DNA of 64,000 nucleotides, taken from contig JASJCI010000006.1 of the NCBI GenBank assembly GCA_030066085.1, positions 1 through 64,000 on the forward strand. The letters run 5' to 3'. The notes beneath the pieces were generated by a model that saw nothing but the letters and a program-made list of their open reading frames with translations, had not been told where the DNA came from and searched no databases. Positions within the stretch are counted from its first letter, which is position 1. Each line of letters opens with the position of its first letter. Shown in pieces: positions 1 through 64,000 of the stretch. The DNA comes from Gammaproteobacteria bacterium (GTDB taxonomy: Bacteria > Pseudomonadota > Gammaproteobacteria > GCA-001735895). The position numbers and the translations under genes were made by a program.

Positions 1-358
<358 letters not shown>

Positions 359-374
359 TCAGCACTCTGCTGCA

Positions 375-410
375 AATAACCCGCCGGGATTCTCCCGGCG
401 GGTTATTTTT
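375..410 (+). terminator. Rho-independent terminator after hppA
   Basis: A perfect 15-bp stem (375-389 with 393-407) closes a TTC loop and runs into a T-rich tail. It begins 17 bases after the hppA stop codon. It separates hppA transcription from pfp. Confidence 0.93.
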
Positions 411-499
411 CCCCGATCTTCCCGGCAACAGCCGGTTCCCGCGTTATCCCTGCACGCTATTGTGCGCTGTGGCGATCCGAGCTTTTGATTCTCGTACCG

Positions 500-630
500 G
501 CGCGGTCGTGAGGGGCCGGGCGGGAAACGCTCCGTCCGCGGCTGCGCCGCGGACGGCACATCCCTGTGGCGCTCTCCGCCGGGCCCTCCGTGGCCCGGCG
601 AGGTTCCCGCCCAGCCCCTCACGACCGCGC
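500..630. repeat. 131-bp nested inverted-repeat (cloverleaf-like) element
   Basis: Two 27-bp arms (500-526 and 604-630) are reverse complements with one mismatch. Between them lie two perfect hairpins: an 11-bp stem (532-542 with 546-556, loop TGC) and a 9-bp stem (577-585 with 592-600). The whole could fold as a three-way junction in DNA or RNA. It fills most of the gene-free stretch 411-825 between hppA and pfp. No credible ORF was found there. It could be a REP/MITE-type element or a structured RNA, and no second copy was noticed in this window. Confidence 0.75.
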
Positions 631-825
631 TCCGATCATCCGCCAAAACCTGTTGTCGTCCTAGCACAACGGGGGCCGTACCCTCCCGCAATAAATTTCT
701 CGTCATTTGTATGTTGGGTCCTACCGATGAACTGTACTCGCCGAAGATGCTAACCCGGCGCTGTTTTTTGGAACCGATTGCGGTATTCTGCGCGGCCAGT
801 GGAAACCGGTAAAACGAGCTCAGCC

Positions 826-2082
826 ATGACTAAAAAGAACGCCTTTTACGCCCAGTCCGGCGGCGTGACCTCGGTGATCAACGCCAGCGCCTGCGGCGTG
901 ATCGAGACCTGCCGCCAGCACGCCGATCGCATCGGCACCGTTTACGCCGGGCGTAACGGCATCATCGGCGCGTTGACCGAGGATCTGATCGACACCTCGC
1001 GCGAGAGCGATGCCGACATCGCCGCACTCAGGAAAACGCCGTCCGGCGCTTTCGGTTCCTGTCGCTTCAAGCTCAAGAGCCTGGACGAAAACCGGCGCGA
1101 ATACGAGCGCCTGATCGAGGTATTCCAGGCCCACGATATCGGTTACTTTTTTTACAACGGCGGCGGTGATTCGGCCGACACCTGCTACAAGGTCTCGCAA
1201 TTGTCGGAAACCATGGGTTTCCCGGTACAGGCGATCCATGTCCCGAAAACCGTCGACAACGACCTGCCGATCACCGATAACTGCCCCGGTTTCGGTTCGG
1301 TGGCGAAATACATCGCCGTGTCCGCGCTGGAGGCCTCCTTCGACGTCGCCTCGATGGCGAAGACCTCGACCAAGGTTTTCATCCTCGAAGTCATGGGGCG
1401 GCACGCCGGCTGGATTGCGGCCGCGGGCGGCCTGATCGCCGATTACGACGTTCCGGTCGTGCTGCTGTTACCCGAGGTCGATTTTGATCACGATCGGTTC
1501 ATCGCGTCGGTGAAACACAAGGTCGAAACCCACGGTTACTGCACGGTCGTCGTTTCCGAGGGAGCCCACCACCCGGACGGGCGCTTCCTCGCCGAACAGG
1601 GTACCCGCGACGCTTTCGGCCACGCCCAGCTCGGCGGCGCGGCGCCGGTCGTCGCGGGTATGGTCAAGGATGCGCTGGGCTACAAGTTTCACTGGGCGGT
1701 AGCGGACTACCTGCAGCGCGCCGCGCGCCACATTGCTTCCGCGACTGACGTCGAGCAGGCTTACGCACTCGGTCGGGCCGGGGTCGAAATGGCGCTCGAC
1801 GGGAAAAACGCCATCATGCCGACGATCGATCGCGTCTCCAGCGATCCCTACGAATGGCGCATCGGCAGCGCGGACCTGGCCGACGTGGCCAACGTCGAGA
1901 AAGCCATGCCGCTGGATTTCATCAGCGAGGACGGCTTCGGCATCACCGACGCCTGCCGCGATTACCTCTACCCGCTGATCCAGGGGGAAGCCTACCCCGA
2001 TTACGACCAACGCGGCATGCCGCGCTACGTCGTGCTCAAAAACGAACCGGTTGCGAAAAAGCTCGGGCCGTTCGAAATCTAG
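826..2082 (+). CDS. pfp: Pyrophosphate-dependent 6-phosphofructokinase
   Basis: The 418-residue protein phosphorylates fructose 6-phosphate reversibly, using PPi instead of ATP, in the cytoplasm. The ATG at 826 was chosen because the N-terminus MTKKNAFYAQSGG then begins at the first beta strand of the fold; the in-frame TTG at 778 would add an unlikely tail. PFK motifs are clear: NGGGDSADT near the nucleotide/PPi site, PKTVDNDL with the Lys typical of PPi enzymes, and EVMGRHAGW in the substrate site. Nearby hppA and ppa make PPi turnover the theme. In methylotrophic gammaproteobacteria pfp is known to be linked to an H+-PPase gene. Whether the in vivo direction is glycolytic or gluconeogenic cannot be read from sequence. 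Confidence 0.92.
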   Translation: MTKKNAFYAQSGGVTSVINASACGVIETCRQHADRIGTVYAGRNGIIGALTEDLIDTSRESDADIAALRKTPSGAFGSCRFKLKSLDENRREYERLIEVFQAHDIGYFFYNGGGDSADTCYKVSQLSETMGFPVQAIHVPKTVDNDLPITDNCPGFGSVAKYIAVSALEASFDVASMAKTSTKVFILEVMGRHAGWIAAAGGLIADYDVPVVLLLPEVDFDHDRFIASVKHKVETHGYCTVVVSEGAHHPDGRFLAEQGTRDAFGHAQLGGAAPVVAGMVKDALGYKFHWAVADYLQRAARHIASATDVEQAYALGRAGVEMALDGKNAIMPTIDRVSSDPYEWRIGSADLADVANVEKAMPLDFISEDGFGITDACRDYLYPLIQGEAYPDYDQRGMPRYVVLKNEPVAKKLGPFEI

Positions 2083-2146
2083 CGCCCGAACCCTAATAGA
2101 AAGAATTGAAATCGCCCGGGAATCGGCGATGGTCCGTTTTGTCCGC

Positions 2147-2152
2147 TATAAT
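2147..2152 (+). promoter_or_regulatory. Candidate -10 element of the ppa promoter
   Basis: A perfect TATAAT lies 31 bases before the ppa start codon. This would give a leader of roughly 25 nt. No good -35 hexamer is visible 17 bp upstream, so this is a moderate call. Confidence 0.5.
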
Positions 2153-2182
2153 GGCCCGCCTTGACACTATTCGGACAGCATC

Positions 2183-2722
2183 ATGATCCTCGACCGGGTA
2201 AACAGCGGCTTCAGCATTCCCAACGACGTCAACGTCATCATCGAGATTCCGGCGCACAGCGACCCGATCAAGTACGAGATCGACAAGGACACGGGTGCCA
2301 TGTTCGTCGACCGCTTCATGGGCACATCGATGCACTACCCCTGTAATTACGGCTACATCCCGCAAACCCTGGCGGAAGACGACGACCCGGTCGACGTCAT
2401 GGTCGTAACCCCGATCCCGGTCATCACCGGTGCGGTGATTCGCGTGCGGCCGCTCGGTGTACTCAACATGACCGACGACTCGGGCAAGGATGCGAAGATC
2501 ATCGCGGTGCCGATCGACAAACTGTCGGGTACCTACTCCACCATGCATACCGCGCGCGACCTGCCAAAGCCGCTGCTCGATTCGATCGCGCACTTCTTCG
2601 ATCACTACAAGGATCTCGAACCCGGCAAATGGGTCACGATCGAAGGCTGGGGTGATGTCGAAGACGCCAAGCGCGAAATCCTCGCCAGCGTCGAACGCTA
2701 CAAGGCCGCAAACCCGGACTAG
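2183..2722 (+). CDS. ppa: Inorganic pyrophosphatase (soluble, family I)
   Basis: This 179-residue cytoplasmic enzyme hydrolyses PPi to two phosphates and drives biosynthetic reactions. The length matches bacterial family I PPases of about 175 residues. The metal-binding signature is present as [10 protein letters not shown], and [14 protein letters not shown] and [12 protein letters not shown] fit the active-site strands. The tail [20 protein letters not shown] is also typical. The gene is 100 bp downstream of pfp with a possible promoter of its own. A soluble PPase next to a PPi-using kinase is metabolically notable because both draw on one pool. Confidence 0.96.
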
Positions 2723-2929
2723 CAACCGATCCGGATGGAGTTCTCGCCGGGCCGCCATGATTGTCTCCTGTCATCCCGCGGCTTGGAGGCCTTCCGGGTC
2801 GAGGCCGCTGGCGACATGCTTTTTTCGTGGCAGGCAACAGGCTTCGAATCCTGCGCGGATCGGGCCAGGTAGCCGAAGAAACATCCCCGGGGGCTTGCCG
2901 CCTTGCAAGGATTACCTCTTGCCGGGGGA

Positions 2930-3610
2930 TCAGGACTCGGCGCGGGTACTCATGAGCAGCGCACGCTCGTCGGCGCCGATTTCGGTAGCCGAACGCAGCG
3001 TTTGATAATCGACGTGGCAGATACAGTTGCGCCCGGACTGCTTGGCCTCGTAGAGAAACTTGTCGACCGAGTCGACGAACTCGTCGATATCCTGGGCGCT
3101 GGTTTTCATGTACACGCTCGCCCCCATGCTAACCGTCATCCGCAGTTCGCCGGCATCGGTTTGCGCGGGCGTGTCCTGGATTTCGAGCCGGATGCGATCC
3201 GCCACCTTGACCGCCAGGTTCAGGTGCGTCTCGGGGAAAACGAGCGCAAATTCCTCGCCGCCGTAGCGACAGACGATATCGGTGGTCCTGACTTCGCCGC
3301 GCAGGATCTCCGCCAGGTGGCACAGCGCCTGGTTACCGATTTCATGCCCGTGCGTATCGTTGACCTGCTTGAAGTGGTCGATGTCGAGCAGCACGAGGCT
3401 GGTCGGGATACCGCTGCGCTTGGAGCGATCCATCTCCGCCTGCAGCACGTTCTTGAAATGGCGAAAATTGTACAGCCCCGTCAGGGCATCGGTGGACACG
3501 AGCTCGGACAACTCTTCGACCTTCTGACGCAACGCCAGGACTTCGTCGTGCCAGGGACAGATCTCCTCGCACGCGGGGCAGTTCCGGTTGTCCTCGTCGG
3601 GATCAATCAT
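2930..3610 (-). CDS. Diguanylate cyclase (GGDEF) with an N-terminal Cys/His motif
   Basis: This 226-residue soluble protein should make cyclic di-GMP from two GTP. The catalytic motif is GGEEF (117-121). An RTTD inhibitory site (108-111) lies five residues upstream, predicting product feedback inhibition. The DxLTGLYNFRHF start of the GGDEF fold is at about 41-52. The first 30 residues contain C11, C14, C18 and H21, a compact set that could bind zinc or another metal, followed by a short coiled coil. The start ATG overlaps the end of the upstream HxlR gene by 8 bases, so the two are co-transcribed. Sensory input through the Cys/His motif is inference. Confidence 0.92.
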   Translation of the reverse strand: MIDPDEDNRNCPACEEICPWHDEVLALRQKVEELSELVSTDALTGLYNFRHFKNVLQAEMDRSKRSGIPTSLVLLDIDHFKQVNDTHGHEIGNQALCHLAEILRGEVRTTDIVCRYGGEEFALVFPETHLNLAVKVADRIRLEIQDTPAQTDAGELRMTVSMGASVYMKTSAQDIDEFVDSVDKFLYEAKQSGRNCICHVDYQTLRSATEIGADERALLMSTRAES

Positions 3611-4100
3611 GCCGATTCAGTTCCTCGAGACGACGGCGTGCTTCAGGCACCGCCCCGGGACCCGCGCGCACGGCAATATCCCGCGGCCGCAGCGGTTCGC
3701 CGCGCGCGGAAACAACCCGCACCCGTGCGATCGGTTCGCCATGTTCCCGGTCCTCGAAAATCACGGGTTCGTTACCCTCGCCAAAAACCCACTTGTCACC
3801 CCACTGCGTGAGCGCCACCAGCAAGGTCATCATATCCTTGCCCTTGTCGGTCAAAATATACTCGTGCCGCTTGGCACCTTCCTTGACCGGTACGCGGTCC
3901 AGGATCTGGTTGGCACAGAGCTTCTTCAGACGCGCGGTCAGAATGTTGCGCGCGATGCCCAGGTGTCCCTGGAACTCCTCGAAACGCCGCGTGCCGAGAA
4001 AAGCCTCGCGGATGATCAGGATCGACCAGCCTTCGCCGATGATGTCGAGCACGTGCCCGACGGAGCGTTTCAGCGGATCAAATTTCTCCGGTTTCAACAT
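3603..4100 (-). CDS. HxlR-family winged-helix transcriptional regulator
   Basis: The protein has 165 residues. The HxlR core is clear: CDILGxxW-like VLDIIGEGWSILIIREAFLG, then RRFEEFQGHLGIARNILTARLKKL as the recognition region, and RHEYILTDKGKDM as the wing. The usual early Cys is replaced by Val-Leu-Asp (VGHVLDII), so a classic thiol switch is not obvious. The ATG at 4100 was preferred to an in-frame TTG at 4127 because MLKPEKFDPLKRS matches family N-termini. It is translationally coupled to the downstream diguanylate cyclase, which may be its target or its partner in a signalling operon. Confidence 0.88.
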   Translation of the reverse strand: MLKPEKFDPLKRSVGHVLDIIGEGWSILIIREAFLGTRRFEEFQGHLGIARNILTARLKKLCANQILDRVPVKEGAKRHEYILTDKGKDMMTLLVALTQWGDKWVFGEGNEPVIFEDREHGEPIARVRVVSARGEPLRPRDIAVRAGPGAVPEARRRLEELNRHD

Positions 4101-4225
4101 AGTATGGATGTCTGGGTAATCGACCAATCGGCGACATTATTAAAGTTATAGTAGGAATTTCAGGTCGCGCCGGCCCGGTGTAAAGAGTTGTAGTTGAAAA
4201 CTTTTAACCGATTCCCGGGATCGCG

Positions 4226-4669
4226 TCAACAGCCGGCATCCGACTCGAAGGCACCTCCGCTGCCATGCTCGTGGCACGGCAGGTCATCGTCGATCCGGTA
4301 GTAGCAGCCGGCCTCGCTGACAAAAATGTGGCCAACGGTCTCGAGTTCACCACTGTCGTCGAGACTGCCCGCCGACACCGAGATTTTACCGCGGCCATCA
4401 CCGGCATCCCAGAACAGGCTGGCCCCGCAACGCCGACAGAAACCGCGCCGCGTATCGGGCGAAACGTCGTGATACCAGGACAGGGTCGAATCGGCGAGCA
4501 TTTCGAGATGCTCGCGCCGCAGCGCGGTGTAGGCGGCATAATGACCGTGCGTACGCCGGCAATTCTCACAGTGACAACAAACGACATGGCGCCGTGGTCC
4601 GGTGATGCGGTAGCGAACCCCGCCGCAAAGACAGCCGCCTTCCAGCGGACGCGGCTTTTCAGCGCTCAT
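4226..4669 (-). CDS. GFA/CENP-V-fold zinc protein
   Basis: This 147-residue protein belongs to the family named after glutathione-dependent formaldehyde-activating enzyme. The zinc ligands are recognisable: GGCLCGGVRY near residue 12, CCHCENCRR near 31, and FCRRCGASLFW near 80. Most members have no proven substrate, so formaldehyde activation should not be assumed. The start ATG overlaps the end of the upstream HAD gene by 11 bases. Confidence 0.88.
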   Translation of the reverse strand: MSAEKPRPLEGGCLCGGVRYRITGPRRHVVCCHCENCRRTHGHYAAYTALRREHLEMLADSTLSWYHDVSPDTRRGFCRRCGASLFWDAGDGRGKISVSAGSLDDSGELETVGHIFVSEAGCYYRIDDDLPCHEHGSGGAFESDAGC

Positions 4670-5333
4670 GATCGCGCGCCTCCACCGGCATGATTTCGTC
4701 GAACCCGTGAATCGCGTCGAAATGACTGATTTCACGCCGCGGACGCTGCGAATCAGGCTGGTAGATCGCAAGCAAATAGCGAACCCCGTATTCGCGCGCC
4801 GATTCCAGCGCGTTCAGGTTGTCATCGATCAACAGGGTCCTGTCGGCGTCGAAGGGGTGGCGTTTGTGCACCTCGTGCCAGCATTGCGGATCCTCCTTGG
4901 GCAGCGAGAACTCGTGCACGGTGATCAGTCGATCGAACTTGTCGGCGATACGGGTCCGGTCCATTTTCAGCGCCAGGCTGTCGTGGTGAGCGTTGGTGAC
5001 CATGACGACGTCCTTGCGCGCGCCGCGCAGGGCGTCGAGAAAATCGATGCAGTAGGGTCGCACCGCGACCTTGTGGCTGACCTCGTGCTTGAGTTCGACG
5101 ACGTCGATCTCGAGCACCTCGCTCCAGTAGTCGGTCGAATACCAGTTGAGGCTGCCCTCGATGCGGCGAGTCTGGGTAATGATATGATCCCGCGCCAGGA
5201 CCGCATCCACGCCCTTGATCTCGGCATAACGCAGCGGCAGGTACTCCTGCCAGAAATAATTGTCGAAGTGCAGATCGAGCAGGGTGCCGTCCATGTCGAG
5301 TAGCACCGTATCGATATCCCGCCAGTCGATCAT
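4659..5333 (-). CDS. yrfG: HAD-superfamily nucleotidase, YrfG-like (GMP/IMP 5'-nucleotidase type)
   Basis: The 224-residue protein carries HAD motif I LLDMDGTLLD (nucleophile D13, acid D15), motif II around VMVTNAHH, and the metal site LLIDDN. The opening MIDWRDIDTVLLDMDGTLLDL and the following FDNYFWQEYLP resemble E. coli YrfG, which hydrolyses purine mononucleotides. The upstream frame stays open to 5555 but runs through low-quality Arg-rich sequence antisense to the next gene, so the ATG at 5333 is used. It lies 17 bases after the PP2C gene and is probably in its operon. Confidence 0.85.
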   Translation of the reverse strand: MIDWRDIDTVLLDMDGTLLDLHFDNYFWQEYLPLRYAEIKGVDAVLARDHIITQTRRIEGSLNWYSTDYWSEVLEIDVVELKHEVSHKVAVRPYCIDFLDALRGARKDVVMVTNAHHDSLALKMDRTRIADKFDRLITVHEFSLPKEDPQCWHEVHKRHPFDADRTLLIDDNLNALESAREYGVRYLLAIYQPDSQRPRREISHFDAIHGFDEIMPVEARDHER

Positions 5334-5350
5334 GGCGCCGCGGCCGGCCG

Positions 5351-7207
5351 TCAGAGATCGCGCGCGACGCGAATGCCGACGTTGTACTGTCCCTTGCCGT
5401 GCGCGAACTTGAAGCGACTTTCGGAACGAACCGAGTTTGCCGGGCCGCTGAAGGCGCCACCGCGCACCACGCGCACGTTGCAATCGCCGCCTTCCCACAC
5501 CGAGCCGTCGGTCGGGGCGTCGTTGTAGTTGCGGTGATAACAGTCGTGGACCCACTCGTAGACGTTACCGGCGGTATCGAACAGGCCGAAGGGATTGGGT
5601 TTGTAGGTACCGACCCGCGCCGGCTTGCTGGTGTTGAATTCGCTCTTGCAGTCGAACGAGCAGTGCGCATTGTTTTCGCCGGGCCGGGCGCCCCACCAGT
5701 AGGAAGTCGTGGTGCCCGCACGGGCGACGTATTCCCACTCGGCCTCGGAAAGCAGGCGGTAACGCATGCCGGTCTGCTGGCCGAGCCAGCGCGCGTAGGC
5801 CAGCGCGTCATTCCAGGAAACGTCGATCACCGGGTGGGTCTTGACGTCCCAGCCGTTGTTTTTCGGTTTGCTGCGGCCGGTGGCCTCGGCGAAGCGATAG
5901 TACTCGGCGAAGGTCACCTCGTAGACCGATACCATGAAGGACTGTACCGTGACTTCGTGGCGCGGTGCCTCGTCGGCCGAGATCAGGCCCGTGCTGCCCA
6001 TGCGGAAGGTACCGCCCGGCACCTGTATCATGGTGGGCCCGTAACCGCCCGCCTTGAGTCGATCGCGGAATACGTCGGCCTTGTCGACGAACGCGGGCTC
6101 CGGTTCCGGTTCGACCACCGGCTCGGGCACCGGTTCGGGTTCCGCTACCGGCTCGGGTTCGGGCGCGGGCTCGACCTCCGGCTCCTGCTGCAGTTCGGCC
6201 TCGATACTCTCCTGCGTGGATTCGACCAGCTCGTTGCCCTTGTCGATCGCCTGGTCGACCAGGCCCTGCTGCCAGGCGAAAAAGCCGCCGCCGCCGAGAA
6301 CGCCGAGTACGACAAGCCACACCAGCCACTTGTAGGAACGCGGTTCATCGTAATCGTCCGGCACATGCACATCGGCCACGCGCGACACCGGCTGCGGCGC
6401 CGGTATCACCGGGTCCGGCGCGGGCGCCGGTTCGGGCAGACCCTCGCGCTCCTTGATGTCGATGACGATCAGGGTGGTGTTGTCCTGGTTGATCTTGTTG
6501 GCGTCCTCGACCGCCTTGAGCAGGGCGTAAACGCATTCCTTGGCGGTCGACGACCAGGACGAGTACTGAATGATAGCGCCGGCACCGAGGGTATCGAGAC
6601 CATCGCTGGCGACGATGACGCGATCGCCGGGGCGCAGCTTGATCGGGGATTCGGAAACGTCGATGCTGCTGATCTCTTCACCGGTCATCGCGCTCATCAG
6701 CATGTTGCGCGACATGCCGGCCTGCTCGTCGATCTCCATGCCCTGCTCTTTCATCATGTCGAGATAGGCACCGTAGGAGTGGTCGGCGTTCTGCTTGATC
6801 AGCTCGCGCTCTCGGATCAGGTAGAGATGGCTGTCACCGACGCTGACCCAGTAGAGATTGTTGTCCTCGATGTAGGCCGTCACCATCGTGCAGCCCATGC
6901 CCCGCAGGGCCGGCGTTTCCTTGACCGACGCGCGGATCTGGTCGTTGGAACGGTTGAGCGCCTCGGTCAGGACCTCGGCAACCTCGGTGGTCGGGAACTT
7001 GGCCTGGAAGGTCTTGTTGAAAGTCGCGACAACCATGTTGCTGGCGACATTGCCGGCGGCGTGTCCACCCATGCCGTCGGCCATGATGATCAACGAGCAC
7101 AGGTCACCGTCGTCGGATTCGCCGAGCTGGTTGACCATGTAAGCGTCTTCCTGATAGTCACGCGCACCATCAATCTGATCGCTTGCAATGTCGAATTCGA
7201 CCTTCAT
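5351..7207 (-). CDS. PP2C Ser/Thr phosphatase - transmembrane - FGE-sulfatase-fold fusion
   Basis: The 618-residue protein has three parts. Residues 1-255 form a PP2C phosphatase with DGMGGH (44-49), WVSVGDSHLYLI, ASDGLDT and a closing DNTTLIVID; these supply the metal-binding aspartates. A single membrane helix follows near 294-312, then a Pro/Glu repeat spacer of about 40 residues. Residues about 395-618 have the formylglycine-generating-enzyme fold, with PGGTFRMGST, VSWNDALAYARWLG, RLLSEAEWEY, FGLFDTAGNVYEWVHD and VRVVRGGAF. The two active-site cysteines of true FGEs are absent after RGGAF, so this is probably a periplasmic sensing or binding domain. The topology suggests an outside signal controlling protein dephosphorylation inside. 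No partner kinase is adjacent. Confidence 0.9.
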   Translation of the reverse strand: MKVEFDIASDQIDGARDYQEDAYMVNQLGESDDGDLCSLIIMADGMGGHAAGNVASNMVVATFNKTFQAKFPTTEVAEVLTEALNRSNDQIRASVKETPALRGMGCTMVTAYIEDNNLYWVSVGDSHLYLIRERELIKQNADHSYGAYLDMMKEQGMEIDEQAGMSRNMLMSAMTGEEISSIDVSESPIKLRPGDRVIVASDGLDTLGAGAIIQYSSWSSTAKECVYALLKAVEDANKINQDNTTLIVIDIKEREGLPEPAPAPDPVIPAPQPVSRVADVHVPDDYDEPRSYKWLVWLVVLGVLGGGGFFAWQQGLVDQAIDKGNELVESTQESIEAELQQEPEVEPAPEPEPVAEPEPVPEPVVEPEPEPAFVDKADVFRDRLKAGGYGPTMIQVPGGTFRMGSTGLISADEAPRHEVTVQSFMVSVYEVTFAEYYRFAEATGRSKPKNNGWDVKTHPVIDVSWNDALAYARWLGQQTGMRYRLLSEAEWEYVARAGTTTSYWWGARPGENNAHCSFDCKSEFNTSKPARVGTYKPNPFGLFDTAGNVYEWVHDCYHRNYNDAPTDGSVWEGGDCNVRVVRGGAFSGPANSVRSESRFKFAHGKGQYNVGIRVARDL

Positions 7208-7316
7208 CGTAGTGAGATTTGTTTTTGTTTGCTAATCGCGCACTAGGGACTATAGCAGTATAGTTAAATTTGATTCTGATTTATTGCGCCTAAGCCCATA
7301 AAAATACTATAAAAAT

Positions 7317-7757
7317 CTAAAATGAGAAATGGGTAGGCAAATTGACCCTGCAAAAAGGTTGGTAATTGGTTTGCCGCAGCAGATGCAGCGGCAGGTAGAG
7401 GTCGTCATCGACATCGTGCCACTGCCGCCATTGCCAGCTATCGTCGGGCTGCCCCTGCCGATTCGACAGCCTGGCCGCGTCGCGACATTCTGCTTCGAAA
7501 TACAGCGATATGGACTGTTCGTCGGGACCCAGCAGGTTGCTCGTGACGGCAACGAAAACCGGGGCCACGATCTCGAGGCCTGTTTCCTCGAGCACCTCGC
7601 GACGCGCGGCATCGGGCGGCGACTCACCGGGCTCGATCCAGCCGCCGGGCAACTGCCAGACCCTGCGACCGTCGTCGAGCTCGCGCCTGCCAAACAGCAC
7701 GAGCTCGCGCCAGGTCACGACCACTGCGACCCCGCAGGCGACCCTGCCGCCAGCCAT
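7317..7757 (-). CDS. Nudix hydrolase
   Basis: The 146-residue protein contains a complete Nudix box, GGWIEPGE followed by seven residues and REVLEETGL, so it should hydrolyse a nucleoside diphosphate linked to another group. The substrate is unknown. The ATG at 7757 is preferred because GGGGGT lies 6-7 bases upstream; a longer frame upstream would run through the arsS promoter. It is divergent from arsS across a 90-bp gap. Confidence 0.88.
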   Translation of the reverse strand: MAGGRVACGVAVVVTWRELVLFGRRELDDGRRVWQLPGGWIEPGESPPDAARREVLEETGLEIVAPVFVAVTSNLLGPDEQSISLYFEAECRDAARLSNRQGQPDDSWQWRQWHDVDDDLYLPLHLLRQTNYQPFCRVNLPTHFSF

Positions 7758-7847
7758 GAATACCCCCAATCCCGGGACGGGTTTTATTTCGGAAACCAAA
7801 TGGTATATTGCCGGTCTATCTAGGACCATAGTTCGGACGCTGATTTC

Positions 7848-8813
7848 ATGAGAGACACCTGGCCGCTGCTGAAGCAGACCGACTTCCCCTCGCTTGCACG
7901 CCGCGAACTCGAGATACTGCAGGTAAACCTCGGCTACCTGTGCAACCAGTCCTGCCTGCACTGCCACGTCGCGGCCGGACCCAAACGCAAGGAACTGATG
8001 GACGAGGAAAACATCGGCCACATCCTCGAGATCCTCGAAATGTCGTCGGTGCATACACTGGACCTGACCGGCGGCGCCCCGGAAATGAATCCCATGTTCC
8101 GCCGCCTGGTCAGCGAGGCACGGGCGCTCGATGTGCGCATCATCGATCGCTGCAACCTGACCATACTGCTGGAACCCGGCTACGAGGACCTCGCCGAATT
8201 CCTCGCCGGCCACGGGGTACAGATCGTCGCTTCGCTGCCCTGCTACCTCGAGGACAACGTCGACAGCCAGCGCGGCAAGGGCGTGTACCAGAAGAGCATC
8301 GACGGACTGCGCCTGCTCAACGAACTGGGTTACGGTGGCGATGACGAGTCGCTGTCCCTGACCCTGGTTTACAACCCGGTCGGACCCTACCTGCCGCCGC
8401 CGCAACAGGACCTGGAGCAGGACTACAAGCAGTTCCTGTCCGAACAGTTCGGTATTCGCTTCAACCAGCTGTTTACGATTACCAACATGCCGATCGCGCG
8501 TTTCGGCAGTACGCTGATCTCGAAAGGCGAATTCGAGACCTACATGAACCTGTTGAAGAGCTCGTTCAGCGCGGCCAACCTCGACGGCCTGATGTGTCTC
8601 AACCAGCTCAGCATCGACTGGCAGGGTTACGTCTACGACTGTGATTTCAACCAGATGTTGAACATGAACGTGCGCGATCCCGACAATCGCGAGAAACTGC
8701 ATCTGCGCGACATACTCGAAGCGCGTCTCGACAATATCCCGATCAGCGTCGCCGACCACTGTTACGGCTGTACCGCGGGCCAGGGCAGCAGCTGTGGCGG
8801 AGCCCTCGGCTGA
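7848..8813 (+). CDS. arsS: ArsS-type radical SAM/Cys-rich protein (arsenosugar biosynthesis)
   Basis: The 321-residue protein has the radical SAM cluster motif CNQSCLHC (C32, C36, C39), LTGGAPEMNP for SAM binding, and the family's Cys-rich tail with C305, C308 and C316 in HCYGCTAGQGSSCGG. ArsS enzymes add the 5'-deoxyadenosyl group to methylated arsenic to begin arsenosugar synthesis. The two following glycosyltransferases are the families usually linked to ArsS. No arsM methyltransferase is present in the window, so it would have to be elsewhere. The 3' end overlaps the next gene by 20 bases. Confidence 0.9.
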   Translation: MRDTWPLLKQTDFPSLARRELEILQVNLGYLCNQSCLHCHVAAGPKRKELMDEENIGHILEILEMSSVHTLDLTGGAPEMNPMFRRLVSEARALDVRIIDRCNLTILLEPGYEDLAEFLAGHGVQIVASLPCYLEDNVDSQRGKGVYQKSIDGLRLLNELGYGGDDESLSLTLVYNPVGPYLPPPQQDLEQDYKQFLSEQFGIRFNQLFTITNMPIARFGSTLISKGEFETYMNLLKSSFSAANLDGLMCLNQLSIDWQGYVYDCDFNQMLNMNVRDPDNREKLHLRDILEARLDNIPISVADHCYGCTAGQGSSCGGALG

Positions 8814-9495
8814 GGCGCCACGTCTCAGCATCGTCGTTCCGGTCCTGAACGAAGCGGAAATCCTGGCGCAAACACTGGCCGATATTTTCGCCCGCGACTG
8901 GTCGTCGATGCCGCTCGAGGTCATCGTCTGCGACGGTGGCAGCAGCGACGACAGCCCGCATATCGCGCACTCCTTCCCTTGCCGGGTACTCACCAGTGAA
9001 CCGGGCCGCGCGCGGCAGATGAACCTGGGCGCGGGCGCGGCCCGCGGCGAAGTCCTGCTGTTTCTGCATGCCGACAGCCGCCTGCCGGCCAATTTCGATC
9101 CGCGACAGCTCGCCACGGCCGCCTGGGGTTTCTTTCCGCTACGGCTCGGCGGCCGCGGCGCAGGACTGCGCGTTATCGAGCGTGCGATCAACCTGCGCAC
9201 TCGCCTGACGCGCGTGGCCGGCGGCGACCAGGGGCTGTTCTTCGCGCGCACATTCTTCGAGTCGCTGGGCGGCTTTCCGGCAATACCGCTGATGGAGGAT
9301 ATCGCGATCAGTAAAACCGCGCGCAGACTGCAGCAACCACGCGTACTCGGGCAACCACTGTACAGTTCCAGCCGCCGCTGGCGCGAGCAGGGCCTGCTGC
9401 GCACCGTGTTGCTGATGTGGTGGCTGCGATTCGCCTACTGGCTCGGCGCGGATCCGGTACGGCTGCACGAGATCTATTACCCTGGCCGCCGCTGA
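8794..9495 (+). CDS. Family 2 glycosyltransferase of the arsenosugar-associated type (TIGR04283-like)
   Basis: The protein is 233 residues with a GTG start. The GT-A core is visible: LSIVVPVLNEAEIL, VIVCDGGSSDDS, the donor-binding SEPGRARQMNLGA, and the metal-site-like LLFLHADSRLP. The later GGDQGLFFARTFFESLGGFP and PLMEDIAIS fit the acceptor side. A hydrophobic helix near the C-terminus (LRTVLLMWWLRFAYWLG) may bind the membrane. It overlaps arsS and probably transfers a sugar in the same pathway; that role rests on the arsS context. Confidence 0.87.
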   Translation: MAEPSAEAPRLSIVVPVLNEAEILAQTLADIFARDWSSMPLEVIVCDGGSSDDSPHIAHSFPCRVLTSEPGRARQMNLGAGAARGEVLLFLHADSRLPANFDPRQLATAAWGFFPLRLGGRGAGLRVIERAINLRTRLTRVAGGDQGLFFARTFFESLGGFPAIPLMEDIAISKTARRLQQPRVLGQPLYSSSRRWREQGLLRTVLLMWWLRFAYWLGADPVRLHEIYYPGRR

Positions 9496-9502
9496 TCCAC
9501 GC

Positions 9503-10102
9503 TTGCCCGCGCTCGGCGTTTTCGCGCGACCTCCGCGCCCGGGTCGGGTCAAGACACGCCTGATTCCGGACCTGGGTGCGGCGACCGCTACCGAGATCTA
9601 CCGTTTCTGTCTCAGCCATACGCTGCAAATCGCTGCCGATTCGGGACTCGAATTCAGCCTGTTCCTGAGCGAGGCGGGCGAGCACCCGCTGTTCGAGGGA
9701 CTGCCGACCCGCCTGCAGCAGGGCGCCGACCTGGGTGCGCGCATGGCGCAGGCGCTATCGATCCTGTGTCGTGAATCGAACGCAGGCGGACTGGTCATCG
9801 GCTCGGATTGCCTCGACCTCGACGCTGCCTACCTGCGGCGAGCCGCCGCTGCACTCGCCGAGCACGACCTGGTACTGGCGCCGGCGGTCGACGGCGGCTA
9901 TGCATTGATCGGCTGCCGGCAGCCGGCGCCGGCCCTGTTTACAGACATCGAATGGGGCAGCGACCGCGTGCTGGCAACGACGCTTGCTCGCGCCGAGGCG
10001 CTGGACCTGCGCGTGTGCCAGCTGGCCAGCGTACGAGATGTTGACAGGCTGGCGGACGTAGAACACTATCCCGAGCTGCGCCGCCTGCTGACACCCCGCT
10101 GA
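9503..10102 (+). CDS. DUF2064/TIGR04282-type glycosyltransferase (arsenosugar-associated)
   Basis: The 199-residue nucleotidyl/glycosyl-transferase-fold protein begins with the typical GVFARPPRPGRVKTRLIPDLG. It also has LVIGSDCLDLDAAYL and VDGGYALIGC. The TTG at 9503 gives the standard family N-terminus and follows the previous stop by 7 bases. Its stop codon abuts the pyrD ATG directly. Linkage to arsS and the TIGR04283-like gene is the main evidence for an arsenosugar role. Confidence 0.85.
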   Translation: MPALGVFARPPRPGRVKTRLIPDLGAATATEIYRFCLSHTLQIAADSGLEFSLFLSEAGEHPLFEGLPTRLQQGADLGARMAQALSILCRESNAGGLVIGSDCLDLDAAYLRRAAAALAEHDLVLAPAVDGGYALIGCRQPAPALFTDIEWGSDRVLATTLARAEALDLRVCQLASVRDVDRLADVEHYPELRRLLTPR

Positions 10103-11128
10103 ATGCTCTACTCGCTGATCAAACCCATGCTGTTTTCGCTCGACCCGGAACTGGCGCACGACCTGAGCCTGGGAATGCTGCAGCGATTCCATCGGCTGCT
10201 GCCGCGTCGTCGTTTCGCCGATCCGGTGCGCGTCATGGGCCTGGAATTTCCCAACCGCGTCGGCCTTGCCGCCGGGCTCGACAAGAACGGCGATTATCTC
10301 GATGGCCTGGCCAGGCTCGGTTTCGGATTCATCGAGATCGGCAGCATTACCCCGCGCGCGCAGCCGGGCAACCCGAAACCGCGCGTCTTTCGCCTCGCGC
10401 GACACCAGAGCCTGATCAACCGCATGGGTTTCAACAACGCCGGCGTCGATCACCTGCTGCAACAGGTCGCGGCCAGGCGCGACCGCGATTACCTGCTCGG
10501 AATCAACATCGGCAAGAACCTCGCTACGCCCGTGGCCGATGCGCTCGATGACTACCGGGCGGTGCTGCAGCGCGTCTACACTGCCGCGGATTACGTCACC
10601 ATCAATATCTCGTCACCGAATACACCGGGACTGCGTGACCTGCAAAACGAGGACGCGCTCGATGCCCTGCTCGCCGGCATCGGCGAAACGCGGCGCGCGC
10701 TGGAAGACGAACACCAGCTTGCGCGCCCGCTCGCGGTCAAGCTGTCACCAGACCTGGATACACGCGCCTTGCCCGCGCTGGCGGAGTTGCTGCAGCGGCA
10801 CACGGTCGACGGCCTGATCCTGACCAACACCACGCTGTCGCGCGCCGGCGTCGAGGATGAACATCACGCCGTCGAGGCCGGCGGCCTGAGCGGCGCGGCG
10901 CTGCGCGAACAGGCTTGTGCCTTGCTGGCGGAATTCAGGCAGGCGCTCGATGCCGACTTCCCGATCGTGTCGGTCGGCGGCATCGATTCGGCGCAGGAAG
11001 CACGGCGGCGACTCGACCTGGGCGCCAGCCTGGTGCAACTTTACACCGGGCTGATTTATCATGGTCCAGGACTGGTCGGACGCATCGCCGCGGCGCTGGC
11101 CCAGGGCGATGGCGGAGGAGCACACTGA
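10103..11128 (+). CDS. pyrD: Dihydroorotate dehydrogenase (quinone), class 2
   Basis: The 341-residue FMN enzyme of pyrimidine synthesis oxidises dihydroorotate with a membrane quinone. The N-terminal amphipathic segment MLYSLIKPMLFSLDPE marks class 2. Family motifs are GLAAGLDKNGDY, GFGFIEIGSITPRAQPGNPKPR, NRMGFNNAG, the catalytic-Ser stretch NISSPNTPGLR (about 169-179), VKLSPD and SVGGI. Its ATG follows the preceding stop with no gap, so pyrD appears to share a transcript with the arsenosugar genes. Confidence 0.97.
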   Translation: MLYSLIKPMLFSLDPELAHDLSLGMLQRFHRLLPRRRFADPVRVMGLEFPNRVGLAAGLDKNGDYLDGLARLGFGFIEIGSITPRAQPGNPKPRVFRLARHQSLINRMGFNNAGVDHLLQQVAARRDRDYLLGINIGKNLATPVADALDDYRAVLQRVYTAADYVTINISSPNTPGLRDLQNEDALDALLAGIGETRRALEDEHQLARPLAVKLSPDLDTRALPALAELLQRHTVDGLILTNTTLSRAGVEDEHHAVEAGGLSGAALREQACALLAEFRQALDADFPIVSVGGIDSAQEARRRLDLGASLVQLYTGLIYHGPGLVGRIAAALAQGDGGGAH

Positions 11129-11844
11129 TGGATTCCATGGTTACGCTGAAGGAGGCGCGCAATTACCTGCTGGGGCTGCCCGAACGGCTGCAGGACCATC
11201 TCGACGAGGACTACCGCCGCGGGCTGACACAGTTGCTCGACCGCTTCGAAGAACTGTTCAATATCATTGCCGGCATCAACCTGCGCGCCGACGAAGGCCG
11301 GGTGATCGACACCGCCGAAGCCACCGAAATCAGCGACTACGGGTTTGTCCTGCTGCTCAAGCTGGTCGACCTGATGGAGCGGCTCGACCTGCCGCACCGC
11401 CGCCGCGAGATAGAGCAGATCTCGCTGGTGTTCGCGCGCTGGACGATCAGCTATGGCGGTACGATCAACACCCTCGAACCGCTGGTCAACGCGATCGCGC
11501 AACTGTCCAACCTGCTGCATGACAAGCAGGCGCTGATCGAGCTGTGCGCACTGATCGATGATATCGTCGCGCACTGCTCTGCCGAGCTCATGCGCGACGA
11601 CGACGAGGACGCGGTGCGCGCCTGGCGGCTGCTGCACGTGAACCGCGGTATCGTCGCCACCCGCAGCCACGATCTCGACGCGATGAAACGCGCGTTCGAT
11701 GATTTCCTGCGCTTCCTGCCGGGCGACGCGCAAGGGTTTTTTGCCGAGGGCATGAAGGAGATGGACGCGCTGAACTACCCGGACCACGTGCGCGAGATCA
11801 TGGAATTCTACAGCCAGCAGAATCCGTCAGTGCGGCTGCACTGA
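11128..11844 (+). CDS. Conserved hypothetical protein downstream of pyrD
   Basis: The 238-residue soluble, acidic, mostly helical protein has no motif I can name. There is no signal peptide or membrane segment. Its ATG overlaps the pyrD stop by one base (TGATG), so it is translationally coupled. The run RRREIEQISLVFARWTISYG and the LEPLVNAIAQLSN segment look like folded helical repeats. Function is unknown. Confidence 0.8.
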   Translation: MDSMVTLKEARNYLLGLPERLQDHLDEDYRRGLTQLLDRFEELFNIIAGINLRADEGRVIDTAEATEISDYGFVLLLKLVDLMERLDLPHRRREIEQISLVFARWTISYGGTINTLEPLVNAIAQLSNLLHDKQALIELCALIDDIVAHCSAELMRDDDEDAVRAWRLLHVNRGIVATRSHDLDAMKRAFDDFLRFLPGDAQGFFAEGMKEMDALNYPDHVREIMEFYSQQNPSVRLH

Positions 11845-11858
11845 TCCGCGCGCGCTAT

Positions 11859-12680
11859 TCAGGCCGCGTCGCTGTCGATCGACACCAGGTATCCGCCGTA
11901 CTTGCGGATATTGATCACGCCGCTATCGAGTATCAGGTACTGACCCTTGACCGCTATCAGCTCGCCCTCGACCACGGGCTGCTTGTCGAGATTGAAACTG
12001 ACTATCTTCTGTGGCCAGGTCAACGCGGGATACTCCAGCTCGACCGCCGCGTCCGGCGCGGCGATCTCCTCGGCATCGGCGAGCAGCTCCGCATCGAGTC
12101 GCTCGCGCACCTGCGGCCAGGTCGACTGAAACATCGCGTACAGGTCGACTTCTTCGTACAGGTGCTTGAGCATGTTGCGCCAGTTGGTGCGATCGCCCAC
12201 GTGCACGCGAAACGCATCTTCGATCAACCCGGCATGGTAGCGCTGCGAAACCCGCAGCACCGGCAGCGCCCGCACCGCGCCCTGGTCGATCCAGCGCGTT
12301 GGCAGCTGGGTTTCGCGGGTAATTCCGACCTTGGCCGAGGATGTGTTCGACAGGTAAACGATATGCGGGCGCATGCAGTGATTCATGGCCCAGTCCGGCT
12401 CGCGGCATGTACCCAGGTGAAAATGGCACTTTTCCGGTGACATGATGCACTGGTCACATTGCGCCAGCGAGCGAAAGCAGGGATAGCAGTATCCCTGGTT
12501 GAAGCTCTTGCTGGTCTTGCGCCCGCAGTGAATACATTCGATCTGCTGCAGGTACTCGATGCGCAGGCGCGCGCCGAGCCAGTCGTTGACGCGAGCCGAC
12601 TGCCCGCCCAGCTCGAGACGGTAGCTGACCGGGGCGGTCGCCTCGGTCACCATCTTGGCGAGATTGCCCTGCAGTTTCAC
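11859..12680 (-). CDS. DUF2797 family protein with a Cys-rich zinc-like centre
   Basis: The 273-residue protein has a dense Cys/His block around residues 48-105: CIHCGRK, GYCYPCFRSLAQCDQC, SPEKCHFHLGTC and HCMRPH. This is followed by VYLSNTSSAKVGIT and PTRWIDQGA, a combination I associate with DUF2797. The second half has a GIY-YIG-like look (VYLSNT...KVGIT), which is only suggestive. The start overlaps the tpm stop by 4 bases (ATGA). Biochemical role unknown. Confidence 0.8.
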   Translation of the reverse strand: MKLQGNLAKMVTEATAPVSYRLELGGQSARVNDWLGARLRIEYLQQIECIHCGRKTSKSFNQGYCYPCFRSLAQCDQCIMSPEKCHFHLGTCREPDWAMNHCMRPHIVYLSNTSSAKVGITRETQLPTRWIDQGAVRALPVLRVSQRYHAGLIEDAFRVHVGDRTNWRNMLKHLYEEVDLYAMFQSTWPQVRERLDAELLADAEEIAAPDAAVELEYPALTWPQKIVSFNLDKQPVVEGELIAVKGQYLILDSGVINIRKYGGYLVSIDSDAA

Positions 12681-13339
12681 GCGCGCGGCTCCAGGCGAAA
12701 CACGACCTCGCCCAGCGCCGTCAGGCCGACCTTGCGCCAGCGCTCGCGCTCGTCGATGATATCGCCGCGCTCCAGCAGATCGATGTCGTAGCGCCCGGCG
12801 TAGTTGTCACGGACTTCTTCTTCCCAGACCGCGTAGGGGGGGCCGGTCATCTCGGCCTGGTCGTACTCGAGCGTGATCAGCAGCATGCGGGCATCCGCCG
12901 GCAGGATGGTGAGCATGTGCGCGAAGTAGTCCGGTCGCTGCGCGCGCGTCATGGCGATCAGGGCAGCGCGGTCGTACACCAGCGCACAGTCAGCGAGGTC
13001 GTCGGCACGGAGATCGAAGAAATCTCCCTGCAACAGGGTGATGCCCGCCGCGCGATAACAGCGAAAGCGCTCGCTTTCGACAACCTCGGCGTCGAGCCCC
13101 TGCTCGGCGAAAAACGCCTCTACCGCGATGCGCGAGATCTCGATACCGACAACCCGGTAACCCTGCCGCGCGATCCAGCCGATGTCGTGCGCCTTGCCAC
13201 AGAGCGGCAGGAACACCGTCGCTCCCGGCGACAGCCCGTACTCGGGGAGACGCCGGCGCAGGTGTCGATTGATGTCGGCCTCGTGAAATCCGATACGGTC
13301 TTGTTGCCAGCGATCCAGCCAGTGCTGCAGGTCAGCCAT
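12677..13339 (-). CDS. tpm: Thiopurine S-methyltransferase family protein
   Basis: The 220-residue SAM-dependent methyltransferase has the bacterial TPMT layout: an N-terminal HWLDRWQQDRIGFHE, then VFLPLCGKAHDIGWIARQGY as motif I, and GIEISRIAVEAFF and ALVYDRAALIAM. In bacteria Tpm methylates thiopurines and can methylate selenium or tellurium compounds. The natural substrate here is unknown. It is upstream of, and overlaps, the DUF2797 gene. Confidence 0.92.
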   Translation of the reverse strand: MADLQHWLDRWQQDRIGFHEADINRHLRRRLPEYGLSPGATVFLPLCGKAHDIGWIARQGYRVVGIEISRIAVEAFFAEQGLDAEVVESERFRCYRAAGITLLQGDFFDLRADDLADCALVYDRAALIAMTRAQRPDYFAHMLTILPADARMLLITLEYDQAEMTGPPYAVWEEEVRDNYAGRYDIDLLERGDIIDERERWRKVGLTALGEVVFRLEPRA

Positions 13340-13431
13340 TAAAGGGATCCGGTCAGGATTAGCAGAGACTGCAGTTTGCCCGACTCGCGCGAACGACTCA
13401 ACCGCGGGCTGGCGGCTGGCGGCAGCCGGGG

Positions 13432-15222
13432 CTAGAGCCGCACCTTGACGCAGTTGCGCCCGTTTTTCTTGGCCACGAACAGGGCCATGTCGGCACGCTT
13501 GACCATCGAAGAGTAGTCACCGGTATCGTCCGTGATCGCGGCCACGCCGATGCTGAGGGTTGCGCTCTTTTCACCGTAGGCGGTCTTGTAGCGCGCGCTG
13601 GCGACGAACTGGCGGATCATTTCGGCGAAACGCTCGGCGGCGTTCATGTCGACTTTGGGCATAAGCACGCTGAGGCCGTTCTGACCATAGCGACCGAGAA
13701 TGTCTTTTTCCTTGTCGACCTTGGAGAAGATGTACTTGACGATCGCGGCAAACACCTTGTACGCAACCTCGTCACCATCCTTTTCGCGCAACTTGGACAG
13801 GCCATCGACCTCGATGATCAGGATCGACAGCGGGTCACCTTCGACGGCAGCGCTGCGATACCGGTCCACCGCCACCTTGTCGGCGTTTTCGCGACTCATC
13901 AGGGTAATGGTCTTTTTCGCGGAAGCCTCGTCCTCGCGCAGCTTTTTCATGACGTCCCTGGGTACCAGCGTCTGGTCCGACTCGGTAAAGGTTGCGTCGG
14001 TCACTTCCATGTCGCGGTTTTCGGACAGGCCGTTGGTGGTCGTCACCGTGGCGTCGCCGTTAGCCTTTTTCGGTCGAATCACCGGTTCGGGCACGGTTTG
14101 ATCCACGACCACGGCCGAGCTACGGCTGCTGCGCTTGAAGATCAGCATCGCCTGCGATGCGATGCTGACGCTCGCGATCATGTCGAGGTCGTCGAAGGGC
14201 TCGTTACGCCGCCGCAGGCTGATAACGCCCATGAGCTTGGAATCGCTGAACACCGGCACGTCGAGTCGATACGAGGTGAAACGCTGGCGCTTGTTACCGA
14301 ACATGCCCTTTTCTTCTTCGTGCTCGGCACTCACCGTGGCCTGGCGGGTCTGGGTCAGCTTGCCCAGCAGCTCTTCCGACCACAGGGTTTCGTCGTCGCC
14401 GCCGAACAGTTCGCCCTCCATCTTGTCGGCCACCGGCTTCGGCCCCTGGCCCTCGAGCGAGGTCAGGATATAGGAATCGAATTCGATCACCGGTTCGAGA
14501 TGCTTTTTCAACAGGGCGATCATTTCCTTGAAATCGAGGATACCGCTGAGGGCCATGTCGAGATCGATCAGGGTAAACGCCCACAGCTCCTGTCGATTGG
14601 TCATGCTCTTGTTGATCTCGGTTTCGAGGAACAGCATGCGCCGGCCACGCTCGGTAAGATAGCCGATGTAAACACCGAGCAGTACCGCGGCGCCGAGCAG
14701 CACCGACACCAGCGAAATCCAGAAACCCGAAATCTCGGTCGCGAACATGGCGCCTACGAACAGGATCGCCAGCACCGTATTGAGCGCGAAGGTATACAGC
14801 ATGCGCACCGTTTTCAGGCTGCTGAGCCAGGCGACCAGCAGAACAAATTCGATGGCGTGGTAAGCGCTGTACTTTTGCAGGAACACCGCGCCAATCACGG
14901 TACCCATCGCCAGCACGGCGTTGGCGATCAGGCGCAGGTTGTGCTTGAAAGTGTCGGCGGCGAAGCGGCTGATCGCGGCGTTGGCAACGGCCAGCACGCC
15001 GGCGAGCAGGTAACCGTACATGGGGATGGCAACGTCGTGACCGAAGGCGCGAGACTCGAGATAGGCGAAGGCGAAACACAGCATCGCCAGCGCGGCAAAC
15101 GCGAATGCGCTCGAGCTGCGACCGCGGCTTTCCTGCAGGTCACGGTATCTCGCCTCGGTTTCGTCGTTTTGAAACCTGACGAGAAACGATTTCTTGTACC
15201 TGGTAATCAGGTCCTGCGACAC
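13432..15222 (-). CDS. Multi-pass membrane protein with a degenerate GGDEF domain
   Basis: The 596-residue protein has an N-terminal region with about six membrane helices (roughly 35-195), a GAF-like central domain (about 225-370), a low-complexity linker and a C-terminal GGDEF fold. The fold is complete up to LIIEVDGLSKL and ends in RADMALFVAKKNGRN, but the signature GG[DE]EF is replaced by GQNGL at 513-517. Cyclase activity is therefore unlikely, and it may act as a sensor or dimer partner. The start is GTG with AAGG about 9 bases upstream. It is divergent from pilU, so a link to twitching motility is possible. Confidence 0.85.
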   Translation of the reverse strand: MSQDLITRYKKSFLVRFQNDETEARYRDLQESRGRSSSAFAFAALAMLCFAFAYLESRAFGHDVAIPMYGYLLAGVLAVANAAISRFAADTFKHNLRLIANAVLAMGTVIGAVFLQKYSAYHAIEFVLLVAWLSSLKTVRMLYTFALNTVLAILFVGAMFATEISGFWISLVSVLLGAAVLLGVYIGYLTERGRRMLFLETEINKSMTNRQELWAFTLIDLDMALSGILDFKEMIALLKKHLEPVIEFDSYILTSLEGQGPKPVADKMEGELFGGDDETLWSEELLGKLTQTRQATVSAEHEEEKGMFGNKRQRFTSYRLDVPVFSDSKLMGVISLRRRNEPFDDLDMIASVSIASQAMLIFKRSSRSSAVVVDQTVPEPVIRPKKANGDATVTTTNGLSENRDMEVTDATFTESDQTLVPRDVMKKLREDEASAKKTITLMSRENADKVAVDRYRSAAVEGDPLSILIIEVDGLSKLREKDGDEVAYKVFAAIVKYIFSKVDKEKDILGRYGQNGLSVLMPKVDMNAAERFAEMIRQFVASARYKTAYGEKSATLSIGVAAITDDTGDYSSMVKRADMALFVAKKNGRNCVKVRL

Positions 15223-15577
15223 AGTTTGTTACCTTAATCCTGTTGCGGTCTCGTTATCTTTGCCCGGTGTTCGGCGCAGCCTTCGCGTTACCCGTTGCGA
15301 CAGGGGCAGGCCAGCGGACTTTGTATAGACCATTTTGGCCACCCCGGGTTGCGGTATTCGTTCCATGTCCGCACGTTCTTTACCCGCGATTGACGCGTTA
15401 TATTCGCGGATTACCGACAAGTAAAGGAGATTATAGCGGATATTCATTGATTTCAACGGCTTATGTGATCTTGTTCATACTTCGGTTTAGTCTCTCCGCA
15501 GAAACCGATTTTTACTGCCACTCGACCCTGAGCCGACTATACTGGTAGCCATTCGGTCATCGGTTCACGGATTCGCG
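15223..15577. other. Divergent intergenic region between the degenerate-GGDEF gene and pilU
   Basis: These 355 bases must hold both promoters. AT content rises over about 15400-15550. Short open frames are present but lack coding character. No convincing -35/-10 pair, terminator or long repeat was found. Confidence 0.5.
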
Positions 15578-16771
15578 ATGAAAGTCACACCCTATCTCAA
15601 GGTTCTCGCCGAAAAAGGCGGATCGGACCTCTATTTCTCAACCGGCGCGCCACCCAGCGCCAAGTTCAACGGCACGTTGAAACCGCTGGGAAAAGATCGC
15701 GCACCGCCGGGCTGGGTAGACTCGCTGGCGCAGGAGATCATGAACGACAAGCAAAAGGCCGAATTTCGCGACAAACCGGAGATGAACCTGGCCCTGTCGC
15801 TGCCCGAGATCGGCCGTTTCAGGGTCAACATCTTCAAGCAGCGTAACGAGGTTTCGATGGTGATCCGTAACATCGTGACCGATATTCCGAACAAGGACGA
15901 TCTCGGGTTGCCCGAAGTATTGTCCGAGGTCATCATGGCCAAGCGCGGCCTGATCCTGTTCGTCGGCGGCACCGGCTCCGGCAAGTCGACCTCGCTGGCG
16001 GCGCTGATCGACTATCGCAATACCAACTCCCGGGGTCACATCATCACGATCGAGGATCCGGTCGAATACATCCACCCGCACAAGGGCTGCATCATCAACC
16101 AGCGCGAAGTCGGCATGGATACGGATTCATTCGCCGATGCGCTGAAAAACACGCTGCGACAGGCACCGGACGTCATCCTGATCGGTGAAATTCGCGATCG
16201 CGACACCATGGAACACGCGCTGGCCTTTGCCGAAACCGGGCACCTCGCAATCTCGACCCTGCACGCCAACAACGCCAACCAGGCGCTGGATCGTATCATC
16301 AACTTTTTTCCGGAAGAACGCCGGCCGCAGCTGCTCAACGACCTGTCCAACAACCTGCAGGCCTTCGTGTCACAGCGCCTGATCCCTACCGTCGACGGCA
16401 AACGCTGCGCGGCGATCGAGATCCTGCTCAACTCCGGTCGCGTCGCCGACCTGATCAAGCAGGGTGCGGTTACCGAGATCAAGGAAACCATGGAAAAATC
16501 CGAGGCCATGGGCATGCGTACCTTCGATTCGGCGCTGTATCACCTGCACATGGCGGGCAAGATCAGTCTCGAGGAGGCACTCAAAAACGCGGACGCGGAA
16601 AACAACCTGCGCCTGCGTATCGAACTCGGCCAGAAAGGCGAGACCGCCTCGCGCGGAGACGATTCGTTCGGTGGCCTGAGCCTGGTCGAAAAGCCCGTGG
16701 AGGAAGAACAGGAGGAAGAGGGGGAAACCGCCGAGGGACGCACCGAATTCAAGCTGCCGGAGGACGGCTGA
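15578..16771 (+). CDS. pilU: Type IV pilus twitching ATPase PilU
   Basis: The 397-residue hexameric ATPase assists PilT in pilus retraction. Walker A is GGTGSGKST (130-138). The Asp box and Walker B region include HIITIEDPVEYIH and VILIGEIRDRDTM, and the His box lies in TGHLAISTLHANNA. PilU rather than PilT is indicated by EKSEAMGMRTFDSALYHL and the long acidic C-terminal tail EEEQEEEGETAEG. No pilT lies in the window, although a pilin-like gene is found at 28.6-29.2 kb. Confidence 0.93.
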   Translation: MKVTPYLKVLAEKGGSDLYFSTGAPPSAKFNGTLKPLGKDRAPPGWVDSLAQEIMNDKQKAEFRDKPEMNLALSLPEIGRFRVNIFKQRNEVSMVIRNIVTDIPNKDDLGLPEVLSEVIMAKRGLILFVGGTGSGKSTSLAALIDYRNTNSRGHIITIEDPVEYIHPHKGCIINQREVGMDTDSFADALKNTLRQAPDVILIGEIRDRDTMEHALAFAETGHLAISTLHANNANQALDRIINFFPEERRPQLLNDLSNNLQAFVSQRLIPTVDGKRCAAIEILLNSGRVADLIKQGAVTEIKETMEKSEAMGMRTFDSALYHLHMAGKISLEEALKNADAENNLRLRIELGQKGETASRGDDSFGGLSLVEKPVEEEQEEEGETAEGRTEFKLPEDG

Positions 16772-16790
16772 ACCCCGACCTGCCCGTAAC

Positions 16791-17438
16791 ATGATATTTC
16801 AGCTTCTCGCCGGCAATATTGGCCTACTCGCATTCGTGCTGATCACCCTGGCACTGATATTTTCGCTGACCTTTCATGAATTCGGGCATGCCAAGATGGC
16901 TTCGCTGATCGGCGACGATACCGCAGAAAAAGCCGGACGCCTGACGCTCAACCCGATTCCCCACATCCACCCGGTGGGCCTGTTGCTGGTGCTGCTGATC
17001 GGTTTCGGTTTCGCGCGGCCGGTGCCGGCCGATCCGCGCAAGTTCAATACCCGCTGGGGCACGTTGCTGGTGGCCGCCGCCGGTCCCGGGATGAACCTGC
17101 TGCTCGCGTTCGTCGTGATCAACTGTTACGCGCTCGGACTGCGGCTGGATTTTGCCCCGTTCCAGAACGAAGTGGCTTACTTTTTCTTCACCTTCCTGGC
17201 GCTGATCAACCTGCTGCTGATGCTGTTCAACCTGCTGCCGCTGGGACCGCTCGACGGCAGTTACATCCTGCCGTACGTGTTGCCGAAAGCGATTGCGCGG
17301 CGCTATATCGAACTGAATTACCGCTTCGGCGGTCTCGTTTTCCTCGGCCTGATTGCGCTGCACTTTGTCGGCGTGCCGGTGCTCGAGACCATCTGGCGCA
17401 TCGGGGAAGTCATGCTCGGCGTCGTACTGGTGTTATGA
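16791..17438 (+). CDS. Site-2 protease family (M50) membrane metalloprotease
   Basis: The 215-residue polytopic protein has the zinc motif HEFGH (29-33) in the first helix. The third ligand region lies in LLPLGPLDGSYIL, the NPxPLDG-like motif. There is no PDZ domain, so it belongs to the small SpoIVFB/YwhC-like group rather than RseP. It follows pilU by 19 bases. The substrate is unknown. The 93 bases to the convergent dnaE2 gene hold no clear terminator. Confidence 0.88.
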   Translation: MIFQLLAGNIGLLAFVLITLALIFSLTFHEFGHAKMASLIGDDTAEKAGRLTLNPIPHIHPVGLLLVLLIGFGFARPVPADPRKFNTRWGTLLVAAAGPGMNLLLAFVVINCYALGLRLDFAPFQNEVAYFFFTFLALINLLLMLFNLLPLGPLDGSYILPYVLPKAIARRYIELNYRFGGLVFLGLIALHFVGVPVLETIWRIGEVMLGVVLVL

Positions 17439-17531
17439 CATCTGCCAGTGCCAGGACCCTGTCGGCAAACGCCGCAGCACGGTAAGCGGGACACGGTCAC
17501 CCCGGCGGGACCCGTCTGACGCCAGGAAGGA

Positions 17532-20500
17532 TTAGTGAAACGCCCTTGGTTTCACCAGTTCGACCGCGGCATCCGGCACGCAATCGCGTTGACGCTCGGC
17601 CAGCTTGTGCAGGCGCGCGCCCTGGACATAATCGAATACCCGCTTGACCAGTATCGAATGCGATTCGGCGACGCGCTGCAGTTTACCGACTACCGCTAGC
17701 AACGGCTGCTGGTCGACCAGGCGATGATAGCGCGCGTATACCTGCGGGGTCAGGGCCAGGTTGATGAATCCCGTCTCGTCCTCGAGGGTCACGAACACCA
17801 TGCCCTTCGCCGATCCCGGCGACTGTTTCACCAGCACCATGCCGACCGCGAAAACGTCGCGTTCGGCGGTCATGGCCGTTAAATCCCGTGCATGCATGAA
17901 ACGCTCGACCGCGACCGGGTAAGGCCACTGCTCCTGCCTGATCACCTCGATCGGGTGCCGGCCGAGTGTCGTCCTGAATGCCTGGAAATCCTTGCGTATC
18001 CGCTCGAGCGCGGATTCCGCGGCCCAGTCCACCCGGTCCTCGATATCATCCAGCATCGGCTTGAGCGGTGCTGCCTCGGCTTTCCACAGCGCATCCGAAC
18101 GCGAGTTCTCGAACTCCGCGAAAGCGTTGGCTGCCGCCAGCCGGGTAATGTCGTCGCGATCGAGGCGACAGGCGCGGATACAGTCCTCGAGACTGCGCCA
18201 GCGCACCCCGCCCGCGCGCGCGGCGATAATACTGTCGACCGCACCATCGGACAGCCCCTTGACGATGCGCAAGCCGAGCCGAATCGCGTGCGCCTGGCCG
18301 GGATTTTTTCGTTCCAGGGTAAAGTCGCGTTCGGATGCATGAATCGAAACGGGTAACAGGCCAATACCGGCGCGCCGTGCAGCCTGTAACAGTGCGTGTG
18401 GCGAGTAAAAACCCATGGGCTGCGAATTCAGCACCGAGATGAAAAAGGCAGCGGGAAAGTGGCACTTGAGGTAACAGGAGGCATAGGCGATCAGTGCGAA
18501 CGAAACCGCGTGGGATTCCGGGAAACCGTACTCGGCGAAACCCTTCATCTGGCCGAGAATCTGTTCGGCGAATTCCGGTTCGACACCGTTCTCGCGCAAA
18601 CCCTGTTCGAGCCGCAGGAGCAACGGGTGCAGGTCACGATTGAAATCCTTGATACCCCAGGCGCCGATCTTCTTGCGCAGTTCGTTGGCTTCGCCGGGGG
18701 TAAAATTACCGACCGCTATCGCGATCCGCATCGCCTGTTCCTGGAAAATGGCGATGCCGAGAGTACGCTGCAAAATCGGTCGCAGGCGCTCGTCCGGGTA
18801 GGTCACCGGTTGCAGGCCATCGCGGCGTGCAAGGTAAGGATGGATGACCTTGCCCTGGATCGGCCCCGGCCGAATGATCGCGACCTCGATCACGAGATCG
18901 TAGAAGCAGGCCGGCTTGAGCCGCGGCAACATCGACATTTGCGCGCGCGATTCGATCTGAAAGGTGCCGACGGTATCCGCCTGCTGGATCATCGCATAGG
19001 TAGCCGGATCGTCTTCCGGCAGGGCATCGAGACGCAGGCTCACGCCGTGGTAGTACTCGATGTAATCGAAACACTTGCGGAGCGCCGACAGCATTCCCAG
19101 GCTCAACACGTCGATCTTGAAAAAACCGAGCGCCTCGATGTCCTCCTTGCACCACTGGATGACGCTGCGACCGGGCATGGTCGCGGGCTCCCGCGGCAGC
19201 AGTTCATCGAGTGACCGATCGGACAACATGAACCCGCCGGAGTGAATTCCCAGGTGTCGCGGAAAGCCGTGCAGCTTGTCGCACAGGCTGGCCCAAAGGT
19301 TCCAGTTGATGCGCACAGCAGCGGGCCTTGCCTGTTCGTGTTCGGCTTTCAAGGCCATGACGATGTTGTCGGTACCACTGCCGCGAAAATATCGACTGGA
19401 CGCTATTTTTGACACCTGCCCCAGCAGGACGTCGTCGACGCCGAGCGCGCGCCCGACCGCGCGCAACGCACCCTTGCCGCGAAAAGTCACCACGTTGGCG
19501 ACCATGGCGGCCCGTTCGCGCCCGAAGCGCCGGTATATGTACTGGATGACCTCCTCGCGGCGCTCGTGCTCGAAATCGACATCGATATCGGGCGGATCGC
19601 CTCGCTCGAGACTGACGAAACGCTCGAACAGCAGGTCGAACTGGGCCGGATTGACCGACGTGATGCCGAGCATGAAACAGACGCTGGAGTTCGCCGCCGA
19701 GCCACGTCCCTGGCACAGGATCTGCTGCTCCCGCGCCCAGTGCACGATATCCCATACGGTCAGAAAATAATCGGCGAATGCGAGCTGCTCGATCAGCTCG
19801 AGCTCGTGCTCGATTTGCTCCATTAGCCTGCCTGGCGGGGTCGGACCGAAACGCTCGCGCACGCCCGCGGCGACGAGCGCGGCGAGGTAAGACTGCGCGC
19901 TCTCGCCGGCCGGGATCATTTCCCGCGGATAATGATAACCAAGCTGGTCGAGGTCGAAACGGCAGGCCTGGTTGAGTTCGGTCGATAATTCGAGCGCACG
20001 TCGGCCCCCCGGAAAATCTGCATAAAGGCGCTCCAGCTCGACCGTCGAATGCAGACAGCGCTCGGCGTTCGGAAAAAAATGCGCGTGGCAGTCGTCGAGT
20101 ACACAATTGTTGCGGATTGCCTGCAGCAGGTCGCTCACCGGCTTTTGCGCACGTTGGTGAAAAAAAACGTCCTGGCTCAGCAGGTAGTCGAGCCGATAAC
20201 GGCGCGCGGTCGCGAGCGTTTGCCGGATCCAGCGATCTTCCGCCGGGTGCAGGTGGCGGCTGACCGCGAGGTAATAACGGCCATTGAAATGATCGCGCAG
20301 GCTACCGTGATCGCGCGGCTCGCGGCCACGCCGCTCGCGCCCGCGCATCGGCGCAAGCGCGAACAGTCCGTCGACCTCGTGGGCGAGTAAATCTTCGAGC
20401 GGAACCGTGGCATCGTTCTTGCCGGCACGATGGGCAAAACTGAGCAATCGATTCAGGTTGCCGTAACCCCGGTGATCGAGCGCCACGAGCACCAGCGTAT

Positions 20501-20768
20501 CCTGCAGCAGTACCGGCAGATCGTGATCACGCTCGAGGTGAATCTCGGCACCGTAATTCAGCTTGAGCGCGGGATGCGCCTGTTGCTGCCGCAGGTATGC
20601 CAGCTCGCGGTAGCAGCGCGCCAGGCCGTAAACGCCGTCGAAATCGTTGATACAAAGCGAGCGATAACCCAGTCGACTGGCGCGTTCGACCAGGTCACGC
20701 GGATGAGAAGCGCCGTGCAGGAAACTGAAATTGGTCTTACATAACCATTCGTCGAATTCGCCGAACAT
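17532..20768 (-). CDS. dnaE2: Error-prone DNA polymerase III alpha-like subunit ImuC/DnaE2
   Basis: The 1078-residue protein is the catalytic polymerase of the ImuA-ImuB-ImuC mutasome, which copies damaged templates. It has an N-terminal PHP domain (from NFSFLHGASHP), the C-family polymerase core with the metal aspartates in PPDIDVDFEHERREE (about 390-404), the fingers region containing QIESRAQMSMLPRLKP, and a C-terminal OB fold (KGMVFVTLEDETGFINL). It is shorter than replicative DnaE and lacks the tau-binding extension. It is 15 bases downstream of imuB, in the lexA-imuA-imuB-dnaE2 order typical of damage-inducible cassettes. Confidence 0.95.
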   Translation of the reverse strand: MFGEFDEWLCKTNFSFLHGASHPRDLVERASRLGYRSLCINDFDGVYGLARCYRELAYLRQQQAHPALKLNYGAEIHLERDHDLPVLLQDTLVLVALDHRGYGNLNRLLSFAHRAGKNDATVPLEDLLAHEVDGLFALAPMRGRERRGREPRDHGSLRDHFNGRYYLAVSRHLHPAEDRWIRQTLATARRYRLDYLLSQDVFFHQRAQKPVSDLLQAIRNNCVLDDCHAHFFPNAERCLHSTVELERLYADFPGGRRALELSTELNQACRFDLDQLGYHYPREMIPAGESAQSYLAALVAAGVRERFGPTPPGRLMEQIEHELELIEQLAFADYFLTVWDIVHWAREQQILCQGRGSAANSSVCFMLGITSVNPAQFDLLFERFVSLERGDPPDIDVDFEHERREEVIQYIYRRFGRERAAMVANVVTFRGKGALRAVGRALGVDDVLLGQVSKIASSRYFRGSGTDNIVMALKAEHEQARPAAVRINWNLWASLCDKLHGFPRHLGIHSGGFMLSDRSLDELLPREPATMPGRSVIQWCKEDIEALGFFKIDVLSLGMLSALRKCFDYIEYYHGVSLRLDALPEDDPATYAMIQQADTVGTFQIESRAQMSMLPRLKPACFYDLVIEVAIIRPGPIQGKVIHPYLARRDGLQPVTYPDERLRPILQRTLGIAIFQEQAMRIAIAVGNFTPGEANELRKKIGAWGIKDFNRDLHPLLLRLEQGLRENGVEPEFAEQILGQMKGFAEYGFPESHAVSFALIAYASCYLKCHFPAAFFISVLNSQPMGFYSPHALLQAARRAGIGLLPVSIHASERDFTLERKNPGQAHAIRLGLRIVKGLSDGAVDSIIAARAGGVRWRSLEDCIRACRLDRDDITRLAAANAFAEFENSRSDALWKAEAAPLKPMLDDIEDRVDWAAESALERIRKDFQAFRTTLGRHPIEVIRQEQWPYPVAVERFMHARDLTAMTAERDVFAVGMVLVKQSPGSAKGMVFVTLEDETGFINLALTPQVYARYHRLVDQQPLLAVVGKLQRVAESHSILVKRVFDYVQGARLHKLAERQRDCVPDAAVELVKPRAFH

Positions 20769-20783
20769 CGCAAATCCACGGCG

Positions 20784-22226
20784 TCAACTGAATTCGCCCT
20801 GCTTGAACCAGGCGCCATCGGCGTCGCGGTAAACCCAGCTGCAGCGGCCGCGTCGATCGCGCAACAGGTAATAATCGCGGATGGATCGCAACGCATCGCC
20901 GTCGAGCCACCACTGGTTCGAGTTGCGCTCCAGAAAAATCTTCTGCAGGCGCCCGGGACAGGGAATCGGGATAACGTCGCGATAAAAAAACAGCGGCTTG
21001 TTGACGGCGCTGTCGGTCCAGGCAAGCGCTTCGTAATCATGCTCCAGCGGCATGCCGATCGGCGCGCAGCCGAACGAATCCTCGGGAAAAAAACTGGCGT
21101 GAAAACGGTATGACTCGAAAGCCAGCGGCAGCTTGTTCTGCAGCTCCTGGATGCGGCGATAATCGAGGTTTTCGACATCCCGCGCAAACAGGTCCCACAA
21201 CTGCGGGGTCAGCTGTAAACACTCGCGAATGTCGATCTTCCAGCCGACGAAAGGCATGGCCTCGGGCAAATCGAGATCCGATTCCCGCGCGCTGAGTTCA
21301 CGCATCAGGTCATCGTAGAGGTAACGCGCCTGGTAAAGGGCCGTATCGAAATTCGGCGCGTCGCGGTGCAGGCAGTACGGATGCCGGAAAGACAGTTCGA
21401 CTTCGATGCGACGATCGTTGAACAGCGCGATTTCCCAGCACATGCGATTGACATGGGTCGCGTCGTCGCGCGGCAGCTTTTGCGCGAGCCGGGCCAAATC
21501 CTCGCGCAGCAACAGCGCGATGTACTGCCACTGGTTGACCGGGTATTCCAGCTCGCGCTCGACCCGCGGCCGCCGCGGTTGCGCGTAATGTCGCCACGGG
21601 AAGCGGGCAAGATCCGAGTCCTGCTGGAAAGTCCAGTGCCAGATTCGACCCAGCCAGCGGTCGAAGCGCCGGGTGATCGAGGTTTCACCGGCGGATGACA
21701 TCGCGGCCGGCGTCGCCACGCCGATACGCTCGACGAAACGTTTCAGTCGTGCCTGGCGCGCGCGAAACTGCTCCGGGTTATAGCCGCGCGGCGCAATTTC
21801 CTGCCAGTGACGCGCGAGTTCATCCTGCGGCGCGAACCACTGGTCCCAGTCCAGCGAACGATAGATGTTCTGATCGAGCGGGCTTTGCAGCAGGAACAGG
21901 CCGCGACCGGCATGTTGTCGCTGGTAGTACAGGTAAAGCAGGCACTGCCAGGGATGTCGACCGAATACGGCAAGTGTTTGGTCGCCGTAAGCCTGGCGTA
22001 ACAGTGACTCGAACAGTTCGGCCAGCTTGACGCGCAGTTTTTTTTTCTGCGCCTGCCAGAACTGGCGGCAGTCGCCGAGGCGATTGAGATGTATGTCGTC
22101 AGACCAGCGCATTGCCGCGGGCGACAGCACGAAGGGATTGTCGCAATCGGGCGCGTAGATCGCGGCGAAGGCCGGAAAGCTGTCGTCACCGCGCAGCTCA
22201 CCGAGGCTGATGACGTTCGTCGTCAT
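20784..22226 (-). CDS. imuB: Y-family polymerase-like protein ImuB
   Basis: The 480-residue protein is the mutasome hub, which in studied bacteria binds the clamp, ImuA and ImuC but does not polymerise. Recognition rests on position between imuA and dnaE2, overall length, a helix-hairpin-like RFVERIGVATPAAM region, a little-finger-like centre, and the closing RDYYLLRDRRGRCSWVYRDADG typical of ImuB C-termini. The N-terminal palm is very divergent: I cannot find the acidic residues of active Y polymerases. This fits a structural role. The start codon lies 48 bases after imuA. Confidence 0.88.
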   Translation of the reverse strand: MTTNVISLGELRGDDSFPAFAAIYAPDCDNPFVLSPAAMRWSDDIHLNRLGDCRQFWQAQKKKLRVKLAELFESLLRQAYGDQTLAVFGRHPWQCLLYLYYQRQHAGRGLFLLQSPLDQNIYRSLDWDQWFAPQDELARHWQEIAPRGYNPEQFRARQARLKRFVERIGVATPAAMSSAGETSITRRFDRWLGRIWHWTFQQDSDLARFPWRHYAQPRRPRVERELEYPVNQWQYIALLLREDLARLAQKLPRDDATHVNRMCWEIALFNDRRIEVELSFRHPYCLHRDAPNFDTALYQARYLYDDLMRELSARESDLDLPEAMPFVGWKIDIRECLQLTPQLWDLFARDVENLDYRRIQELQNKLPLAFESYRFHASFFPEDSFGCAPIGMPLEHDYEALAWTDSAVNKPLFFYRDVIPIPCPGRLQKIFLERNSNQWWLDGDALRSIRDYYLLRDRRGRCSWVYRDADGAWFKQGEFS

Positions 22227-22274
22227 ACCGGGTCACCGTCGGGCGCAATCACGGCGCAACCCGGATGGCGGATT

Positions 22275-22922
22275 TCAGTGATACGCCGCATGATCTTCTG
22301 CCACGGCACGATACGGTAGTGATACCCGCCCCGGGGTGCCACCCTTGATGACCTGCAGCGAAAACGCACGCTTGCCGCTTTGCCAGGTATTGATGCGCAG
22401 GCTGGCATGCGGATTACCCTGCTTCTCGCTGAGAAAATAGTGCCGGATCAGGAAAACGATCTGGCCGTGGCTGCGCGCCTGCTGACTGACGAAGGCCATG
22501 TCGCCGCTGCTGAAACGCCGTGGCGAGTCGATGATGATGCGGCGGAACGTATCCTCGAGAAACAACGGCCGCAGCTCGTGCACCGGGCGCTCGGAACAGA
22601 TGAAGAACAATCGCTGCAGGTCGACGCCGTGGCCGAGCCAGCTCGACGCGAATACACCGAGACCATGGTGATGATAGATCCAGACGCTCGGCGGAATATC
22701 GTGCTTGAGCAGCTGTAACGGAATCAGGCGGCCGTTGAGACCGGGCGGAATACCCCACTCGACCAGGTCGCCGGGCCGCACCTCGGCAAAACACTCGTCG
22801 AGCGCGGCGATGCCGGAATAGAGTTCGGGACCGTCGCGGCCGAGGCGATCGCGCAGGCCACGCGCGGTAGTCAGCTGCTGTTGCAGCGAAGTGTCGGCAA
22901 ATTGTGGAGGGATTGACGCCAT
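22275..22922 (-). CDS. imuA: Mutasome accessory protein ImuA (RecA/SulA-like)
   Basis: The 215-residue RecA-fold protein is reported in other bacteria to bind RecA and ImuB. ELYSGIAALDECFAEVRPGDLVEWG is the usual entry into the fold. The Walker A loop is replaced by IPPGLNGRL, so ATP hydrolysis is doubtful, as in many ImuA proteins. Strands LFFICSERPVHEL and RRIIIDSPRR and the tail LQVIKGG support the call. It lies 32 bases downstream of lexA. Confidence 0.88.
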   Translation of the reverse strand: MASIPPQFADTSLQQQLTTARGLRDRLGRDGPELYSGIAALDECFAEVRPGDLVEWGIPPGLNGRLIPLQLLKHDIPPSVWIYHHHGLGVFASSWLGHGVDLQRLFFICSERPVHELRPLFLEDTFRRIIIDSPRRFSSGDMAFVSQQARSHGQIVFLIRHYFLSEKQGNPHASLRINTWQSGKRAFSLQVIKGGTPGRVSLPYRAVAEDHAAYH

Positions 22923-22954
22923 GTCGATAATTCTCCTGGTATATTCCTGCCTGG

Positions 22955-23581
22955 TTAAACTTTGCGCACGATACCGACCAGCTTGCCGATGATCTCGACC
23001 CGGTCGGCAGGTACGCTACGGATGTCGTGCAGCGGATTGGACGGCAGCAGTTCGGCGCGATCGCCGCACAGCCGCAGGCGCTTGAGCGTGATCTCGTCCT
23101 CGATGCGCAGCGCCAGCACGTCGTTCTTGTTGGCCTCGCGCTGACGCTTGATCATCGCGATATCGCCGTCGGCGATAGCGTCACCGCTCATGCTGTCGCC
23201 GACGACACGAATACCGATGATTTCACCGCCGCCGAAAAAGTCCTGGCTGACGTCGAAACGTTCGCGCGTTTCGTCGAACACCGGCAACGGCGCACCGGCA
23301 GGAATCTTCGCCACCAGGTCGAAGCCGCGTTCCGCCCGCTCATGATCGTGCACGGGCAAGTCGTTGGTCGCGGCATCGTTGAGCAGGTACTCCGACACGC
23401 GTTGCGCGCGCTGGCGGATATAACCCTTCTTTTCCAGCGCCTTCAGGTGAAAGCGTGCGGTGGTGTGCTGAAAGCCGAAATGCGCGGCGATTTCGCGCAG
23501 TGACGGAAACGGCAGGCCCGCACTCAGGGTATCGCGGGTATAGTCGTAAACGGCTTGCTGGATTTCGGTCAGTGGCGTCAT
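22955..23581 (-). CDS. lexA: LexA-type repressor of the imuA-imuB-dnaE2 cassette
   Basis: The 208-residue protein has an N-terminal winged helix (TPLTEIQQAVYDYTRDT to VSEYLL) and a C-terminal S24 peptidase. The self-cleavage site is in KIPAGAPLP (A95-G96). The catalytic serine is S130 in VGDSMSGDAI and the lysine is K167 in EITLKRL. RecA-stimulated cleavage would therefore derepress the operon. The ATG at 23581 gives a standard N-terminus. The recognition helix LREIAAHFGFQHTTARFHLKAL differs from E. coli LexA, fitting the non-canonical operator upstream. It may be a second LexA. Confidence 0.93.
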   Translation of the reverse strand: MTPLTEIQQAVYDYTRDTLSAGLPFPSLREIAAHFGFQHTTARFHLKALEKKGYIRQRAQRVSEYLLNDAATNDLPVHDHERAERGFDLVAKIPAGAPLPVFDETRERFDVSQDFFGGGEIIGIRVVGDSMSGDAIADGDIAMIKRQREANKNDVLALRIEDEITLKRLRLCGDRAELLPSNPLHDIRSVPADRVEIIGKLVGIVRKV

Positions 23582-23593
23582 GCGGGCCACTAT

Positions 23594-23631
23594 AATATAC
23601 AACACCGTTGCATGCAACGATGTTGTATATT
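23594..23631. promoter_or_regulatory. 38-bp palindromic operator between lexA and the FAN1 gene
   Basis: A palindrome of 19-bp half-sites with one mismatched pair spans the 70-bp divergent gap. The centre is a perfect GTTGCATGCAAC. The outer arms carry ATACAACA and TGTTGTAT. A TATAAT (23591-23596, plus strand) and a TATTAT (minus strand, 23597-23592) touch its left edge, so a bound repressor would cover promoters on both sides. It is unlike the E. coli CTGT-N8-ACAG box. LexA as its ligand is inferred from position. Confidence 0.75.
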
Positions 23632-23651
23632 TGATGTAGAATGGATACCCG

Positions 23652-25307
23652 ATGTTACCCGAGCTACCGCAGGACTATTACCTCGACAACGTGCTGACGC
23701 TGCTCGGCCACGTGCGCCGCGTCTATGCCGACATTCTCGACCCGGAACAGCTCGATTTCCTCGCTGTCTTCGACGCGCTCGACGACGACGCGCGCCGCCT
23801 CTACGTACGCCTGCTCAATCGCAGCGGCTGCTGGTTTCGCCAGGACAAGCTGCACTATGCCGAGATCGGCGACCTGGCGGCCGCGATCGAGCGCCTCGTC
23901 AGCCACGGCTGCCTGGCCACGGATGCCGCGATCGAGCCCGCGGACCTGCTGTCGCTCTACACCCGGCCCGAGCTGCTCGATGCGCTCGGCCGGCCAGCGC
24001 AACTGCGCGGCCTGCGCCGGGCGCAACTCGACGAGCTGCTGGCCGACGACAGCCTGGCCGATTTTCATGACCAGCTGCGGCAGCGCAATCCACTGCTGCA
24101 GGTGCTGCGACAGGACGAGTACGAACTGTGCCAGATGCTTTTTTTCGGTAATCTCAGCCAGTCGATGACCGATTTCGTGCTGCGCGATCTCGGTCTCTAC
24201 CAGTTCGAATCCTACCGCGTCGACCAGGCACACCGACCGTACCGCAACCAGCTCGAAATTCGCCAGCACTGGCTGATCCATCAGCTCGAACTGCTGTTTC
24301 GCCTGGGCGACCCCGGGGACAGCGAGGCACTCGCTGAAATCCTCGACTATTTGCCCGCCGACATCGATGCCGACGCGCCGGCCTGGCGCAAGAGCGAGCG
24401 CCTGCGGCACGACATCGCACGCCAGCTGGAACGCAACGGTGAACTCGACGCGGCGCTCGCGCTGTACCGCCAGTGTCCGCTGCCGCCGAGCCGTGAACGC
24501 ATCATTCGCATCCTCGCCGGGCGCGGCGAGGCGGAAACGGCGCTGCAGCGATGCGCCGAAATCCTCGCGCAGCCGCTCGACGACGAAGAGGCCCAGTTCG
24601 CCGCCGCCTTTGCCCTGCGCCTGGCGCGCCGCAACCGCCTCGAGCCGCCGGCAGCGGCCAGGCCGGCGCTGATCGATCACCAGCCGCCGGTCGTCGAACT
24701 CGAACTTGCGCCACAGGACTCGGTGGAACTGGCGGTTGCCGCCCACTACCGCGAACTGGACGGCGAGCAAAGCTGTTTCTACGTCGAAAACAGCCTGTTC
24801 AACGGTGTTTTCGGCCTGTGGTTGTGGGACGTGATCTTCGCGCCGGTGAGCGGCGCTTTTTATCACCCTTTCCAGTATCGTCCGCGCGACTTCTACGAAC
24901 CCGGTTTCATCCGCCGGCGCGCAGCGCAGCTCGAACGCGCCTGGCGCGAGATCGGCGACATCCACGGGCTGGTCCGCATCGTCGAACACCGCTGGCAGGC
25001 CAAGCACGGCCTGATGAACCCGCTGGTCAACTGGGCCGCGCTCGACCTCGAATTGCTGCGGCGCGCGCTGCACAGGATCCCGTTGCGCGACTGGCGCATG
25101 ATTTTCGAACGCCTGCTGCTCGACCTGCGCAATCATCGCGCCGGCTTGCCGGACCTGGTGCGGTTTCCCCCGGATGGCGGTTACGAGCTGATCGAGGTCA
25201 AGGGGCCGGGCGACAGCCTGCAAAAGAACCAGCAGCGCTGGATGAACTACTTTCACGCGCGTGATATTCCGCACCGTCTTGCCCGGGTAACATGGCAGGC
25301 GAGCTGA
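23652..25307 (+). CDS. FAN1-like structure-specific nuclease (VRR-NUC domain)
   Basis: The 551-residue protein matches bacterial FAN1 in length and order: an N-terminal SAP-like/helical region, a TPR-like helical middle (about 230-330) and a C-terminal VRR-NUC domain. The nuclease site reads GLPDLVRF then YELIEVKGPGD, giving D501, E515 and K517. Upstream residues PHQYRPRDFYEPGF-like and WAALDLELL fit the FAN1 fold. FAN1 enzymes cut 5' flaps and unhook interstrand crosslinks. It shares the palindromic divergent promoter with lexA and overlaps the following helicase by 16 bases. Confidence 0.92.
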   Translation: MLPELPQDYYLDNVLTLLGHVRRVYADILDPEQLDFLAVFDALDDDARRLYVRLLNRSGCWFRQDKLHYAEIGDLAAAIERLVSHGCLATDAAIEPADLLSLYTRPELLDALGRPAQLRGLRRAQLDELLADDSLADFHDQLRQRNPLLQVLRQDEYELCQMLFFGNLSQSMTDFVLRDLGLYQFESYRVDQAHRPYRNQLEIRQHWLIHQLELLFRLGDPGDSEALAEILDYLPADIDADAPAWRKSERLRHDIARQLERNGELDAALALYRQCPLPPSRERIIRILAGRGEAETALQRCAEILAQPLDDEEAQFAAAFALRLARRNRLEPPAAARPALIDHQPPVVELELAPQDSVELAVAAHYRELDGEQSCFYVENSLFNGVFGLWLWDVIFAPVSGAFYHPFQYRPRDFYEPGFIRRRAAQLERAWREIGDIHGLVRIVEHRWQAKHGLMNPLVNWAALDLELLRRALHRIPLRDWRMIFERLLLDLRNHRAGLPDLVRFPPDGGYELIEVKGPGDSLQKNQQRWMNYFHARDIPHRLARVTWQAS

Positions 25308-27619
25308 AACTCGGCGTCCGCGAGCTGGTCGAGTTCTGCTGCCGCAGCGGCGATCTCGGCTACGACAACGGTCCCTCGGTGAGCGCGCTCGACGGGCTGC
25401 GCGCGCACCAGGAAGTACAGCAGCGCTATGCCGACAGCGCCAGCGCGGAATACGCGATCGCGCAGCGAATTCAAATCGACGACAGCGTGATCAACCTCGG
25501 TGGCCGTATCGACCTGGTGTTCGCCGACGACCTGCCGCCACGGATCGAGGAAATCAAGACCGTGTACGCGCATCGCGCCGAGGACAGCCCCGACTCGGTG
25601 CACTGGGCGCAGCTCAAGTGTTACGGCGCCTGCTACGCGCTGGCCCGCGATCTCGACGAAGTAGTGCTGTCGCTCAACCGGGTTGCGCTGTTCAGCCGCC
25701 AGGAACGTCGCCAGCGCCAGCCCTGGCGACGCGACGACCTGGTCGAATTCCTGCGGCAGACACTGCGCAGCTACCTGCGCTGGTATCGCCTGCTCGAGGC
25801 CAGGCGCGCGCGGCGCCGCGAGCTCGCACAGGCGCTCGAGTTTCCGTTCGCCGATTACCGCCACCAGCAGCGCCGGTTCGCCGCCGAGGTCTACCGCGCG
25901 ATTCGCGCAGGCCGCCAGCTGACCGTCGAGGCGCCCACCGGTGCCGGCAAGACCGTCAGCACGCTGTTCCCGGCGGTCAAGGCTATCGGCGAGGACCTGT
26001 GTGACCAGATCGTTTACCTGTCGGCCAAGGTTTCGGGCCAGCAACAGGCGGTGGATACGATCGAGCTGTTGCATGGCGAGCTGTCCTACGCGGTAATCCA
26101 GGCCAAGGCGCGGGCCTGTCCGTGCAACGAGAATCCGGCCGAAACCGACGCCGACGGCCGCTGCCTGCGCTGTCTCGGTTTTTTCGACCGCCTGCCGGCC
26201 GCACGCGAACAGTTACTGCAGCAGGGCCAGCTCGACGTCGCGCGGGTACAGGCGACGGCCGCCCGGCACCAGCTGTGTCCGTTCGAACTGACCCTGCAGA
26301 TGCTGCCCTGGGTCGACGTCATCGTGTGCGATTTCAACTACGTGTTCGATCCGCTGGTGCAGCTCGGTTATTTCCGCGAGGATTCGCGTCGCAAGGTATT
26401 GCTGATCGACGAACTGCATAACCTGGTCGACCGTGCGCGCGGCATGTACTCGGCCACGCTGTCCCGCCGGCAGGTGCGCGCGGCGGAAGACGCGCACAAC
26501 AGTATCCGCATCAACCGCGCGCTGGCGGCGATGCAGCGCACGCTCGACCGCGAGCTGCGCGCGCAGGCCGACGACGAGAACGTGGCCGACGACGCGCCGG
26601 CGGCCATGCTGCAGGCCTGCCAGGTCTTTGCCGAGAAACTCGGCGCCGAAATCTTCGACGACAAGCGCATCGCGGCGGCCACGCTCGAGTTTTCCAAGGC
26701 CGTGTTTCGCTTCCAGCATATCGGCCAGCTGTTCGGCCCACACCACCGCGCCCTGAGCTACCGGCCGGCCGCTATCCGCGAGGTCAGGCTGCTGTGCCTC
26801 AACGCCCTGGACTACCTGCGCGCCTGTTACCCGCTGTTTAGCGCGGTGTGCGGCTTTTCCGCCACGCTGTCGCCGCCGGACTATTTTCAGCGCGCGCTCG
26901 GGCTCGACGACGAAGCCGTTGTGCTGCAGCTGGAACCGCCCTTTCCGCCGCGCAACCTGGCCGTGCGCATCGCCGACTACGTCGACCTGCGCTATCGCGA
27001 GCGCGAGCGCTACATCGACACGCTGTGCGCGTCGATCGCGGCCACCTTCCACGCACGACCCGGCAACTATCTGGTGTTCTTTTCTTCCTATCATTTCATG
27101 CAACAGGTGCACGAGGCATTCGTCCTGGCCCGGCCCGAAATCGACACCCGCCTGCAGCAGCGCGATGCCGACGAGACCGCGCAACGCGAATTCCTCGAGG
27201 GCTTTTTCGACGGCGAACGGCAGCTCGGTTTTGCGATCATGGGCGGACGCTTCGCCGAGGGTATCGACTATCGCGGTGACGCCCTGATCGGCGCGATGAT
27301 CGTCGGCGTCGGCCTGCCGCAGGCCGGCCTGGAACAGCAGCTGATCCAGCAGGATTTCGACAGCCTGTCGCTGGATGGCTTCGACTACGCGTTTCGCTAC
27401 CCGGGGCTGATCCGGGTGCTGCAGAGCGCCGGCCGCGTGATCCGCAGCGAACGCGATCGCGGCGTCGTGGTGCTGTTCGACCGGCGCTTCCGCCAGTCGG
27501 GCTATGCACGCCATTTACCCGCGCACTGGCAAATCGAATGTTGCAACGCGCCGGAATCACTGGAAGAATCGCTCGCCTCATTCTGGCAATCGATGGAGCG
27601 GACGGATGGCACAGATTGA
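25292..27619 (+). CDS. XPD/DinG-type Fe-S DNA helicase with an N-terminal PD-(D/E)xK-like domain
   Basis: The 775-residue protein begins with a Cas4-like nuclease fold: GRIDLVFADD followed by EEIKT gives D74 and E87-x-K89. The helicase follows with Walker A APTGAGKT (214-221) and motif II DELH (373-376). An iron-sulfur insertion contains C276/C278, C291, C294 and C329. Late motifs include GRFAEGIDYRG and QSAGRVIRSERDRGVVVLFD. Such Rad3-family helicases move 5' to 3' on ssDNA and resolve unusual structures. Being coupled to FAN1 suggests joint crosslink or fork repair. The following macro-domain gene overlaps by 14 bases. Confidence 0.92.
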   Translation: MAGELKLGVRELVEFCCRSGDLGYDNGPSVSALDGLRAHQEVQQRYADSASAEYAIAQRIQIDDSVINLGGRIDLVFADDLPPRIEEIKTVYAHRAEDSPDSVHWAQLKCYGACYALARDLDEVVLSLNRVALFSRQERRQRQPWRRDDLVEFLRQTLRSYLRWYRLLEARRARRRELAQALEFPFADYRHQQRRFAAEVYRAIRAGRQLTVEAPTGAGKTVSTLFPAVKAIGEDLCDQIVYLSAKVSGQQQAVDTIELLHGELSYAVIQAKARACPCNENPAETDADGRCLRCLGFFDRLPAAREQLLQQGQLDVARVQATAARHQLCPFELTLQMLPWVDVIVCDFNYVFDPLVQLGYFREDSRRKVLLIDELHNLVDRARGMYSATLSRRQVRAAEDAHNSIRINRALAAMQRTLDRELRAQADDENVADDAPAAMLQACQVFAEKLGAEIFDDKRIAAATLEFSKAVFRFQHIGQLFGPHHRALSYRPAAIREVRLLCLNALDYLRACYPLFSAVCGFSATLSPPDYFQRALGLDDEAVVLQLEPPFPPRNLAVRIADYVDLRYRERERYIDTLCASIAATFHARPGNYLVFFSSYHFMQQVHEAFVLARPEIDTRLQQRDADETAQREFLEGFFDGERQLGFAIMGGRFAEGIDYRGDALIGAMIVGVGLPQAGLEQQLIQQDFDSLSLDGFDYAFRYPGLIRVLQSAGRVIRSERDRGVVVLFDRRFRQSGYARHLPAHWQIECCNAPESLEESLASFWQSMERTDGTD

Positions 27620-28121
27620 CATTCGCCAGGCGGATATTACCCAGCTGGACGTGGACGCCATCGTCAACGCGGCCAACGAGCGCCTGGCGCCCGGCGCAGG
27701 CGTCTGCGGCGCGATCCACGCCGCCGCTGGCCCCGAACTGGCGGCCGAGTGCGCGGCGCTGGGCCCTTGTCCGACCGGTGAAGCGCGCCTGACCGGAGGT
27801 TACGCGCTACGCGCGCGTCACGTGATCCACGCGGTTGGACCGGTGTGGCAAGGCGGTGAACGCAACGAGGCGGCGCTGCTGGCGGGCTGTTATCGCAACA
27901 GTATCCTGCTGGCTGAAAACCACGGCCTCGCCAGCATCGCGTTCCCCGCCATTTCCTGCGGCATTTACGGCTACCCGGTCGACGCGGCGGCAACGGTCGC
28001 GATCGAGGCCACGCTGAAAACGCTGCGCGATTGCGAGTCGGTCGAACTGGTGGTCTTCGCCTGTTTCTCCGCCGAGATCGAGGCCGCGCTGATCCAGGTC
28101 GCGTCGCACCATGCGCTGTAA
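27606..28121 (+). CDS. Macro-domain protein (ADP-ribose/O-acetyl-ADP-ribose hydrolase type)
   Basis: The 171-residue protein has the macro motifs VDAIVNAAN, PGAGVCGAIHAAAG, and SIAFPAISCGIYGYP. These bind ADP-ribose, and family members remove ADP-ribose or deacetylate OAADPr. The start ATG overlaps the helicase end, making it the third gene of the FAN1 transcript. A role in reversing ADP-ribosylation during DNA damage is an inference from location. Confidence 0.92.
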   Translation: MAQIDIRQADITQLDVDAIVNAANERLAPGAGVCGAIHAAAGPELAAECAALGPCPTGEARLTGGYALRARHVIHAVGPVWQGGERNEAALLAGCYRNSILLAENHGLASIAFPAISCGIYGYPVDAAATVAIEATLKTLRDCESVELVVFACFSAEIEAALIQVASHHAL

Positions 28122-28218
28122 CCGGCGCGCATGACCCGGGCCGCGTGCAACAGGCTCGAACACGAGACAGTCATGATCGCGCGGCAGCGGCCCGTACCCG
28201 CGGTGATAACGACAGACC

Positions 28219-28515
28219 TCAGAGCCTGGCGTGGACGCTGTCGAGCTTGTCCTGCATGCTCTGCTCGCGGTCGTTACGCGTACCGAGACGCATGCTGCTC
28301 GACACCCGCGGCACCCCCATCTCGTGCATTTTCTCGTGACAGCGTTTGACCGCGTCCATGACCGCGTCCCATTCGCCCTCGACGTTGGTGCCGTAGGGGT
28401 GCATTTCATAGGATAGTCCCGCGGCTTCGAAGATTCGCTGGCACTCGGCCACGTGGGCAGATACGGACACGCCGACGCCCATCGGCACGACGCACAGATC
28501 GATCATGACTTTCAT
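28219..28515 (-). CDS. MTH1187/YkoF-type thiamine-binding family protein
   Basis: This 98-residue protein has the ferredoxin-like fold signature: MKVMIDLCVVPMGVGVSVS, then an AECQRIFEAAGLSYEMHPYGTNVEG strand-helix pair, and VPRVSSSMRLGTRNDR. Family members bind thiamine or related metabolites without known catalysis. The length is typical. The SD-like GGAG sits 6 bases before the ATG. The 97-base gap to the convergent macro gene holds nothing recognisable. Confidence 0.85.
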   Translation of the reverse strand: MKVMIDLCVVPMGVGVSVSAHVAECQRIFEAAGLSYEMHPYGTNVEGEWDAVMDAVKRCHEKMHEMGVPRVSSSMRLGTRNDREQSMQDKLDSVHARL

Positions 28516-28590
28516 ACTGGCTCCGGAGGTTTAGCGGCGGCCATGATACCGCAGGTGGGGAATCCCGGGGGCGGGAAACGTCGGCGGAGC

Positions 28591-29241
28591 CTACAGCCGG
28601 AAGGCCATGAAGTAGCGCTGGGTATCGTCGTAATTACCGACGGTACTGGTGGCGAAACCGTTCATCAGCACGGCGGTGAGATCGGACTGGATGCGACCGG
28701 TGACCGGTGATTCGTCATCCAGCCGGGCTTCGAGCACGCGCGCGATCGATCCCTCGATCGAACCGAACACGACGACATGGCCCGAGATTTCGAGCGAACC
28801 GTCGCGCAGGCCGATGTTGCCGCCGTAAGCGTTGGTCGGCTGGCTGTCGTCGTCGCCGCCACCGGGGATCAGGCCGGCTGCGCGCAGGTGTTTCCAGATA
28901 TTGGCGGTTTCGCTGTTGGCCACGGCAACCCAGTCGCCGTCGATGGCGCCATCGCTGTTGCCGTTGATGTCGAAAGGCAACGGATCGTTGGCACCGTCGC
29001 TGTATAGTCCGAAACGCCCGAGCGCGCGATCATCGTCACCGGGCAACTGTAAATAGCGATCCTGGTAGGAGTTGATCGCCGCGGCAATACCGCTGTGATC
29101 GCTCTCGATCCGTTTCAGCTTGGCGTTGGTGATCATTTCCTGGCCCTTGAGCACGCCACCGATCAACAGGCCGACGATGACGAGAACAATGGCGATCTCG
29201 ACCAGGGTAAATCCCCGCTGTTGTGCGTAAGTCCTTTTCAT
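28591..29241 (-). CDS. Type IV pilin-like protein with prepilin cleavage site
   Basis: The 216-residue protein has a class III leader: MKRTYAQQRG then FTLVEIAIVLVIVGLLIGG, with cleavage between G10 and F11 and Glu at +5. After the hydrophobic helix comes a soluble head rich in Asp and Gly (DINGNSDGAIDGD), possibly calcium-binding. It stands alone, without other pilin or secretion genes nearby, so it could be a minor pilin, a pseudopilin or an orphan. GGAG is unusually close to the ATG (1 base), so the start may need review. Confidence 0.85.
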   Translation of the reverse strand: MKRTYAQQRGFTLVEIAIVLVIVGLLIGGVLKGQEMITNAKLKRIESDHSGIAAAINSYQDRYLQLPGDDDRALGRFGLYSDGANDPLPFDINGNSDGAIDGDWVAVANSETANIWKHLRAAGLIPGGGDDDSQPTNAYGGNIGLRDGSLEISGHVVVFGSIEGSIARVLEARLDDESPVTGRIQSDLTAVLMNGFATSTVGNYDDTQRYFMAFRL

Positions 29242-29437
29242 TCTCCGATGCCTTGCCGCTGCTCTGTGGCGCGGTCTTGGTCTTATTATTAGGGTCATGG
29301 TCGACAAGTTGACCATAAAGGTCAAGTGACATTTCCTTTACAGCATGCCGCCCGGCCTCCACTCGAGTCAGCTCGAATTCAGTAAGTGACTGAAAAAACT
29401 GTGATTTTACCGTTCGGCGGAAAATCGACGCAACGGC

Positions 29438-30526
29438 TCAATCGTACCCGGTCAGCTCCATGTACCCGACCCCGGCGGGTCGGCCCGCGTCGTCTTCGAC
29501 CAGCACCACCCCTTCCCAGTAGGGAATCGTGGTATCCATCCACTGCTGGTCGTAGAGCGGCCGAATCCGCAGACGACGATCGTGCTCGGGCAGAGCGACA
29601 CGCCATTCCAGCGGCACCTCGCGCCGGCGGTTGTCGCCAGTATCGATTTCACGGCGCGCGAGCAGCTCGAGCTCGATGCCGGCGCGCTCGAGCCGACTGG
29701 CGCCGCCACGCGGGTTGATCCAGTTGCCGCTCAGCCAGTGCGCGCCATCGTCGTGGCGCAGCTGGTACACCATCAGCTTGTAACCATCGTCCAGGTGCAG
29801 CGAGAACCAGTCCCAGCCCTGCTGGTTCGCGGCCAGCGGCTGCGAGCTCCACTCGCGGTCCAGCCAGCCCTGCCCCTCGAGCGCGGTCGACTGCACCCCG
29901 TCGGTGATGGAACCCCGCACGTGGATGTGCGGCTGACTGTAGTAATAACTGGCCTGGCCCTGCGCCGATTTCTGGCTGTAGCCGTCGACACCGTTCCTGA
30001 CCAGCTCGCCGGTCGCCTGCAGCTGCAGCGTGATCTCGCGCTCGCCGATGGTGAAACCCAGCCTCGCCGGGAACAGCGCCGCCGCCGTCGAGCGCCACTC
30101 CCAGTCGTCGAGCCAGGCGTTGAAATACCCCTGCTCGGCTATGTGGGTGACGCCGGCCTGGCCGATCCCGCCGCGCGCGAAGCGCTGCTCGTGAAAGTGG
30201 CCTTCGGGGGTAGTAATCGCGGCGTGCGCCATCCACATCTGGTTGCTGTGCCAGCCCTCGGTCACCGGGTTCGGACTCAGCGCCTGGCGAAACAGGGTCC
30301 ACTGCAATCCCCAGTGGCGACCGTCGCGATCTTTAAGGTTGGCGGTCAGGTACCACCACTCGATGCGAAAATCCGGATGCGGTCCGTGATCGCGCGGAAA
30401 CTCGAGCGCGAAACCCGGCTCGACCTGGCGATAACCCTCGCCCGCATCACGCAGGTCACCGAGGCGATCCTGCGCCACCACCACGGGCACCGCGCACAAC
30501 AGCAGGAGCCGGACCAGCAGGCGCAT
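29438..30526 (-). CDS. AttH/CrtC-like lipocalin-type protein, exported
   Basis: The 362-residue protein has a signal peptide (MRLLVRLLLLCAVPVVVAQ). It then carries the AttH/hydroxyneurosporene-synthase family pattern: HPDFRIEWWYLTANL, GLQWTLFR, MWMAHAAIT, GWLDREWSSQPL and WDWFSLHLDDG. This is a double lipocalin-like fold. The start overlaps the permease stop by one base (TGATG), giving the order ATPase-permease-AttH seen in attEFGH systems. A periplasmic lipid-related ligand is likely but unproven. Carotenoid hydration is not implied here. Confidence 0.88.
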   Translation of the reverse strand: MRLLVRLLLLCAVPVVVAQDRLGDLRDAGEGYRQVEPGFALEFPRDHGPHPDFRIEWWYLTANLKDRDGRHWGLQWTLFRQALSPNPVTEGWHSNQMWMAHAAITTPEGHFHEQRFARGGIGQAGVTHIAEQGYFNAWLDDWEWRSTAAALFPARLGFTIGEREITLQLQATGELVRNGVDGYSQKSAQGQASYYYSQPHIHVRGSITDGVQSTALEGQGWLDREWSSQPLAANQQGWDWFSLHLDDGYKLMVYQLRHDDGAHWLSGNWINPRGGASRLERAGIELELLARREIDTGDNRRREVPLEWRVALPEHDRRLRIRPLYDQQWMDTTIPYWEGVVLVEDDAGRPAGVGYMELTGYD

Positions 30527-33030
30527 CAGACGATTTCTCCCAGTTGCGCCAGCGCCTGCGGCATTTGCCGACGCCAGCGCAGCGATACCAGCAACAGGGT
30601 CGCGGCACAAATCAACAGCACCAGGCCAGCCAGCCACACTGCCGGCGTGAGATCCCACAGCAGCGGCATGCTCCAGCCGAAGCTGACCACGTTGAGCTTG
30701 TCGATCAGGATCCACGACAGCAGCGTTCCAAGCGGGATCGATACCAGCCATGCGATCGTGCAGAAAACCAGCAGGGGTGTCGCGATCAGCAGCAGGATTT
30801 CGACCTGGCGCAGGCCGAGCGCACGCCACTGCGCGAACTGCTGCATGCGCTCGTGCAGAATCGCGAGCAGCGAGGCCAGCAGTGCAATCGCGGCGACCAG
30901 CATGGTCAGTGCATTCATCGACGCGGTGATGGCGAAGGTGCGGTCGAAGATACCGACCGACAGGTGCCGGATTTCGGCCTGCGAAATCCAGTCGCCGGGA
31001 CCGGCGCCAAGCGTCAGCATGGCGGCCTCGGCGCGCGCCCCCGCCTGCTGGTCGGCGGGGTCGAGCCACAGCGCGATACCGCGCGAGTAGTAGTGGCTGA
31101 ACTGGCTCGCGACCACGGCTACCGGCAGGTAGAACTGGAAATACGGATTACCGTAGTCGTAGAAAACGCCGACCACTTCGTAAGCGCGCGCGGCGGCGCC
31201 GTCACCGATCCGAATCGATTCGCCGACCTCGACCCCGGCGAGGAACATGACCTGCTCGTTGATCAGCACCTTGCCCGGCTGTTCGCGCCAGGTCGCGAGC
31301 GCGGCCGCGGGCGAATCGCCCTGCCAGCGCGACAGCGGCAGCTGCAGGCTGTCCGGCGCGCGCGGGTCGATGCCGCGCACCAGCGTCGGCCGCTCACGCC
31401 AGCGCGTGGTCACGCCGATGCGGCTGTGACTGTCTGCGAGCCAGCCCTCGGCAAGACCCCGGCGGCGCAGTTCGGCGTAGTCGACGTTGGGATTGCGCAG
31501 GTAGATATCGGCGCTCTGGCGCAGTTCGAGCCAGCCGACGAAAGCATCGCGAAAACTGTCGACCAGCATGCCGACACCGAGGTTGGCGGTCAGCGCCAGC
31601 AGCAGCGCCATCATTGCGCTGCGCAGAGACGGCATCTGGGTCCAGCCGTCGCTGACCATCCAGCGCAGCAGCAGGCGCCTTTGCGGCAGGACTGCCGACA
31701 GCAGGCGCAGTCCGAGTGCGAGCACCAGCGGCAACGACCAGGCCGCGGCAAACAGCACCACCCCGAGCACGGCAAACCCCTCGGTGGCATTTTCGATACG
31801 CGGATACCAGGCCAGCGCCAGCAGCCCGAGACCGAGCGCGGCCCAGCCCAGCCAGCGGCGTGCGTCGGTTTCGTCGCGCAGCAGGGTTGCGCTGCGCGCC
31901 GCCTCGAAACTGCTGCGCTGCAGCTGCCGGTAGAGAGGCCAGGCCAGCGCCCAGGTCAACCCCAGCAGGGTGATGCTCCAGGCCATCAGCAGGGTCAGCG
32001 GGCTGACACCGAGATCGACCCCGACAACCGCGTCGTAGAGGCTTTGCAGGCTGGCGCCGAGACCCGGCAGCAGCAGCTGCGCGAGCAGTACCCCGAGCGC
32101 AAATCCGAGCCCGCTGCCGAGCAGGCTCCAGCCCAGCGTCTCGAGCCCGATGGCAACGATCAGCAGGCGCGTATCGCAACCCATCAGGCGCAGGTTCAGC
32201 AGGGTCGAACGGCGGTACCAGAGCGAAAAGCGCACCGCGTTGAAGACGATGAACAGGCCGACCGCGAACGACAGCAGGCTCATCGCGGTCAGGTGCGTGT
32301 GCAGGCTTGCGGTCAGCTGTTGCAGGTCGAGATGCTGCTGGTTTTCGACCATTTCCAGCTCCGGCGGCAGCAGCGCCGCGAGCCGGGCCTGTTCCTCCGG
32401 CGTGATCTCGCCCACCGCGATGTAGTCGAGACGTTGCAGACCGGACAGCGACTGGGCGGCGCCGATATCGAGCAGGATGCGTCGCCCCTGCTGCTCGTTC
32501 GCGCGGTACAGCGCCGGCGGCAGGCGACGGCCGTCGCGCAGCGCCAGCGCCTCGCCCTCGGCGAGACCGAGCTCGGCGGCCAGCGTCTCGGGCACCCAGG
32601 CGCGGTAGGGCGGCTGCACGAAATCGAGCCAGGTAGCGGAAAAATCATCGCTATCCTCTTCTTCGTCGAGCAGGCTGACCGGCAGCGCCATCAGGTCGGT
32701 TGCGATCAGGTCGAGCGTCTGCCCGCCGGGCGTGCTGACCTGCAGCTCGATCAGGGGGAACAGCTGGCGGTAACCGGCGCGGCGCAGGTCGATGTAGACC
32801 CCGGGTTCTACACCTTCGTCACGCCGGCTCTGGATCCAGTGGCTGGCCTGCGCGCCGAGCAGGCTCTGCGCGTCCCGGTAACTCGCCTCGGCGTGGTGAT
32901 TGATGATTTGCACCGCGGACCAGAGACCGACGCCCGCGACCAGGCCGGTCAGCATGAACAGCGTCTGCCAGGGATGCCGCCAGTAGTGGCTGAGCAACGC
33001 CTTCAGCACCCATGACAGGCGACGATTCAC
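30526..33030 (-). CDS. FtsX/MacB-family ABC transporter permease (large, two FtsX units)
   Basis: The 834-residue inner-membrane protein starts at a GTG that overlaps the ATPase stop (GTGA). One helix near the N-terminus (about 20-42) is followed by a large periplasmic region, three helices around 250-370, a central hydrophobic stretch, a second periplasmic domain (about 485-690) and three C-terminal helices. This is the duplicated FtsX layout of LolCE/AttFG-like exporters, probably moving lipoproteins or lipids out of the membrane. It appears to be an attF-attG fusion in one chain. Confidence 0.9.
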   Translation of the reverse strand: MNRRLSWVLKALLSHYWRHPWQTLFMLTGLVAGVGLWSAVQIINHHAEASYRDAQSLLGAQASHWIQSRRDEGVEPGVYIDLRRAGYRQLFPLIELQVSTPGGQTLDLIATDLMALPVSLLDEEEDSDDFSATWLDFVQPPYRAWVPETLAAELGLAEGEALALRDGRRLPPALYRANEQQGRRILLDIGAAQSLSGLQRLDYIAVGEITPEEQARLAALLPPELEMVENQQHLDLQQLTASLHTHLTAMSLLSFAVGLFIVFNAVRFSLWYRRSTLLNLRLMGCDTRLLIVAIGLETLGWSLLGSGLGFALGVLLAQLLLPGLGASLQSLYDAVVGVDLGVSPLTLLMAWSITLLGLTWALAWPLYRQLQRSSFEAARSATLLRDETDARRWLGWAALGLGLLALAWYPRIENATEGFAVLGVVLFAAAWSLPLVLALGLRLLSAVLPQRRLLLRWMVSDGWTQMPSLRSAMMALLLALTANLGVGMLVDSFRDAFVGWLELRQSADIYLRNPNVDYAELRRRGLAEGWLADSHSRIGVTTRWRERPTLVRGIDPRAPDSLQLPLSRWQGDSPAAALATWREQPGKVLINEQVMFLAGVEVGESIRIGDGAAARAYEVVGVFYDYGNPYFQFYLPVAVVASQFSHYYSRGIALWLDPADQQAGARAEAAMLTLGAGPGDWISQAEIRHLSVGIFDRTFAITASMNALTMLVAAIALLASLLAILHERMQQFAQWRALGLRQVEILLLIATPLLVFCTIAWLVSIPLGTLLSWILIDKLNVVSFGWSMPLLWDLTPAVWLAGLVLLICAATLLLVSLRWRRQMPQALAQLGEIV

Positions 33031-33689
33031 TCGCTCTCCGTCAGCCGGCCGTCGTGCAGGCGAACCCGCCGATCGAGGAAAGCCGCCATTTCCCGGCTGT
33101 GCGTCACCATCAGCAGGGCGCTGCCCGCGCGCTGCACCAGCTCGCTGAACAGCGCCATGACCTCGCTGCTGGAACGTTCGTCCAGGTTACCGGTCGGCTC
33201 GTCGGCGAGCACCAGCTCCGGCCGATGCAGCAGCGCGCGCGCGATTGCGACCCGCTGCTGCTGTCCGCGCGACAGCTGCCACGGGAACTTGTCCAGCTGG
33301 TCGTCGAGTCCGAGGCGCTCGACCAGCTCCTGCTGGTAGACGTCGTCGAACTTGCCGCACAGCGCGGCCTGGAAACGAATGTTGTCGAGCACGTCCAGGG
33401 TCGGGATCAGGTGAAACTGCTGGAACACGAGGCTGAGCCGGCTGCGCCGCAGCGCCGCGAGTTCGGGTTCCGGCGCGCTGTGCAGTGCCTTGCCGGCAAA
33501 TTCGATGCTGCCGCCATCCGGCCGGTCGAGGCCGGCGACCAGGTGCAACAGCGTCGATTTGCCGCTGCCGCTGTCACCCAGCAGGGCGACCGACGTGGAC
33601 GCGGCCATGTCGAAATCGAGACCCTGCAGCACGGCCTGGGAAATACCGGCACTGCGATAGGACTTGCTTAGATTGCGAATGCTCAGCAT
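33027..33689 (-). CDS. ABC transporter ATP-binding protein (LolD/MacB type)
   Basis: The 220-residue ATPase has Walker A GDSGSGKST, the Q-loop LVFQQFHLIPTL, the signature LSRGQQQR, Walker B ELVLADEPTGNLD, and switch His in MVTHSREMA. The LDE/TGNLD wording and short length are typical of FtsX-type exporters. It heads the three-gene operon with the FtsX permease and AttH-like protein. Confidence 0.94.
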   Translation of the reverse strand: MLSIRNLSKSYRSAGISQAVLQGLDFDMAASTSVALLGDSGSGKSTLLHLVAGLDRPDGGSIEFAGKALHSAPEPELAALRRSRLSLVFQQFHLIPTLDVLDNIRFQAALCGKFDDVYQQELVERLGLDDQLDKFPWQLSRGQQQRVAIARALLHRPELVLADEPTGNLDERSSSEVMALFSELVQRAGSALLMVTHSREMAAFLDRRVRLHDGRLTESE

Positions 33690-33843
33690 GACGGGCGAAG
33701 ATTAACCGAATTTGACCCCCAACAATACGTCGCCTGCCCCGTCACAGATTGCATACGCAGGCACTGACACGGTCGACGCTGCACCAAAAAACCTGCACTA
33801 GCCGGTTACGGAGTAGTCAGCCGGCATGCTTTGCTCCAATTTA

Positions 33844-33910
33844 GGGGACAGAAGTTCGCCGGCCGGATGGCAGTCGGTAGCCGGGATGGATTGCGGCTCG
33901 TTCTGTCCCC
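33844..33910. repeat. Short inverted repeat in the intergenic region before the 2-hydroxyacid oxidase
   Basis: GGGGACAGAA (33844-33853) and its perfect reverse complement (33901-33910) are 47 bp apart. The stretch 33690-33984 holds no gene. The ends look like those of small palindromic or REP-transposase-derived remnants, but no transposase relic is readable. Confidence 0.45.
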
Positions 33911-33984
33911 GAGCATGGAACGTTCGGCTTTTGGTTTTGCCCGTGTTTATTGATTACACTGGCGCGTCAGCCACCGGAGCAATC

Positions 33985-35130
33985 ATGACCGTCATCTGCG
34001 ATATCGGCGACCTGCAGCAGCTCGCCCGCCGGCGCGTTCCGCGCATGTTCTACGACTACGCCGACTCGGGCGCCTGGTCGGAATCGACCTATCGCGCCAA
34101 CGGCGACGATCTCGCCGCGATCAAGCTGCGCCAGCGGGTCGCGGTCGACATCAGCCAGCGCTCGACCCGCGGCGAGATGATCGGCCAGGAGGTAACGATG
34201 CCGGTGGCGCTGGCACCGGTCGGACTGACCGGCATGCAGTATCCCGATGGCGAAATCCTGGCCGCGCGCGCGGCGCAAAAGTTCGGCGTCCCCTTTACCC
34301 TGTCTACCATGAGTATCTGCTCGATCGAGGACGTTGCCGAGCACACGTCACGACCCTTCTGGTTCCAGCTTTACGTCATGCGCGACCGCGATTTTGTCGG
34401 CCGCCTGATCGACCGGGCGCGCGCCGCCCGCTGTTCGGCGCTGGTGCTGACGCTCGACCTGCAGGTGCTGGCGCAGCGTCACAAGGACCTGCGCAACGGC
34501 CTCAGTGCGCCGCCACGCTGGACCCCGGGCACGATCTGGCAATTGCTCAGCCGGCCCGGCTGGTGCCTGCGTATGCTCGGTACGCACAGGCGCAACTTCG
34601 GTAACGTCGTCGGCCACGTCAAGGGTGTCGATGACATCGCGTCGCTCGGCGCCTGGACCAGCGAGCAGTTCGATCCCACCCTCAACTGGAACGACATCGA
34701 CTGGATCCGCGAACGCTGGGGCGGCAAACTGATCCTGAAGGGAATCCTGGATCCCGCGGACGCACGCGAGGCGGTCCGGGTCGGCGCGGACGCGCTGATC
34801 GTGTCCAATCACGGCGGCCGCCAGCTCGACGGCGCAGCGTCGTCGATCGCGGCCCTGCCGGCGATCGTGGACGCGGTCGGTAACGATATCGAAATTCATT
34901 TCGACGGCGGGATTCGCTCTGGCCAGGACGTCATGCGCGCACTATGCCTCGGCGCGCGCGGCACCTATATCGGCCGCGCCTTCATCTACGGCCTCGGCGC
35001 ACAGGGCGAGCGTGGCGTCGAGCGCGTGCTGGAAATCATTCAGCGCGAACTCGACATGACCATGGGTCTGTGCGGCGCCAGCAGCCCGGCCGAACTCGGC
35101 CGGCACAACCTGCTCGAACCACCGGCCTGA
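33985..35130 (+). CDS. FMN-dependent alpha-hydroxy acid oxidase/dehydrogenase (LldD-like)
   Basis: The 381-residue protein oxidises a 2-hydroxy acid such as L-lactate with FMN. Motifs are RVPRMFYDYADSGAWSE, MPVALAPVGLTGMQYPDGE, FWFQLYVMRDR, LILKGILDPADA, and the active-site signature SNHGGRQLDG followed by IHFDGGIRSGQDV. The ATG at 33985 has GGAG 6 bases upstream. Substrate specificity is not decidable. No lactate permease is adjacent. It converges with the DMT permease with an 8-bp gap. Confidence 0.92.
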   Translation: MTVICDIGDLQQLARRRVPRMFYDYADSGAWSESTYRANGDDLAAIKLRQRVAVDISQRSTRGEMIGQEVTMPVALAPVGLTGMQYPDGEILAARAAQKFGVPFTLSTMSICSIEDVAEHTSRPFWFQLYVMRDRDFVGRLIDRARAARCSALVLTLDLQVLAQRHKDLRNGLSAPPRWTPGTIWQLLSRPGWCLRMLGTHRRNFGNVVGHVKGVDDIASLGAWTSEQFDPTLNWNDIDWIRERWGGKLILKGILDPADAREAVRVGADALIVSNHGGRQLDGAASSIAALPAIVDAVGNDIEIHFDGGIRSGQDVMRALCLGARGTYIGRAFIYGLGAQGERGVERVLEIIQRELDMTMGLCGASSPAELGRHNLLEPPA

Positions 35131-35138
35131 GCGCCGTC

Positions 35139-36065
35139 TCAGGTTCCCGGGTCGTCCGGGCTCATGCTGGTGAGTTGCGGATGTACCGGCACGCGGCGAA
35201 CGGTTTCGCGATAAACGATGTAGAGACCGCTGGCGATGACGATGCCGGCCCCCGCCAGGGTAAACAGGTCCGGCCACTCGCCGAACAGCAGGAATCCGAA
35301 CAGCGTGGCCCAGATGAGGCCGGAATACTCGAACGGTGAAATCACCGCGGGCGGCCCGAGGCGGAACGCATGGGTCACGCACATGACACCGACGCTGCCA
35401 AAAGTGCCGGCGAGCGCAAACAGCGCAAGATCGGTTGCACCCGGCATGACCTCGAACCAGGGCGCCGCCAGCAAACCGGTGAGCGACATGCCGAGCTGCG
35501 GGTAAAGCATCAGCGATGCGCTGCTCTCGCTGCTCTTGAAGGCGCGCGTGGTAATCATCAGCAGCGCGTAGAACACGACGCTGCCGACCACCGCGAGCGC
35601 GGCCCATTCGAACACGCCCACACCCGGGCGCAGCATCACCAGCACGCCGACGAAACCGGCGGCGACCGCGAGCCAGCGATGATAGCCGACCGGTTCCTTC
35701 AGTAACGGCACCGACAGCGCGGTGATGAAGATCGGCGCGGCGAAGGTTATCGCGATCGCGTCAACCAGTTTCATCTGCGACAGCGCCCAGAAAAAAGTCA
35801 GGGTCAGGCCAAGGACGAGCAGGTAACGTACGAAGTGCACCGCGGGACGGCGGCTGCGCAACTGCCGCCAGTCGCTACCGCGCAGCGCGAACAGGCACAG
35901 CAGCGGCAGACCGAACCAGCTGCGCAGCGCGGCGATCTGGATCACGGAGTAATCCGCGGTCAGCCACTTGATGGTGGCGTCCATGACGGCGAAGCTGGCG
36001 ATGCCGGCGAGCATCAGCAGGATGCCGAGGCCCGGCCGATCGGCGCTGGTGGGCGGTTCTGTCAA
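35139..36065 (-). CDS. EamA/DMT-family permease
   Basis: The 308-residue protein shows ten hydrophobic helices in two EamA repeats. One begins at GLGILLMLAGIASFAVMDATIKWL, the other at LAVVGSVVFYALLMI. Typical pieces are AAPIFITALSVPLLKEP and PFEYSGLIWATLFGFLLFGE. The start is TTG with GGAG 9 bases upstream. Substrate unknown. It is 43 bp downstream of the acyl-CoA synthetase, probably in one operon. Confidence 0.9.
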   Translation of the reverse strand: MTEPPTSADRPGLGILLMLAGIASFAVMDATIKWLTADYSVIQIAALRSWFGLPLLCLFALRGSDWRQLRSRRPAVHFVRYLLVLGLTLTFFWALSQMKLVDAIAITFAAPIFITALSVPLLKEPVGYHRWLAVAAGFVGVLVMLRPGVGVFEWAALAVVGSVVFYALLMITTRAFKSSESSASLMLYPQLGMSLTGLLAAPWFEVMPGATDLALFALAGTFGSVGVMCVTHAFRLGPPAVISPFEYSGLIWATLFGFLLFGEWPDLFTLAGAGIVIASGLYIVYRETVRRVPVHPQLTSMSPDDPGT

Positions 36066-36108
36066 ATCGCTTGGCTCCGGGTTGCAGCGGGTTGATCCTG
36101 GTCCGAAA

Positions 36109-37740
36109 CTACGGGCGGTCGAGCTCCCGCTGGCGCAGCTCCATGCGACGCACCTTGCCCGTGGTCGTCATCGGCAGGCTGGCGATGAACTCGACCTCGC
36201 GCGGATACTCGTGCGCCGACAGGCGCTCGCGCACGGACTGCTGAATTTCGCGCGCGAGTTCGGGCGAGGGCGAAATTCCCGCGGTCAGCACGACGAACGC
36301 CTTGACGATCTCCCCGCGCAGCTCGTCGGGCTTGCCGATCACCGCGGCCTGCAGCACGGCGGGATGACGCAGCAGCGAATCCTCGATTTCACCGGGGCCG
36401 ATACGGTAGCCCGCGCTGGTAATGACGTCGTCCTTGCGCCCGACGAACCACAGGAAGCCGTCTTCGTCACGGTAGCCGACATCGCCGGTGCGGAACCAGT
36501 TGCCGGTAATCTTGGCGCGGGTCGCCTGGTCGTTGTTCCAGTAGCCGAGAAACATCACGGGGTCGTCGCACCAGGCGGCGAGCTCGCCCTCTTCACCGTC
36601 CGCCAGCACCGCGCCGGCGGTGTCGATCACGTCCACCCGGTGACCGGGATAGGGTTTACCCATCGATCCGGGTTTCGGCGGCATGATCGCCGAACAGTTA
36701 CCGACGATATAGTTGAACTCGGTCTGCCCCCACATCTCGTTGATCGTGACGCCGAGCGCTTCGCGGCCCCAGTGGATCAGTTCCTCGCCGACCTGTTCGC
36801 CGGCGCTCATGATCGCGCGCAGGCGCAAATCGTGGTTCTGCCGCAGGTCGGGTACCGCGCGCAGCATCTTGAGCGCGGTCGGCGGAATGAATGCGTTGCT
36901 GACCGAGTAATCGCCCATCAGCCGGCAAACCCGTTCGGCATCGAAACCGCGGCCCTCGAAGGCGACGATCGGCACGCCGTAATTCAGCGCCGGCAGCAGC
37001 GCATCCCACAGGCCGCCGGTCCAGGCCCAGTCGGCCGGCGTCCAGAATACGTCACCCTCGGCGGGAAAAAAATTCTGCGACAGTTCGAAGCCGGTGAAAT
37101 TACCGATCACGGCGCGGTGCGCGACCAGCGCGCCTTTCGGTGGACCGGTGGTGCCCGAGGTATAGATCAGGCAGGCCGGGTCGTCGGCCAGGGTCGGCAC
37201 CATGTCGAAGTTATCGTCGCCGCGCTCGAGCAGCCCCCAGAACTCGCTCGACGCTGCGCCGCAGCCGCAACCGACGACATGCCGCAGGTCGGGCAACTCG
37301 GGCTGTAGCGCGTGCAGGTCGTCATAGCGGCTGGCGTGGGTGATCGCAACCCGCGCCCCGCTGTCGCGCAGGCGGTACTCGAGCGCCTCCGGGCCGAACA
37401 GGATCGCCAGCGGCAGCGATACCGCGCCCAGCTTGTGAATCGCCAGGTGAGCGACGATGGTTTCGATGGTTTGCGGCAACACGATTGCAACCCGGTTACC
37501 GCGCTCGACCCCCAGCGCGCGCAGCGCGTTGGCGAAGGCATCGGACAGGCGTTTGAGATCGCCGAAGCGGTACTGCGCGCGCTCGCCAGCAGCATTTTCA
37601 TAGTAGACCGCAACCTTGTCGGCCCTGTGCTGGTGACGCTCGCAGACCTGCTGGGCGATGTTCAGATACGTCGGGATAGACCACTTGAATTCGCGCCGGA
37701 CCTGGTCGAAATCGGTCGCCCCGGGGTCGATCAACCGCAT
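36109..37740 (-). CDS. AMP-forming acyl-CoA synthetase (acetyl/medium-chain type)
   Basis: The 543-residue ANL enzyme activates a carboxylic acid to its CoA thioester. P-loop: YTSGTTGPPKGA. Other motifs: WTPADWAWTGGLWDAL, INEMWGQTEFNYIVGN, GNWFRTGDVGYRDEDGF, GYRIGPGEIE, and the catalytic lysine in TTTGKVRRMELR. Similarity in wording is closest to ACSM/AcsA-type enzymes, so a short to medium chain acid is likely. The 189 bases upstream are AT-rich and divergent to the next gene. Confidence 0.92.
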   Translation of the reverse strand: MRLIDPGATDFDQVRREFKWSIPTYLNIAQQVCERHQHRADKVAVYYENAAGERAQYRFGDLKRLSDAFANALRALGVERGNRVAIVLPQTIETIVAHLAIHKLGAVSLPLAILFGPEALEYRLRDSGARVAITHASRYDDLHALQPELPDLRHVVGCGCGAASSEFWGLLERGDDNFDMVPTLADDPACLIYTSGTTGPPKGALVAHRAVIGNFTGFELSQNFFPAEGDVFWTPADWAWTGGLWDALLPALNYGVPIVAFEGRGFDAERVCRLMGDYSVSNAFIPPTALKMLRAVPDLRQNHDLRLRAIMSAGEQVGEELIHWGREALGVTINEMWGQTEFNYIVGNCSAIMPPKPGSMGKPYPGHRVDVIDTAGAVLADGEEGELAAWCDDPVMFLGYWNNDQATRAKITGNWFRTGDVGYRDEDGFLWFVGRKDDVITSAGYRIGPGEIEDSLLRHPAVLQAAVIGKPDELRGEIVKAFVVLTAGISPSPELAREIQQSVRERLSAHEYPREVEFIASLPMTTTGKVRRMELRQRELDRP

Positions 37741-37929
37741 GTTCAGCCCGCATTGTTAAAAAATTCATAATACCCGAAGCAACGCCCGATAACAGTTGCG
37801 CTTGCGGTCACCTCGGTCTATATCTAGGATTATTCTACCTTTTCAGGTTAAAGCACTGATAATAGGGTAGAATTTTCTGCTCACTCTGCTAAAAAACAGG
37901 TGGGACACGCTTGCAAGCGGAACATCATC

Positions 37930-39738
37930 ATGAATAACTACGAAGACTGGGCCCAGCTCGTCGCGAAAAAGCTCAAGGGCGAGGGCGAGTTGATCGCCGC
38001 TATCGAGAAGGACGAGCTCGACGACGCGGCCGCCACCGACTCATTTTGTCGAGCCGTACTCGAACCCTTCCTGCCGGAAAACTTCGGCATCGGTTCCGGG
38101 CGAATCGTCGATGCTTTCGGCAACTATTCCGATCATCTCGACCTGATCGTCTACAACCGGGATTTCCCCCGCATCGGCCTGCGCGCAACCCAGTCGGCAT
38201 TCCTTTATGAATCCGTGCTGGCCGCATTCTCGATCCGGGCCAAGTTCGTGCGCAAGACCTTCTTCGAAGCGATGGACGCCTGCGCGTCGCTGGCCCGGCT
38301 GGAAGCCAATGTCGACAAGGCCGTGCTGGTGCGCCTGGCCAAGAAAAACGGCCTGTCGCTCGGACCCGACAAGAAGTTCGTGCACCGCGATCCGCTGCAC
38401 ACCGCGCGCTTCGACCTGATCGGTCGCCCGCCCGCCTTCGTGTTCGGCTTCAGCGGCATGAAACAGAGCTATCGCCAGCTGCAGGAAAACATCGAGCTGT
38501 GGATCCGTCATCATCACGACGGGGGCCACGAGATCGAGATGAAGGGCCTGCCGGCGGTGATCGCCACCATGGGCTGTTTCGCCTGGCGTAACGCCGCACC
38601 GCTGGCATTGTCCAACCGTGACCTGATGGGTATCGGCAACGACGATGCGCCGGTGCGCCTGATCGTGCTGCAGCTGCTGTACCTGCTCAACCGCCGGCTC
38701 AACGTGACTGCCGACGGCTACGGCCTGAAACCGAACCTGAAGGCATACCTGAGCCAGTTTACACCGCCGGTGTTCGAGGTTGGCGCGGGCAACATCGCCG
38801 ATGTCGTCAGCCTGAACCAGTCCGGCGAAGCCGAGGAAAAACCCTTCCAGGAGCGGACGCGCTCGTCATTCTACGAACCGGCCCGGGATCACGCGTCCGC
38901 GGACCAACCGGCACCGACCGAGGTGATCGCCGAGGACAGCGCCCCGGCCGCGCCCGCGCCGGCGAAAGCCAGCAAACAGCAGAGGCCAGCCGCGGCGCCG
39001 AAGCCGGCCGCCGCGCCGACCCCTGCACCGCAGCCGGCAGCGGCACCTGTCGCCGAGGCCAAACCAGCCCCCGCGCCGACCGCCGACGAGGCGGTATTCG
39101 ACAAGCCGTCGCCGTTTGCCTCCGCACCGATTCCGCCGGCCGCGCCGGCCGCCGAACCCGCACCGAGCGCCCCGGCAGCTGTCGACAGCGGCGCGGGCGT
39201 GTTCGACAAGCCATCACCGTTTGCCTCGGCACCGATTCCGCCGGCGGAGCCCGCCGCGGAAACCCCCGAACCTGCGCGCGCGCCGATGGCGTCGCCGCTC
39301 GGTTCCGCACCGATCCCGATGGATTCAGCCGCCGGTGCCGACCCCGCTCCGCCCAGTCCACCGCTGGACTCGGCCCCGATTCCGCCCGCAGCGGATGCCA
39401 GGCCGGCCTCGCCGCCGCTCGGTTCCGCGCCGATTCCGCCGATGGAGACTTCCACGCCGCCCGCTATCCCGCCGCGGCCGCCGGTCGATATCGAGTTTGG
39501 TGACGCCGACGCCCCGGCAGCATCGGCCACCGCCGATAGTGATGGCCCCGAGGAAGACGAATTCAGCCAGACGGTCGTGATTCCGCCACCCAACGCCGCC
39601 GCGCAAAAAAAAACTGAACCGCCCCGCAATTCGACCGACGAGTTCATTTCGCGCGTGAAGCAGCAGCTGGCGAGCACCGGCACCAAGCCGGACCTCGACG
39701 CCGAGCAGGATTCGTTCACGTCGACGATTCCGCAGTAA
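37930..39738 (+). CDS. DUF6602-like domain protein with a long Pro/Ala repeat tail
   Basis: The 602-residue protein has two halves. Residues 1-295 look like a DUF6602-type fold (FLPENFGIGSGRIVDAFGN, SDHLDLIVYNRDFPRI), which I associate with restriction-nuclease-like cores; the DLIVY strand fits, but a full catalytic set is not certain. Residues about 310-602 are low complexity, with five SAPIP units, two of them inside a longer repeat FDKPSPFASAPIPPA, and a short acidic-helical end (STDEFISRVKQQLAS). There is no signal peptide or membrane helix. The ATG at 37930 follows a weak GCGGAA. A strong terminator follows. Function unknown. Confidence 0.8.
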   Translation: MNNYEDWAQLVAKKLKGEGELIAAIEKDELDDAAATDSFCRAVLEPFLPENFGIGSGRIVDAFGNYSDHLDLIVYNRDFPRIGLRATQSAFLYESVLAAFSIRAKFVRKTFFEAMDACASLARLEANVDKAVLVRLAKKNGLSLGPDKKFVHRDPLHTARFDLIGRPPAFVFGFSGMKQSYRQLQENIELWIRHHHDGGHEIEMKGLPAVIATMGCFAWRNAAPLALSNRDLMGIGNDDAPVRLIVLQLLYLLNRRLNVTADGYGLKPNLKAYLSQFTPPVFEVGAGNIADVVSLNQSGEAEEKPFQERTRSSFYEPARDHASADQPAPTEVIAEDSAPAAPAPAKASKQQRPAAAPKPAAAPTPAPQPAAAPVAEAKPAPAPTADEAVFDKPSPFASAPIPPAAPAAEPAPSAPAAVDSGAGVFDKPSPFASAPIPPAEPAAETPEPARAPMASPLGSAPIPMDSAAGADPAPPSPPLDSAPIPPAADARPASPPLGSAPIPPMETSTPPAIPPRPPVDIEFGDADAPAASATADSDGPEEDEFSQTVVIPPPNAAAQKKTEPPRNSTDEFISRVKQQLASTGTKPDLDAEQDSFTSTIPQ

Positions 39739-39762
39739 TCCGGATCTCCCAGGCAAACCGAT

Positions 39763-39788
39763 AACGGCCCGCAAACGCGGGCCGTTTT
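39763..39788 (+). terminator. Rho-independent terminator after the DUF6602-like gene
   Basis: A perfect 10-bp GC-rich stem (39763-39772 with 39777-39786) and AAAC loop end in a TTTT tract. It insulates the nirS promoter, which lies 70 bases further on. Confidence 0.9.
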
Positions 39789-39858
39789 CGTTTGCTCCCG
39801 AGCAGGCCGAGGCCCGGCGCTGGCCCATGGACCCGCTCCAGCACTCACTTTTCGGGTT

Positions 39859-39898
39859 TGACAAAAGTCAAGGCAACTCGACCGACCGGGGCATAAGG
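39859..39898 (+). promoter_or_regulatory. FNR/Dnr-type box and -10 of the nirS promoter
   Basis: TTGACAAAAGTCAA (39859-39872) is a perfect palindrome of the CRP/FNR class. It differs from the TTGATNNNNATCAA consensus only at the inner pair, a variant seen in NNR/Dnr sites. A CATAAG -10 candidate (39893-39898) has its centre 30 bp downstream, giving class II geometry with a start near 39905. Low oxygen or NO control of nirS is therefore predicted. Confidence 0.8.
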
Positions 39899-39967
39899 TC
39901 TGAGCCTGCAACAAAAGACTTTCACGCAAATACGCGATAAACCAACCCAAAGTCAGGAGCACGAGCG

Positions 39968-41629
39968 ATGAGCATCAAAACCAAGGCCCTACCGAGCGCG
40001 ATCCTCTTTACCGCGTGTGTCGGGCTGGCGTCAACAACGGGGGTAACGCTCGCCGCGAAAAAGTTCGAGCCTTTGAACGAGGCCGACTTCGAACGCGCCA
40101 AGAGCATGTATTTCCAACGTTGTGCCGGCTGTCACGGGGTACTGCGCAAGGGCGCAACCGGCAAGAGCCTGCTGCCCAAGGGCGACAAGAACGAAAAGGG
40201 TACGTTGAAACTGGGCACCAAGCGCCTCGCCAGGATAATCAAGCTGGGCACCGAAGGCGGCATGAACAACTTCGACGACGTTTTCAACGACGAAGAAATC
40301 GACCTGCTGGCGCGCTATATCCAGATGGAGCCGCCGGCGCCGCCGGAAATGGACCTGGCGCTGATGAAGGAACGGCACAAGGTCTACGTCAAGCCCGAGG
40401 ATTACCCGAGCAAGCCGCTGCACGGCCGCAACTGGGAAAACTTTTTCGTCGTCATCGAGCGTGACGCCGGCAAAGTTGCCATCGTCGATGGCGACAAGCA
40501 CGAGATCGTCGATCACATCGACACCGGTTACGCGGTGCACGTCATCAAGGCGACCGAGCATCACCACCACGAAAAACCCGTGGGCGGTACGCCCGGACGT
40601 TTCTGGTACACCCAGGGCCGCGACGGCAAGATGACCAAGATCGACCTGTGGCAAAAGCCCGGCAGCATGCTGGTGGCGGAAGCCCAGATGGCCTACGACG
40701 CGCGCGACGTTGCCGTGTCCGGCGACGGCAAGTACGTCATCGGCGGCGGTTACTGGCCCCCGCACTTCGTCATCATGGATGCGGTGACGATGGAGCCATT
40801 GAAAGTGGTTTCGACCCGCGGTGTCAACGTCGACGGCGAATACGTCGAGGAATCCCGCGTCGCGGCGATCTACACCACGCCGCACCAGTCGTCATTCTGG
40901 GTTGCCATGAAGGAACTGGGGCAAATGTGGCAGGTCGACTACACCGATCTCGACAACCTCGATATCACCTACGTCAACTCGGCCAAGTTCCTGCACGACG
41001 GCTTCTTCGATCCGACCGGCAACTACTTCCAGATCGCCGCCAACGCGTCGAACAAAATGGTGATCGTGGATTCCAACACCGGCAAGCTCGAAGCGATGAT
41101 CGATGTCGACAAGCTGCCGCACCCGGGTCCCGGCGCCAACTGGAACGACGACACGTGCGGACCAGTCGGCGGCACCACGCACCTCGGTGTCGGCAAGGTC
41201 ACGGTCTGGGGTAACGATCCGAAAGGTCACAAGGATCACGCCTGGAAGGTTTGTTACGAGGTCGATACCGACGGTCCCGGCCTGTTCATCCGTACCCACC
41301 CGACCTCGCAGTACGTGTGGGCGGATCAGACCAAGCACCCGGAACCGGAAATCCAGCAATCCATCAAGGTCATCGACAAAAAGACCCGCAAGGTGGCGAA
41401 GACGATTCGCGTCACCGAGGAGCCCGGCAAGGTCGCGGTCCACATCGAGTTCAACGCGGACGGCTCCGAGGTCTGGGTATCGGTCTGGAACCGCACCGAG
41501 AACAAGAAGCCGACGGGTGAGATCGTGGTCTACGACGCCAAGACGCTGCAGGAGAAAAAGCGTATCGGTGGTCTGACCACGCCAACCGGCAAGTTCAACG
41601 TGACCAACCGGACCAATCACGTGACCTGA
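39968..41629 (+). CDS. nirS: Cytochrome cd1 nitrite reductase-like protein (NirS-like)
   Basis: This 553-residue periplasmic protein should reduce nitrite to NO. A signal peptide ends near residue 30. The c-haem motif CAGCH is at 52-56, with M99 in GGMNNFDD as likely sixth ligand. The d1 propeller follows with H191 in GYAVHVI (d1 ligand), YWPPHFVIMD, THLGVGKVTVWG and the closing TPTGKFNVTN. Of the two active-site histidines, H343 in FLHDGFF is in place. The other appears shifted: P305-H306 sits where canonical enzymes have His one position earlier. An unusual HHHH stretch is at 198-201. The SD is AGGAG. NirS is the best call, but the active-site change leaves activity open. Confidence 0.85.
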   Translation: MSIKTKALPSAILFTACVGLASTTGVTLAAKKFEPLNEADFERAKSMYFQRCAGCHGVLRKGATGKSLLPKGDKNEKGTLKLGTKRLARIIKLGTEGGMNNFDDVFNDEEIDLLARYIQMEPPAPPEMDLALMKERHKVYVKPEDYPSKPLHGRNWENFFVVIERDAGKVAIVDGDKHEIVDHIDTGYAVHVIKATEHHHHEKPVGGTPGRFWYTQGRDGKMTKIDLWQKPGSMLVAEAQMAYDARDVAVSGDGKYVIGGGYWPPHFVIMDAVTMEPLKVVSTRGVNVDGEYVEESRVAAIYTTPHQSSFWVAMKELGQMWQVDYTDLDNLDITYVNSAKFLHDGFFDPTGNYFQIAANASNKMVIVDSNTGKLEAMIDVDKLPHPGPGANWNDDTCGPVGGTTHLGVGKVTVWGNDPKGHKDHAWKVCYEVDTDGPGLFIRTHPTSQYVWADQTKHPEPEIQQSIKVIDKKTRKVAKTIRVTEEPGKVAVHIEFNADGSEVWVSVWNRTENKKPTGEIVVYDAKTLQEKKRIGGLTTPTGKFNVTNRTNHVT

Positions 41630-41663
41630 TCGCCGCGCGCGGGATCAACGTGATGTAAGACCA

Positions 41664-41698
41664 GGGCGGGCATACTGAACAGTGTGTCCGCCCTTTTT
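41664..41698 (+). terminator. Rho-independent terminator between nirS and the NapC fusion gene
   Basis: A 12-bp stem with two G-T pairs (41664-41675 with 41682-41693) and a six-base loop is followed by TTTTT. It lies 34 bases after nirS. Readthrough or a separate promoter must serve the next gene, so nirS is probably expressed in excess of its partners. Confidence 0.88.
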
Positions 41699-41772
41699 CC
41701 GAGCAGCTCGTTCCGTAAACGCCTCGCGGGGTTTTTACGCAACAAGCAAGAACAACACAGGTGGCTGAACAA

Positions 41773-43545
41773 ATGGCTGATTCCAGGAAAAAATTCGGAC
41801 TGATGTCGCGCAAGGTAATTCTCGGCACGACGCTCGGCGCCGCGCTGTTTTTTATGATCGTCGGTGTCATCTTCTGGGGCGGTTTCAACACCGCGATGGA
41901 AGCCACCAATACAATGGAGTTCTGCATCTCCTGCCACGAAATGGAGGAAAACGTTTACCGCGAATACACCACCACGGTGCACTATTCGAACCGCAGCGGC
42001 GTGCAGGCGACCTGCTCCGATTGCCACGTACCCGATCCCTGGGTGCACAAGGTGGTGCGCAAGGTGCGTGCCACTAACGAGCTTTATCACAAGGCATTGG
42101 GTTCGATCGATACGCCGGAAAAATTCGACGCAAAAAGACTCAAGATGGCAAAAAACGTCTGGAGTGCAATGAAGGCGACCGACTCGCGCGAATGCCGCAA
42201 CTGCCACGATTTCGCCTCGATGAACCCGGAAAATCAGAAAAAGCGCGCGCGCAAACAGCACATCCTCGGCATGGAGCAGGGAAATACCTGTATCGACTGC
42301 CACAAGGGCGTTGCGCACAAAAAGGTACACGACCAGCTGTCCGAGGAAGAGTTGACCGCGATGGAGCAGCCGCGCGAGGCAGACAAGCGCCCGATGCCAC
42401 CGCAGTGGCAGGCCTGGATCGACGGCGACGGCCAGGCTGCGAGCGAAGTAGCCGCGGTCAGCACTGATCCCGAACCCGCACCCGTATCCGAACCAGCTCC
42501 CGCACCCGAATCCACGCTGGCCGAGCCGGAGACGACCCGGGTTGCGGCAGCCACGACACCCGCCGCAAGTGGCGGCGGTGCCGACATCGACTGGACGGCG
42601 ATCGCAGCGCGCGAAGTTGTGCTGTTCTACCCGGGGCAGGCCTCGATGGAGTGGGCGCTGAAAGGCTCCGACCACGGCGGCAAACGCGCCTTCACCAAGG
42701 GCGATCGCTGCTTCGACTGCCACGAGGAAGAGGAGGCCGACATCGGTGAAATCGTCATCACCGGCGAGAACGCCGAGGAAATGCCGATCCCGGGCAAGCG
42801 CGGCAGCTTCCCGGTGCAGATTCGCGCGGCCCACGACGCCGAGTATCTGTACCTGCAGTTTCAATGGGACGACACCGAACACGTGCCGCTGGAATTCGTC
42901 GACGGCGGCAAGATGGACCCGGATAACCCGGCCAAGCTCGCCATCATGCTGGCCGGGGACATCGAGGACAACCCGCCGGTCGAGTACGCCGAGCGCGCCG
43001 GCTGCTGGCAAACCTGCCATCACGACCTGAACTACATGCCGCATCAGCCCGAAGACAGCACCTTCGCCGGTGACCTGGCCGCACGCCTCGACGCGAACCT
43101 CGGTTTCACCAAGTACCTCAAGGAAAGCCGCAGCGAAATCGAGATCGACGGCAAGGACGGCAAAATGCGCGGTGGCTGGGACAAGCTGAAGAGCGAGGCG
43201 GAAATCGCGGCCGCGCTCGACGCCGGATCCTTCATGGACCTGCTGCGCTACCAGGCCGGTACGGGCGAATCGGAGGACGGTCATGTACTCGACCAGCGCG
43301 TCATGAGCGGCGGCCAGGGCGTGAGTTTCAGCGGCGGTCTCGCCGATGGCGTGTGGACGATCGAAATGGTGCGCCGGCTGCAATCGGATCACCCCGGCGA
43401 CGTCAGCCTGGATCCGGCCAACCTCTACAACATCGGTTTCGCGATTCATGACGATTATTCCAGCAGCCGTTTTCACCACGTTTCGCTGGGCCTGAAACTC
43501 GGTTTCGACAACGACGAAGCCGAAATCAACGCCATCGGGCAGTGA
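41773..43545 (+). CDS. NapC/NirT tetrahaem quinol dehydrogenase fused to an ethylbenzene-dehydrogenase-type haem domain
   Basis: The 590-residue protein is anchored by one helix (about 15-36) and mostly periplasmic. Four c-haem motifs form a NapC/NirT domain: CISCH (51-55), CSDCH (81-85), CRNCH (141-145) and CIDCH (173-177). A Pro/Ala/Glu linker (about 215-275) leads to a cytochrome c-552/DMSO-reductase-like haem domain with CFDCH (313-317) and an atypical C411-x3-C415-H416. It would draw electrons from quinol for NirS or the cupredoxin. ATG 41773 is chosen over GTG 41761 because AGGTGG lies 8 bases upstream of it. Confidence 0.88.
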   Translation: MADSRKKFGLMSRKVILGTTLGAALFFMIVGVIFWGGFNTAMEATNTMEFCISCHEMEENVYREYTTTVHYSNRSGVQATCSDCHVPDPWVHKVVRKVRATNELYHKALGSIDTPEKFDAKRLKMAKNVWSAMKATDSRECRNCHDFASMNPENQKKRARKQHILGMEQGNTCIDCHKGVAHKKVHDQLSEEELTAMEQPREADKRPMPPQWQAWIDGDGQAASEVAAVSTDPEPAPVSEPAPAPESTLAEPETTRVAAATTPAASGGGADIDWTAIAAREVVLFYPGQASMEWALKGSDHGGKRAFTKGDRCFDCHEEEEADIGEIVITGENAEEMPIPGKRGSFPVQIRAAHDAEYLYLQFQWDDTEHVPLEFVDGGKMDPDNPAKLAIMLAGDIEDNPPVEYAERAGCWQTCHHDLNYMPHQPEDSTFAGDLAARLDANLGFTKYLKESRSEIEIDGKDGKMRGGWDKLKSEAEIAAALDAGSFMDLLRYQAGTGESEDGHVLDQRVMSGGQGVSFSGGLADGVWTIEMVRRLQSDHPGDVSLDPANLYNIGFAIHDDYSSSRFHHVSLGLKLGFDNDEAEINAIGQ

Positions 43546-43553
43546 GCCAGACC

Positions 43554-43880
43554 ATGTTTGCCAGACGTATCGCTGCCACCGTCCTGTTACTGTGCGCGAG
43601 TGGATACGCCGGTGCCGGCGAAGACGGGCCACTGGTCGTGATCCAGGACTACCAGTTCATTCCGCAGCACATCGAGGTCAAGAAAGGTGACACCGTGGTC
43701 TGGGAAAATCGTGAAAAACGCCAGTATCACAGCGTCTGGTTCGAGTCGCTCGGCGAGGAAGCGCCCGACTACTTTTTCCCCGAGGAAACCTGGGAGCGAA
43801 CCTTCGATACCGTCGGCACCTTCGACTATCGCTGCGGACCGCACCCCGAAATGACCGGCACGGTTACGGTCGTCGAGTAG
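43554..43880 (+). CDS. Exported cupredoxin (plastocyanin/azurin-like blue copper protein)
   Basis: The 108-residue protein has a signal peptide ending near residue 21, and a single type 1 copper site is visible: H59 in RQYHSVWF, then C94, H97 and M100 in CGPHPEM. Its position between the NapC fusion and NirN suggests it shuttles electrons to NirS, as azurin or pseudoazurin do elsewhere. A GTG at 43542 would overlap the previous gene, and ATG 43554 gives a cleaner signal peptide. Confidence 0.92.
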   Translation: MFARRIAATVLLLCASGYAGAGEDGPLVVIQDYQFIPQHIEVKKGDTVVWENREKRQYHSVWFESLGEEAPDYFFPEETWERTFDTVGTFDYRCGPHPEMTGTVTVVE

Positions 43881-43894
43881 GCGGGCGGCTCGCG

Positions 43895-45457
43895 ATGTAC
43901 AGGCTCTTCATCGCCGTGCTACTGGTGTCGGCCATGCTGTCGCCGTCGCTGGACGCGGCGACGGCAGTCAACGCGGAAGCGCTTTACCTGCAGCACTGCG
44001 CCGCCTGCCATCACCCGCAGCGTCTCGGCGGCATGGGACCGGCGTTACTGCCGGGCAACCTCAAGCGCCTGCGCAAACCCGCTGCCATCGACGTGATCGG
44101 CAATGGCCGGGTCGCGACCCAGATGCCCGCCTTCGACCAGCAGCTCGACGCAGCCGAGATCGCCGCACTGGCCGACTATATCTACACCAGGCCCACGACT
44201 GCGATCGACTGGACCGAGACCGACATGCTCGCCAGCCACATCGCGCACAACAACCCGGCAAACCTGTCCGCCCGTCCCGTTTTCGAGGTGGCCGACCCGA
44301 TGAACCTGTTTCTCGTGGTCGAGCTCGGCGATCACCACGTCACCCTGCTCGACGGCGACCGGCTGGAACCAATCCACCGCTTCCGCTCGCGCTTCGCGCT
44401 GCACGGCGGGCCCAAATATGCCGCCGGCGGACGCTTCGTCTACTTCGCCTCGCGCGACGGCTGGATCAGTAAATACGATATCTACAACCTGAAACTGGTC
44501 GCCGAAATTCGTGCCGGCATCAACACGCGCAACCTCGCGGTCTCGCACGACGGCCGTTACGTGATGGTCGCGAATTACCTGCCGCACACGCTGGTTCTGC
44601 TCGACGCGAGCGATCTGAAACCGTTGCGCATCCTGCCGGTGACCGACGCCGCCGGTAACAGCTCGCGCGTCTCCGCGGTATATACCGCGGCCCCTCGCGA
44701 CAGTTTCATCGCCGCGCTGAAAGACATACCTGAAGTCTGGCAAATCTCCTACGCCGACAATCCGCCGCCCGGTTTTTCCGGCTGGGTGCACGATTACAAT
44801 CCCGAATCCGGCGATGCCGACACCGGCGACCGTTTTCCGCTGCGACGTATCGCGGTGGACGACTACCTCGACGATTTCTTTTTCGACCAGGAGTACGTAT
44901 CGATCATCGGCGCATCGCGCGAAGGCAAGGGACAGGTGGTCGATCTCGACCTGGGTCGCGTGGTGGTACCCGACCTCGCCCTGCCCGGCATGCCGCACCT
45001 CGGCTCCGGCATCACCTGGGAATACGAGGGGCGTACCGTGCTGGCCACGCCGAACCTGCGCGCCGGCAAGGTCAGCGTCATCGACATGGAATCCTGGCAA
45101 AACGTACGCGATATCGAAACCCTGGGACCGGGTTTTTTCATGCGCAGCCACGAAAACACGCCTTACGCCTGGGTCGACGTGTTCTTCGGCCCGAATCGCG
45201 ACGCCGTGCACGTGATCGACAAGCGCAGTCTCGAAATCGTCAGAACCCTGCGGCCGGCACCGGGTAAAACCGCGGCCCATGTCGAGTTCACCCGCGACGG
45301 TCGTTACGCGCTGCTCAGCATCTGGGACGAGGACGGCGCGCTGGTGGTCTACGATGCCGCTTCGCTGGAGGAGGTCAAACGCCTGCCGATGAACAAGCCT
45401 TCGGGCAAGTACAATGTTTACAACAAGCTCAATCTCTCGGCGGGCACCAGCCACTGA
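43895..45457 (+). CDS. nirN: NirN-like cytochrome c/d1 protein
   Basis: The 520-residue periplasmic protein has a signal peptide, a c-haem CAACH (35-39) and a d1-type propeller. NirN rather than NirS is indicated by RVSAVYTAAPRDSFIAALKD and DYLDDFFFDQEY, where NirS has its catalytic His residues, and by PSGKYNVYN at the end. NirN oxidises the d1 precursor and passes haem d1 to NirS. Other d1 synthesis genes (nirF, nirD/L/G/H, nirJ, nirE) are not in the window. Confidence 0.88.
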   Translation: MYRLFIAVLLVSAMLSPSLDAATAVNAEALYLQHCAACHHPQRLGGMGPALLPGNLKRLRKPAAIDVIGNGRVATQMPAFDQQLDAAEIAALADYIYTRPTTAIDWTETDMLASHIAHNNPANLSARPVFEVADPMNLFLVVELGDHHVTLLDGDRLEPIHRFRSRFALHGGPKYAAGGRFVYFASRDGWISKYDIYNLKLVAEIRAGINTRNLAVSHDGRYVMVANYLPHTLVLLDASDLKPLRILPVTDAAGNSSRVSAVYTAAPRDSFIAALKDIPEVWQISYADNPPPGFSGWVHDYNPESGDADTGDRFPLRRIAVDDYLDDFFFDQEYVSIIGASREGKGQVVDLDLGRVVVPDLALPGMPHLGSGITWEYEGRTVLATPNLRAGKVSVIDMESWQNVRDIETLGPGFFMRSHENTPYAWVDVFFGPNRDAVHVIDKRSLEIVRTLRPAPGKTAAHVEFTRDGRYALLSIWDEDGALVVYDAASLEEVKRLPMNKPSGKYNVYNKLNLSAGTSH

Positions 45458-45470
45458 CGACGGCAATGCG

Positions 45471-45917
45471 ATGACGACGATCGACCAGCTGATTCCCTAC
45501 ATGCCCCCCTTCCAGGCGGTGCTGAACGCGATTGCCACCGCGCTGCTCGGCGCCGGCTGGGTATTCATCCGCCAGCGGCGCAAGCGCGCGCATCGCAACG
45601 CGATGATACTAACCCTGGCCGTATCGCTGGTTTTCCTGATTTCCTACACGACCTATCACATGAAGGTGGGATACATGCCGTTCGCCGGCCAGGGCTGGAT
45701 CCGGCCGATTTACTTTACCCTGCTGTTTTCCCACATCGTGCTGGCCGCTGTCATCGTGCCGCTGGTGCTGGGCACGGTCTGGTTCGCCGCGCGCGGAAAT
45801 TTTCTGCGGCATCCCCAGGTCGCGCGCTGGACCCTGCCGATCTGGATGTATGTTTCACTGACCGGCGTGGTCGTCTACCTGCTCGCCTTCCACGTTTACC
45901 GCCCGCCCGGACTGTGA
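45471..45917 (+). CDS. DUF420 family membrane protein
   Basis: The 148-residue protein has four membrane helices. Conserved-looking histidines lie at helix ends: TTYHMKVGY, LLFSHIVLAA and LLAFHVYRPPG. DUF420 proteins often accompany haem-copper oxidase and copper-assembly genes, so a role in metal or haem handling for the cupredoxin/NirS module is possible. Its ATG lies 13 bases after nirN and its stop overlaps the next gene by one base. Confidence 0.85.
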   Translation: MTTIDQLIPYMPPFQAVLNAIATALLGAGWVFIRQRRKRAHRNAMILTLAVSLVFLISYTTYHMKVGYMPFAGQGWIRPIYFTLLFSHIVLAAVIVPLVLGTVWFAARGNFLRHPQVARWTLPIWMYVSLTGVVVYLLAFHVYRPPGL

Positions 45918-46099
45918 TGGAACTTGTCTACTACACGGCGGCAGGCATCGGGCTCTACTTTTTGTCCGACTGGATACTGCAACGCATCGAAATCTGGCGC
46001 GGCGAAGTATTCGAGCAGCGCACGCTGGTATTTTTCGGCATCATCAGCGTTTTGGCAGTGACCAGTTTCCATGCAATCGAATGGCTGGTCGCGCGCTGA
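45917..46099 (+). CDS. Small two-helix membrane protein
   Basis: The 60-residue protein has two hydrophobic helices (about 4-21 and 37-57) around a short basic/acidic loop (RIEIWRGEVFEQR). The ATG overlaps the DUF420 stop (TGATG), strongly suggesting a real, coupled gene. The final helix carries a His (SFHAIEWLVAR) that could be a ligand. It is the last gene of the nir-type operon. I do not recognise a family. Confidence 0.72.
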   Translation: MELVYYTAAGIGLYFLSDWILQRIEIWRGEVFEQRTLVFFGIISVLAVTSFHAIEWLVAR

Positions 46100-46175
46100 C
46101 GCGGGGCGGTCCCGTTACAGATTGGCCGTCGCGGCGCTTTCGCTCAGCCGAAACCGCCAATGCCCATGGTTGAGA

Positions 46176-47108
46176 TCAGTCGGTCAAGAACTGCCGCGCG
46201 CGTTCGCGCAGGGTTTCGTTGACGAAGTGGCCCGTGGCCGGCAGGATTTCGAAACGCAGACCCGGGATTGCCGCGGCCTCGATCCGACTAACCGCATCGG
46301 CCCAGTTCCGTGCGCGTTCGCTGCGGGTTGCACCCTGCAAATCAACCAGGTCGTAACGCTGCCCGCCGCGCGTGGTCGCGCGCGTAAAGGCACCCCCCGC
46401 TGCATCGCTTTCTCCCACCAGCAATAACAGCGGAACGGCAGCAAACGCTTCGCCATCGAACCCGAGATCGGCGGGCAGGCTGTCGCCGCGCACGCCGAGC
46501 GGATAAGGCAGGTCAGGATCTGGAAAAGTGTACCAGCCGGTGCCGGCCGCTACCGCCCGTTCGACCCTCCCGGGATGCAGCATCGCGTAGCGGTGCACGA
46601 ACTCGCCACCGCCCGCGAAACCGAACAGCAACAGGCGCTCGGTGCCAATTTGCGGCAGCAGCTCGCCGACCAGGTCGACCAGTTGGTGCAGGCGCAGGTC
46701 GGCGCGCAGCGCCCCGTCCAGGTTCAGGCGCTGGTAATCGTCGTCGAAGCGGCTCTCGTCGAACTGCGGCGTCAGCACGACCCAGTTGTTGCGTTCCGCC
46801 AGTCCTGCCCAGCGCATGCCGCTCAGGCGCGCGATACGTTCGCCGTCATAACTCTCGAGCCTGCCGTTTTCGCCGTGCACGGCAACCAGGATGCGGCTAT
46901 TGGCCGGATCGTCGAGTACCGCCTGCGGCACGTAGAGGTAAAACAGCTGGCCGTCGATGTAGCGCAAACCGTTGTTACCGGCCCGCAGCTCGGGCCGATA
47001 GGCCGGATCGTCGATCGAGTCGTAGGTAGGTACGTAAGCGCAGCCGGCAAGCAGCGCGACCCATAGCAGCCAGCATGCCGACCAGCGAGGAAGTGTTTTC
47101 GTTGGCAT
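46176..47108 (-). CDS. Alpha/beta-hydrolase-fold lipoprotein lacking the nucleophile Ser
   Basis: The 310-residue protein has a lipobox at LLAGC, so it should be membrane-tethered. The fold resembles PHB-depolymerase/esterase proteins: ILVAVHGENGR, NNWVVLTPQFDE, LLLVGESDAAGG (acid) and ATGHFV (His). The nucleophile elbow reads LFGFAGGGEF, with Ala (codon GCG) in place of Ser. Hydrolysis is thus doubtful, and it may bind a ligand instead. An in-frame ATG at 47120 is an alternative start. Confidence 0.78.
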   Translation of the reverse strand: MPTKTLPRWSACWLLWVALLAGCAYVPTYDSIDDPAYRPELRAGNNGLRYIDGQLFYLYVPQAVLDDPANSRILVAVHGENGRLESYDGERIARLSGMRWAGLAERNNWVVLTPQFDESRFDDDYQRLNLDGALRADLRLHQLVDLVGELLPQIGTERLLLFGFAGGGEFVHRYAMLHPGRVERAVAAGTGWYTFPDPDLPYPLGVRGDSLPADLGFDGEAFAAVPLLLLVGESDAAGGAFTRATTRGGQRYDLVDLQGATRSERARNWADAVSRIEAAAIPGLRFEILPATGHFVNETLRERARQFLTD

Positions 47109-47328
47109 AGCGCAATCCATTCAGAGCAGCTCGCTTTTACCATGATGCCCGGCACGGCACCAGCAGCAATCCTCCGAACGGTCGGGTCGCACCGACCAAA
47201 AGCTGCTAGCATGCGCGCAGGGTCGCGGACAGACCGCTTAGTCTCGCCTTGCCCGCAAGCCGGCTTGACCTGCCGAGTGGCTACTGGCGGTACGCATACG
47301 ACCATCAGCCTGTCAAAGGAGCCGCTTC

Positions 47329-48435
47329 ATGCGCATCAGCGAAATTCACGTCTACCAGAAGAACCTGCCGGTCGTCGACGGCCCCTATACCATGTCGACG
47401 ATGACCCTGCACGCGATCGACACGACCATCGTCAAGCTGGTCAGCGACAGCGGGCTCGTCGGCTGGGGCGAGGTTGCGCCGCTCGGCCCGCTGTACCAGC
47501 CGCAGCACGCGCTCGGCGCGCGCGCGGCGATCGCCGAGATGGCGCCGGCGCTGATCGGTGAATCCTGCCTTGCGCCGCTGTTGTTCTGCCGGCGCATGGA
47601 CCAGCTGCTCAACGGTCACCGGTATGCCAAGGCGGCACTCGAAATCGGCATCATGGACCTGCTCGGCAAATACCATGGCGTGCGCGTCTGCGACCTGATC
47701 GGCGGCGCCGGGCGCGAGCGCCTGCCCGGTTACTATGCCACCGGTATCGGTGACCCCGACGAGATCGCGCGGATCGCGCGCGACAAGGTGGACGAAGGCT
47801 ACCCGCGCATCCAGGTCAAGGCGGGCGGGCGCGACGTCGCGATCGATATCGCCGTGGTGCGCAGGGTTTTCGAGACCATCGGCAACGAGGCGCAGCTGAT
47901 CGTCGATCCCAACCGCGGCATGACCGGCGCGCAGGCGATTCAGCTCAGTCTCGCCTGCCGCGACATACCGTTTGCGCTCGAACAACCCTGCATGACCCTG
48001 GACGAAATCATTACGATCAGGCCGCAGATCGCGCACCCCCTGCTGCTCGACGAGAGCGTCGACAGCCTCGGCGAGGTGCTGCGAGCGATCTCGCTCGACG
48101 CCTGCAACGGTTTCGGTCTCAAGCTCACGCGCATGGGCGGCATCAACGCGATGGCAACGATCCGCGACGTCTGCGCGGCACGCTCGCTGCCGCACACCTG
48201 CGAGGATACCTGGGGTGGCGACATCGTGTTCGCGGCGGTGCTGCAGGTCGCCGCAACGGTCGAACCGCGCATGCTGGAAGCGGTGTGGACCTGCGGCAGC
48301 TATATCGAGGAAAACTACGATCCGCTAAACGGCATCGTCGTCGACCGGGGACACTTCGACCTGCCGCGCGGGCCCGGGCTCGGCATCGAACCCGATGCAG
48401 CACGCATCGGCGAGCTGGTCGCATCCTACGCCTGA
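47329..48435 (+). CDS. Enolase-superfamily (mandelate racemase/muconate lactonising) protein
   Basis: The 368-residue enzyme abstracts the alpha proton of a carboxylate with Mg2+. Motifs: capping domain to WGEVAPLGPLYQP, base lysine in YPRIQVKAGG, metal ligands in LIVDPNRG, FALEQPCM and LLLDESV, and a second lysine in GLKLTRMGG. The pair of Lys bases and wording suggest the hydroxyproline epimerase/dehydratase or dipeptide-epimerase side of the family, but the substrate is unassigned. AAGGAG sits 8 bases before the ATG. Confidence 0.85.
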   Translation: MRISEIHVYQKNLPVVDGPYTMSTMTLHAIDTTIVKLVSDSGLVGWGEVAPLGPLYQPQHALGARAAIAEMAPALIGESCLAPLLFCRRMDQLLNGHRYAKAALEIGIMDLLGKYHGVRVCDLIGGAGRERLPGYYATGIGDPDEIARIARDKVDEGYPRIQVKAGGRDVAIDIAVVRRVFETIGNEAQLIVDPNRGMTGAQAIQLSLACRDIPFALEQPCMTLDEIITIRPQIAHPLLLDESVDSLGEVLRAISLDACNGFGLKLTRMGGINAMATIRDVCAARSLPHTCEDTWGGDIVFAAVLQVAATVEPRMLEAVWTCGSYIEENYDPLNGIVVDRGHFDLPRGPGLGIEPDAARIGELVASYA

Positions 48436-48469
48436 AGCCGCGCCTGCCGTCGGGGCGGCGACTTAGCCG

Positions 48470-49330
48470 TCAGGGAGCAACGCTGAGCGAATTCATGCGG
48501 ATCCCCATGGGTCCGCGCGCGAGGTAAAACTGCAGGGTCTGGCCGTCGCGATCCACCTCGACCGCGACGGTGTCGCCGACGTTGCCACCGGCGGTCGCCT
48601 CGCGCAGCTCGAACCAGTTATAGATCCGCTGGTTGTCGTAGCGCAGGATATGATCACCCGCCTCGATACCCGCCTGCCCGGCGGGCGCACTGGCCAGCAC
48701 GCTGGTTACCGCGACGCGGTTGGACTGGCCCGAGGCATAGAGGTAGGCATCGTAACCCTGTTCACCGAGACGCTGCTTGAGCGCGGCTTCGCGCTCCCCG
48801 ATCTCGTCGAGCGCGGCGCGGTACTGGTCGCGGTCCCATTGCTCGCGCAGCGACTGGTCGCGCAGGTACAGGCGCTCCATTTCGATCTGTTCGTAGAAAA
48901 CCCGCAGCTCGCCGGCGAGCGTGTCATCCATGCCGCTGTCGATCAGGGCCTGGGTGTCGAACCAGCCCGCCTCGCGAGGATCACCGTCCGCCTGCGCGGG
49001 ATCATCGGTCGCCGCCGCAATATCGTTCGTGCGCGCCTCCCCGCCCGCGTCGCGCTGTAACGCTTCGACCTGGCGACCGAGCTCCAGCAGCCTGCGCTCC
49101 AGCGCGCGCCGCGCGCGAATCTCGTCCTCGAGCATCCGCCTCATGGTATCGATGTCCCCGGTATCCAGGGTCCCCGGCGCGGTCGCATTGGCCGCGTCGA
49201 ACGCATTGTCGAGCGGTGCCGGGGCGGTTGCGCCAGGCGCCGGCCTGTCGCCGCCGTCGCGCGTCGCGTAAATGCCTGACGTGATGCCGACGGCGAGCGC
49301 CAGGCCGATCAGAATGAGTTGCCTTGACAT
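48470..49330 (-). CDS. Membrane-anchored PDZ-domain protein
   Basis: The 286-residue protein has an N-terminal signal anchor (MSRQLILIGLALAVGITSGIY), a helical coiled-coil section (about 62-95 and 150-195) and a C-terminal PDZ domain (about 205-275) with ASAPAGQAGIEAGDHILRYDN. There is no protease domain. It may be a periplasmic scaffold or a GspC-like component, but no secretion genes are adjacent. Confidence 0.8.
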   Translation of the reverse strand: MSRQLILIGLALAVGITSGIYATRDGGDRPAPGATAPAPLDNAFDAANATAPGTLDTGDIDTMRRMLEDEIRARRALERRLLELGRQVEALQRDAGGEARTNDIAAATDDPAQADGDPREAGWFDTQALIDSGMDDTLAGELRVFYEQIEMERLYLRDQSLREQWDRDQYRAALDEIGEREAALKQRLGEQGYDAYLYASGQSNRVAVTSVLASAPAGQAGIEAGDHILRYDNQRIYNWFELREATAGGNVGDTVAVEVDRDGQTLQFYLARGPMGIRMNSLSVAP

Positions 49331-49500
49331 GATCGTTACGTGTACCCGTGATGAAGTCCGCGCGTGCTGCGCCGGTAAAACCGCATCGGAAATCGACGTC
49401 CGCGGCGTCGAATATCCCCGATTGCGTCCTTTTCACCGATTTTTCACAACGCCCCGGTATAAATCCTATAACTCGATGAAAGTATGACCCGGGAGGCGAA

Positions 49501-49941
49501 ATGCAATACCCACTCTACCTCGGCACCGCCGCACTGCTCGTGATGAGCCTGCTCTTCCTCGGCACGGCACAGGCAAGTTCCTGGCCCTATACCTACCATG
49601 CGGACGCCCTGCTCGAGCAGGCCAACGGGCAGGCGGCCAGCGATGCCCGTGCATACCTCGAAATCCGTTCCTACCGCCCGGGCGAGGGCCGCATAACGCT
49701 GGTGTTCGCCAACGGCAGTCGATCCTCGGCCGCGCGTTTCAACGCTCGCATCCGCTTCCTGGACGCCAACGGCGAGGTCCTGCGGGAAGAACACTTCGAA
49801 TCGCGCCTGGGTGCGGCGGACACGGACGGCGCCTTCGAGCGCAGGCTGTCACGCGCGCTGCGAGTCGATGACTTCGCACGGGTCGATGCCGAATTCTACC
49901 TGGATGGAAATCGCCCGCTGCAGCGCGCCGGGCTGGAATAA
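49501..49941 (+). CDS. Hypothetical secreted beta-rich protein
   Basis: The 146-residue protein has a signal peptide (cleavage after AQA). The mature part looks like a small beta sandwich (ARAYLEIRSY, RITLVFANGSR, FNARIRFLDANGEVLREEHFE). GGAGG lies 5 bases before the ATG. No family is recognised. The 3' end overlaps a small convergent gene by about 46 bases. Confidence 0.75.
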   Translation: MQYPLYLGTAALLVMSLLFLGTAQASSWPYTYHADALLEQANGQAASDARAYLEIRSYRPGEGRITLVFANGSRSSAARFNARIRFLDANGEVLREEHFESRLGAADTDGAFERRLSRALRVDDFARVDAEFYLDGNRPLQRAGLE

Positions 49942-50204
49942 CCTCGGTCGCCGCCGCCGGCATCGATATCCGTAGCGCTCGACAGGCCCACGTCGAAGCG
50001 ACCACTGCCGCGTCGACGGTGCCGGCTGCCGTGTCGATGAATGCATACCACCACCCGGCTCGACAGCGCCATCACGAACAGCAGGCACAGCAGCGGCATC
50101 GACACGGCGTGCAGCGTGGACGCATGCTCGAGGTCCGAGTAGCGAAAACCGGTCCAGCCGGCCAGCAGAAGCAGGCAAAGAGACCACCACATACCTTTCT
50201 TCAT
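49896..50204 (-). CDS. Possible small two-helix membrane protein
   Basis: The 102-residue frame has two good hydrophobic helices (WWSLCLLLLAGWTGF and MPLLCLLFVMALSS) and then a basic tail (HRHGSRHRRRGSGR). The tail overlaps the convergent upstream gene, and the SD is weak. The first 55 residues look like a real protein; the tail may be out-of-frame readthrough or a genuine extension. Confidence 0.45.
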   Translation of the reverse strand: MKKGMWWSLCLLLLAGWTGFRYSDLEHASTLHAVSMPLLCLLFVMALSSRVVVCIHRHGSRHRRRGSGRFDVGLSSATDIDAGGGDRGYSSPARCSGRFPSR

Positions 50205-50259
50205 GACAGCCAGACAGGCCAATGCGAACCGTCGGCCACGGTCCGCTCTCCGATCCGCG

Positions 50260-51360
50260 TCATTGCTCCGGGCCCTGGTCCGAAAAATGTAGCCGCCCGC
50301 TGGAATCGGTCCACTGGTAGATTTGCGTTTGCCGGGGCGCCGAACCATCGGGCTCGTCGGTCGGCAAACCGGGGAGATCACCAGAGAGATCACCAGAGAG
50401 ATCAGAGGAACCGCGCGTCGGGTTACCGTCGTCTTCGAATATGATGTCCGCCAGTTCGAGCAGGCGCGAGTCGGTCAGCAGCGCCAGCGGGTTGCCGGAC
50501 TGCGCCACGGCAATAAATTCGGGATCACTGACGATCGCCTGGAAACGGGGATGGTTCTTGACGCGCTGCGTACGCTCCCAGATGTCGGTAACCTGCTGCG
50601 CCAGCTCGCGCTCGAGATCGTCACCTTCGCCATAGCCGGTGACGCGCGCCATTGCGATCATGTCCGGGTTGGCGACGAGCGCGCGGAATGCCGGCAGCTT
50701 GCGCACCAGCTCGCTGTTGCCGCTGTCGAGGATACGCCGGTTGCGCGGATCCCGGACCAGCGCCTGCAGCTCGGAACTTTCCATCAGGCGGCGGCTGCGC
50801 AACGCCATTTCCGCCGGGTTTTCCATCACCGCCGCGCTGATGCGGGCAACCTCGGGCTGCGCGTCGCCGGCCGACATCGCGGCGCTGACGGCACGGCCGG
50901 CAAGCCGGTTGGCAAAAGCCTCGAGGCGATTGTCCGATGCGTTCGAAATGGCATCACCCACCCCGCCCGGTCCGAAGTCGCGCACGAAAGCGAAACCCCA
51001 GACGAGCACGATCGCGAGCAACACGCCGACCAGCGAACCGACCGCACCGCCGCCGACCGCCGATGCCAGGGAAACGCTGCCGTCACCCGGCAAGAATCGA
51101 CGCAGCAGCCAGAACAGCAGCATGACCGCCGACGCGGCCAGCAGGAACAGCAGGATCGACGCACCGGCAAACGCCGCGATGCCCTGCAGCTCGAAACGCG
51201 TTTCGAGCTGGCGCGACAGGTCGCCGGCAAACAGGATGGCCGCAGCGTAGCCCGCTGCAATCGCCAGCACGCGCGCAACGGACTTGAGGATACCGCTGCG
51301 AAAACCGCGCCAGGCGAACAGCGCGACCACGACGACAAACAGGATCAGTGACCAGTTCAT
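50260..51360 (-). CDS. CvpA-family membrane protein with a C-terminal DUF4124-like motif
   Basis: The 366-residue protein starts at ATG 51360 with GGAG 7 bases upstream. Residues 1-160 have four helices of the CvpA type (FAWRGFRSGILKSVARVLA, AVGGGAVGSLVGVLLAIVLVWG). A soluble helical middle follows, then SGDL repeats encoded by a 12-bp tandem unit (50374-50404), and the DUF4124 motif IYQWTDSSGRLHFSDQGP. CvpA affects envelope integrity in enterobacteria; the combination is unusual and its role unknown. Confidence 0.82.
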   Translation of the reverse strand: MNWSLILFVVVVALFAWRGFRSGILKSVARVLAIAAGYAAAILFAGDLSRQLETRFELQGIAAFAGASILLFLLAASAVMLLFWLLRRFLPGDGSVSLASAVGGGAVGSLVGVLLAIVLVWGFAFVRDFGPGGVGDAISNASDNRLEAFANRLAGRAVSAAMSAGDAQPEVARISAAVMENPAEMALRSRRLMESSELQALVRDPRNRRILDSGNSELVRKLPAFRALVANPDMIAMARVTGYGEGDDLERELAQQVTDIWERTQRVKNHPRFQAIVSDPEFIAVAQSGNPLALLTDSRLLELADIIFEDDGNPTRGSSDLSGDLSGDLPGLPTDEPDGSAPRQTQIYQWTDSSGRLHFSDQGPEQ

Positions 51361-51410
51361 GCCGGTCTCCACGAGGTCTTAACAGGAGTCTAGGAGTTTC
51401 TGCGGAATTA

Positions 51411-52415
51411 TCAGCGACTTTGCTCGAGGGCCAGGCGGCAGATGCGCTCGCAGAGTTCGTCGAAGGCGATGCCGGCGGCCTGCGCTGATTGCGGCAACAG
51501 GCTCATCGCGGTCATGCCCGGTACGGTGTTGGCCTCGAGAATCCACAGCTGGCCGGCCGGATCGAGGCGAAAGTCGACCCGGCTGAAATGACGCAGCTTG
51601 AGCGCCTCGTGCACCTGCAGCCCCAGTGCCTGTACCGCGCGCGTCTGCGCGTCGCTGATCTCGGCCGGGAATACTTCGCGCGCCCCGCCCTGCTGGTACT
51701 TGCTGCGGTAGTCGAAAATCTCCGCGTCGACGATGATTTCACCAACCGCCAGCGGCTGGCCGTCGAGGATGCCCACCGTCAGTTCACGCCCGGGAATAAA
51801 TGCCTCGAGCATGACCTCTGCGCCGAAACGACCCGCCAGCTCGACCGCCGCCGCAATGTCCCCGGCGCTTTTTACCAGCGACAGCCCGACCGTGGAGCCC
51901 TGTGCGTTGGGCTTGACGATCAGCGGATAGCCGAACGGCGACTCGGCAGGCGGCGCATCCGGTCGGCACATCATCCAGTCGGCGGTCGGCAGCCCGGCAG
52001 CGCGCAGAATCTGCTTGGCCACGTCCTTGTCCATCGCCAGCGTGCTGCCGACCCGGCCGCTGCCGGTGAAAGGAATAGCCGATACTTCGAGCAGCGCCTG
52101 CAGCGAGCCGTCCTCGCCGGCGCCGCCATGCAGCACGATGAACACGACATCGACCTCGTGCAGCTGCAGCGCGCCATGCACGGCCACCGGCACCGAGGTT
52201 TCGATCGCGGCCAGCGCGCCGGCCTCGGGCGGTGTTTCCAGCACCTGGAAATCGCGCAGGCGTTGTTCGTCGCGCGCATCGAGCGCTCCCTGCGCGGTGT
52301 CGACCGGCAATACCTCGTGACCGCGTGCGCGCAGTGCGTTGATCACCTGTAAACCGCTGGCGATGGAAACGTCGCGTTCCTCGCTGGAACCGCCGAATAC
52401 GACCGCAACCTTCAC
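51411..52415 (-). CDS. ddl: D-alanine--D-alanine ligase
   Basis: The 334-residue cytoplasmic enzyme joins two D-Ala for peptidoglycan. ATP-grasp motifs: VVFGGSSEERDVSIASG at the N-terminus, VVFIVLHGGAGEDGSLQ, FTGSGRVGSTLAMDKD, PLIVKPNAQGSTVGLS, LRHFSRVDFRLDP and ILEANTVPGMT. It is solitary, away from any mur-fts cluster, so it may be a second copy. Confidence 0.95.
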   Translation of the reverse strand: MKVAVVFGGSSEERDVSIASGLQVINALRARGHEVLPVDTAQGALDARDEQRLRDFQVLETPPEAGALAAIETSVPVAVHGALQLHEVDVVFIVLHGGAGEDGSLQALLEVSAIPFTGSGRVGSTLAMDKDVAKQILRAAGLPTADWMMCRPDAPPAESPFGYPLIVKPNAQGSTVGLSLVKSAGDIAAAVELAGRFGAEVMLEAFIPGRELTVGILDGQPLAVGEIIVDAEIFDYRSKYQQGGAREVFPAEISDAQTRAVQALGLQVHEALKLRHFSRVDFRLDPAGQLWILEANTVPGMTAMSLLPQSAQAAGIAFDELCERICRLALEQSR

Positions 52416-52496
52416 TCTGTTCCCCGCAACCTGATCAAGCCGACATGCTTATTCTAGCGCCAATGGCCGCGTCGGCGCAGCGTAAATGCATGCCTG

Positions 52497-52826
52497 TCAG
52501 AGGTCGAACGGCATGTCCGCGCGTTCGGAAACCTCGAGCCTGCCGCCGAGCTCGAGAAAAGGGCAGCCCCGCGCCAGCGCGATAGCGGCGTCGATGGATT
52601 CGGCCTCGATGATGGTGTAGCCGGACATCTCCGAGTCACCGCCCTCGGTAACGGACCCGTCGGCCTGCACGGTGCGGGTATGCATGAGTGGATTGGCCGG
52701 GCTGACGGCTGCGTCGCCGAGTGACCTGAGCCATTCGACGTAGCGGGAGAAGTGTCGCTGCCCTTCTTCCGGGGTGGGCGGCGGATTACCGCCGAGATAG
52801 ACGATGACATACTGGGCCACGGGCAT
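52497..52826 (-). CDS. YCII-related domain protein
   Basis: The 109-residue protein has the YCII/DGPF alpha-beta fold. QYVIVYLGGN opens it, a RHFSRYVEWLRSLGDA helix follows, and SGYTIIEAESIDAAIALARGCPFLELGG closes it. The usual YciI active-site His-Asp pair is not obvious. Members near sigma factors have roles in signalling, but none is adjacent here. Function unknown. Confidence 0.85.
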   Translation of the reverse strand: MPVAQYVIVYLGGNPPPTPEEGQRHFSRYVEWLRSLGDAAVSPANPLMHTRTVQADGSVTEGGDSEMSGYTIIEAESIDAAIALARGCPFLELGGRLEVSERADMPFDL

Positions 52827-52903
52827 CTCCCGTTCGAATCGCTCCCATGGTGCCCGGATAGACGAGCGGCGTCAAAAGCGCTCGCCTGCGATCGTAACCC
52901 GTA

Positions 52904-52975
52904 TCAGAAGAGAAACGGCAGATTGGCGCCGACGAAAGCGGTGATCATGACGCTGACGAGAATGAAATCGGACAT
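52904..52975 (-). CDS. Possible 23-residue hydrophobic peptide
   Basis: An ATG with AAGGAAC about 7-8 bases upstream begins MSDFILVSVMITAFVGANLP and ends after three more residues at TGA. The sequence forms one membrane helix. It resembles the start of DUF2818-like small membrane proteins, so it may be a truncated remnant or a real mini-protein. It lies between the YCII gene and the LysR gene. Confidence 0.4.
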   Translation of the reverse strand: MSDFILVSVMITAFVGANLPFLF

Positions 52976-53034
52976 GGCGGGTTCCTTTATCGAACTAAAT
53001 GGTGAAAACATGGGAAGTATATAGATGAAATTAA

Positions 53035-53066
53035 TTCATTTTTAACGATATATTTTCATTTTTAAC
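53035..53066. promoter_or_regulatory. Two 12-bp direct repeats upstream of the LysR gene
   Basis: TTCATTTTTAAC occurs at 53035-53046 and again at 53055-53066, a 20-bp period or two helical turns. The surroundings are strongly AT-rich in an otherwise GC-rich window. It sits 19 bases before the LysR start, as expected for an autoregulatory site or a promoter UP-like region. Confidence 0.5.
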
Positions 53067-53084
53067 TTGAGTAATATTCAATTT

Positions 53085-53957
53085 ATGAACCTTTCCCAGC
53101 TGCGCAGCCTGATCGCGATTGCAGACGCGCCAAACTTCGCCGCCGCCGCCGACCGCCTGTTCGTGACACCGTCGGCGATCAGTCACCAGATGCGTGATCT
53201 CGAGCACGAACTGGGCATCGCGCTGTTCGATCGGGGCTCCCGTCCGCCGCGACTGAATGCTCACGCCCATGCCGTCGTCGAGCAGGGGCGCGAGCTGGTC
53301 TATCGCTTCGATCAGCTCGTCGAGCTCGCGCGCTCGCCAGGCACGATCGGCGGACGCCTGATGCTCGGCTGTGTCAGCGGTGTCTCCGGCGACTCGATCC
53401 CGCGCGCGCTCGCCGACCTGCGCGCTTCGCATCCGGCGGTGCGCGTCAGTATCGAGGAAGGCCTGTCCGAGCCGCTGGCCAACCGCGTGCGCCGGCGCGA
53501 ACTCGACGCGGCCATCATTACCGAACTGCCGGACCCGGATCCCGAACTCAAGTCGCTGGTCATCATCGACGAGGCGATGATGGTGGTCGCGCCACCCGAC
53601 TGTGTACAGACCGACTGGCGCGCGATCCTGGCCAGCTACCCGTTCATTCGCCTGAACCGCAACGCGGGTATGGGCAAGGTCATCGATCGCGCGCTGCGCC
53701 ACTCGCGGCTGGCGGTGGAAGAAGCGATGGAGCTGGACTCGTCGGAAGCCGTGGTCGGCATGGCGCGCGCCGGTCTCGGCGCCGGCGTGGTGCCGGAAGG
53801 TCGCCTGCGCCTGGTGCCGGGCGACACGGTACTCGCGGTGCCTTTCGGCGATCCGCCGATTCACCGCCGCGTGGTCCTGACCGAGCGCCGCAACAACCCG
53901 CGCTCGGATTTGTCGCAGCTGGTCTACGACGCGATGCGCCGGGTCACCGCCGGCTGA
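53085..53957 (+). CDS. LysR-family transcriptional regulator
   Basis: The 290-residue protein has an N-terminal winged helix (NLSQLRSLIAIADAPNFAAAADRLFVTPSAISHQMRDLE) and a type 2 periplasmic-binding-like effector domain from about residue 88. The ATG at 53085 gives the standard start, and a TTG at 53067 is possible. The effector is unknown. No divergent enzyme gene with an obvious link is present. Confidence 0.93.
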   Translation: MNLSQLRSLIAIADAPNFAAAADRLFVTPSAISHQMRDLEHELGIALFDRGSRPPRLNAHAHAVVEQGRELVYRFDQLVELARSPGTIGGRLMLGCVSGVSGDSIPRALADLRASHPAVRVSIEEGLSEPLANRVRRRELDAAIITELPDPDPELKSLVIIDEAMMVVAPPDCVQTDWRAILASYPFIRLNRNAGMGKVIDRALRHSRLAVEEAMELDSSEAVVGMARAGLGAGVVPEGRLRLVPGDTVLAVPFGDPPIHRRVVLTERRNNPRSDLSQLVYDAMRRVTAG

Positions 53958-53998
53958 CTTCGACAGGTTGTGCGAGGCTGCCCGCGCGGCGTGGGAAG

Positions 53999-54502
53999 CT
54001 AGTCGATTACGACGCTCACGCTGTCGCCGACGCGGATAATGCCGGATTCGAGCACGCGCGCGGTGATGCCGCCGTGTCCTCGCAGCGCGTTGTAACCGCC
54101 CGCGCCGAGGGCCGTTTCCATCTTGCTGCAGGGATGACAGGCGCCGCTGAATTCGAGCAGGGCCTCGCCGACGCGAAAACGCCTGTCCTTGAGGGCGAGC
54201 AGGTTGAGCCCGGCAACGACGAGGTTGCGCCGCAGCAGCGCCGGCTCGATCCGCTCGCGCTGCAGACATGCCGCGACCACCGCGAGGTGCTCGGCCTGGA
54301 TCAACGTGACCTGGCGCGGATTACCACTGCGTCCGGCGAAACGATCGCCGTCGAGTCCGCGGTCGACAACCGCTCGTACCTCGCGCGGCACATGCATGGC
54401 CTGGCCACGCGCCGGGCGCAGTCCGATCCAGTCGATCCTTCCCGCCTGTGGCAGCGTGTCGAGCAGCTGGCGGATGGTTTTGCGGCCCTCTCCCGGGCTC
54501 AC
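53999..54502 (-). CDS. MOSC-domain protein
   Basis: The 167-residue protein has the MOSC sulfur-carrier fold. GLDGDRFAGRSGNPRQVTLIQAEHL and LLRRNLVVAGLNLLAL lead to the conserved Cys in SGACHPCSKMETALG, then GHGGITARVLESGIIRVGD. MOSC domains use the Cys to carry sulfur or act on molybdenum cofactor. The GTG start overlaps the upstream gene stop by 4 bases. Confidence 0.9.
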   Translation of the reverse strand: MSPGEGRKTIRQLLDTLPQAGRIDWIGLRPARGQAMHVPREVRAVVDRGLDGDRFAGRSGNPRQVTLIQAEHLAVVAACLQRERIEPALLRRNLVVAGLNLLALKDRRFRVGEALLEFSGACHPCSKMETALGAGGYNALRGHGGITARVLESGIIRVGDSVSVVID

Positions 54503-54873
54503 TTTTCACCCTGTTCCCAGCGGCGATTGCCGACCGTCCACCAGGGCAACAGCAGCGGCAAAAACAGCAGCGCCGACCAGGGATTCGCGGCCGCGAGTTC
54601 ACGCAGGTCCGGCGAGACCCAGCTGCCCCACGCCAGCGACGCAAAAAACAGCAGGTATACCGGCGCCATCAGCACGCGATAGGGCGTACGCGGAAACCGC
54701 CAGGGCGCAAGGCCGGCCACGACACCGACCGCGAGACCGACGATTACACCGCCGATCACGGCCTGCAGGGTGCGGCCCTGGCCGACCAGCAGCAGCGCCA
54801 GCAACAGCACCCAGACGAAACCGCCCAGCCAGCCGCCGAGCCAGCCCCACTTCTCGCCGCTGCGCGTCGTCAT
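54499..54873 (-). CDS. Hypothetical membrane protein
   Basis: The 124-residue protein has four likely helices (WLGGFVWVLLLALLLVG, AVIGGVIVGLAVGVVAGLA, YRVLMAPVYLLFFASLAWG, and SALLFLPLLLPWW). It is coupled to the MOSC gene by a GTGA overlap. No family is recognised. Confidence 0.72.
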   Translation of the reverse strand: MTTRSGEKWGWLGGWLGGFVWVLLLALLLVGQGRTLQAVIGGVIVGLAVGVVAGLAPWRFPRTPYRVLMAPVYLLFFASLAWGSWVSPDLRELAAANPWSALLFLPLLLPWWTVGNRRWEQGEK

Positions 54874-54919
54874 AACGCGACCGTCCGCCCGCGTGATCGC
54901 CGTCCGCAGGATTTAGCAT

Positions 54920-55402
54920 TCATGTCAGCCGCTTCTCCATGAAAACGCGGGGATGCGCATCACGGCCGTGTTCGGGCCGGCCTTCGGTGACGATCTCGAA
55001 ACCCAGGCGGGTGTACCAGTCGACCAGGTGCGTCATCATTTTCGCGGTGTCGAGTGTCAGTTTGCGCACGCCTTGCTCGTGCGCCAGCGCTTCGACACGT
55101 TCGATCATCCACGTACCGATACCGGCGTGTTGCGCCGCGGGCGCCACCACGATGTCGTCGAGTTTCCAGGTATCGACCAGTTCGCGGCGCACGACCACGC
55201 CGAGCGTCTGCTCACCGCGTCGCGCGACCCAGACGTGACCCTGCGCGAGCGCAAGCGGCAGGTTGTCGTAGGCATCCTTGCTCAACTGGCGACCGAGACG
55301 CGCAACATAGGGTTCGAAAGCCGCGCGACAAATATTTTCGACGACGTCGCGCTCATCGTTCCGAGCGGCCTCGAAGCGCAGGCCGTCGGTATCAGGGGAC
55401 AT
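54920..55402 (-). CDS. GNAT-family N-acetyltransferase
   Basis: The 160-residue protein has the GNAT core: VWVARRGEQTLGVVVRRE, then LDDIVVAPAAQHAGIGTWMIERVEALAHEQG as the acetyl-CoA loop, and LTLDTAKMMTHLVDWYTRLGFEIV. The acceptor is unknown. Its ATG overlaps the end of the VOC gene by 11 bases, so both are in one transcript. Confidence 0.88.
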   Translation of the reverse strand: MSPDTDGLRFEAARNDERDVVENICRAAFEPYVARLGRQLSKDAYDNLPLALAQGHVWVARRGEQTLGVVVRRELVDTWKLDDIVVAPAAQHAGIGTWMIERVEALAHEQGVRKLTLDTAKMMTHLVDWYTRLGFEIVTEGRPEHGRDAHPRVFMEKRLT

Positions 55403-55748
55403 GACCCAGTGCCTGGCTGAAGGTAATCTCGTTGCCGTCCGGATCCTCGATGGTGAAATCACGGCAGCCCCAGGCCCGGTCACCGGGCTCGTGCAGCACG
55501 CGCAGGTCACGCGCGCCGAGTTCGCGATAAAGCCGGTCGACGTCGTCGACCATGATCTGGCAGCCGCCGGGATGGCCCTCGGTGGTCGACAGGTGAATCG
55601 TGACCGCGTCGCGCGCCATGACGAGATGCGCGGCACCGACCTCGAAAACCGGGACGAATCCGAGGTCGCGATAAAAGCTCCTTGCGGTATCCAGCGAAGC
55701 GACGCGCCAGCCCGGCTGGGCCTGCAGGAAACGCACCGGGTCGCTCAC
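55392..55748 (-). CDS. VOC-superfamily (glyoxalase/bleomycin-resistance fold) protein
   Basis: The 118-residue protein shows one VOC module: WRVASLDTARSFYRDLGFVPVFEVG, then TIHLSTTEGHPGGCQIMVDDVDRLYREL and CRDFTIEDPDGNEITFSQ. H and E metal ligands are plausible. The GTG at 55748 overlaps the upstream stop (GTGA), which fixes the start. Substrate unknown. Confidence 0.87.
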   Translation of the reverse strand: MSDPVRFLQAQPGWRVASLDTARSFYRDLGFVPVFEVGAAHLVMARDAVTIHLSTTEGHPGGCQIMVDDVDRLYRELGARDLRVLHEPGDRAWGCRDFTIEDPDGNEITFSQALGHVP

Positions 55749-56254
55749 CGCGGGCTCCAGCCCTGCACTGCCGCGCACAGGGCGTCGATATCGGCATAAA
55801 CATGATCTTCGCCAGGCACCTCGGCGAGCGTCGCGTTGGGCCAGCCGCCGACCACGGCGGCGAGGTCCCGGTAAGCACCGACCTTGTCGTCGCTTTGCTG
55901 GATGAACAGCGTCGGTACCGCGCTGACGAAGGCTTCGAGCATGACAAAACCATCGGCGCCATGGCGCGCGAGCGGGCAGCCGATCAACACCGCCGTGCGC
56001 GGCGCGAAACCGTGCTGCGCGAACGCGGCAGTCGCGATCCAGGTGCCGATCGACTTGGCGACGACCCGTTCGGTGACGATATTTTCGAGCCGTGACGCCT
56101 CGGCTAGCGGATCGGGGTCGGCATTATCGGCCCAGTGGCGATAATCGAGTATCGTTGCTTCACCCTCGAGCGCGCCGAGCTGGGCGAGCAGTGCCGTCAG
56201 CCATGCATAGGTGGGCGCCACGACGCCGGGCAGGCCCACGAATTGCGCGCTCAT
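55745..56254 (-). CDS. Small alpha/beta-hydrolase-like protein
   Basis: The 169-residue protein has a short hydrolase fold with a possible nucleophile in VVAKSIGTWIAT, an acid in FIQQSDDKVG and a His in EVPGEDHVYAD. The elbow is KSIGT rather than GxSxG. It heads the run hydrolase-VOC-GNAT with 4- and 11-base overlaps. Function unknown. Confidence 0.75.
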   Translation of the reverse strand: MSAQFVGLPGVVAPTYAWLTALLAQLGALEGEATILDYRHWADNADPDPLAEASRLENIVTERVVAKSIGTWIATAAFAQHGFAPRTAVLIGCPLARHGADGFVMLEAFVSAVPTLFIQQSDDKVGAYRDLAAVVGGWPNATLAEVPGEDHVYADIDALCAAVQGWSPR

Positions 56255-56285
56255 TGCGGCATCCCTGTCATTGTCGCCCGCCAGC

Positions 56286-56894
56286 TCATGCGGGCCTGTC
56301 GAACGCAAGTCGCGCCTGCGCCACTGCCGCGCGCGTAACGCAGGCATCGGCGTGGTCATTGACCAGGCCCATGGCCTGCATGAAGGCGTACACCGTGGTC
56401 GGCCCGACAAAGCGCCAGCCGCGTTTTTTCAGATCCTTCGACAGCGCTACCGATTCCGGGCTGGTGGACACGGTCTGGGGCGGCGGCAACGACGACGGGT
56501 CGGGCTCGAAGCGCCAGAAGTAAGCGGCCAGCGAACCTTCCTGCTCGATCATTTCACAGGCGCGCTGCGCGTTGTTGACAGTCGCTTCGATCTTGCCGCG
56601 ATGGCGGATGATACCGGCGTTGCCGAGCAGGCGTTCGACGTCGCGCTGGTCGAAACGGGCGACACGCTGGAAGTCGAAACCGTGGAATGCCGCGCGAAAA
56701 TTTTCGCGCTTGGCCAGGATCGTGCGCCAGCTCAGGCCCGACTGAAATCCCTCGAGACAGATCTTTTCGAACAGGCGGCGATCATCGTCGACCGGAAATC
56801 CCCATTCGCGGTCGTGGTAGGCAAAAAATTCCGCTGCTGCCTCGCACCAGCGGCAGCGGGGAAGGCCGTCCGGGCCGGGAACGGTATCACTCAT
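56286..56894 (-). CDS. tag: DNA-3-methyladenine glycosylase I
   Basis: The 202-residue base-excision enzyme removes 3-methyladenine. The zinc snap is present: C in RCRWCEAA, H in YHDREWG, then H and C in NDHADACV. LFEKICLEGFQSGLSWRTILAKRENFRAAF is the conserved helix-hairpin region with the base pocket, and GNAGIIRHRGKIEAT follows. A GTG at 56906 is an alternative start. It adds to the DNA-repair genes of the window but is distant from the lexA island. Confidence 0.93.
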   Translation of the reverse strand: MSDTVPGPDGLPRCRWCEAAAEFFAYHDREWGFPVDDDRRLFEKICLEGFQSGLSWRTILAKRENFRAAFHGFDFQRVARFDQRDVERLLGNAGIIRHRGKIEATVNNAQRACEMIEQEGSLAAYFWRFEPDPSSLPPPQTVSTSPESVALSKDLKKRGWRFVGPTTVYAFMQAMGLVNDHADACVTRAAVAQARLAFDRPA

Positions 56895-57083
56895 CGCGTC
56901 GCTCACCCGCCATCTTGCGGCCGGCTAGGGGTCCGGTCACGGGCCTGGCCATCTTCGCCTCCTGTTCGAACGCGCAATCGCGCTGCAACGAGAGATTATT
57001 CTACTCCAGGCGGGGGAAGAGCTGAAACTCCGGCGCGAGCGGATCATTTCTCCGAGCGTGACGAGGGCAACAGGCGCAGGTCG

Positions 57084-57629
57084 TCAGAGAAATTCGAACG
57101 AATCGCGAACGACGTTGATACCGTCACCGCCGAAGTAGGAATCTTCCGAGTAGTGGAAAATGAGAAAGACGGCATCGTCGCCGATCTTGTGGCGGTAAAA
57201 ATCCAGCCGGTAACCGGTCTCGATACCGAACAGGCCGAGCGTTACTACCTGGCGTCTGCCGTTCAGCGAGACCTCGCCGAATTCGCCGACGATGTCGCTG
57301 CTCGATTGCAGGTTGACGTCGAATACCGGCACGCTCTCACCAAACGCGACCGCGAAATCCTGCGAATAGTCTTCCAGCGACATCGGCAGGTCGGCCGGAA
57401 AATACTGCACGATCATACCGCCATTGACCGCGCTCTCGACCGCAATCATCGAAATACCGGCAGTGAATTCGTGTTCCTGCAGATCCCAGGCGGCCGGGTA
57501 GGAAAAACGCAGGGCCGCGTTTTCGAAGGTAGCCGGCGGTGCGTCGGAGCCACTGCCGTCGCAACCGCCCAGCAATACCGCCAGAGCCGCGATAAACGGA
57601 AAGAGGTAAGATTTCGGCGAAAGCTGCAT
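57084..57629 (-). CDS. Hypothetical lipoprotein
   Basis: The 181-residue protein has a lipobox LLGGC and a mature domain resembling PsbP/DcrB-like folds (LRFSYPAAWDLQEH, SLEDYSQDFAVAFGES, VSLNGRRQVVTLG, VVRDSFEFL). No catalytic motif is seen. The 177 bases between it and tag hold nothing recognisable. Confidence 0.78.
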   Translation of the reverse strand: MQLSPKSYLFPFIAALAVLLGGCDGSGSDAPPATFENAALRFSYPAAWDLQEHEFTAGISMIAVESAVNGGMIVQYFPADLPMSLEDYSQDFAVAFGESVPVFDVNLQSSSDIVGEFGEVSLNGRRQVVTLGLFGIETGYRLDFYRHKIGDDAVFLIFHYSEDSYFGGDGINVVRDSFEFL

Positions 57630-57679
57630 GGCTTGATTACCGAACCTGCTCACGGAACGCGGATCGCCCGGCAGTTGGT

Positions 57680-57880
57680 TCAGTGCGTGTCCCGGTTCCC
57701 GGCGAGACAATTCAGCGCGCAGGCCGAGGTACTGTGCTCGCGCGACATGTACTGCTGCTGGACCATGGCGGCCTGCGTGCGCAGCTCGTCCGGATGTGAA
57801 TCGGAAAACGCGAACTTGGTCGTCAGAATCGAAACGGCGATAAGGATCGCGGTGCCCAGATAAAGAATATGTTCAGACAT
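57680..57880 (-). CDS. Possible small single-helix membrane protein
   Basis: The 66-residue frame starts at ATG 57880 with an N-terminal helix (ILYLGTAILIAVSILTTKFAF) and a soluble tail with two Cys (STSACALNCLAG). The gap to the lipoprotein is 50 bases. Coding character is fair, but no family is recognised. Confidence 0.5.
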   Translation of the reverse strand: MSEHILYLGTAILIAVSILTTKFAFSDSHPDELRTQAAMVQQQYMSREHSTSACALNCLAGNRDTH

Positions 57881-58105
57881 TAGCCTGGTCGTGTGGTATC
57901 CCTAGTCTTCTGTATAGGGGGCATCGGCAGACCACACCGGTAAACTTTAGCGATTTTTGCCGAACGGTAGCATTCTGGCGACGAACGGTCGTTTTTAACC
58001 GAAGAACCTGCTCCCGGGTGACAAATTCCACATTTCGCCAGGGTTTCAGGCGCGGGTCGCGAAACCGCGCTGAAAAGCCGGCAAGCCCCGGCCCGGCGGC
58101 CGCGC

Positions 58106-58438
58106 TCAGCAGGTTGCCGGTAATCGAATAGAGGCCGCGGGCGCGATCCGCGCATTGTCTTCGGGCCGCGCGTACCAGACCTCGATGCCGGCATCACTGC
58201 AGATTTCATCGAGCAGCACCAGCCCGCCGTAAAAGGTGAAGATATGCGTCTGGCGATTGGTCAGCACCGACACTTCGGTACCGCCGCTGGCGACAATGAC
58301 GATATTGCCGCTGATCTTGATTACCGTGCCGCTGAGCGAGGGTGGCGAAGACACCGGGTTGTCGATGCTCGGCACCTCGTAGCCGGCGCAGGCAATAGCG
58401 GGCAGCAGCATGACGCTCAATAGCAAACGTCTTGCCAT
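58106..58438 (-). CDS. Hypothetical secreted protein
   Basis: The 110-residue protein has a signal peptide (MARRLLLSVMLLPAIACAG) with a weak lipobox. The mature part is short beta strands (GTVIKISGNIVIVASGG, EVSVLTNRQTHIFTFYGG). An upstream ATG at 58468 is possible. The 225-base gap downstream to 57881 shows no feature I can name. Confidence 0.65.
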   Translation of the reverse strand: MARRLLLSVMLLPAIACAGYEVPSIDNPVSSPPSLSGTVIKISGNIVIVASGGTEVSVLTNRQTHIFTFYGGLVLLDEICSDAGIEVWYARPEDNARIAPAASIRLPATC

Positions 58439-58541
58439 CCTCGGGCGATTCGGCACTAACCTCCGCATGGCAGGCATTGTAACGCCAAAACGCACGCCGG
58501 TGATCCAGGATCGATGACGATATTGTTCGGGGCGACCCTGG

Positions 58542-59006
58542 TCACGCTGCCTGGCCCCGCCTGAAAAACATGCTGCCGGCGGCGAAACCCGCGCCGATGA
58601 GTACGAAGTAAACCAGGGGCACGAACACGCTGCCGGCCAGCAGGGCCCGGGTCAGACCGAGCAGCGTGGCAACGATGACGAAAGTCAGGTACGGGTTGTC
58701 CGACTTTTGCCTCGCGGCGAGCAAGCCGACCGCAACCATGCCGGCTAACAGCAATTCTGCCGGAAAAAAATTGTGCGCGTCCGGGTTCGAAGACGGTCCG
58801 CGCGGCTGGTCGTCCGATCCTGTCTGCGAGCAATCCGCGATCGAGGCGTCTGCAGCAGAAGCGCTACAGCGCTCGAGTTCGATACGGCTGGCGGCTTCCT
58901 GCTCGATCCGTGACTCCGCCCAGCGCTCCGCGATGAAGTTCATCCCGATCAGGACCAGGCCCAGTAGCGTGGGTAACAGGGCGCACTTCAGGGGGTCGTT
59001 ACTCAT
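58542..59006 (-). CDS. Hypothetical multi-pass membrane protein
   Basis: The 154-residue protein has an N-terminal helix (LLPTLLGLVLIGMNFIA), a polar middle with two Cys, and three C-terminal helices (AELLLAGMVAVGLLAA, LTFVIVATLLGLTRALLAG, FVPLVYFVLIGAGFAAG). No family is recognised. It is divergent from the haemerythrin gene. Confidence 0.68.
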   Translation of the reverse strand: MSNDPLKCALLPTLLGLVLIGMNFIAERWAESRIEQEAASRIELERCSASAADASIADCSQTGSDDQPRGPSSNPDAHNFFPAELLLAGMVAVGLLAARQKSDNPYLTFVIVATLLGLTRALLAGSVFVPLVYFVLIGAGFAAGSMFFRRGQAA

Positions 59007-59081
59007 GACAGCCTACCGGGGAGCAGGCTTTATTAAACCACTTTTTCGAAGGCCTGGCTCGAATCCCGGGCGCAACCGCCA

Positions 59082-59123
59082 TTGATATCGATCAAGACCC
59101 GCGCCCGACGCCTGTGCTATTTT
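59082..59123 (+). promoter_or_regulatory. Perfect FNR/Anr/Dnr box and extended -10 before the haemerythrin gene
   Basis: TTGATATCGATCAA (59082-59095) matches TTGATNNNNATCAA exactly. TGCTATTTT gives an extended -10 (hexamer 59118-59123) whose centre is 32 bp from the box centre, class II geometry. The start codon follows at 59161. Control by low oxygen or NO is predicted. Confidence 0.85.
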
Positions 59124-59160
59124 CGCGCTTCGATTCGCCGATTCAGCACGGAAAGGTTGC

Positions 59161-59637
59161 ATGGCCCTGCTCGAATGGCGCGACGAGTACCTGACGGGTA
59201 TCCGCGGCGTCGACTACGAACACGAGGAGCTGATATACCGTATCAACGCGGTCTACGCATTGATCCAGGGGTCGGACGATCCCGCGGTCGTGGTCGACGG
59301 ACTCGGCGAAATCTATGGTCGCATTGCCGCACACTTCGCCCTCGAGGAGCGGATGATGTTGCGCTACGACTATCCGGACTACGCAGCGCACCGTGACGAC
59401 CACGAACACCTGCTGGAAAGGCTGCGCGCGACGGTCGACAGCTGGCGGAAGTTGCTGCGTTTCGATCGCAGCGCATTCGAATTCGATCTGCGCAGCTGGT
59501 TCGAACACCACTTCGGCACCCACGATGCGCGCCTGCACCACTCCGCCGGCATGCGCGAACACGACCCCGTCAGCGATTCGACCCTGCGCAAAATGGTCGA
59601 AAACGAAAAAGCCGGCCTGATCGATCGGCCGGATTAA
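59161..59637 (+). CDS. Bacteriohaemerythrin
   Basis: The 158-residue four-helix protein carries a complete di-iron set: H21, H58, E62 (HFALE), H77, H81 (HRDDH), H117 and D122 (HFGTHD). It begins with the typical EWRDEYLTGIRGVDYEH. Such proteins bind O2 or NO and in some denitrifiers handle NO. The perfect FNR-type box upstream fits that. An extra His-rich C-terminal helix extends it past the usual 135 residues. Confidence 0.93.
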   Translation: MALLEWRDEYLTGIRGVDYEHEELIYRINAVYALIQGSDDPAVVVDGLGEIYGRIAAHFALEERMMLRYDYPDYAAHRDDHEHLLERLRATVDSWRKLLRFDRSAFEFDLRSWFEHHFGTHDARLHHSAGMREHDPVSDSTLRKMVENEKAGLIDRPD

Positions 59638-59748
59638 CTATTCTTCGCCGCTGCCCCCGGGATTTACCCGGACAAACTCCAGCAGCGACCGCCGGATCGC
59701 GGCGTGGCTGCACGCGTGGTCGGCATGAATCCTCTCGCTAGCGCGAGG

Positions 59749-60261
59749 TTACTCGGCACCGGTAACGACAAAACCGGTTTTTTGGTCGAAACCGACCAGC
59801 AGGACGCGCGCCGGGGCAATGCTCACATCGCGCTCCAGGCGCAGGTTGAAGCCCTGCTCGCGTACGCTGTCGTTGAGGCCGAGGGCGAGACGATGGTCGC
59901 CGGCGGGTATCCTGGCGCTGAAGTAAATGTCGACACCACCGTCTTCGAACAGGCCTGGCGGTTGCAGGGTTTCGCGATACAGTATCTCGCCATCGAGCCG
60001 CGCCTCGATCGTGACCGGGGAACGTTCGCGCGGACAATCCTCGAGTCTGCGCATATTGGCCGGCAACTGGTTCAACTCTTCCTGGCTCAGCCGGCGGCAG
60101 GGTTCACGCAGCTGGCCGGCGTGAGCGAAGGCAATCGTCAGCACGGCTTCATCATCGTCGAGGATCCTGATCGAAGGCGAAGTCGCGAAGTAGCAGACGA
60201 TTGCCATGAAAAGCGCGTAGTTGAACGCCTGCAGCAGGAACCGGAGCGGCTGCCGGCTCAC
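59749..60261 (-). CDS. Hypothetical membrane-anchored protein coupled to the cytochrome b fusion
   Basis: The 170-residue protein starts at a GTG that overlaps the upstream stop (GTGA). One N-terminal helix (FLLQAFNYALFMAIVCYFA) anchors an exported beta-rich domain with Cys at about 54 and 76 that could form a disulfide. It resembles accessory proteins found beside such electron-transfer genes, but no name is certain. Confidence 0.75.
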   Translation of the reverse strand: MSRQPLRFLLQAFNYALFMAIVCYFATSPSIRILDDDEAVLTIAFAHAGQLREPCRRLSQEELNQLPANMRRLEDCPRERSPVTIEARLDGEILYRETLQPPGLFEDGGVDIYFSARIPAGDHRLALGLNDSVREQGFNLRLERDVSIAPARVLLVGFDQKTGFVVTGAE

Positions 60262-61796
60262 GATGCCACCCACTCCTCTCTTTCGGCTCGCAGCAGCGCG
60301 AGCCGCGCGCGAAATCGCTCGAGGTCGCGCTCGACTGCGCGCAGGTCGGTTTCGGCCGCACCGTGCACACACACGCGTTGCCGTTCGGCCCGCGCACGCA
60401 GCGTGGGCTTGCGCTCGCCGGCAAAGCGCGCCTTCAGCCAACGGTTGCCGAAGCGATAGTAACAGTCGTTTTCGCGGCAACCGACGACCATTACACCGTC
60501 CGCGCCCTGCTTGAGCGCGTACTCGACCAGTGTCGGCGGCAGCATGCCGCTGCAGATCAGCCTGACGCCAGCGGTATCCGCACGCGCGACACGGTCCACA
60601 TCGAGTCCGTGCGCGCAGCCGTACACCACGATCTTTTCATCGCCGCTGAGCGCGGCAACTGCCTCGCGCGTTTGCCGGCGCATGTCGTCGACCGGCTGCT
60701 GCGGCATATCGATGCCGGTTTCGAGCGTATCACGCGCGGAGCGAAACGGGTTCGACGCCGGGCAGGCGCCGGCGCAGATACCGCAGGAACCGCACAGATC
60801 CGGATCGACGACAACTTCCTGCTCGTAGCGCGCGCCGTCGGTGCGCGCCTGCACCGTAATCGCGTCGAACGGGCAGTCTTCGAAGCAGATACCGCAGCCG
60901 TTGCAGTGTTCGAGATCGACCACCGCCACCGGTTCCTTTTTCTTCGGCGGCAGCCACGGCAGCAGCATCAGCAACACCGTGATGCCCGTGGTCAGCATCC
61001 AGATCTGCTGCGGCGGCCAGACTTCGAGCAGCGGATAAACATTGAGGTAAAACCAGTCGATCTGCAGCGCGCGCGGTACGCTCTCGAGGTCGGCGGGGCC
61101 CTGGCTCACCGCGGGCGCCCACAGCGACAGCGCGACGAGCGCGAGCAGGGTGCCGACGGCGAGTCCGCGCGGTGGATGGATATTGACGTTGGACAGGCGT
61201 TTGACGTGCAGCCACAGCAAAAAGACCAGCAGCAGCGGCTGCCCAAGCAGGTGCAGGAATTCGATCAGGATGAAAAAGCGGTCATTCATGCCGCCGGAGA
61301 CGAAGTTACGCGTCATCGCACCGGAAAAAATCGGCAGCGCATCCAGCAGGCGCGCCGAGCCGATGGCGATGTACTGCGCGAGCTCGTCCCATACGAGCCA
61401 GTAACCGGTAATGCCGAGCGTCACCACCATCCACAGGGTCGGCACCCCGGTAAACCACGAGAACCAGCGAAAACCGCGGTAACGCCCCGATGCAAATTCC
61501 TTGAACAGGTGCAGCAGGATCGTGACTACCACCGCATCCGATGCATAACGATGCAGGCTGCGCATGACACCGGCAAGATACCACTGTTCGTGCGTCATCC
61601 ATTCAACCGATGCATAGGCACCCTCGAGGCTTGCGTGAAACGGGATGAACAGGTAGATACCGGTTACGAGGATGATCCAGAACAGGAAGAAGGACAGGGT
61701 GCCGAGATGGTACAGTGGATTCCAGTCAGTGCCGAATGACAGGTTGAACCAGGATTCGAGCGCCAGGTAGGCGCGTTTTACCGGGTTGACTCGCAC
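60258..61796 (-). CDS. Cytochrome b6-type / 2x[4Fe-4S] ferredoxin / MvhD-like fusion protein
   Basis: The 512-residue membrane protein has three parts. Residues 1-285 are a cytochrome b N-terminal domain with bis-His haem ligands H82/H182 and H96/H197, spaced 13 and 14 residues within their helices as in b6. Residues about 290-350 hold two 4Fe-4S motifs (C298-x2-C-x2-C-x3-CP; C335-x2-C-x2-C-x3-CP). Residues about 385-460 match the MvhD/FlpD hydrogenase iron-sulfur subunit, with C394, C415, C440 and C445 in ICSGMLPP and VVGCRENDCYYRFGN. Electrons could pass between quinone and a soluble carrier. GTG start. An FNR-type box lies 65 bases upstream. Confidence 0.9.
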   Translation of the reverse strand: MRVNPVKRAYLALESWFNLSFGTDWNPLYHLGTLSFFLFWIILVTGIYLFIPFHASLEGAYASVEWMTHEQWYLAGVMRSLHRYASDAVVVTILLHLFKEFASGRYRGFRWFSWFTGVPTLWMVVTLGITGYWLVWDELAQYIAIGSARLLDALPIFSGAMTRNFVSGGMNDRFFILIEFLHLLGQPLLLVFLLWLHVKRLSNVNIHPPRGLAVGTLLALVALSLWAPAVSQGPADLESVPRALQIDWFYLNVYPLLEVWPPQQIWMLTTGITVLLMLLPWLPPKKKEPVAVVDLEHCNGCGICFEDCPFDAITVQARTDGARYEQEVVVDPDLCGSCGICAGACPASNPFRSARDTLETGIDMPQQPVDDMRRQTREAVAALSGDEKIVVYGCAHGLDVDRVARADTAGVRLICSGMLPPTLVEYALKQGADGVMVVGCRENDCYYRFGNRWLKARFAGERKPTLRARAERQRVCVHGAAETDLRAVERDLERFRARLALLRAEREEWVAS

Positions 61797-61832
61797 GGTG
61801 ACGGGATCTCGGAAGTTACGAATGCGAATCCG

Positions 61833-61874
61833 ACTCTACCGGAACGGTCGCGAAACCGATCTGATAAATATCAA
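61833..61874 (-). promoter_or_regulatory. FNR/Dnr-type box and -10 before the cytochrome b fusion
   Basis: On the minus strand TTGATATTTATCAG (61874-61861) matches TTGATNNNNATCAA at nine of ten defined bases. TAGAGT (61838-61833) is a -10 candidate with its centre 32 bp away, again class II. The 115-base gap between sco and the fusion gene therefore holds a separate regulated promoter. Confidence 0.7.
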
Positions 61875-61911
61875 GTCTGAAAATCCGCCGTCGACGCAAG
61901 CAGGAGCGGGG

Positions 61912-62691
61912 TCAGTGATGCCACCAGGAACGGACGACGAAGTTGCCGGTCAACGCGATGATGATAAAGCCGATCGCCATGCCGACGAACAGCGAGTAGT
62001 CGAAGTAGTAACCGTCGGTGGCCGGATCGTAGGTCGTGCAGAACAGTTTAATCCTGGCCACCAGGTTATCCAGCAATGGCTGTTCGGGCGGCGCGCGGCC
62101 GAGCACCAGTTCGATCAGCGGATCGACCAGCAGGGGCGTATCGAACACCTGGCCGTAGACCTGGCGATACACGATGCCGTCGGCATCGACGATAGTGGCC
62201 TGGATCAAATGGTCGAAACCGCTGGGTGACGGGTAAAACAGGAAACCGGTTTGCCGCGCCAGCGCGTCGACCGCGGCCGGCGTTCCCGACAGCAGGTACC
62301 AGCCGTCATCACCTACCCCCTGCCGATCCCCGAAGTAAGCCATGGCAGCTGGTGTATCCATCGGGCTATCGAAACCGACCAGGGCGACATTGAAACTGGT
62401 GTCGCCGAGCGCGTCACGCGCCTTGTCGATCACGTCGGCGAGATAACGCGTCGTCATCGGACATATCTGGTAACAGCTGGTGTACACCATGCTGATGACC
62501 AGCGGTTTGCCGCGCAACTCGACGAGACTAATCCTGTCACCTTCCGCGGTCACGAATTCGTGCTGGCCGACGGGTCCGCCGATGACTGCCTGGCTGGTTG
62601 CGAGCGCGTTTTCATAATCGAATACCGACTCCTGCGCCAGCGCCGCGCCGACGCTCAGCAGCCAGGCGGCGACCAGCAACAGGCGGCGCAC
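61912..62691 (-). CDS. Sco1/SenC-family copper/thiol assembly protein
   Basis: The 259-residue exported protein has a signal peptide (MRRLLLVAAWLLSVGAALAQ). The CxxxC copper site is TSCYQICPM, with the distal His in SGFDHLIQ. A C-terminal helix (YSLFVGMAIGFIIIALTGNFVV) tethers it. Sco proteins load CuA or act as thiol reductases for oxidase assembly. The GTG at 62691, with GAGG 8 bases upstream, was chosen. It is 10 bases downstream of cyoE. Confidence 0.9.
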   Translation of the reverse strand: MRRLLLVAAWLLSVGAALAQESVFDYENALATSQAVIGGPVGQHEFVTAEGDRISLVELRGKPLVISMVYTSCYQICPMTTRYLADVIDKARDALGDTSFNVALVGFDSPMDTPAAMAYFGDRQGVGDDGWYLLSGTPAAVDALARQTGFLFYPSPSGFDHLIQATIVDADGIVYRQVYGQVFDTPLLVDPLIELVLGRAPPEQPLLDNLVARIKLFCTTYDPATDGYYFDYSLFVGMAIGFIIIALTGNFVVRSWWHH

Positions 62692-62701
62692 GGGTACGGC
62701 C

Positions 62702-63628
62702 TCAGCCCAGCAACCAGACGTCGAGCACCGCACCCGAGAGCAGCAGAACCAGCTGCAGCAGTGACGCGGCGAAGCAGCGCATCGCGACCCGTGGCGAAGG
62801 ATCGCCGACCATCAGCACATTGTGGTAGATGAAATACCCCCCGCCGCCGATCGCGGCCAGCGCGTAGATCCAGCCCATGCCATAAAACACCGGCGCAATC
62901 GCGCAACCCACCAGCATCAGCGTGTTGAGCAGCACGATCTCGGCACAACGCTGGTTACCGACGACGATCGGCAGCATGGGTACGCCGGTCTTGGCGTAGT
63001 CCTTGTGCTTCGCGATCGCAAGTGCCCAGAAATGCGACGGTGTCCAGAAGAACAGTGCGAGTGCGAGCCAGATCGGGATCGGGCTCAGATCGGGATCAAC
63101 CGCAGCCGCGCCGGCGAGCACGGCGAAGCTGCCCGATGCACCGCCGATGACGATGTTGGTCCACGAGCGACGCTTGAGCCAGACGGTGTAGACGATCGCG
63201 TAGGTGAAGGCGCCGAGAAAAGTATACAGCGCGCTCGACAGGTTCAGCCACCAGGCCGCCGGCAGCAGGCCCGCCGCCAGCAACAGCAGGATGACACCGA
63301 GCCAGAGCGGGCGTTTCTCGAAATAGCCGGTCACGAACGGCCGCCGGCAGGTGCGCGGCATGCGCCGGTCGAGATCGACTTCCCAGTACTGGTTGAACGC
63401 ACCCGCGGCACCGGAAGCGAGCAGAATCGAGAAGCACAGGACCGCCATCTCGAAACTGCTCGGCGCCGGGCCCGGGGTCGCGATCATCGCCGCCAGTGCG
63501 GTCAGCACCATGATGATGCCAATACGCAGCTTGAGCAGGCTCGAGACCTGGCTCCAGAGCTGCCGCAGGCGCGCCGGCGCGGTGGCCGGCGCGCGTGGCG
63601 CGGTTTCGGGGATCAGCTGAGCGGCCAT
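62702..63628 (-). CDS. cyoE: Protohaem IX farnesyltransferase
   Basis: The 308-residue UbiA-family membrane enzyme converts haem b to haem o. The Asp-rich site is NQYWEVDLDRRMPRTCRRP, with the second region SPIPIWLALALFFWTPSHFWALAI and KHKDYAKTGVPMLP. Nine helices are visible. The ATG at 63628 overlaps the oxidase stop by 16 bases. Its presence implies that the upstream oxidase uses haem o or a. Confidence 0.95.
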   Translation of the reverse strand: MAAQLIPETAPRAPATAPARLRQLWSQVSSLLKLRIGIIMVLTALAAMIATPGPAPSSFEMAVLCFSILLASGAAGAFNQYWEVDLDRRMPRTCRRPFVTGYFEKRPLWLGVILLLLAAGLLPAAWWLNLSSALYTFLGAFTYAIVYTVWLKRRSWTNIVIGGASGSFAVLAGAAAVDPDLSPIPIWLALALFFWTPSHFWALAIAKHKDYAKTGVPMLPIVVGNQRCAEIVLLNTLMLVGCAIAPVFYGMGWIYALAAIGGGGYFIYHNVLMVGDPSPRVAMRCFAASLLQLVLLLSGAVLDVWLLG

Positions 63629-64000
63629 ACCGATGCCAGGTAATCCCAGTTGATGAAGTAGTAGACGACGAAACACACCAGCAGAAACATCGCCAGCACG
63701 AAGGTCCCGGGCGCCTCGAAACCCGCCGAACCGTGCTCTTCCACCGCCAGTTTTGGTGCCATCGGCAAACGCTCCGGCTGCTCCACCGTGTACGAAGACG
63801 GTGCCAGCGGCACGCCGAATCCCTGCAACAGGCCGGCGGACTCGTCGAGCTTCTTGCCGAACAGCAGCGAACCCACGGTAACGACCAGGTACATCACGCC
63901 GCCGAGCACGCCGAGTACGCCGCCGATACCGGCGACGGCCATCATCGTGTAGGCCGTACCCGGATATTCGAAGGCCAGCATCGCGCCGGTGAAATCCATA
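63613..64000 (-). CDS. Haem-copper oxidase superfamily subunit I, C-terminal end (partial)
   Basis: About 128 residues run off the right edge. One helix (AYTMMAVAGIGGVLGVLGGVMYLVVTVGSLLFG), a periplasmic or cytoplasmic loop and a last helix (FVLAMFLLVCFVVYYFINW, then DYLASVWPLS) resemble the end of subunit I of haem-copper oxidases or NO reductases. The active-site helices are outside the window. The downstream cyoE and sco favour a cytochrome c oxidase or a related enzyme with CuA. Confidence 0.72.
   Translation of the reverse strand, partial: MDFTGAMLAFEYPGTAYTMMAVAGIGGVLGVLGGVMYLVVTVGSLLFGKKLDESAGLLQGFGVPLAPSSYTVEQPERLPMAPKLAVEEHGSAGFEAPGTFVLAMFLLVCFVVYYFINWDYLASVWPLS

Follow-up and report, generated by a model that had tools for sequence, protein, structure and literature searches.

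A dispersed palindromic repeat of Gammaproteobacteria with a predicted RNA core and candidate CsrA-type hairpins

The palindrome and its neighbourhood

The window analysed here, a stretch of 64,000 nucleotides, carries near its start the C-terminal end of a membrane pyrophosphatase gene (H_PPase, Pfam PF03030; 29..358, plus strand). A perfect 16-bp hairpin 3' of this gene (374..408), which is absent from the list returned by our terminator scan, is probably its terminator. Between this hairpin and a phosphofructokinase-family gene (Pfam PF00365; 823..2082), also on the plus strand, lies the palindromic element (500..630). Its proposed RNA would be read from the minus strand, with its 5' end at 630, and would be antisense to both neighbouring genes; the strand was assigned from the match to a family model (R2) and from a wobble bias, both described below. 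A scan of 300-900 found no sigma-70 promoter on either strand. At 760-800, 5' of the phosphofructokinase gene, and at the same place in many congeners, there is a stretch TTTTTT...GCGGTATTCTGC that is possibly the promoter of that gene.

The original prediction had described a 131-base palindrome in which a 27-bp outer stem with one mismatch encloses two perfect, GC-rich hairpins, and the sequence agrees with it: the arms (500-526 and 604-630) pair over 27 bp with a single mismatch (C517 against A613), and the enclosed hairpins are hp1 (532-542 with 546-556, 11 bp) and hpA (578-585 with 592-599, 8 bp, or 9 with a flanking C-G pair), both perfect and GC-rich. Left out of that description was hpB, a third, short hairpin of 4 bp (557-560 with 565-568). 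Read along the proposed minus-strand RNA, the 5' arm of the outer stem (604..630) is followed by hpA (578..599; GCCGGGCC-ACGGAG-GGCCCGGC, with a hexaloop that holds GGA), a first GAGCG box between hpA and hpB (570..574), hpB (557..568; CACA-GGGA-UGUG, which includes ACAGGGAUGU and fits the ACARGGAUGU of the CsrA SELEX consensus), hp1 (532..556), a second GAGCG box (528..532) and, adjoining it, the 3' arm (500..526). Both boxes are invariant in the 21 copies of an alignment of the family (A3), 19 of which came from a pattern that fixed the box. The 11-bp hp1 is an extra hairpin of variable sequence, found in all eight copies of the window's genome and in none of the 21 copies of A3. That such regularity exceeds chance, as had been claimed, is borne out by folding: the plus strand (490-640) folds at -112.3 kcal/mol (z = -8.4) and the minus strand (497-633) at -117.5 kcal/mol (z = -10.5), and in each case 0 of 200 dinucleotide shuffles folded as low. 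Equally, the claim that the structure matches no terminator stands, as the scan of 300-900 gave no terminator-like site at 500-630.

A dispersed family and its mobility

Searching the window's genome at the DNA level brought up related copies, and R1, a covariance model built from six copies of this genome, recovered eight at E 2.2e-13 or better, six of them its own seeds and two new, besides two antisense matches that are weak (E 0.2 and E 0.5). The eight have cores that are alike and little in common outside the core, a short stretch of arm common to two of them (C33 and C36) aside; three reach a contig end or lie at most 170 bases from one. Covariation among six of these copies amounts to 16 two-sided cells, against 5 in shuffles. 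Two copies (C26b, at L007, and C41, at L014) have a longer linker between hpA and hpB with a small extra hairpin of the CCGACACTTCGGTGCAGAG type. In 57 relatives the DNA search matched the window's genome and, in another family, a single short stretch; it gave none in the 30 congeners, and it also missed two copies in the congener G003 that are found by R2.

Across named genomes, the pattern CGCTCNNNCACRTCCNTGTGNCGCTC matches 62 stretches, with carriers that include Marinobacter, Oceanisphaera, Neiella, Reinekea and Lysobacterales. The model R2, built from 21 non-redundant copies (alignment A3) that all come from genomes other than the window's, recovers the window copy (minus strand, 599-556; E 8.4e-8). 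With a cut-off of E 0.001 it matched 68 of 369 genomes from the class to which the window's genome belongs, taken as Gammaproteobacteria from the named carriers, all R2 E-values being rough. At E 1e-4 it found from 2 to at least 148 copies in each of 14 chosen carrier genomes, including seven in the window's genome; the highest number, at least 148 among the 150 candidates scored, was that of an Oceanisphaera. Long complementary arms (arm score 24 or more) surround the core in 53 of the 62 genome matches of the pattern, against one of 33 viral matches, and a phage origin was rejected, the core pattern (shorter than the genome pattern) giving chance matches in viral contigs. Where the original prediction had envisaged either further copies or a single, poorly conserved one, we found eight in the window's genome and a class-wide family: the element is one copy of a dispersed, palindromic repeat.

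Mobility of this family is well supported. In one Oceanisphaera genome the repeats form units of ~362 bp with ends ATACCAA...TTGGTAT (ATACCAATC ends) and unrelated flanks; of 20 Oceanisphaera loci, 10 show such ends at spacings of 358-413 bp, the 413 bp belonging to a locus into which a further insert is nested, and the aligned units are roughly 74-98% identical. When 11 element loci of G253 were queried, at five of them a single contiguous match in its sister G137 took in the left and the right flank, i.e., the site there is empty. Two of the five are clean, lacking 143 and 136 nt with both arms included; therefore the arms came with the element there, and we rejected the idea that they are duplicated or pre-existing target DNA. 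A possible 4-bp TTGA target duplication occurs at one empty site, and no target duplication was seen around the eight copies of the window's genome. At the window site, no R2 match up to E 1 was found in 26 congener loci, 24 of them with both flanking genes, and the intergenic regions of the congeners have diverged so far that no exact point of insertion can be located. The earlier suggestion of a mobile element is supported for the family, through the empty sites in G137 and the dispersed Oceanisphaera units; the window copy itself is a putative mobile element.

Four Oceanisphaera loci (L226, L098, L109 and L128) have, nested inside the loop of hpA and oppositely oriented, a further hairpin element of ~50 nt (TGACCGCCAGGGATGGCGGGAATGCC...), and at another (L231) the upstream partner copy is split by unrelated sequence, as if by another insertion. 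At L193 (G114) the ~17-nt GACCGGCCAGCACCCCA forms a direct repeat around the right-hand unit, once in the spacer and once after the unit.

No autonomous partner was found, Y1 transposases being the class sought: scanning 20 of 32 Y1 loci (+/- 1.5 kb) gave one convincing-looking R2 match and one at E 0.41. The former, at L246 in G137, is a weak match (E 5e-4) no more than ~150 bp from a Y1 transposase gene of IS200 size; that case aside, no RAYT gene lay beside an element in the 20 loci.

REP, BIME and REPIN sequences are intergenic palindromic repeats, often in inverted pairs (see PMC2817692). REPs are far shorter than a 131-base palindrome. Bacterial MITEs (ERIC, NEMIS, Correia) are short, non-autonomous, palindromic and mostly intergenic inserts. 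Our element is like the first group in being palindromic, situated between genes and often in inverted pairs, and like MITEs in being short, palindromic and mostly intergenic, with apparent terminal inverted repeats on the Oceanisphaera unit; however, it differs from MITEs in that its RNA-like core is best conserved while the arms vary, and in that no autonomous partner was found among Y1 transposases. That the element is simply an intrinsic transcription terminator or a REP/BIME sequence strikes us as very improbable, even though it is mostly intergenic, palindromic, multi-copy and often in inverted pairs, and although two copies of the window's genome sit between convergent ORFs, just after the co-directional one. 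There is no T run 3' of the stem, and the composite structure is far longer than REPs, with no adjoining RAYT in the 20 Y1 loci scanned (again the IS200-size case aside).

Constraint on the core, strand bias and inversion

Covariation on A3 comprises 134 two-sided cells, compared with 45 +/- 5 in shuffles and 24-37 in slid controls; hpB adds nothing to this figure, the pattern having fixed it in most copies. On the strand bearing GGA, wobbles in the arms are G.U rather than A.C by 77:24 (p 1e-7) in 58 pattern-matching copies (those scoring 24 or more out of 67 rows, five of them from the window's genome) and by 33:9 in 38 model-derived copies, or 25:8 (p 0.005) when four elements common to both sets are removed, the copies being related and the counts hence not fully independent. 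Because G.U is near equal in its two orders (41 and 36 in the first set, 16 and 17 in the second), the bias is not a one-arm effect. Covariation and the strand-specific bias together suggest a structured RNA on the minus strand, so that this option of the original prediction gains in weight, with the RNA itself a prediction. The wobble bias is also compatible with a single strand of DNA that folds, or with mutation that favours one strand. In the copies of alignment A5 the 5' arm of the RNA is G-rich, with G exceeding C in 31 of 38 and C exceeding G in 4.

Neighbouring genes allowed 33 of 55 copies to be classed (from crude ORF calls), and no clear preference in gene orientation was seen among these 33: upstream and downstream genes were same/anti in 10, same/same in 10, anti/anti in 9 and anti/same in 4. 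Seven of the 55 are contained in an ORF at least 150 aa long, and the rest are without a neighbour.

At two loci common to G253 and G137 the core is inverted: the loci are collinear, the switch falls inside the arms, and once one copy is turned round the two sequences are 92% instead of 83% identical at one locus and 88% instead of 79% at the other. Orientation is kept in seven other orthologous pairs, from other genera; that two of nine orthologous copies are inverted would not be expected of an RNA that belongs to a single transcript. The suggestion that the element is a recombination target is upheld to this extent, i.e., that the core has been inverted via the arms at two orthologous sites. 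Close copies also tend to be divergent on their RNA strands, as in all 16 of the two-copy Oceanisphaera loci (4 of 20 loci being single-copy) and, elsewhere, in eight of nine core pairs less than 250 bp apart by hand count, the exception being L302.

Findings of this kind could be read as those of an element that works as single-stranded DNA, its minus strand folding during replication or transposition and its GGA loops being read by a transposase or another DNA-binding enzyme, with the match to CsrA sites coincidental. Gene orientation looks unconstrained, copies insert (the G137 empty sites) and invert (G253 and G137), close pairs are mostly of the one, divergent polarity, and G.T wobble is tolerated in DNA too. 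We nevertheless hold this reading to be rather unlikely: the two loops agree, in sequence as well as in hexaloop form, with a site at which a protein is known to bind RNA, the 20 of 32 Y1 places scanned yielded a single convincing-looking R2 match (that at L246), and orthologous cores are near identical (52/54 to 54/54).

The last point comes from four of the seven pairs that keep orientation, in which the cores agree at 53/54, 52/54, 53/54 and 54/54 positions and the 360-base flanks at 59-90%; the search pattern had itself set 21 of those 54 positions, and at least 128 of the 132 free positions agree. In the arms of one of these pairs, from Marinobacter (L079 and L131), there are four compensated, two-sided changes in 27 positions, the other three pairs having 0, 0 and 1. 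Between copies within G124, G280 and G349 the arms are near unrelated yet self-complementary, e.g., in G280 arm identity is 0.50 (0.46 when shuffled) and self-complementarity 0.98; those of G328, G357 and G358 are conserved between copies (0.70-0.84), which speaks against arms taken from target DNA as a general rule. A weak test of the G280 case at four G411 loci gave no R2 match below E 0.48, and the junctions were unclear. The sequences fit fast paired evolution of the arms, perhaps aided by strand switching.

Strand switching at replication is also what would keep the palindrome perfect if the element were MITE structural junk, with a core that is conserved since the copies are young. Inversion via the arms indicates that strand switching or recombination does occur, and arms that are unlike between copies and self-complementary, such as those of G280, are in keeping with it. 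We consider this quite unlikely, however, as the orthologous cores are far more alike than their flanks, even allowing for the pattern-fixed positions, the wobble bias is strand-specific (77:24 and 25:8), and the GGA of hpA is kept while the hpA stems differ.

GGA loops and a possible role in CsrA binding

In RNA orientation the core runs arm - hpA (GGA loop) - GAGCG - hpB (typically CACA-NGGA-UGUG) - GAGCG - arm. GGA stands in the loop of hpA in all 40 testable copies of other genomes, which were obtained with a pattern that fixed hpB and left hpA free, 19 of 59 rows having been dropped (arm score below 24, or nested or oddly spaced). This is the fairer test, because R2 favours GGA; among model matches, in alignments that overlap in some elements, GGA was found in hpA in 38/38 (A5), 44/45 (A6) and 42/44 (A7) copies and in hpB in 37/38, 44/45 and 44/44, respectively. 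The stems of hpA differ between copies while its GGA stays, and so do those of hpB (CAC/GTG, TAC/GTA, CCC/GGG).

A 2020 review (PMC7652899) gives the CsrA SELEX consensus as RUACARGGAUGU and describes an ANGGAN hexaloop, and it reports very stable hairpins to be uncommon among the ligands. By sequence, the core has at least two GGA hairpin loops, one of them in an ACA/UGU context, so that hpA and hpB look like the published CsrA/RsmA site and are candidate CsrA sites. On the other hand, hpA and the outer stem are long, unlike the usual SELEX ligands, which counts against a CsrA reading. A CsrA gene is present in 11 of the 12 carrier genomes checked, the window's genome included, and the one in which it was not found is 67% complete.

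The closest counterpart among known RNAs is TwoAYGGAY (RF01731), which likewise has two GGA-loop hairpins in tandem, on the same strand, inside a long, poorly conserved outer stem. TwoAYGGAY was entered as probably RNA by Weinberg 2010 (PMC2864571) and proposed to bind CsrA by Gardner and Eldai 2014 (PMC4333381); the CsrA idea for a two-GGA-hairpin shape is therefore not new. Sub-threshold, full-length matches to its model were found at two of ten loci from the window's and other genomes (L124, 32.9 bits; L018, 30.2), and in the window's genome C43 (26.0, partial) and C26 (23.7) also matched below threshold. None of those tested reached the gathering score of 43 bits, the best being 32.9 (L124) and, in the window's genome, 26.0, and the window copy (L001) gave no match up to E 1 or E 5. 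Its loops, ACGGAG and AGGGAU, differ from AYGGAY and conform to the looser ANGGAN form; moreover, the repeat adds the GAGCG boxes and, in the window's genome, a third hairpin, and it is high-copy, mobile, often paired and invertible, which may further set it apart from RF01731. We found no report of a mobile, high-copy, invertible form, and no paper on a repeat that carries CsrA sites, in the literature searched (mainly titles and abstracts, most subscription journals lying outside the search). As far as searched, then, the mobile, high-copy, often paired and invertible form, with a third hairpin in the window's genome, is new.

The CsrA-sequestering sRNAs CsrB, RsmY and RsmZ also have their CsrA sites in GGA hairpin loops, according to the same review (PMC7652899). 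However, those are dedicated sRNAs, whereas the palindrome is a dispersed repeat with two GGA hairpins, and none of their families was among the Rfam matches up to E 1 for window positions 1-3000. Rfam matches to miRNAs, CRISPR-DR29, Ysr224 and others were set aside as sub-threshold hairpin look-alikes.

The anatomy and family of the element are well supported, and the CsrA function that we infer from its sequence is testable. The explanation we prefer, to which we give about an even chance of being right, is that the element belongs to a dispersed family of palindromic mobile repeats, non-autonomous and with a TwoAYGGAY-like core, and that the inner part of the repeat would encode a conserved minus-strand RNA module. 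Two GGA-loop hairpins, hpA and hpB, would be held adjacent on a long stem, with a third hairpin in the window's genome, and once transcribed they may together bind a single CsrA/RsmA dimer, each hairpin supplying one site. Copies in untranslated regions would then act as local CsrA sites and jointly as a diffuse CsrA sink. In a bolder and unlikely version of the same idea, the cargo of the mobile family would be the CsrA-dimer-binding module itself, present in untranslated regions at tens to more than 100 copies per genome, buffering free CsrA and offered to either strand. The site could be so offered because the core flips via its arms and close copies pair divergently.

If CsrA does bind these repeats, mobile DNA would have carried the binding sites of a regulator that acts globally and after transcription into many genomes of the Gammaproteobacteria, and models of CsrA titration and of regulon evolution would change. 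Even without CsrA, the combination of strand-biased constraint, arms compensated in place and core inversion makes the family a measurable system for the upkeep of palindromes.

Follow-up and report, generated by a model that had tools for sequence, protein, structure and literature searches.

Enzymes of the eNOR family are a widespread, little-studied source of N2O; this poorly studied group of haem-copper NO reductases is predicted to conserve energy, and the expected electron donor to the CuA centre of subunit II is cytochrome c or a cupredoxin. In subunit I, eNOR is marked by a Gln that replaces the cross-linked Tyr, and gNOR is listed with an Asp at the active-site position (PMC8756737). 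CcoG (RdxA/FixG), which has two [4Fe-4S] clusters and a periplasmic Ig-like domain and is encoded just after the genes of the cbb3 oxidase, reduces Cu(II) (PMC7558416), and CrpH is a diheme PepSY_TM protein that supports haem-copper oxidases (PMC13038864). In the window, i.e., the whole analysed stretch of 64,000 nucleotides at the start of contig JASJCI010000006.1, we characterized a gene for a cytochrome b–2x[4Fe-4S]–MvhD fusion protein that shares an operon with an eNOR-type enzyme. A search of the open-access literature by domain names yielded no description of this fusion; the main paper on NOR families lay outside that search and may mention the gene. As a companion of eNOR, the protein is apparently undescribed so far.

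A bc1-type cytochrome b with an iron-sulfur tail

The fusion gene (60258..61796, minus strand) opens with GTG and is free of stops across all of its 512 codons. The encoded protein comprises a bc-type cytochrome b core (residues 27-289; 60930..61718), recognized by Pfam PF00033, fold match and hhalign, two [4Fe-4S] ferredoxin motifs (residues 292-347; 60756..60923), and an MvhD/FlpD domain (residues ~389-503; 60288..60632). The respective Pfam matches are Cytochrome_B at residues 27-201 (E 1.8e-14), two Fer4 at residues 292-347 (E 7e-12) and FlpD/MvhD at residues 410-500 (E 6e-15); a PF02662 score of 55.8 bits, against a gathering score of 22.3, assigns the C-terminal domain to the MvhD/FlpD family. 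The haem ligands H82-x13-H96 and H182-x14-H197, the eight Fer4 Cys, and the MvhD residues C394, C415, C440 and C445 are all invariant in 27 diverse aligned orthologues, and both bis-His pairs were found by motif in 110 out of 111 long copies of a wider set that includes paralogues. The alignment thus bears out what an earlier note on this DNA had read from the letters, namely four haem-ligand His with b6-like spacing and two full ferredoxin motifs; of the three MvhD wordings quoted there, the domain is confirmed, whereas only scattered residues are invariant (C and P, G and GC, and C..R.G, respectively). We likewise found one membrane-bound chain that joins a diheme core of the bc type to a soluble Fe-S portion of low potential.

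The core, which the earlier note had assigned to b6, retains the b6 haem spacing, whereas its extent is that of a complete bc1-type unit through helix F. In the AlphaFold2 model (mean pLDDT 83.5), residues 11-285 superpose on complete cytochrome b of bc1 as far as helix F (257 residues at 3.0 A; best Z 21.5). Residues 24-289 align by hhalign (E 5e-16) with the bc1-type cytochrome b of the same genome, which is encoded by a separate gene on contig C50. The fold and two bis-His pairs on helices B and D place the core in the bc1/b6f cytochrome b superfamily, and it exceeds the b6 unit by spanning helices A-F, including a portion equivalent to the beginning of subunit IV. In the hhalign alignment, I-D247-W248-F falls on the PEWY position, where the bc1-type cytochrome b of this genome has P-V-W-Y, and the Asp-Trp pair is invariant across the aligned orthologues. 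The protein shares with bc1/b6f cytochromes b the fold, the b6-spaced His pairs and an Asp-Trp-Phe/Tyr at the PEWY position, but it differs from them in that the core ends after helix F and is fused to an Fe-S tail in the cytoplasm. In place of the Cys ligand of haem cn in b6 it has H30, a position that varies among orthologues. No gene for a Rieske protein or cytochrome c1/f was recognized in the conserved operon, so that the protein does not classify as part of a bc1/b6f complex. The best NCBIfam match of the core is the model NF040969 of the Rieske-free ExtP/ExtQ-type b cytochromes, whose cut-off of 290 bits lies far above the 92 bits obtained; these cytochromes further differ in that the core described here forms one chain with a cytoplasmic Fe-S tail.

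Taken as a unit, the [4Fe-4S]2-MvhD tail matches positions 571-772 of the HdrA2 model NF040770 (87 bits). It resembles the C-terminal region of HdrA2 and MvhD in the order of modules, two [4Fe-4S] followed by MvhD, and in the four conserved Cys, but lacks the flavin part of HdrA and is joined to a membrane cytochrome instead of an Hdr or Mvh partner. Indeed, the only FlpD domain in the whole genome is that of the fusion protein, whose own tail is also the best match of the HdrA2 model within the genome, and HdrA/B/C or hydrogenase partners that would define an Hdr/Mvh electron-bifurcating system were not recognized. The earlier note had named a characterized hydrogenase or Hdr beside the homologues as a reason to doubt a new function; none was recognized in the neighbourhoods read.

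The fusion protein was found in 25 out of 41 genomes of the order and in 34 out of 369 genomes of the class (25 out of 271 genera), most of the surveyed genomes being MAGs, and it is nearly always a single chain. Full-length one-chain orthologues with 45–82% identity occur in Gamma-, Alpha- and Betaproteobacteria and in Magnetococcales. Relatives numbered at least 572 in a scan of named genomes; the top 80, for which taxa are given, belong to Gammaproteobacteria, Magnetococcales, Rhodospirillales, Hyphomicrobiales and Burkholderiales; the gammaproteobacterial carriers among these 80 include Thioalkalivibrio denitrificans, Sedimenticola, Thiogranum, Sulfuriflexus and Parabeggiatoa. Since all intact orthologues consist of one chain, a frameshift artefact joining two genes, about which the earlier note had cautioned, is ruled out, as is a chance junction; the lone split copy (L082) reflects a frame break within that assembly.

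Operon context and the haem-copper partner

We called genes at 36 long and 80 named loci; names of neighbours given without a family match rest on reading of their sequences. The consensus gene order is a small single-TM gene, coxII, coxI, (ctaB), SCO, the fusion gene, and a gene that we call c3. Among loci with room for the respective gene, SCO lies upstream of the fusion gene in 84 out of 96 and coxI in 71 out of 81, whereas c3 is the next gene downstream in 91 out of 103. CtaA-like genes are found nearby in 20 of the 50 loci with long flanks. In the analysed contig, the genes of the consensus order are all on the minus strand. The fusion gene is preceded by a gene for an SCO1/SenC copper chaperone whose C-terminal part includes a hydrophobic segment (PF02630; 61912..62691) and by ctaB (62702..63628), which encodes haem O synthase (protohaem farnesyltransferase) as judged from sequence and synteny. 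Its counterpart is annotated cyoE / heme o synthase in a Defluviimonas plasmid (NZ_CP156080.1), whose annotated gene order matches that of our contig. The gene coxI, with the motif GHSSQQ, occupies 63613-65346 of the contig (its 3' part, 63613..64000, is in the window), and upstream of it, beyond the window, lie coxII (65348-65887, by gene call) and a conserved 59-aa single-TM ORF that heads the operon (65901-66080). This ORF, kept in 39 of 40 displayed loci (consensus 'DNPFLLLFLGVxMPTVFYIxWGIMEI'), resembles small subunits like IIa of the ba3 oxidase.

Every subunit I with a readable active-site stretch carries GH(S/A/P)SQQ(I/V)N, whereas ba3 oxidases have GHPIVY there, and the neighbouring subunit II has a complete and fully conserved CuA motif. 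With H-x3-Q in subunit I and a cupredoxin CuA subunit II, the enzyme of this operon is, by sequence, an eNOR-type predicted NO reductase; gNOR is ruled out by the Gln, rather than Asp, at the active-site position. Outside the Proteobacteria, the closest plasmid-borne homologues are those of Thermus thermophilus (near nirS) and Thermomicrobium (GHGAQQ, 44–45% identity), whereas a Tyr-bearing Haloarcula ba3 shows 32% identity. In contrast to these non-proteobacterial eNOR loci, the proteobacterial operons add ctaB, SCO, the fusion gene and c3. No gene similar to the fusion gene was found near the eNOR-like genes of Thermus and Thermomicrobium, and therefore eNOR as such does not need this protein.

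Among the 369 genomes of the class, 34 have the fusion gene, 33 have coxI, and 32 have both. The one genome with coxI only has it at a contig end, and in the two genomes with the fusion gene only, it lies on short contigs truncated upstream of it. The fusion protein is a near-constant genomic companion of eNOR in Proteobacteria. The earlier note had proposed a neighbourhood survey and regarded a missing soluble partner as the key; the survey instead places the partner that matters, an eNOR-type haem-copper enzyme overlooked at the time, in the operon itself. In Magnetococcales, the pair of the fusion gene and c3 is found apart from eNOR, beside the cd1 nitrite reductase gene nirS in the loci examined, and coxI is located elsewhere in most of the genomes with such a standalone pair. 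Haem d1 genes are present on the window's contig at 70.7-75 kb.

The c3 gene (59749..60273, minus strand), which overlaps the 3' end of the fusion gene, codes for a protein of ~174 aa (150-185 aa in the family). Its model (pLDDT 95.8) has a TM helix at residues 8-31 followed by a beta-sandwich, which by topology would be periplasmic. C59, C80, R82 and R84 are invariant, H51 and N73-M74-R75 nearly so, and a haem motif is absent. In two loci (L074 and L160) c3 is fused behind the cytochrome b–Fe-S protein. In some Rhodospirillales (L144, L156, L168 and L169), c3 has an extra N-terminal TM segment and a length of ~240-249 aa. The best structural match, to the luminal domain of HGSNAT, is weak (Foldseek E 5e-4, Z 8.9) and silent on function. 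The combination of two [4Fe-4S] clusters, a membrane part, a TM helix with a beta-sandwich (c3) and a position behind haem-copper genes recalls CcoG. The membrane core is, however, unrelated to that of CcoG and binds two haems. Neither the fusion protein nor c3 has a FixG_C Pfam match, the fusion protein falls outside the CcoG family by sequence, and the genome's own CcoG, with FixG_C, is encoded elsewhere. The pair thus appears to follow the domain logic of CcoG without any sequence relation.

Further genes recur around the operon. A second COX1-family protein of ~460 aa (HCO2; contig 68491-69891, plus strand; L061:10734-12104), which often follows the fusion gene and c3, retains the helix VI His and HYH haem ligands and has lost both helix VII CuB His; this conserved CuB-less haem-copper relative lies nearby in 29 of the 50 long loci. 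Three hemerythrin-like proteins are encoded around the eNOR operon (59161-59637 and 66549-67025, plus; 69946-70494, minus). A conserved secreted protein of 160 aa, c10, paired with a second SCO (contig 67027-67515 and 67512-68171, plus), recurs in some ten loci, where the pair is oriented divergently to the eNOR operon.

Regulatory boxes and exchanged tails

We scanned for the pattern TTGAT-N4-ATCAA with at most one mismatch. A FNR/Dnr-type box, TTGATATTTATCAG (61861..61874, minus strand), lies between SCO and the fusion gene, ~65 bp before the start codon of the latter. Such boxes precede the fusion gene in 41 out of 111 loci, usually at 70-130 bp from its start codon, compared with 5% of random stretches. 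Within 500 bp before coxII, ahead of the small first gene, they are found in 40 out of 65 loci. Additional boxes on the window's contig are located at 66216, which like that at 61861 has one mismatch, and at 59082, where an exact box precedes the first hemerythrin-like gene. With up to two mismatches allowed, the contig has 14 matches versus 4 expected. The boxes fit control by FNR/Anr/Dnr in response to low oxygen or NO and, being present before roughly one in three fusion genes, are consistent with the low-oxygen switching that the earlier note had supposed, which is not proof of either.

A few paralogues combine the same type of membrane core with other tails. In locus L060, a protein of 846 aa carries a CysJ-like flavodoxin-FAD-NADPH tail, whereas BenC-like Fer2-FAD-NAD tails were found in L062, L170 and L173, and at contig edges in L063 and L213. 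At the cut-offs used, the CysJ form occurs in one out of 369 genomes, as does the full-length BenC-like form, the tail of which is present in one more. The cores of the CysJ and MvhD forms in L060 (L060:4672-7212 and L060:11650-13236) are identical over 864 bp of DNA and diverge exactly at the module border, and immediately ahead of the start codon they share just 9 bases. This points to recent gene conversion at that border, unless the duplication was introduced by the assembly. In L060, the gene for the CysJ form is part of a series of copper-delivery genes (PCuAC-like, CtaG-like and SCO, the first two named from their sequences), and the slot before c3 that the fusion gene usually occupies is held in L173 by the NAD(P)H form. 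A special PepSY-fused origin of the L060 CysJ tail was rejected: its close relative in genome G302 has no second membrane domain and looks like an ordinary CysJ. Both CysJ and BenC tails oxidize NAD(P)H, and for this reason electrons most likely enter this type of core at its tail, on the cytoplasmic side.

Possible roles of the fusion protein

By analogy with these paralogues, electrons would flow from tail to core, and the protein probably supplies eNOR with electrons from inside the cell, for assembly or for work. A cytoplasmic donor, either ferredoxin or else a flavoprotein that binds to the MvhD domain, would reduce the [2Fe-2S] MvhD site, from which electrons may pass through the two [4Fe-4S] clusters to the inner and then the outer b haem, to be delivered near the periplasmic face, where c3 would sit. 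Our leading reading, to which we assign a probability of only about 0.4, is that of an accessory membrane reductase dedicated to the eNOR of the same operon and most likely serving its reductive maturation. The delivered electrons would then reduce Cu(II) or the thiols of CuA or SCO, or serve to modify haem, in concert with SCO and CtaB from the adjacent genes and, in many loci, with CtaA, so that an unrelated membrane core would do the job that CcoG does for the cbb3 oxidase. We favour maturation because the gene is placed among assembly genes, because the CysJ form is encoded among copper-delivery genes, and because of the precedents of CcoG and CrpH, the latter being likewise a diheme membrane reductase tied to haem-copper enzymes, albeit of another family and without an Fe-S tail. 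Several observations speak against it. The whole bc1 fold and the invariant Asp-Trp exceed the needs of a plain metal reductase, and the gene often has its own FNR-type box and stands apart from eNOR in Magnetococcales. Moreover, the genome also encodes CcoG, and the eNOR-like genes of Thermus and Thermomicrobium have no such gene nearby.

The invariance of the quinol-site Asp-Trp is also the reason why electron supply to quinone or to eNOR ranks close behind maturation. The protein might provide respiratory input, by reducing quinone with electrons from ferredoxin or NAD(P)H or by donating directly to eNOR through c3, so that a low-potential donor in the cytoplasm would feed NO reduction, which we regard as possible though unlikely. 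This role would explain a full bc1-type core with tails of the ferredoxin or NAD(P)H-reductase kind and an operon and regulon common with eNOR, and c3 could sit between the outer haem and CuA; it fits poorly with the expected donors of the fully conserved CuA, cytochrome c or a cupredoxin, with a c3 devoid of a haem motif, with the loss of the haem-cn Cys of b6 and with the placement among assembly genes. In the reverse flow, quinol would be the donor and the MvhD domain would connect the quinone pool with a low-potential partner in solution; the earlier note had centred on this quinone route but left its direction open. A bc-type core with an MvhD docking domain and the chemolithotrophic Gammaproteobacteria among the carriers would suit it, but no Hdr, hydrogenase or other FlpD partner was recognized in the operon or genome, the protein is strictly paired with eNOR, and the NAD(P)H-oxidizing tails of the paralogues argue for entry at the tail, which makes this direction improbable. 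Finally, the protein could sense or scavenge NO near eNOR through its Fe-S clusters and haems rather than move electrons for it, in line with a neighbourhood of hemerythrin-like proteins, FNR/Dnr-type boxes and a haem-copper paralogue without CuB. This appears very improbable given that every cofactor ligand of a continuous electron path is invariant and that NAD(P)H tails imply turnover.

The most far-reaching possibility is that a new class of Rieske-free bc-type cytochromes carries electrons of cytoplasmic ferredoxin or NAD(P)H across the membrane and via c3 directly to the periplasmic side of eNOR, fuelling or switching on NO reduction from the cytoplasm, a reading that we consider doubtful. 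The ferredoxin/MvhD, CysJ-like and BenC-like tails on one core amount to a natural experiment in wiring cytoplasmic reductants to a bc-type core. The fusion protein and c3, almost inseparable from the proteobacterial eNOR, would be unrecognized requirements for NO reduction or for the making of the enzyme.
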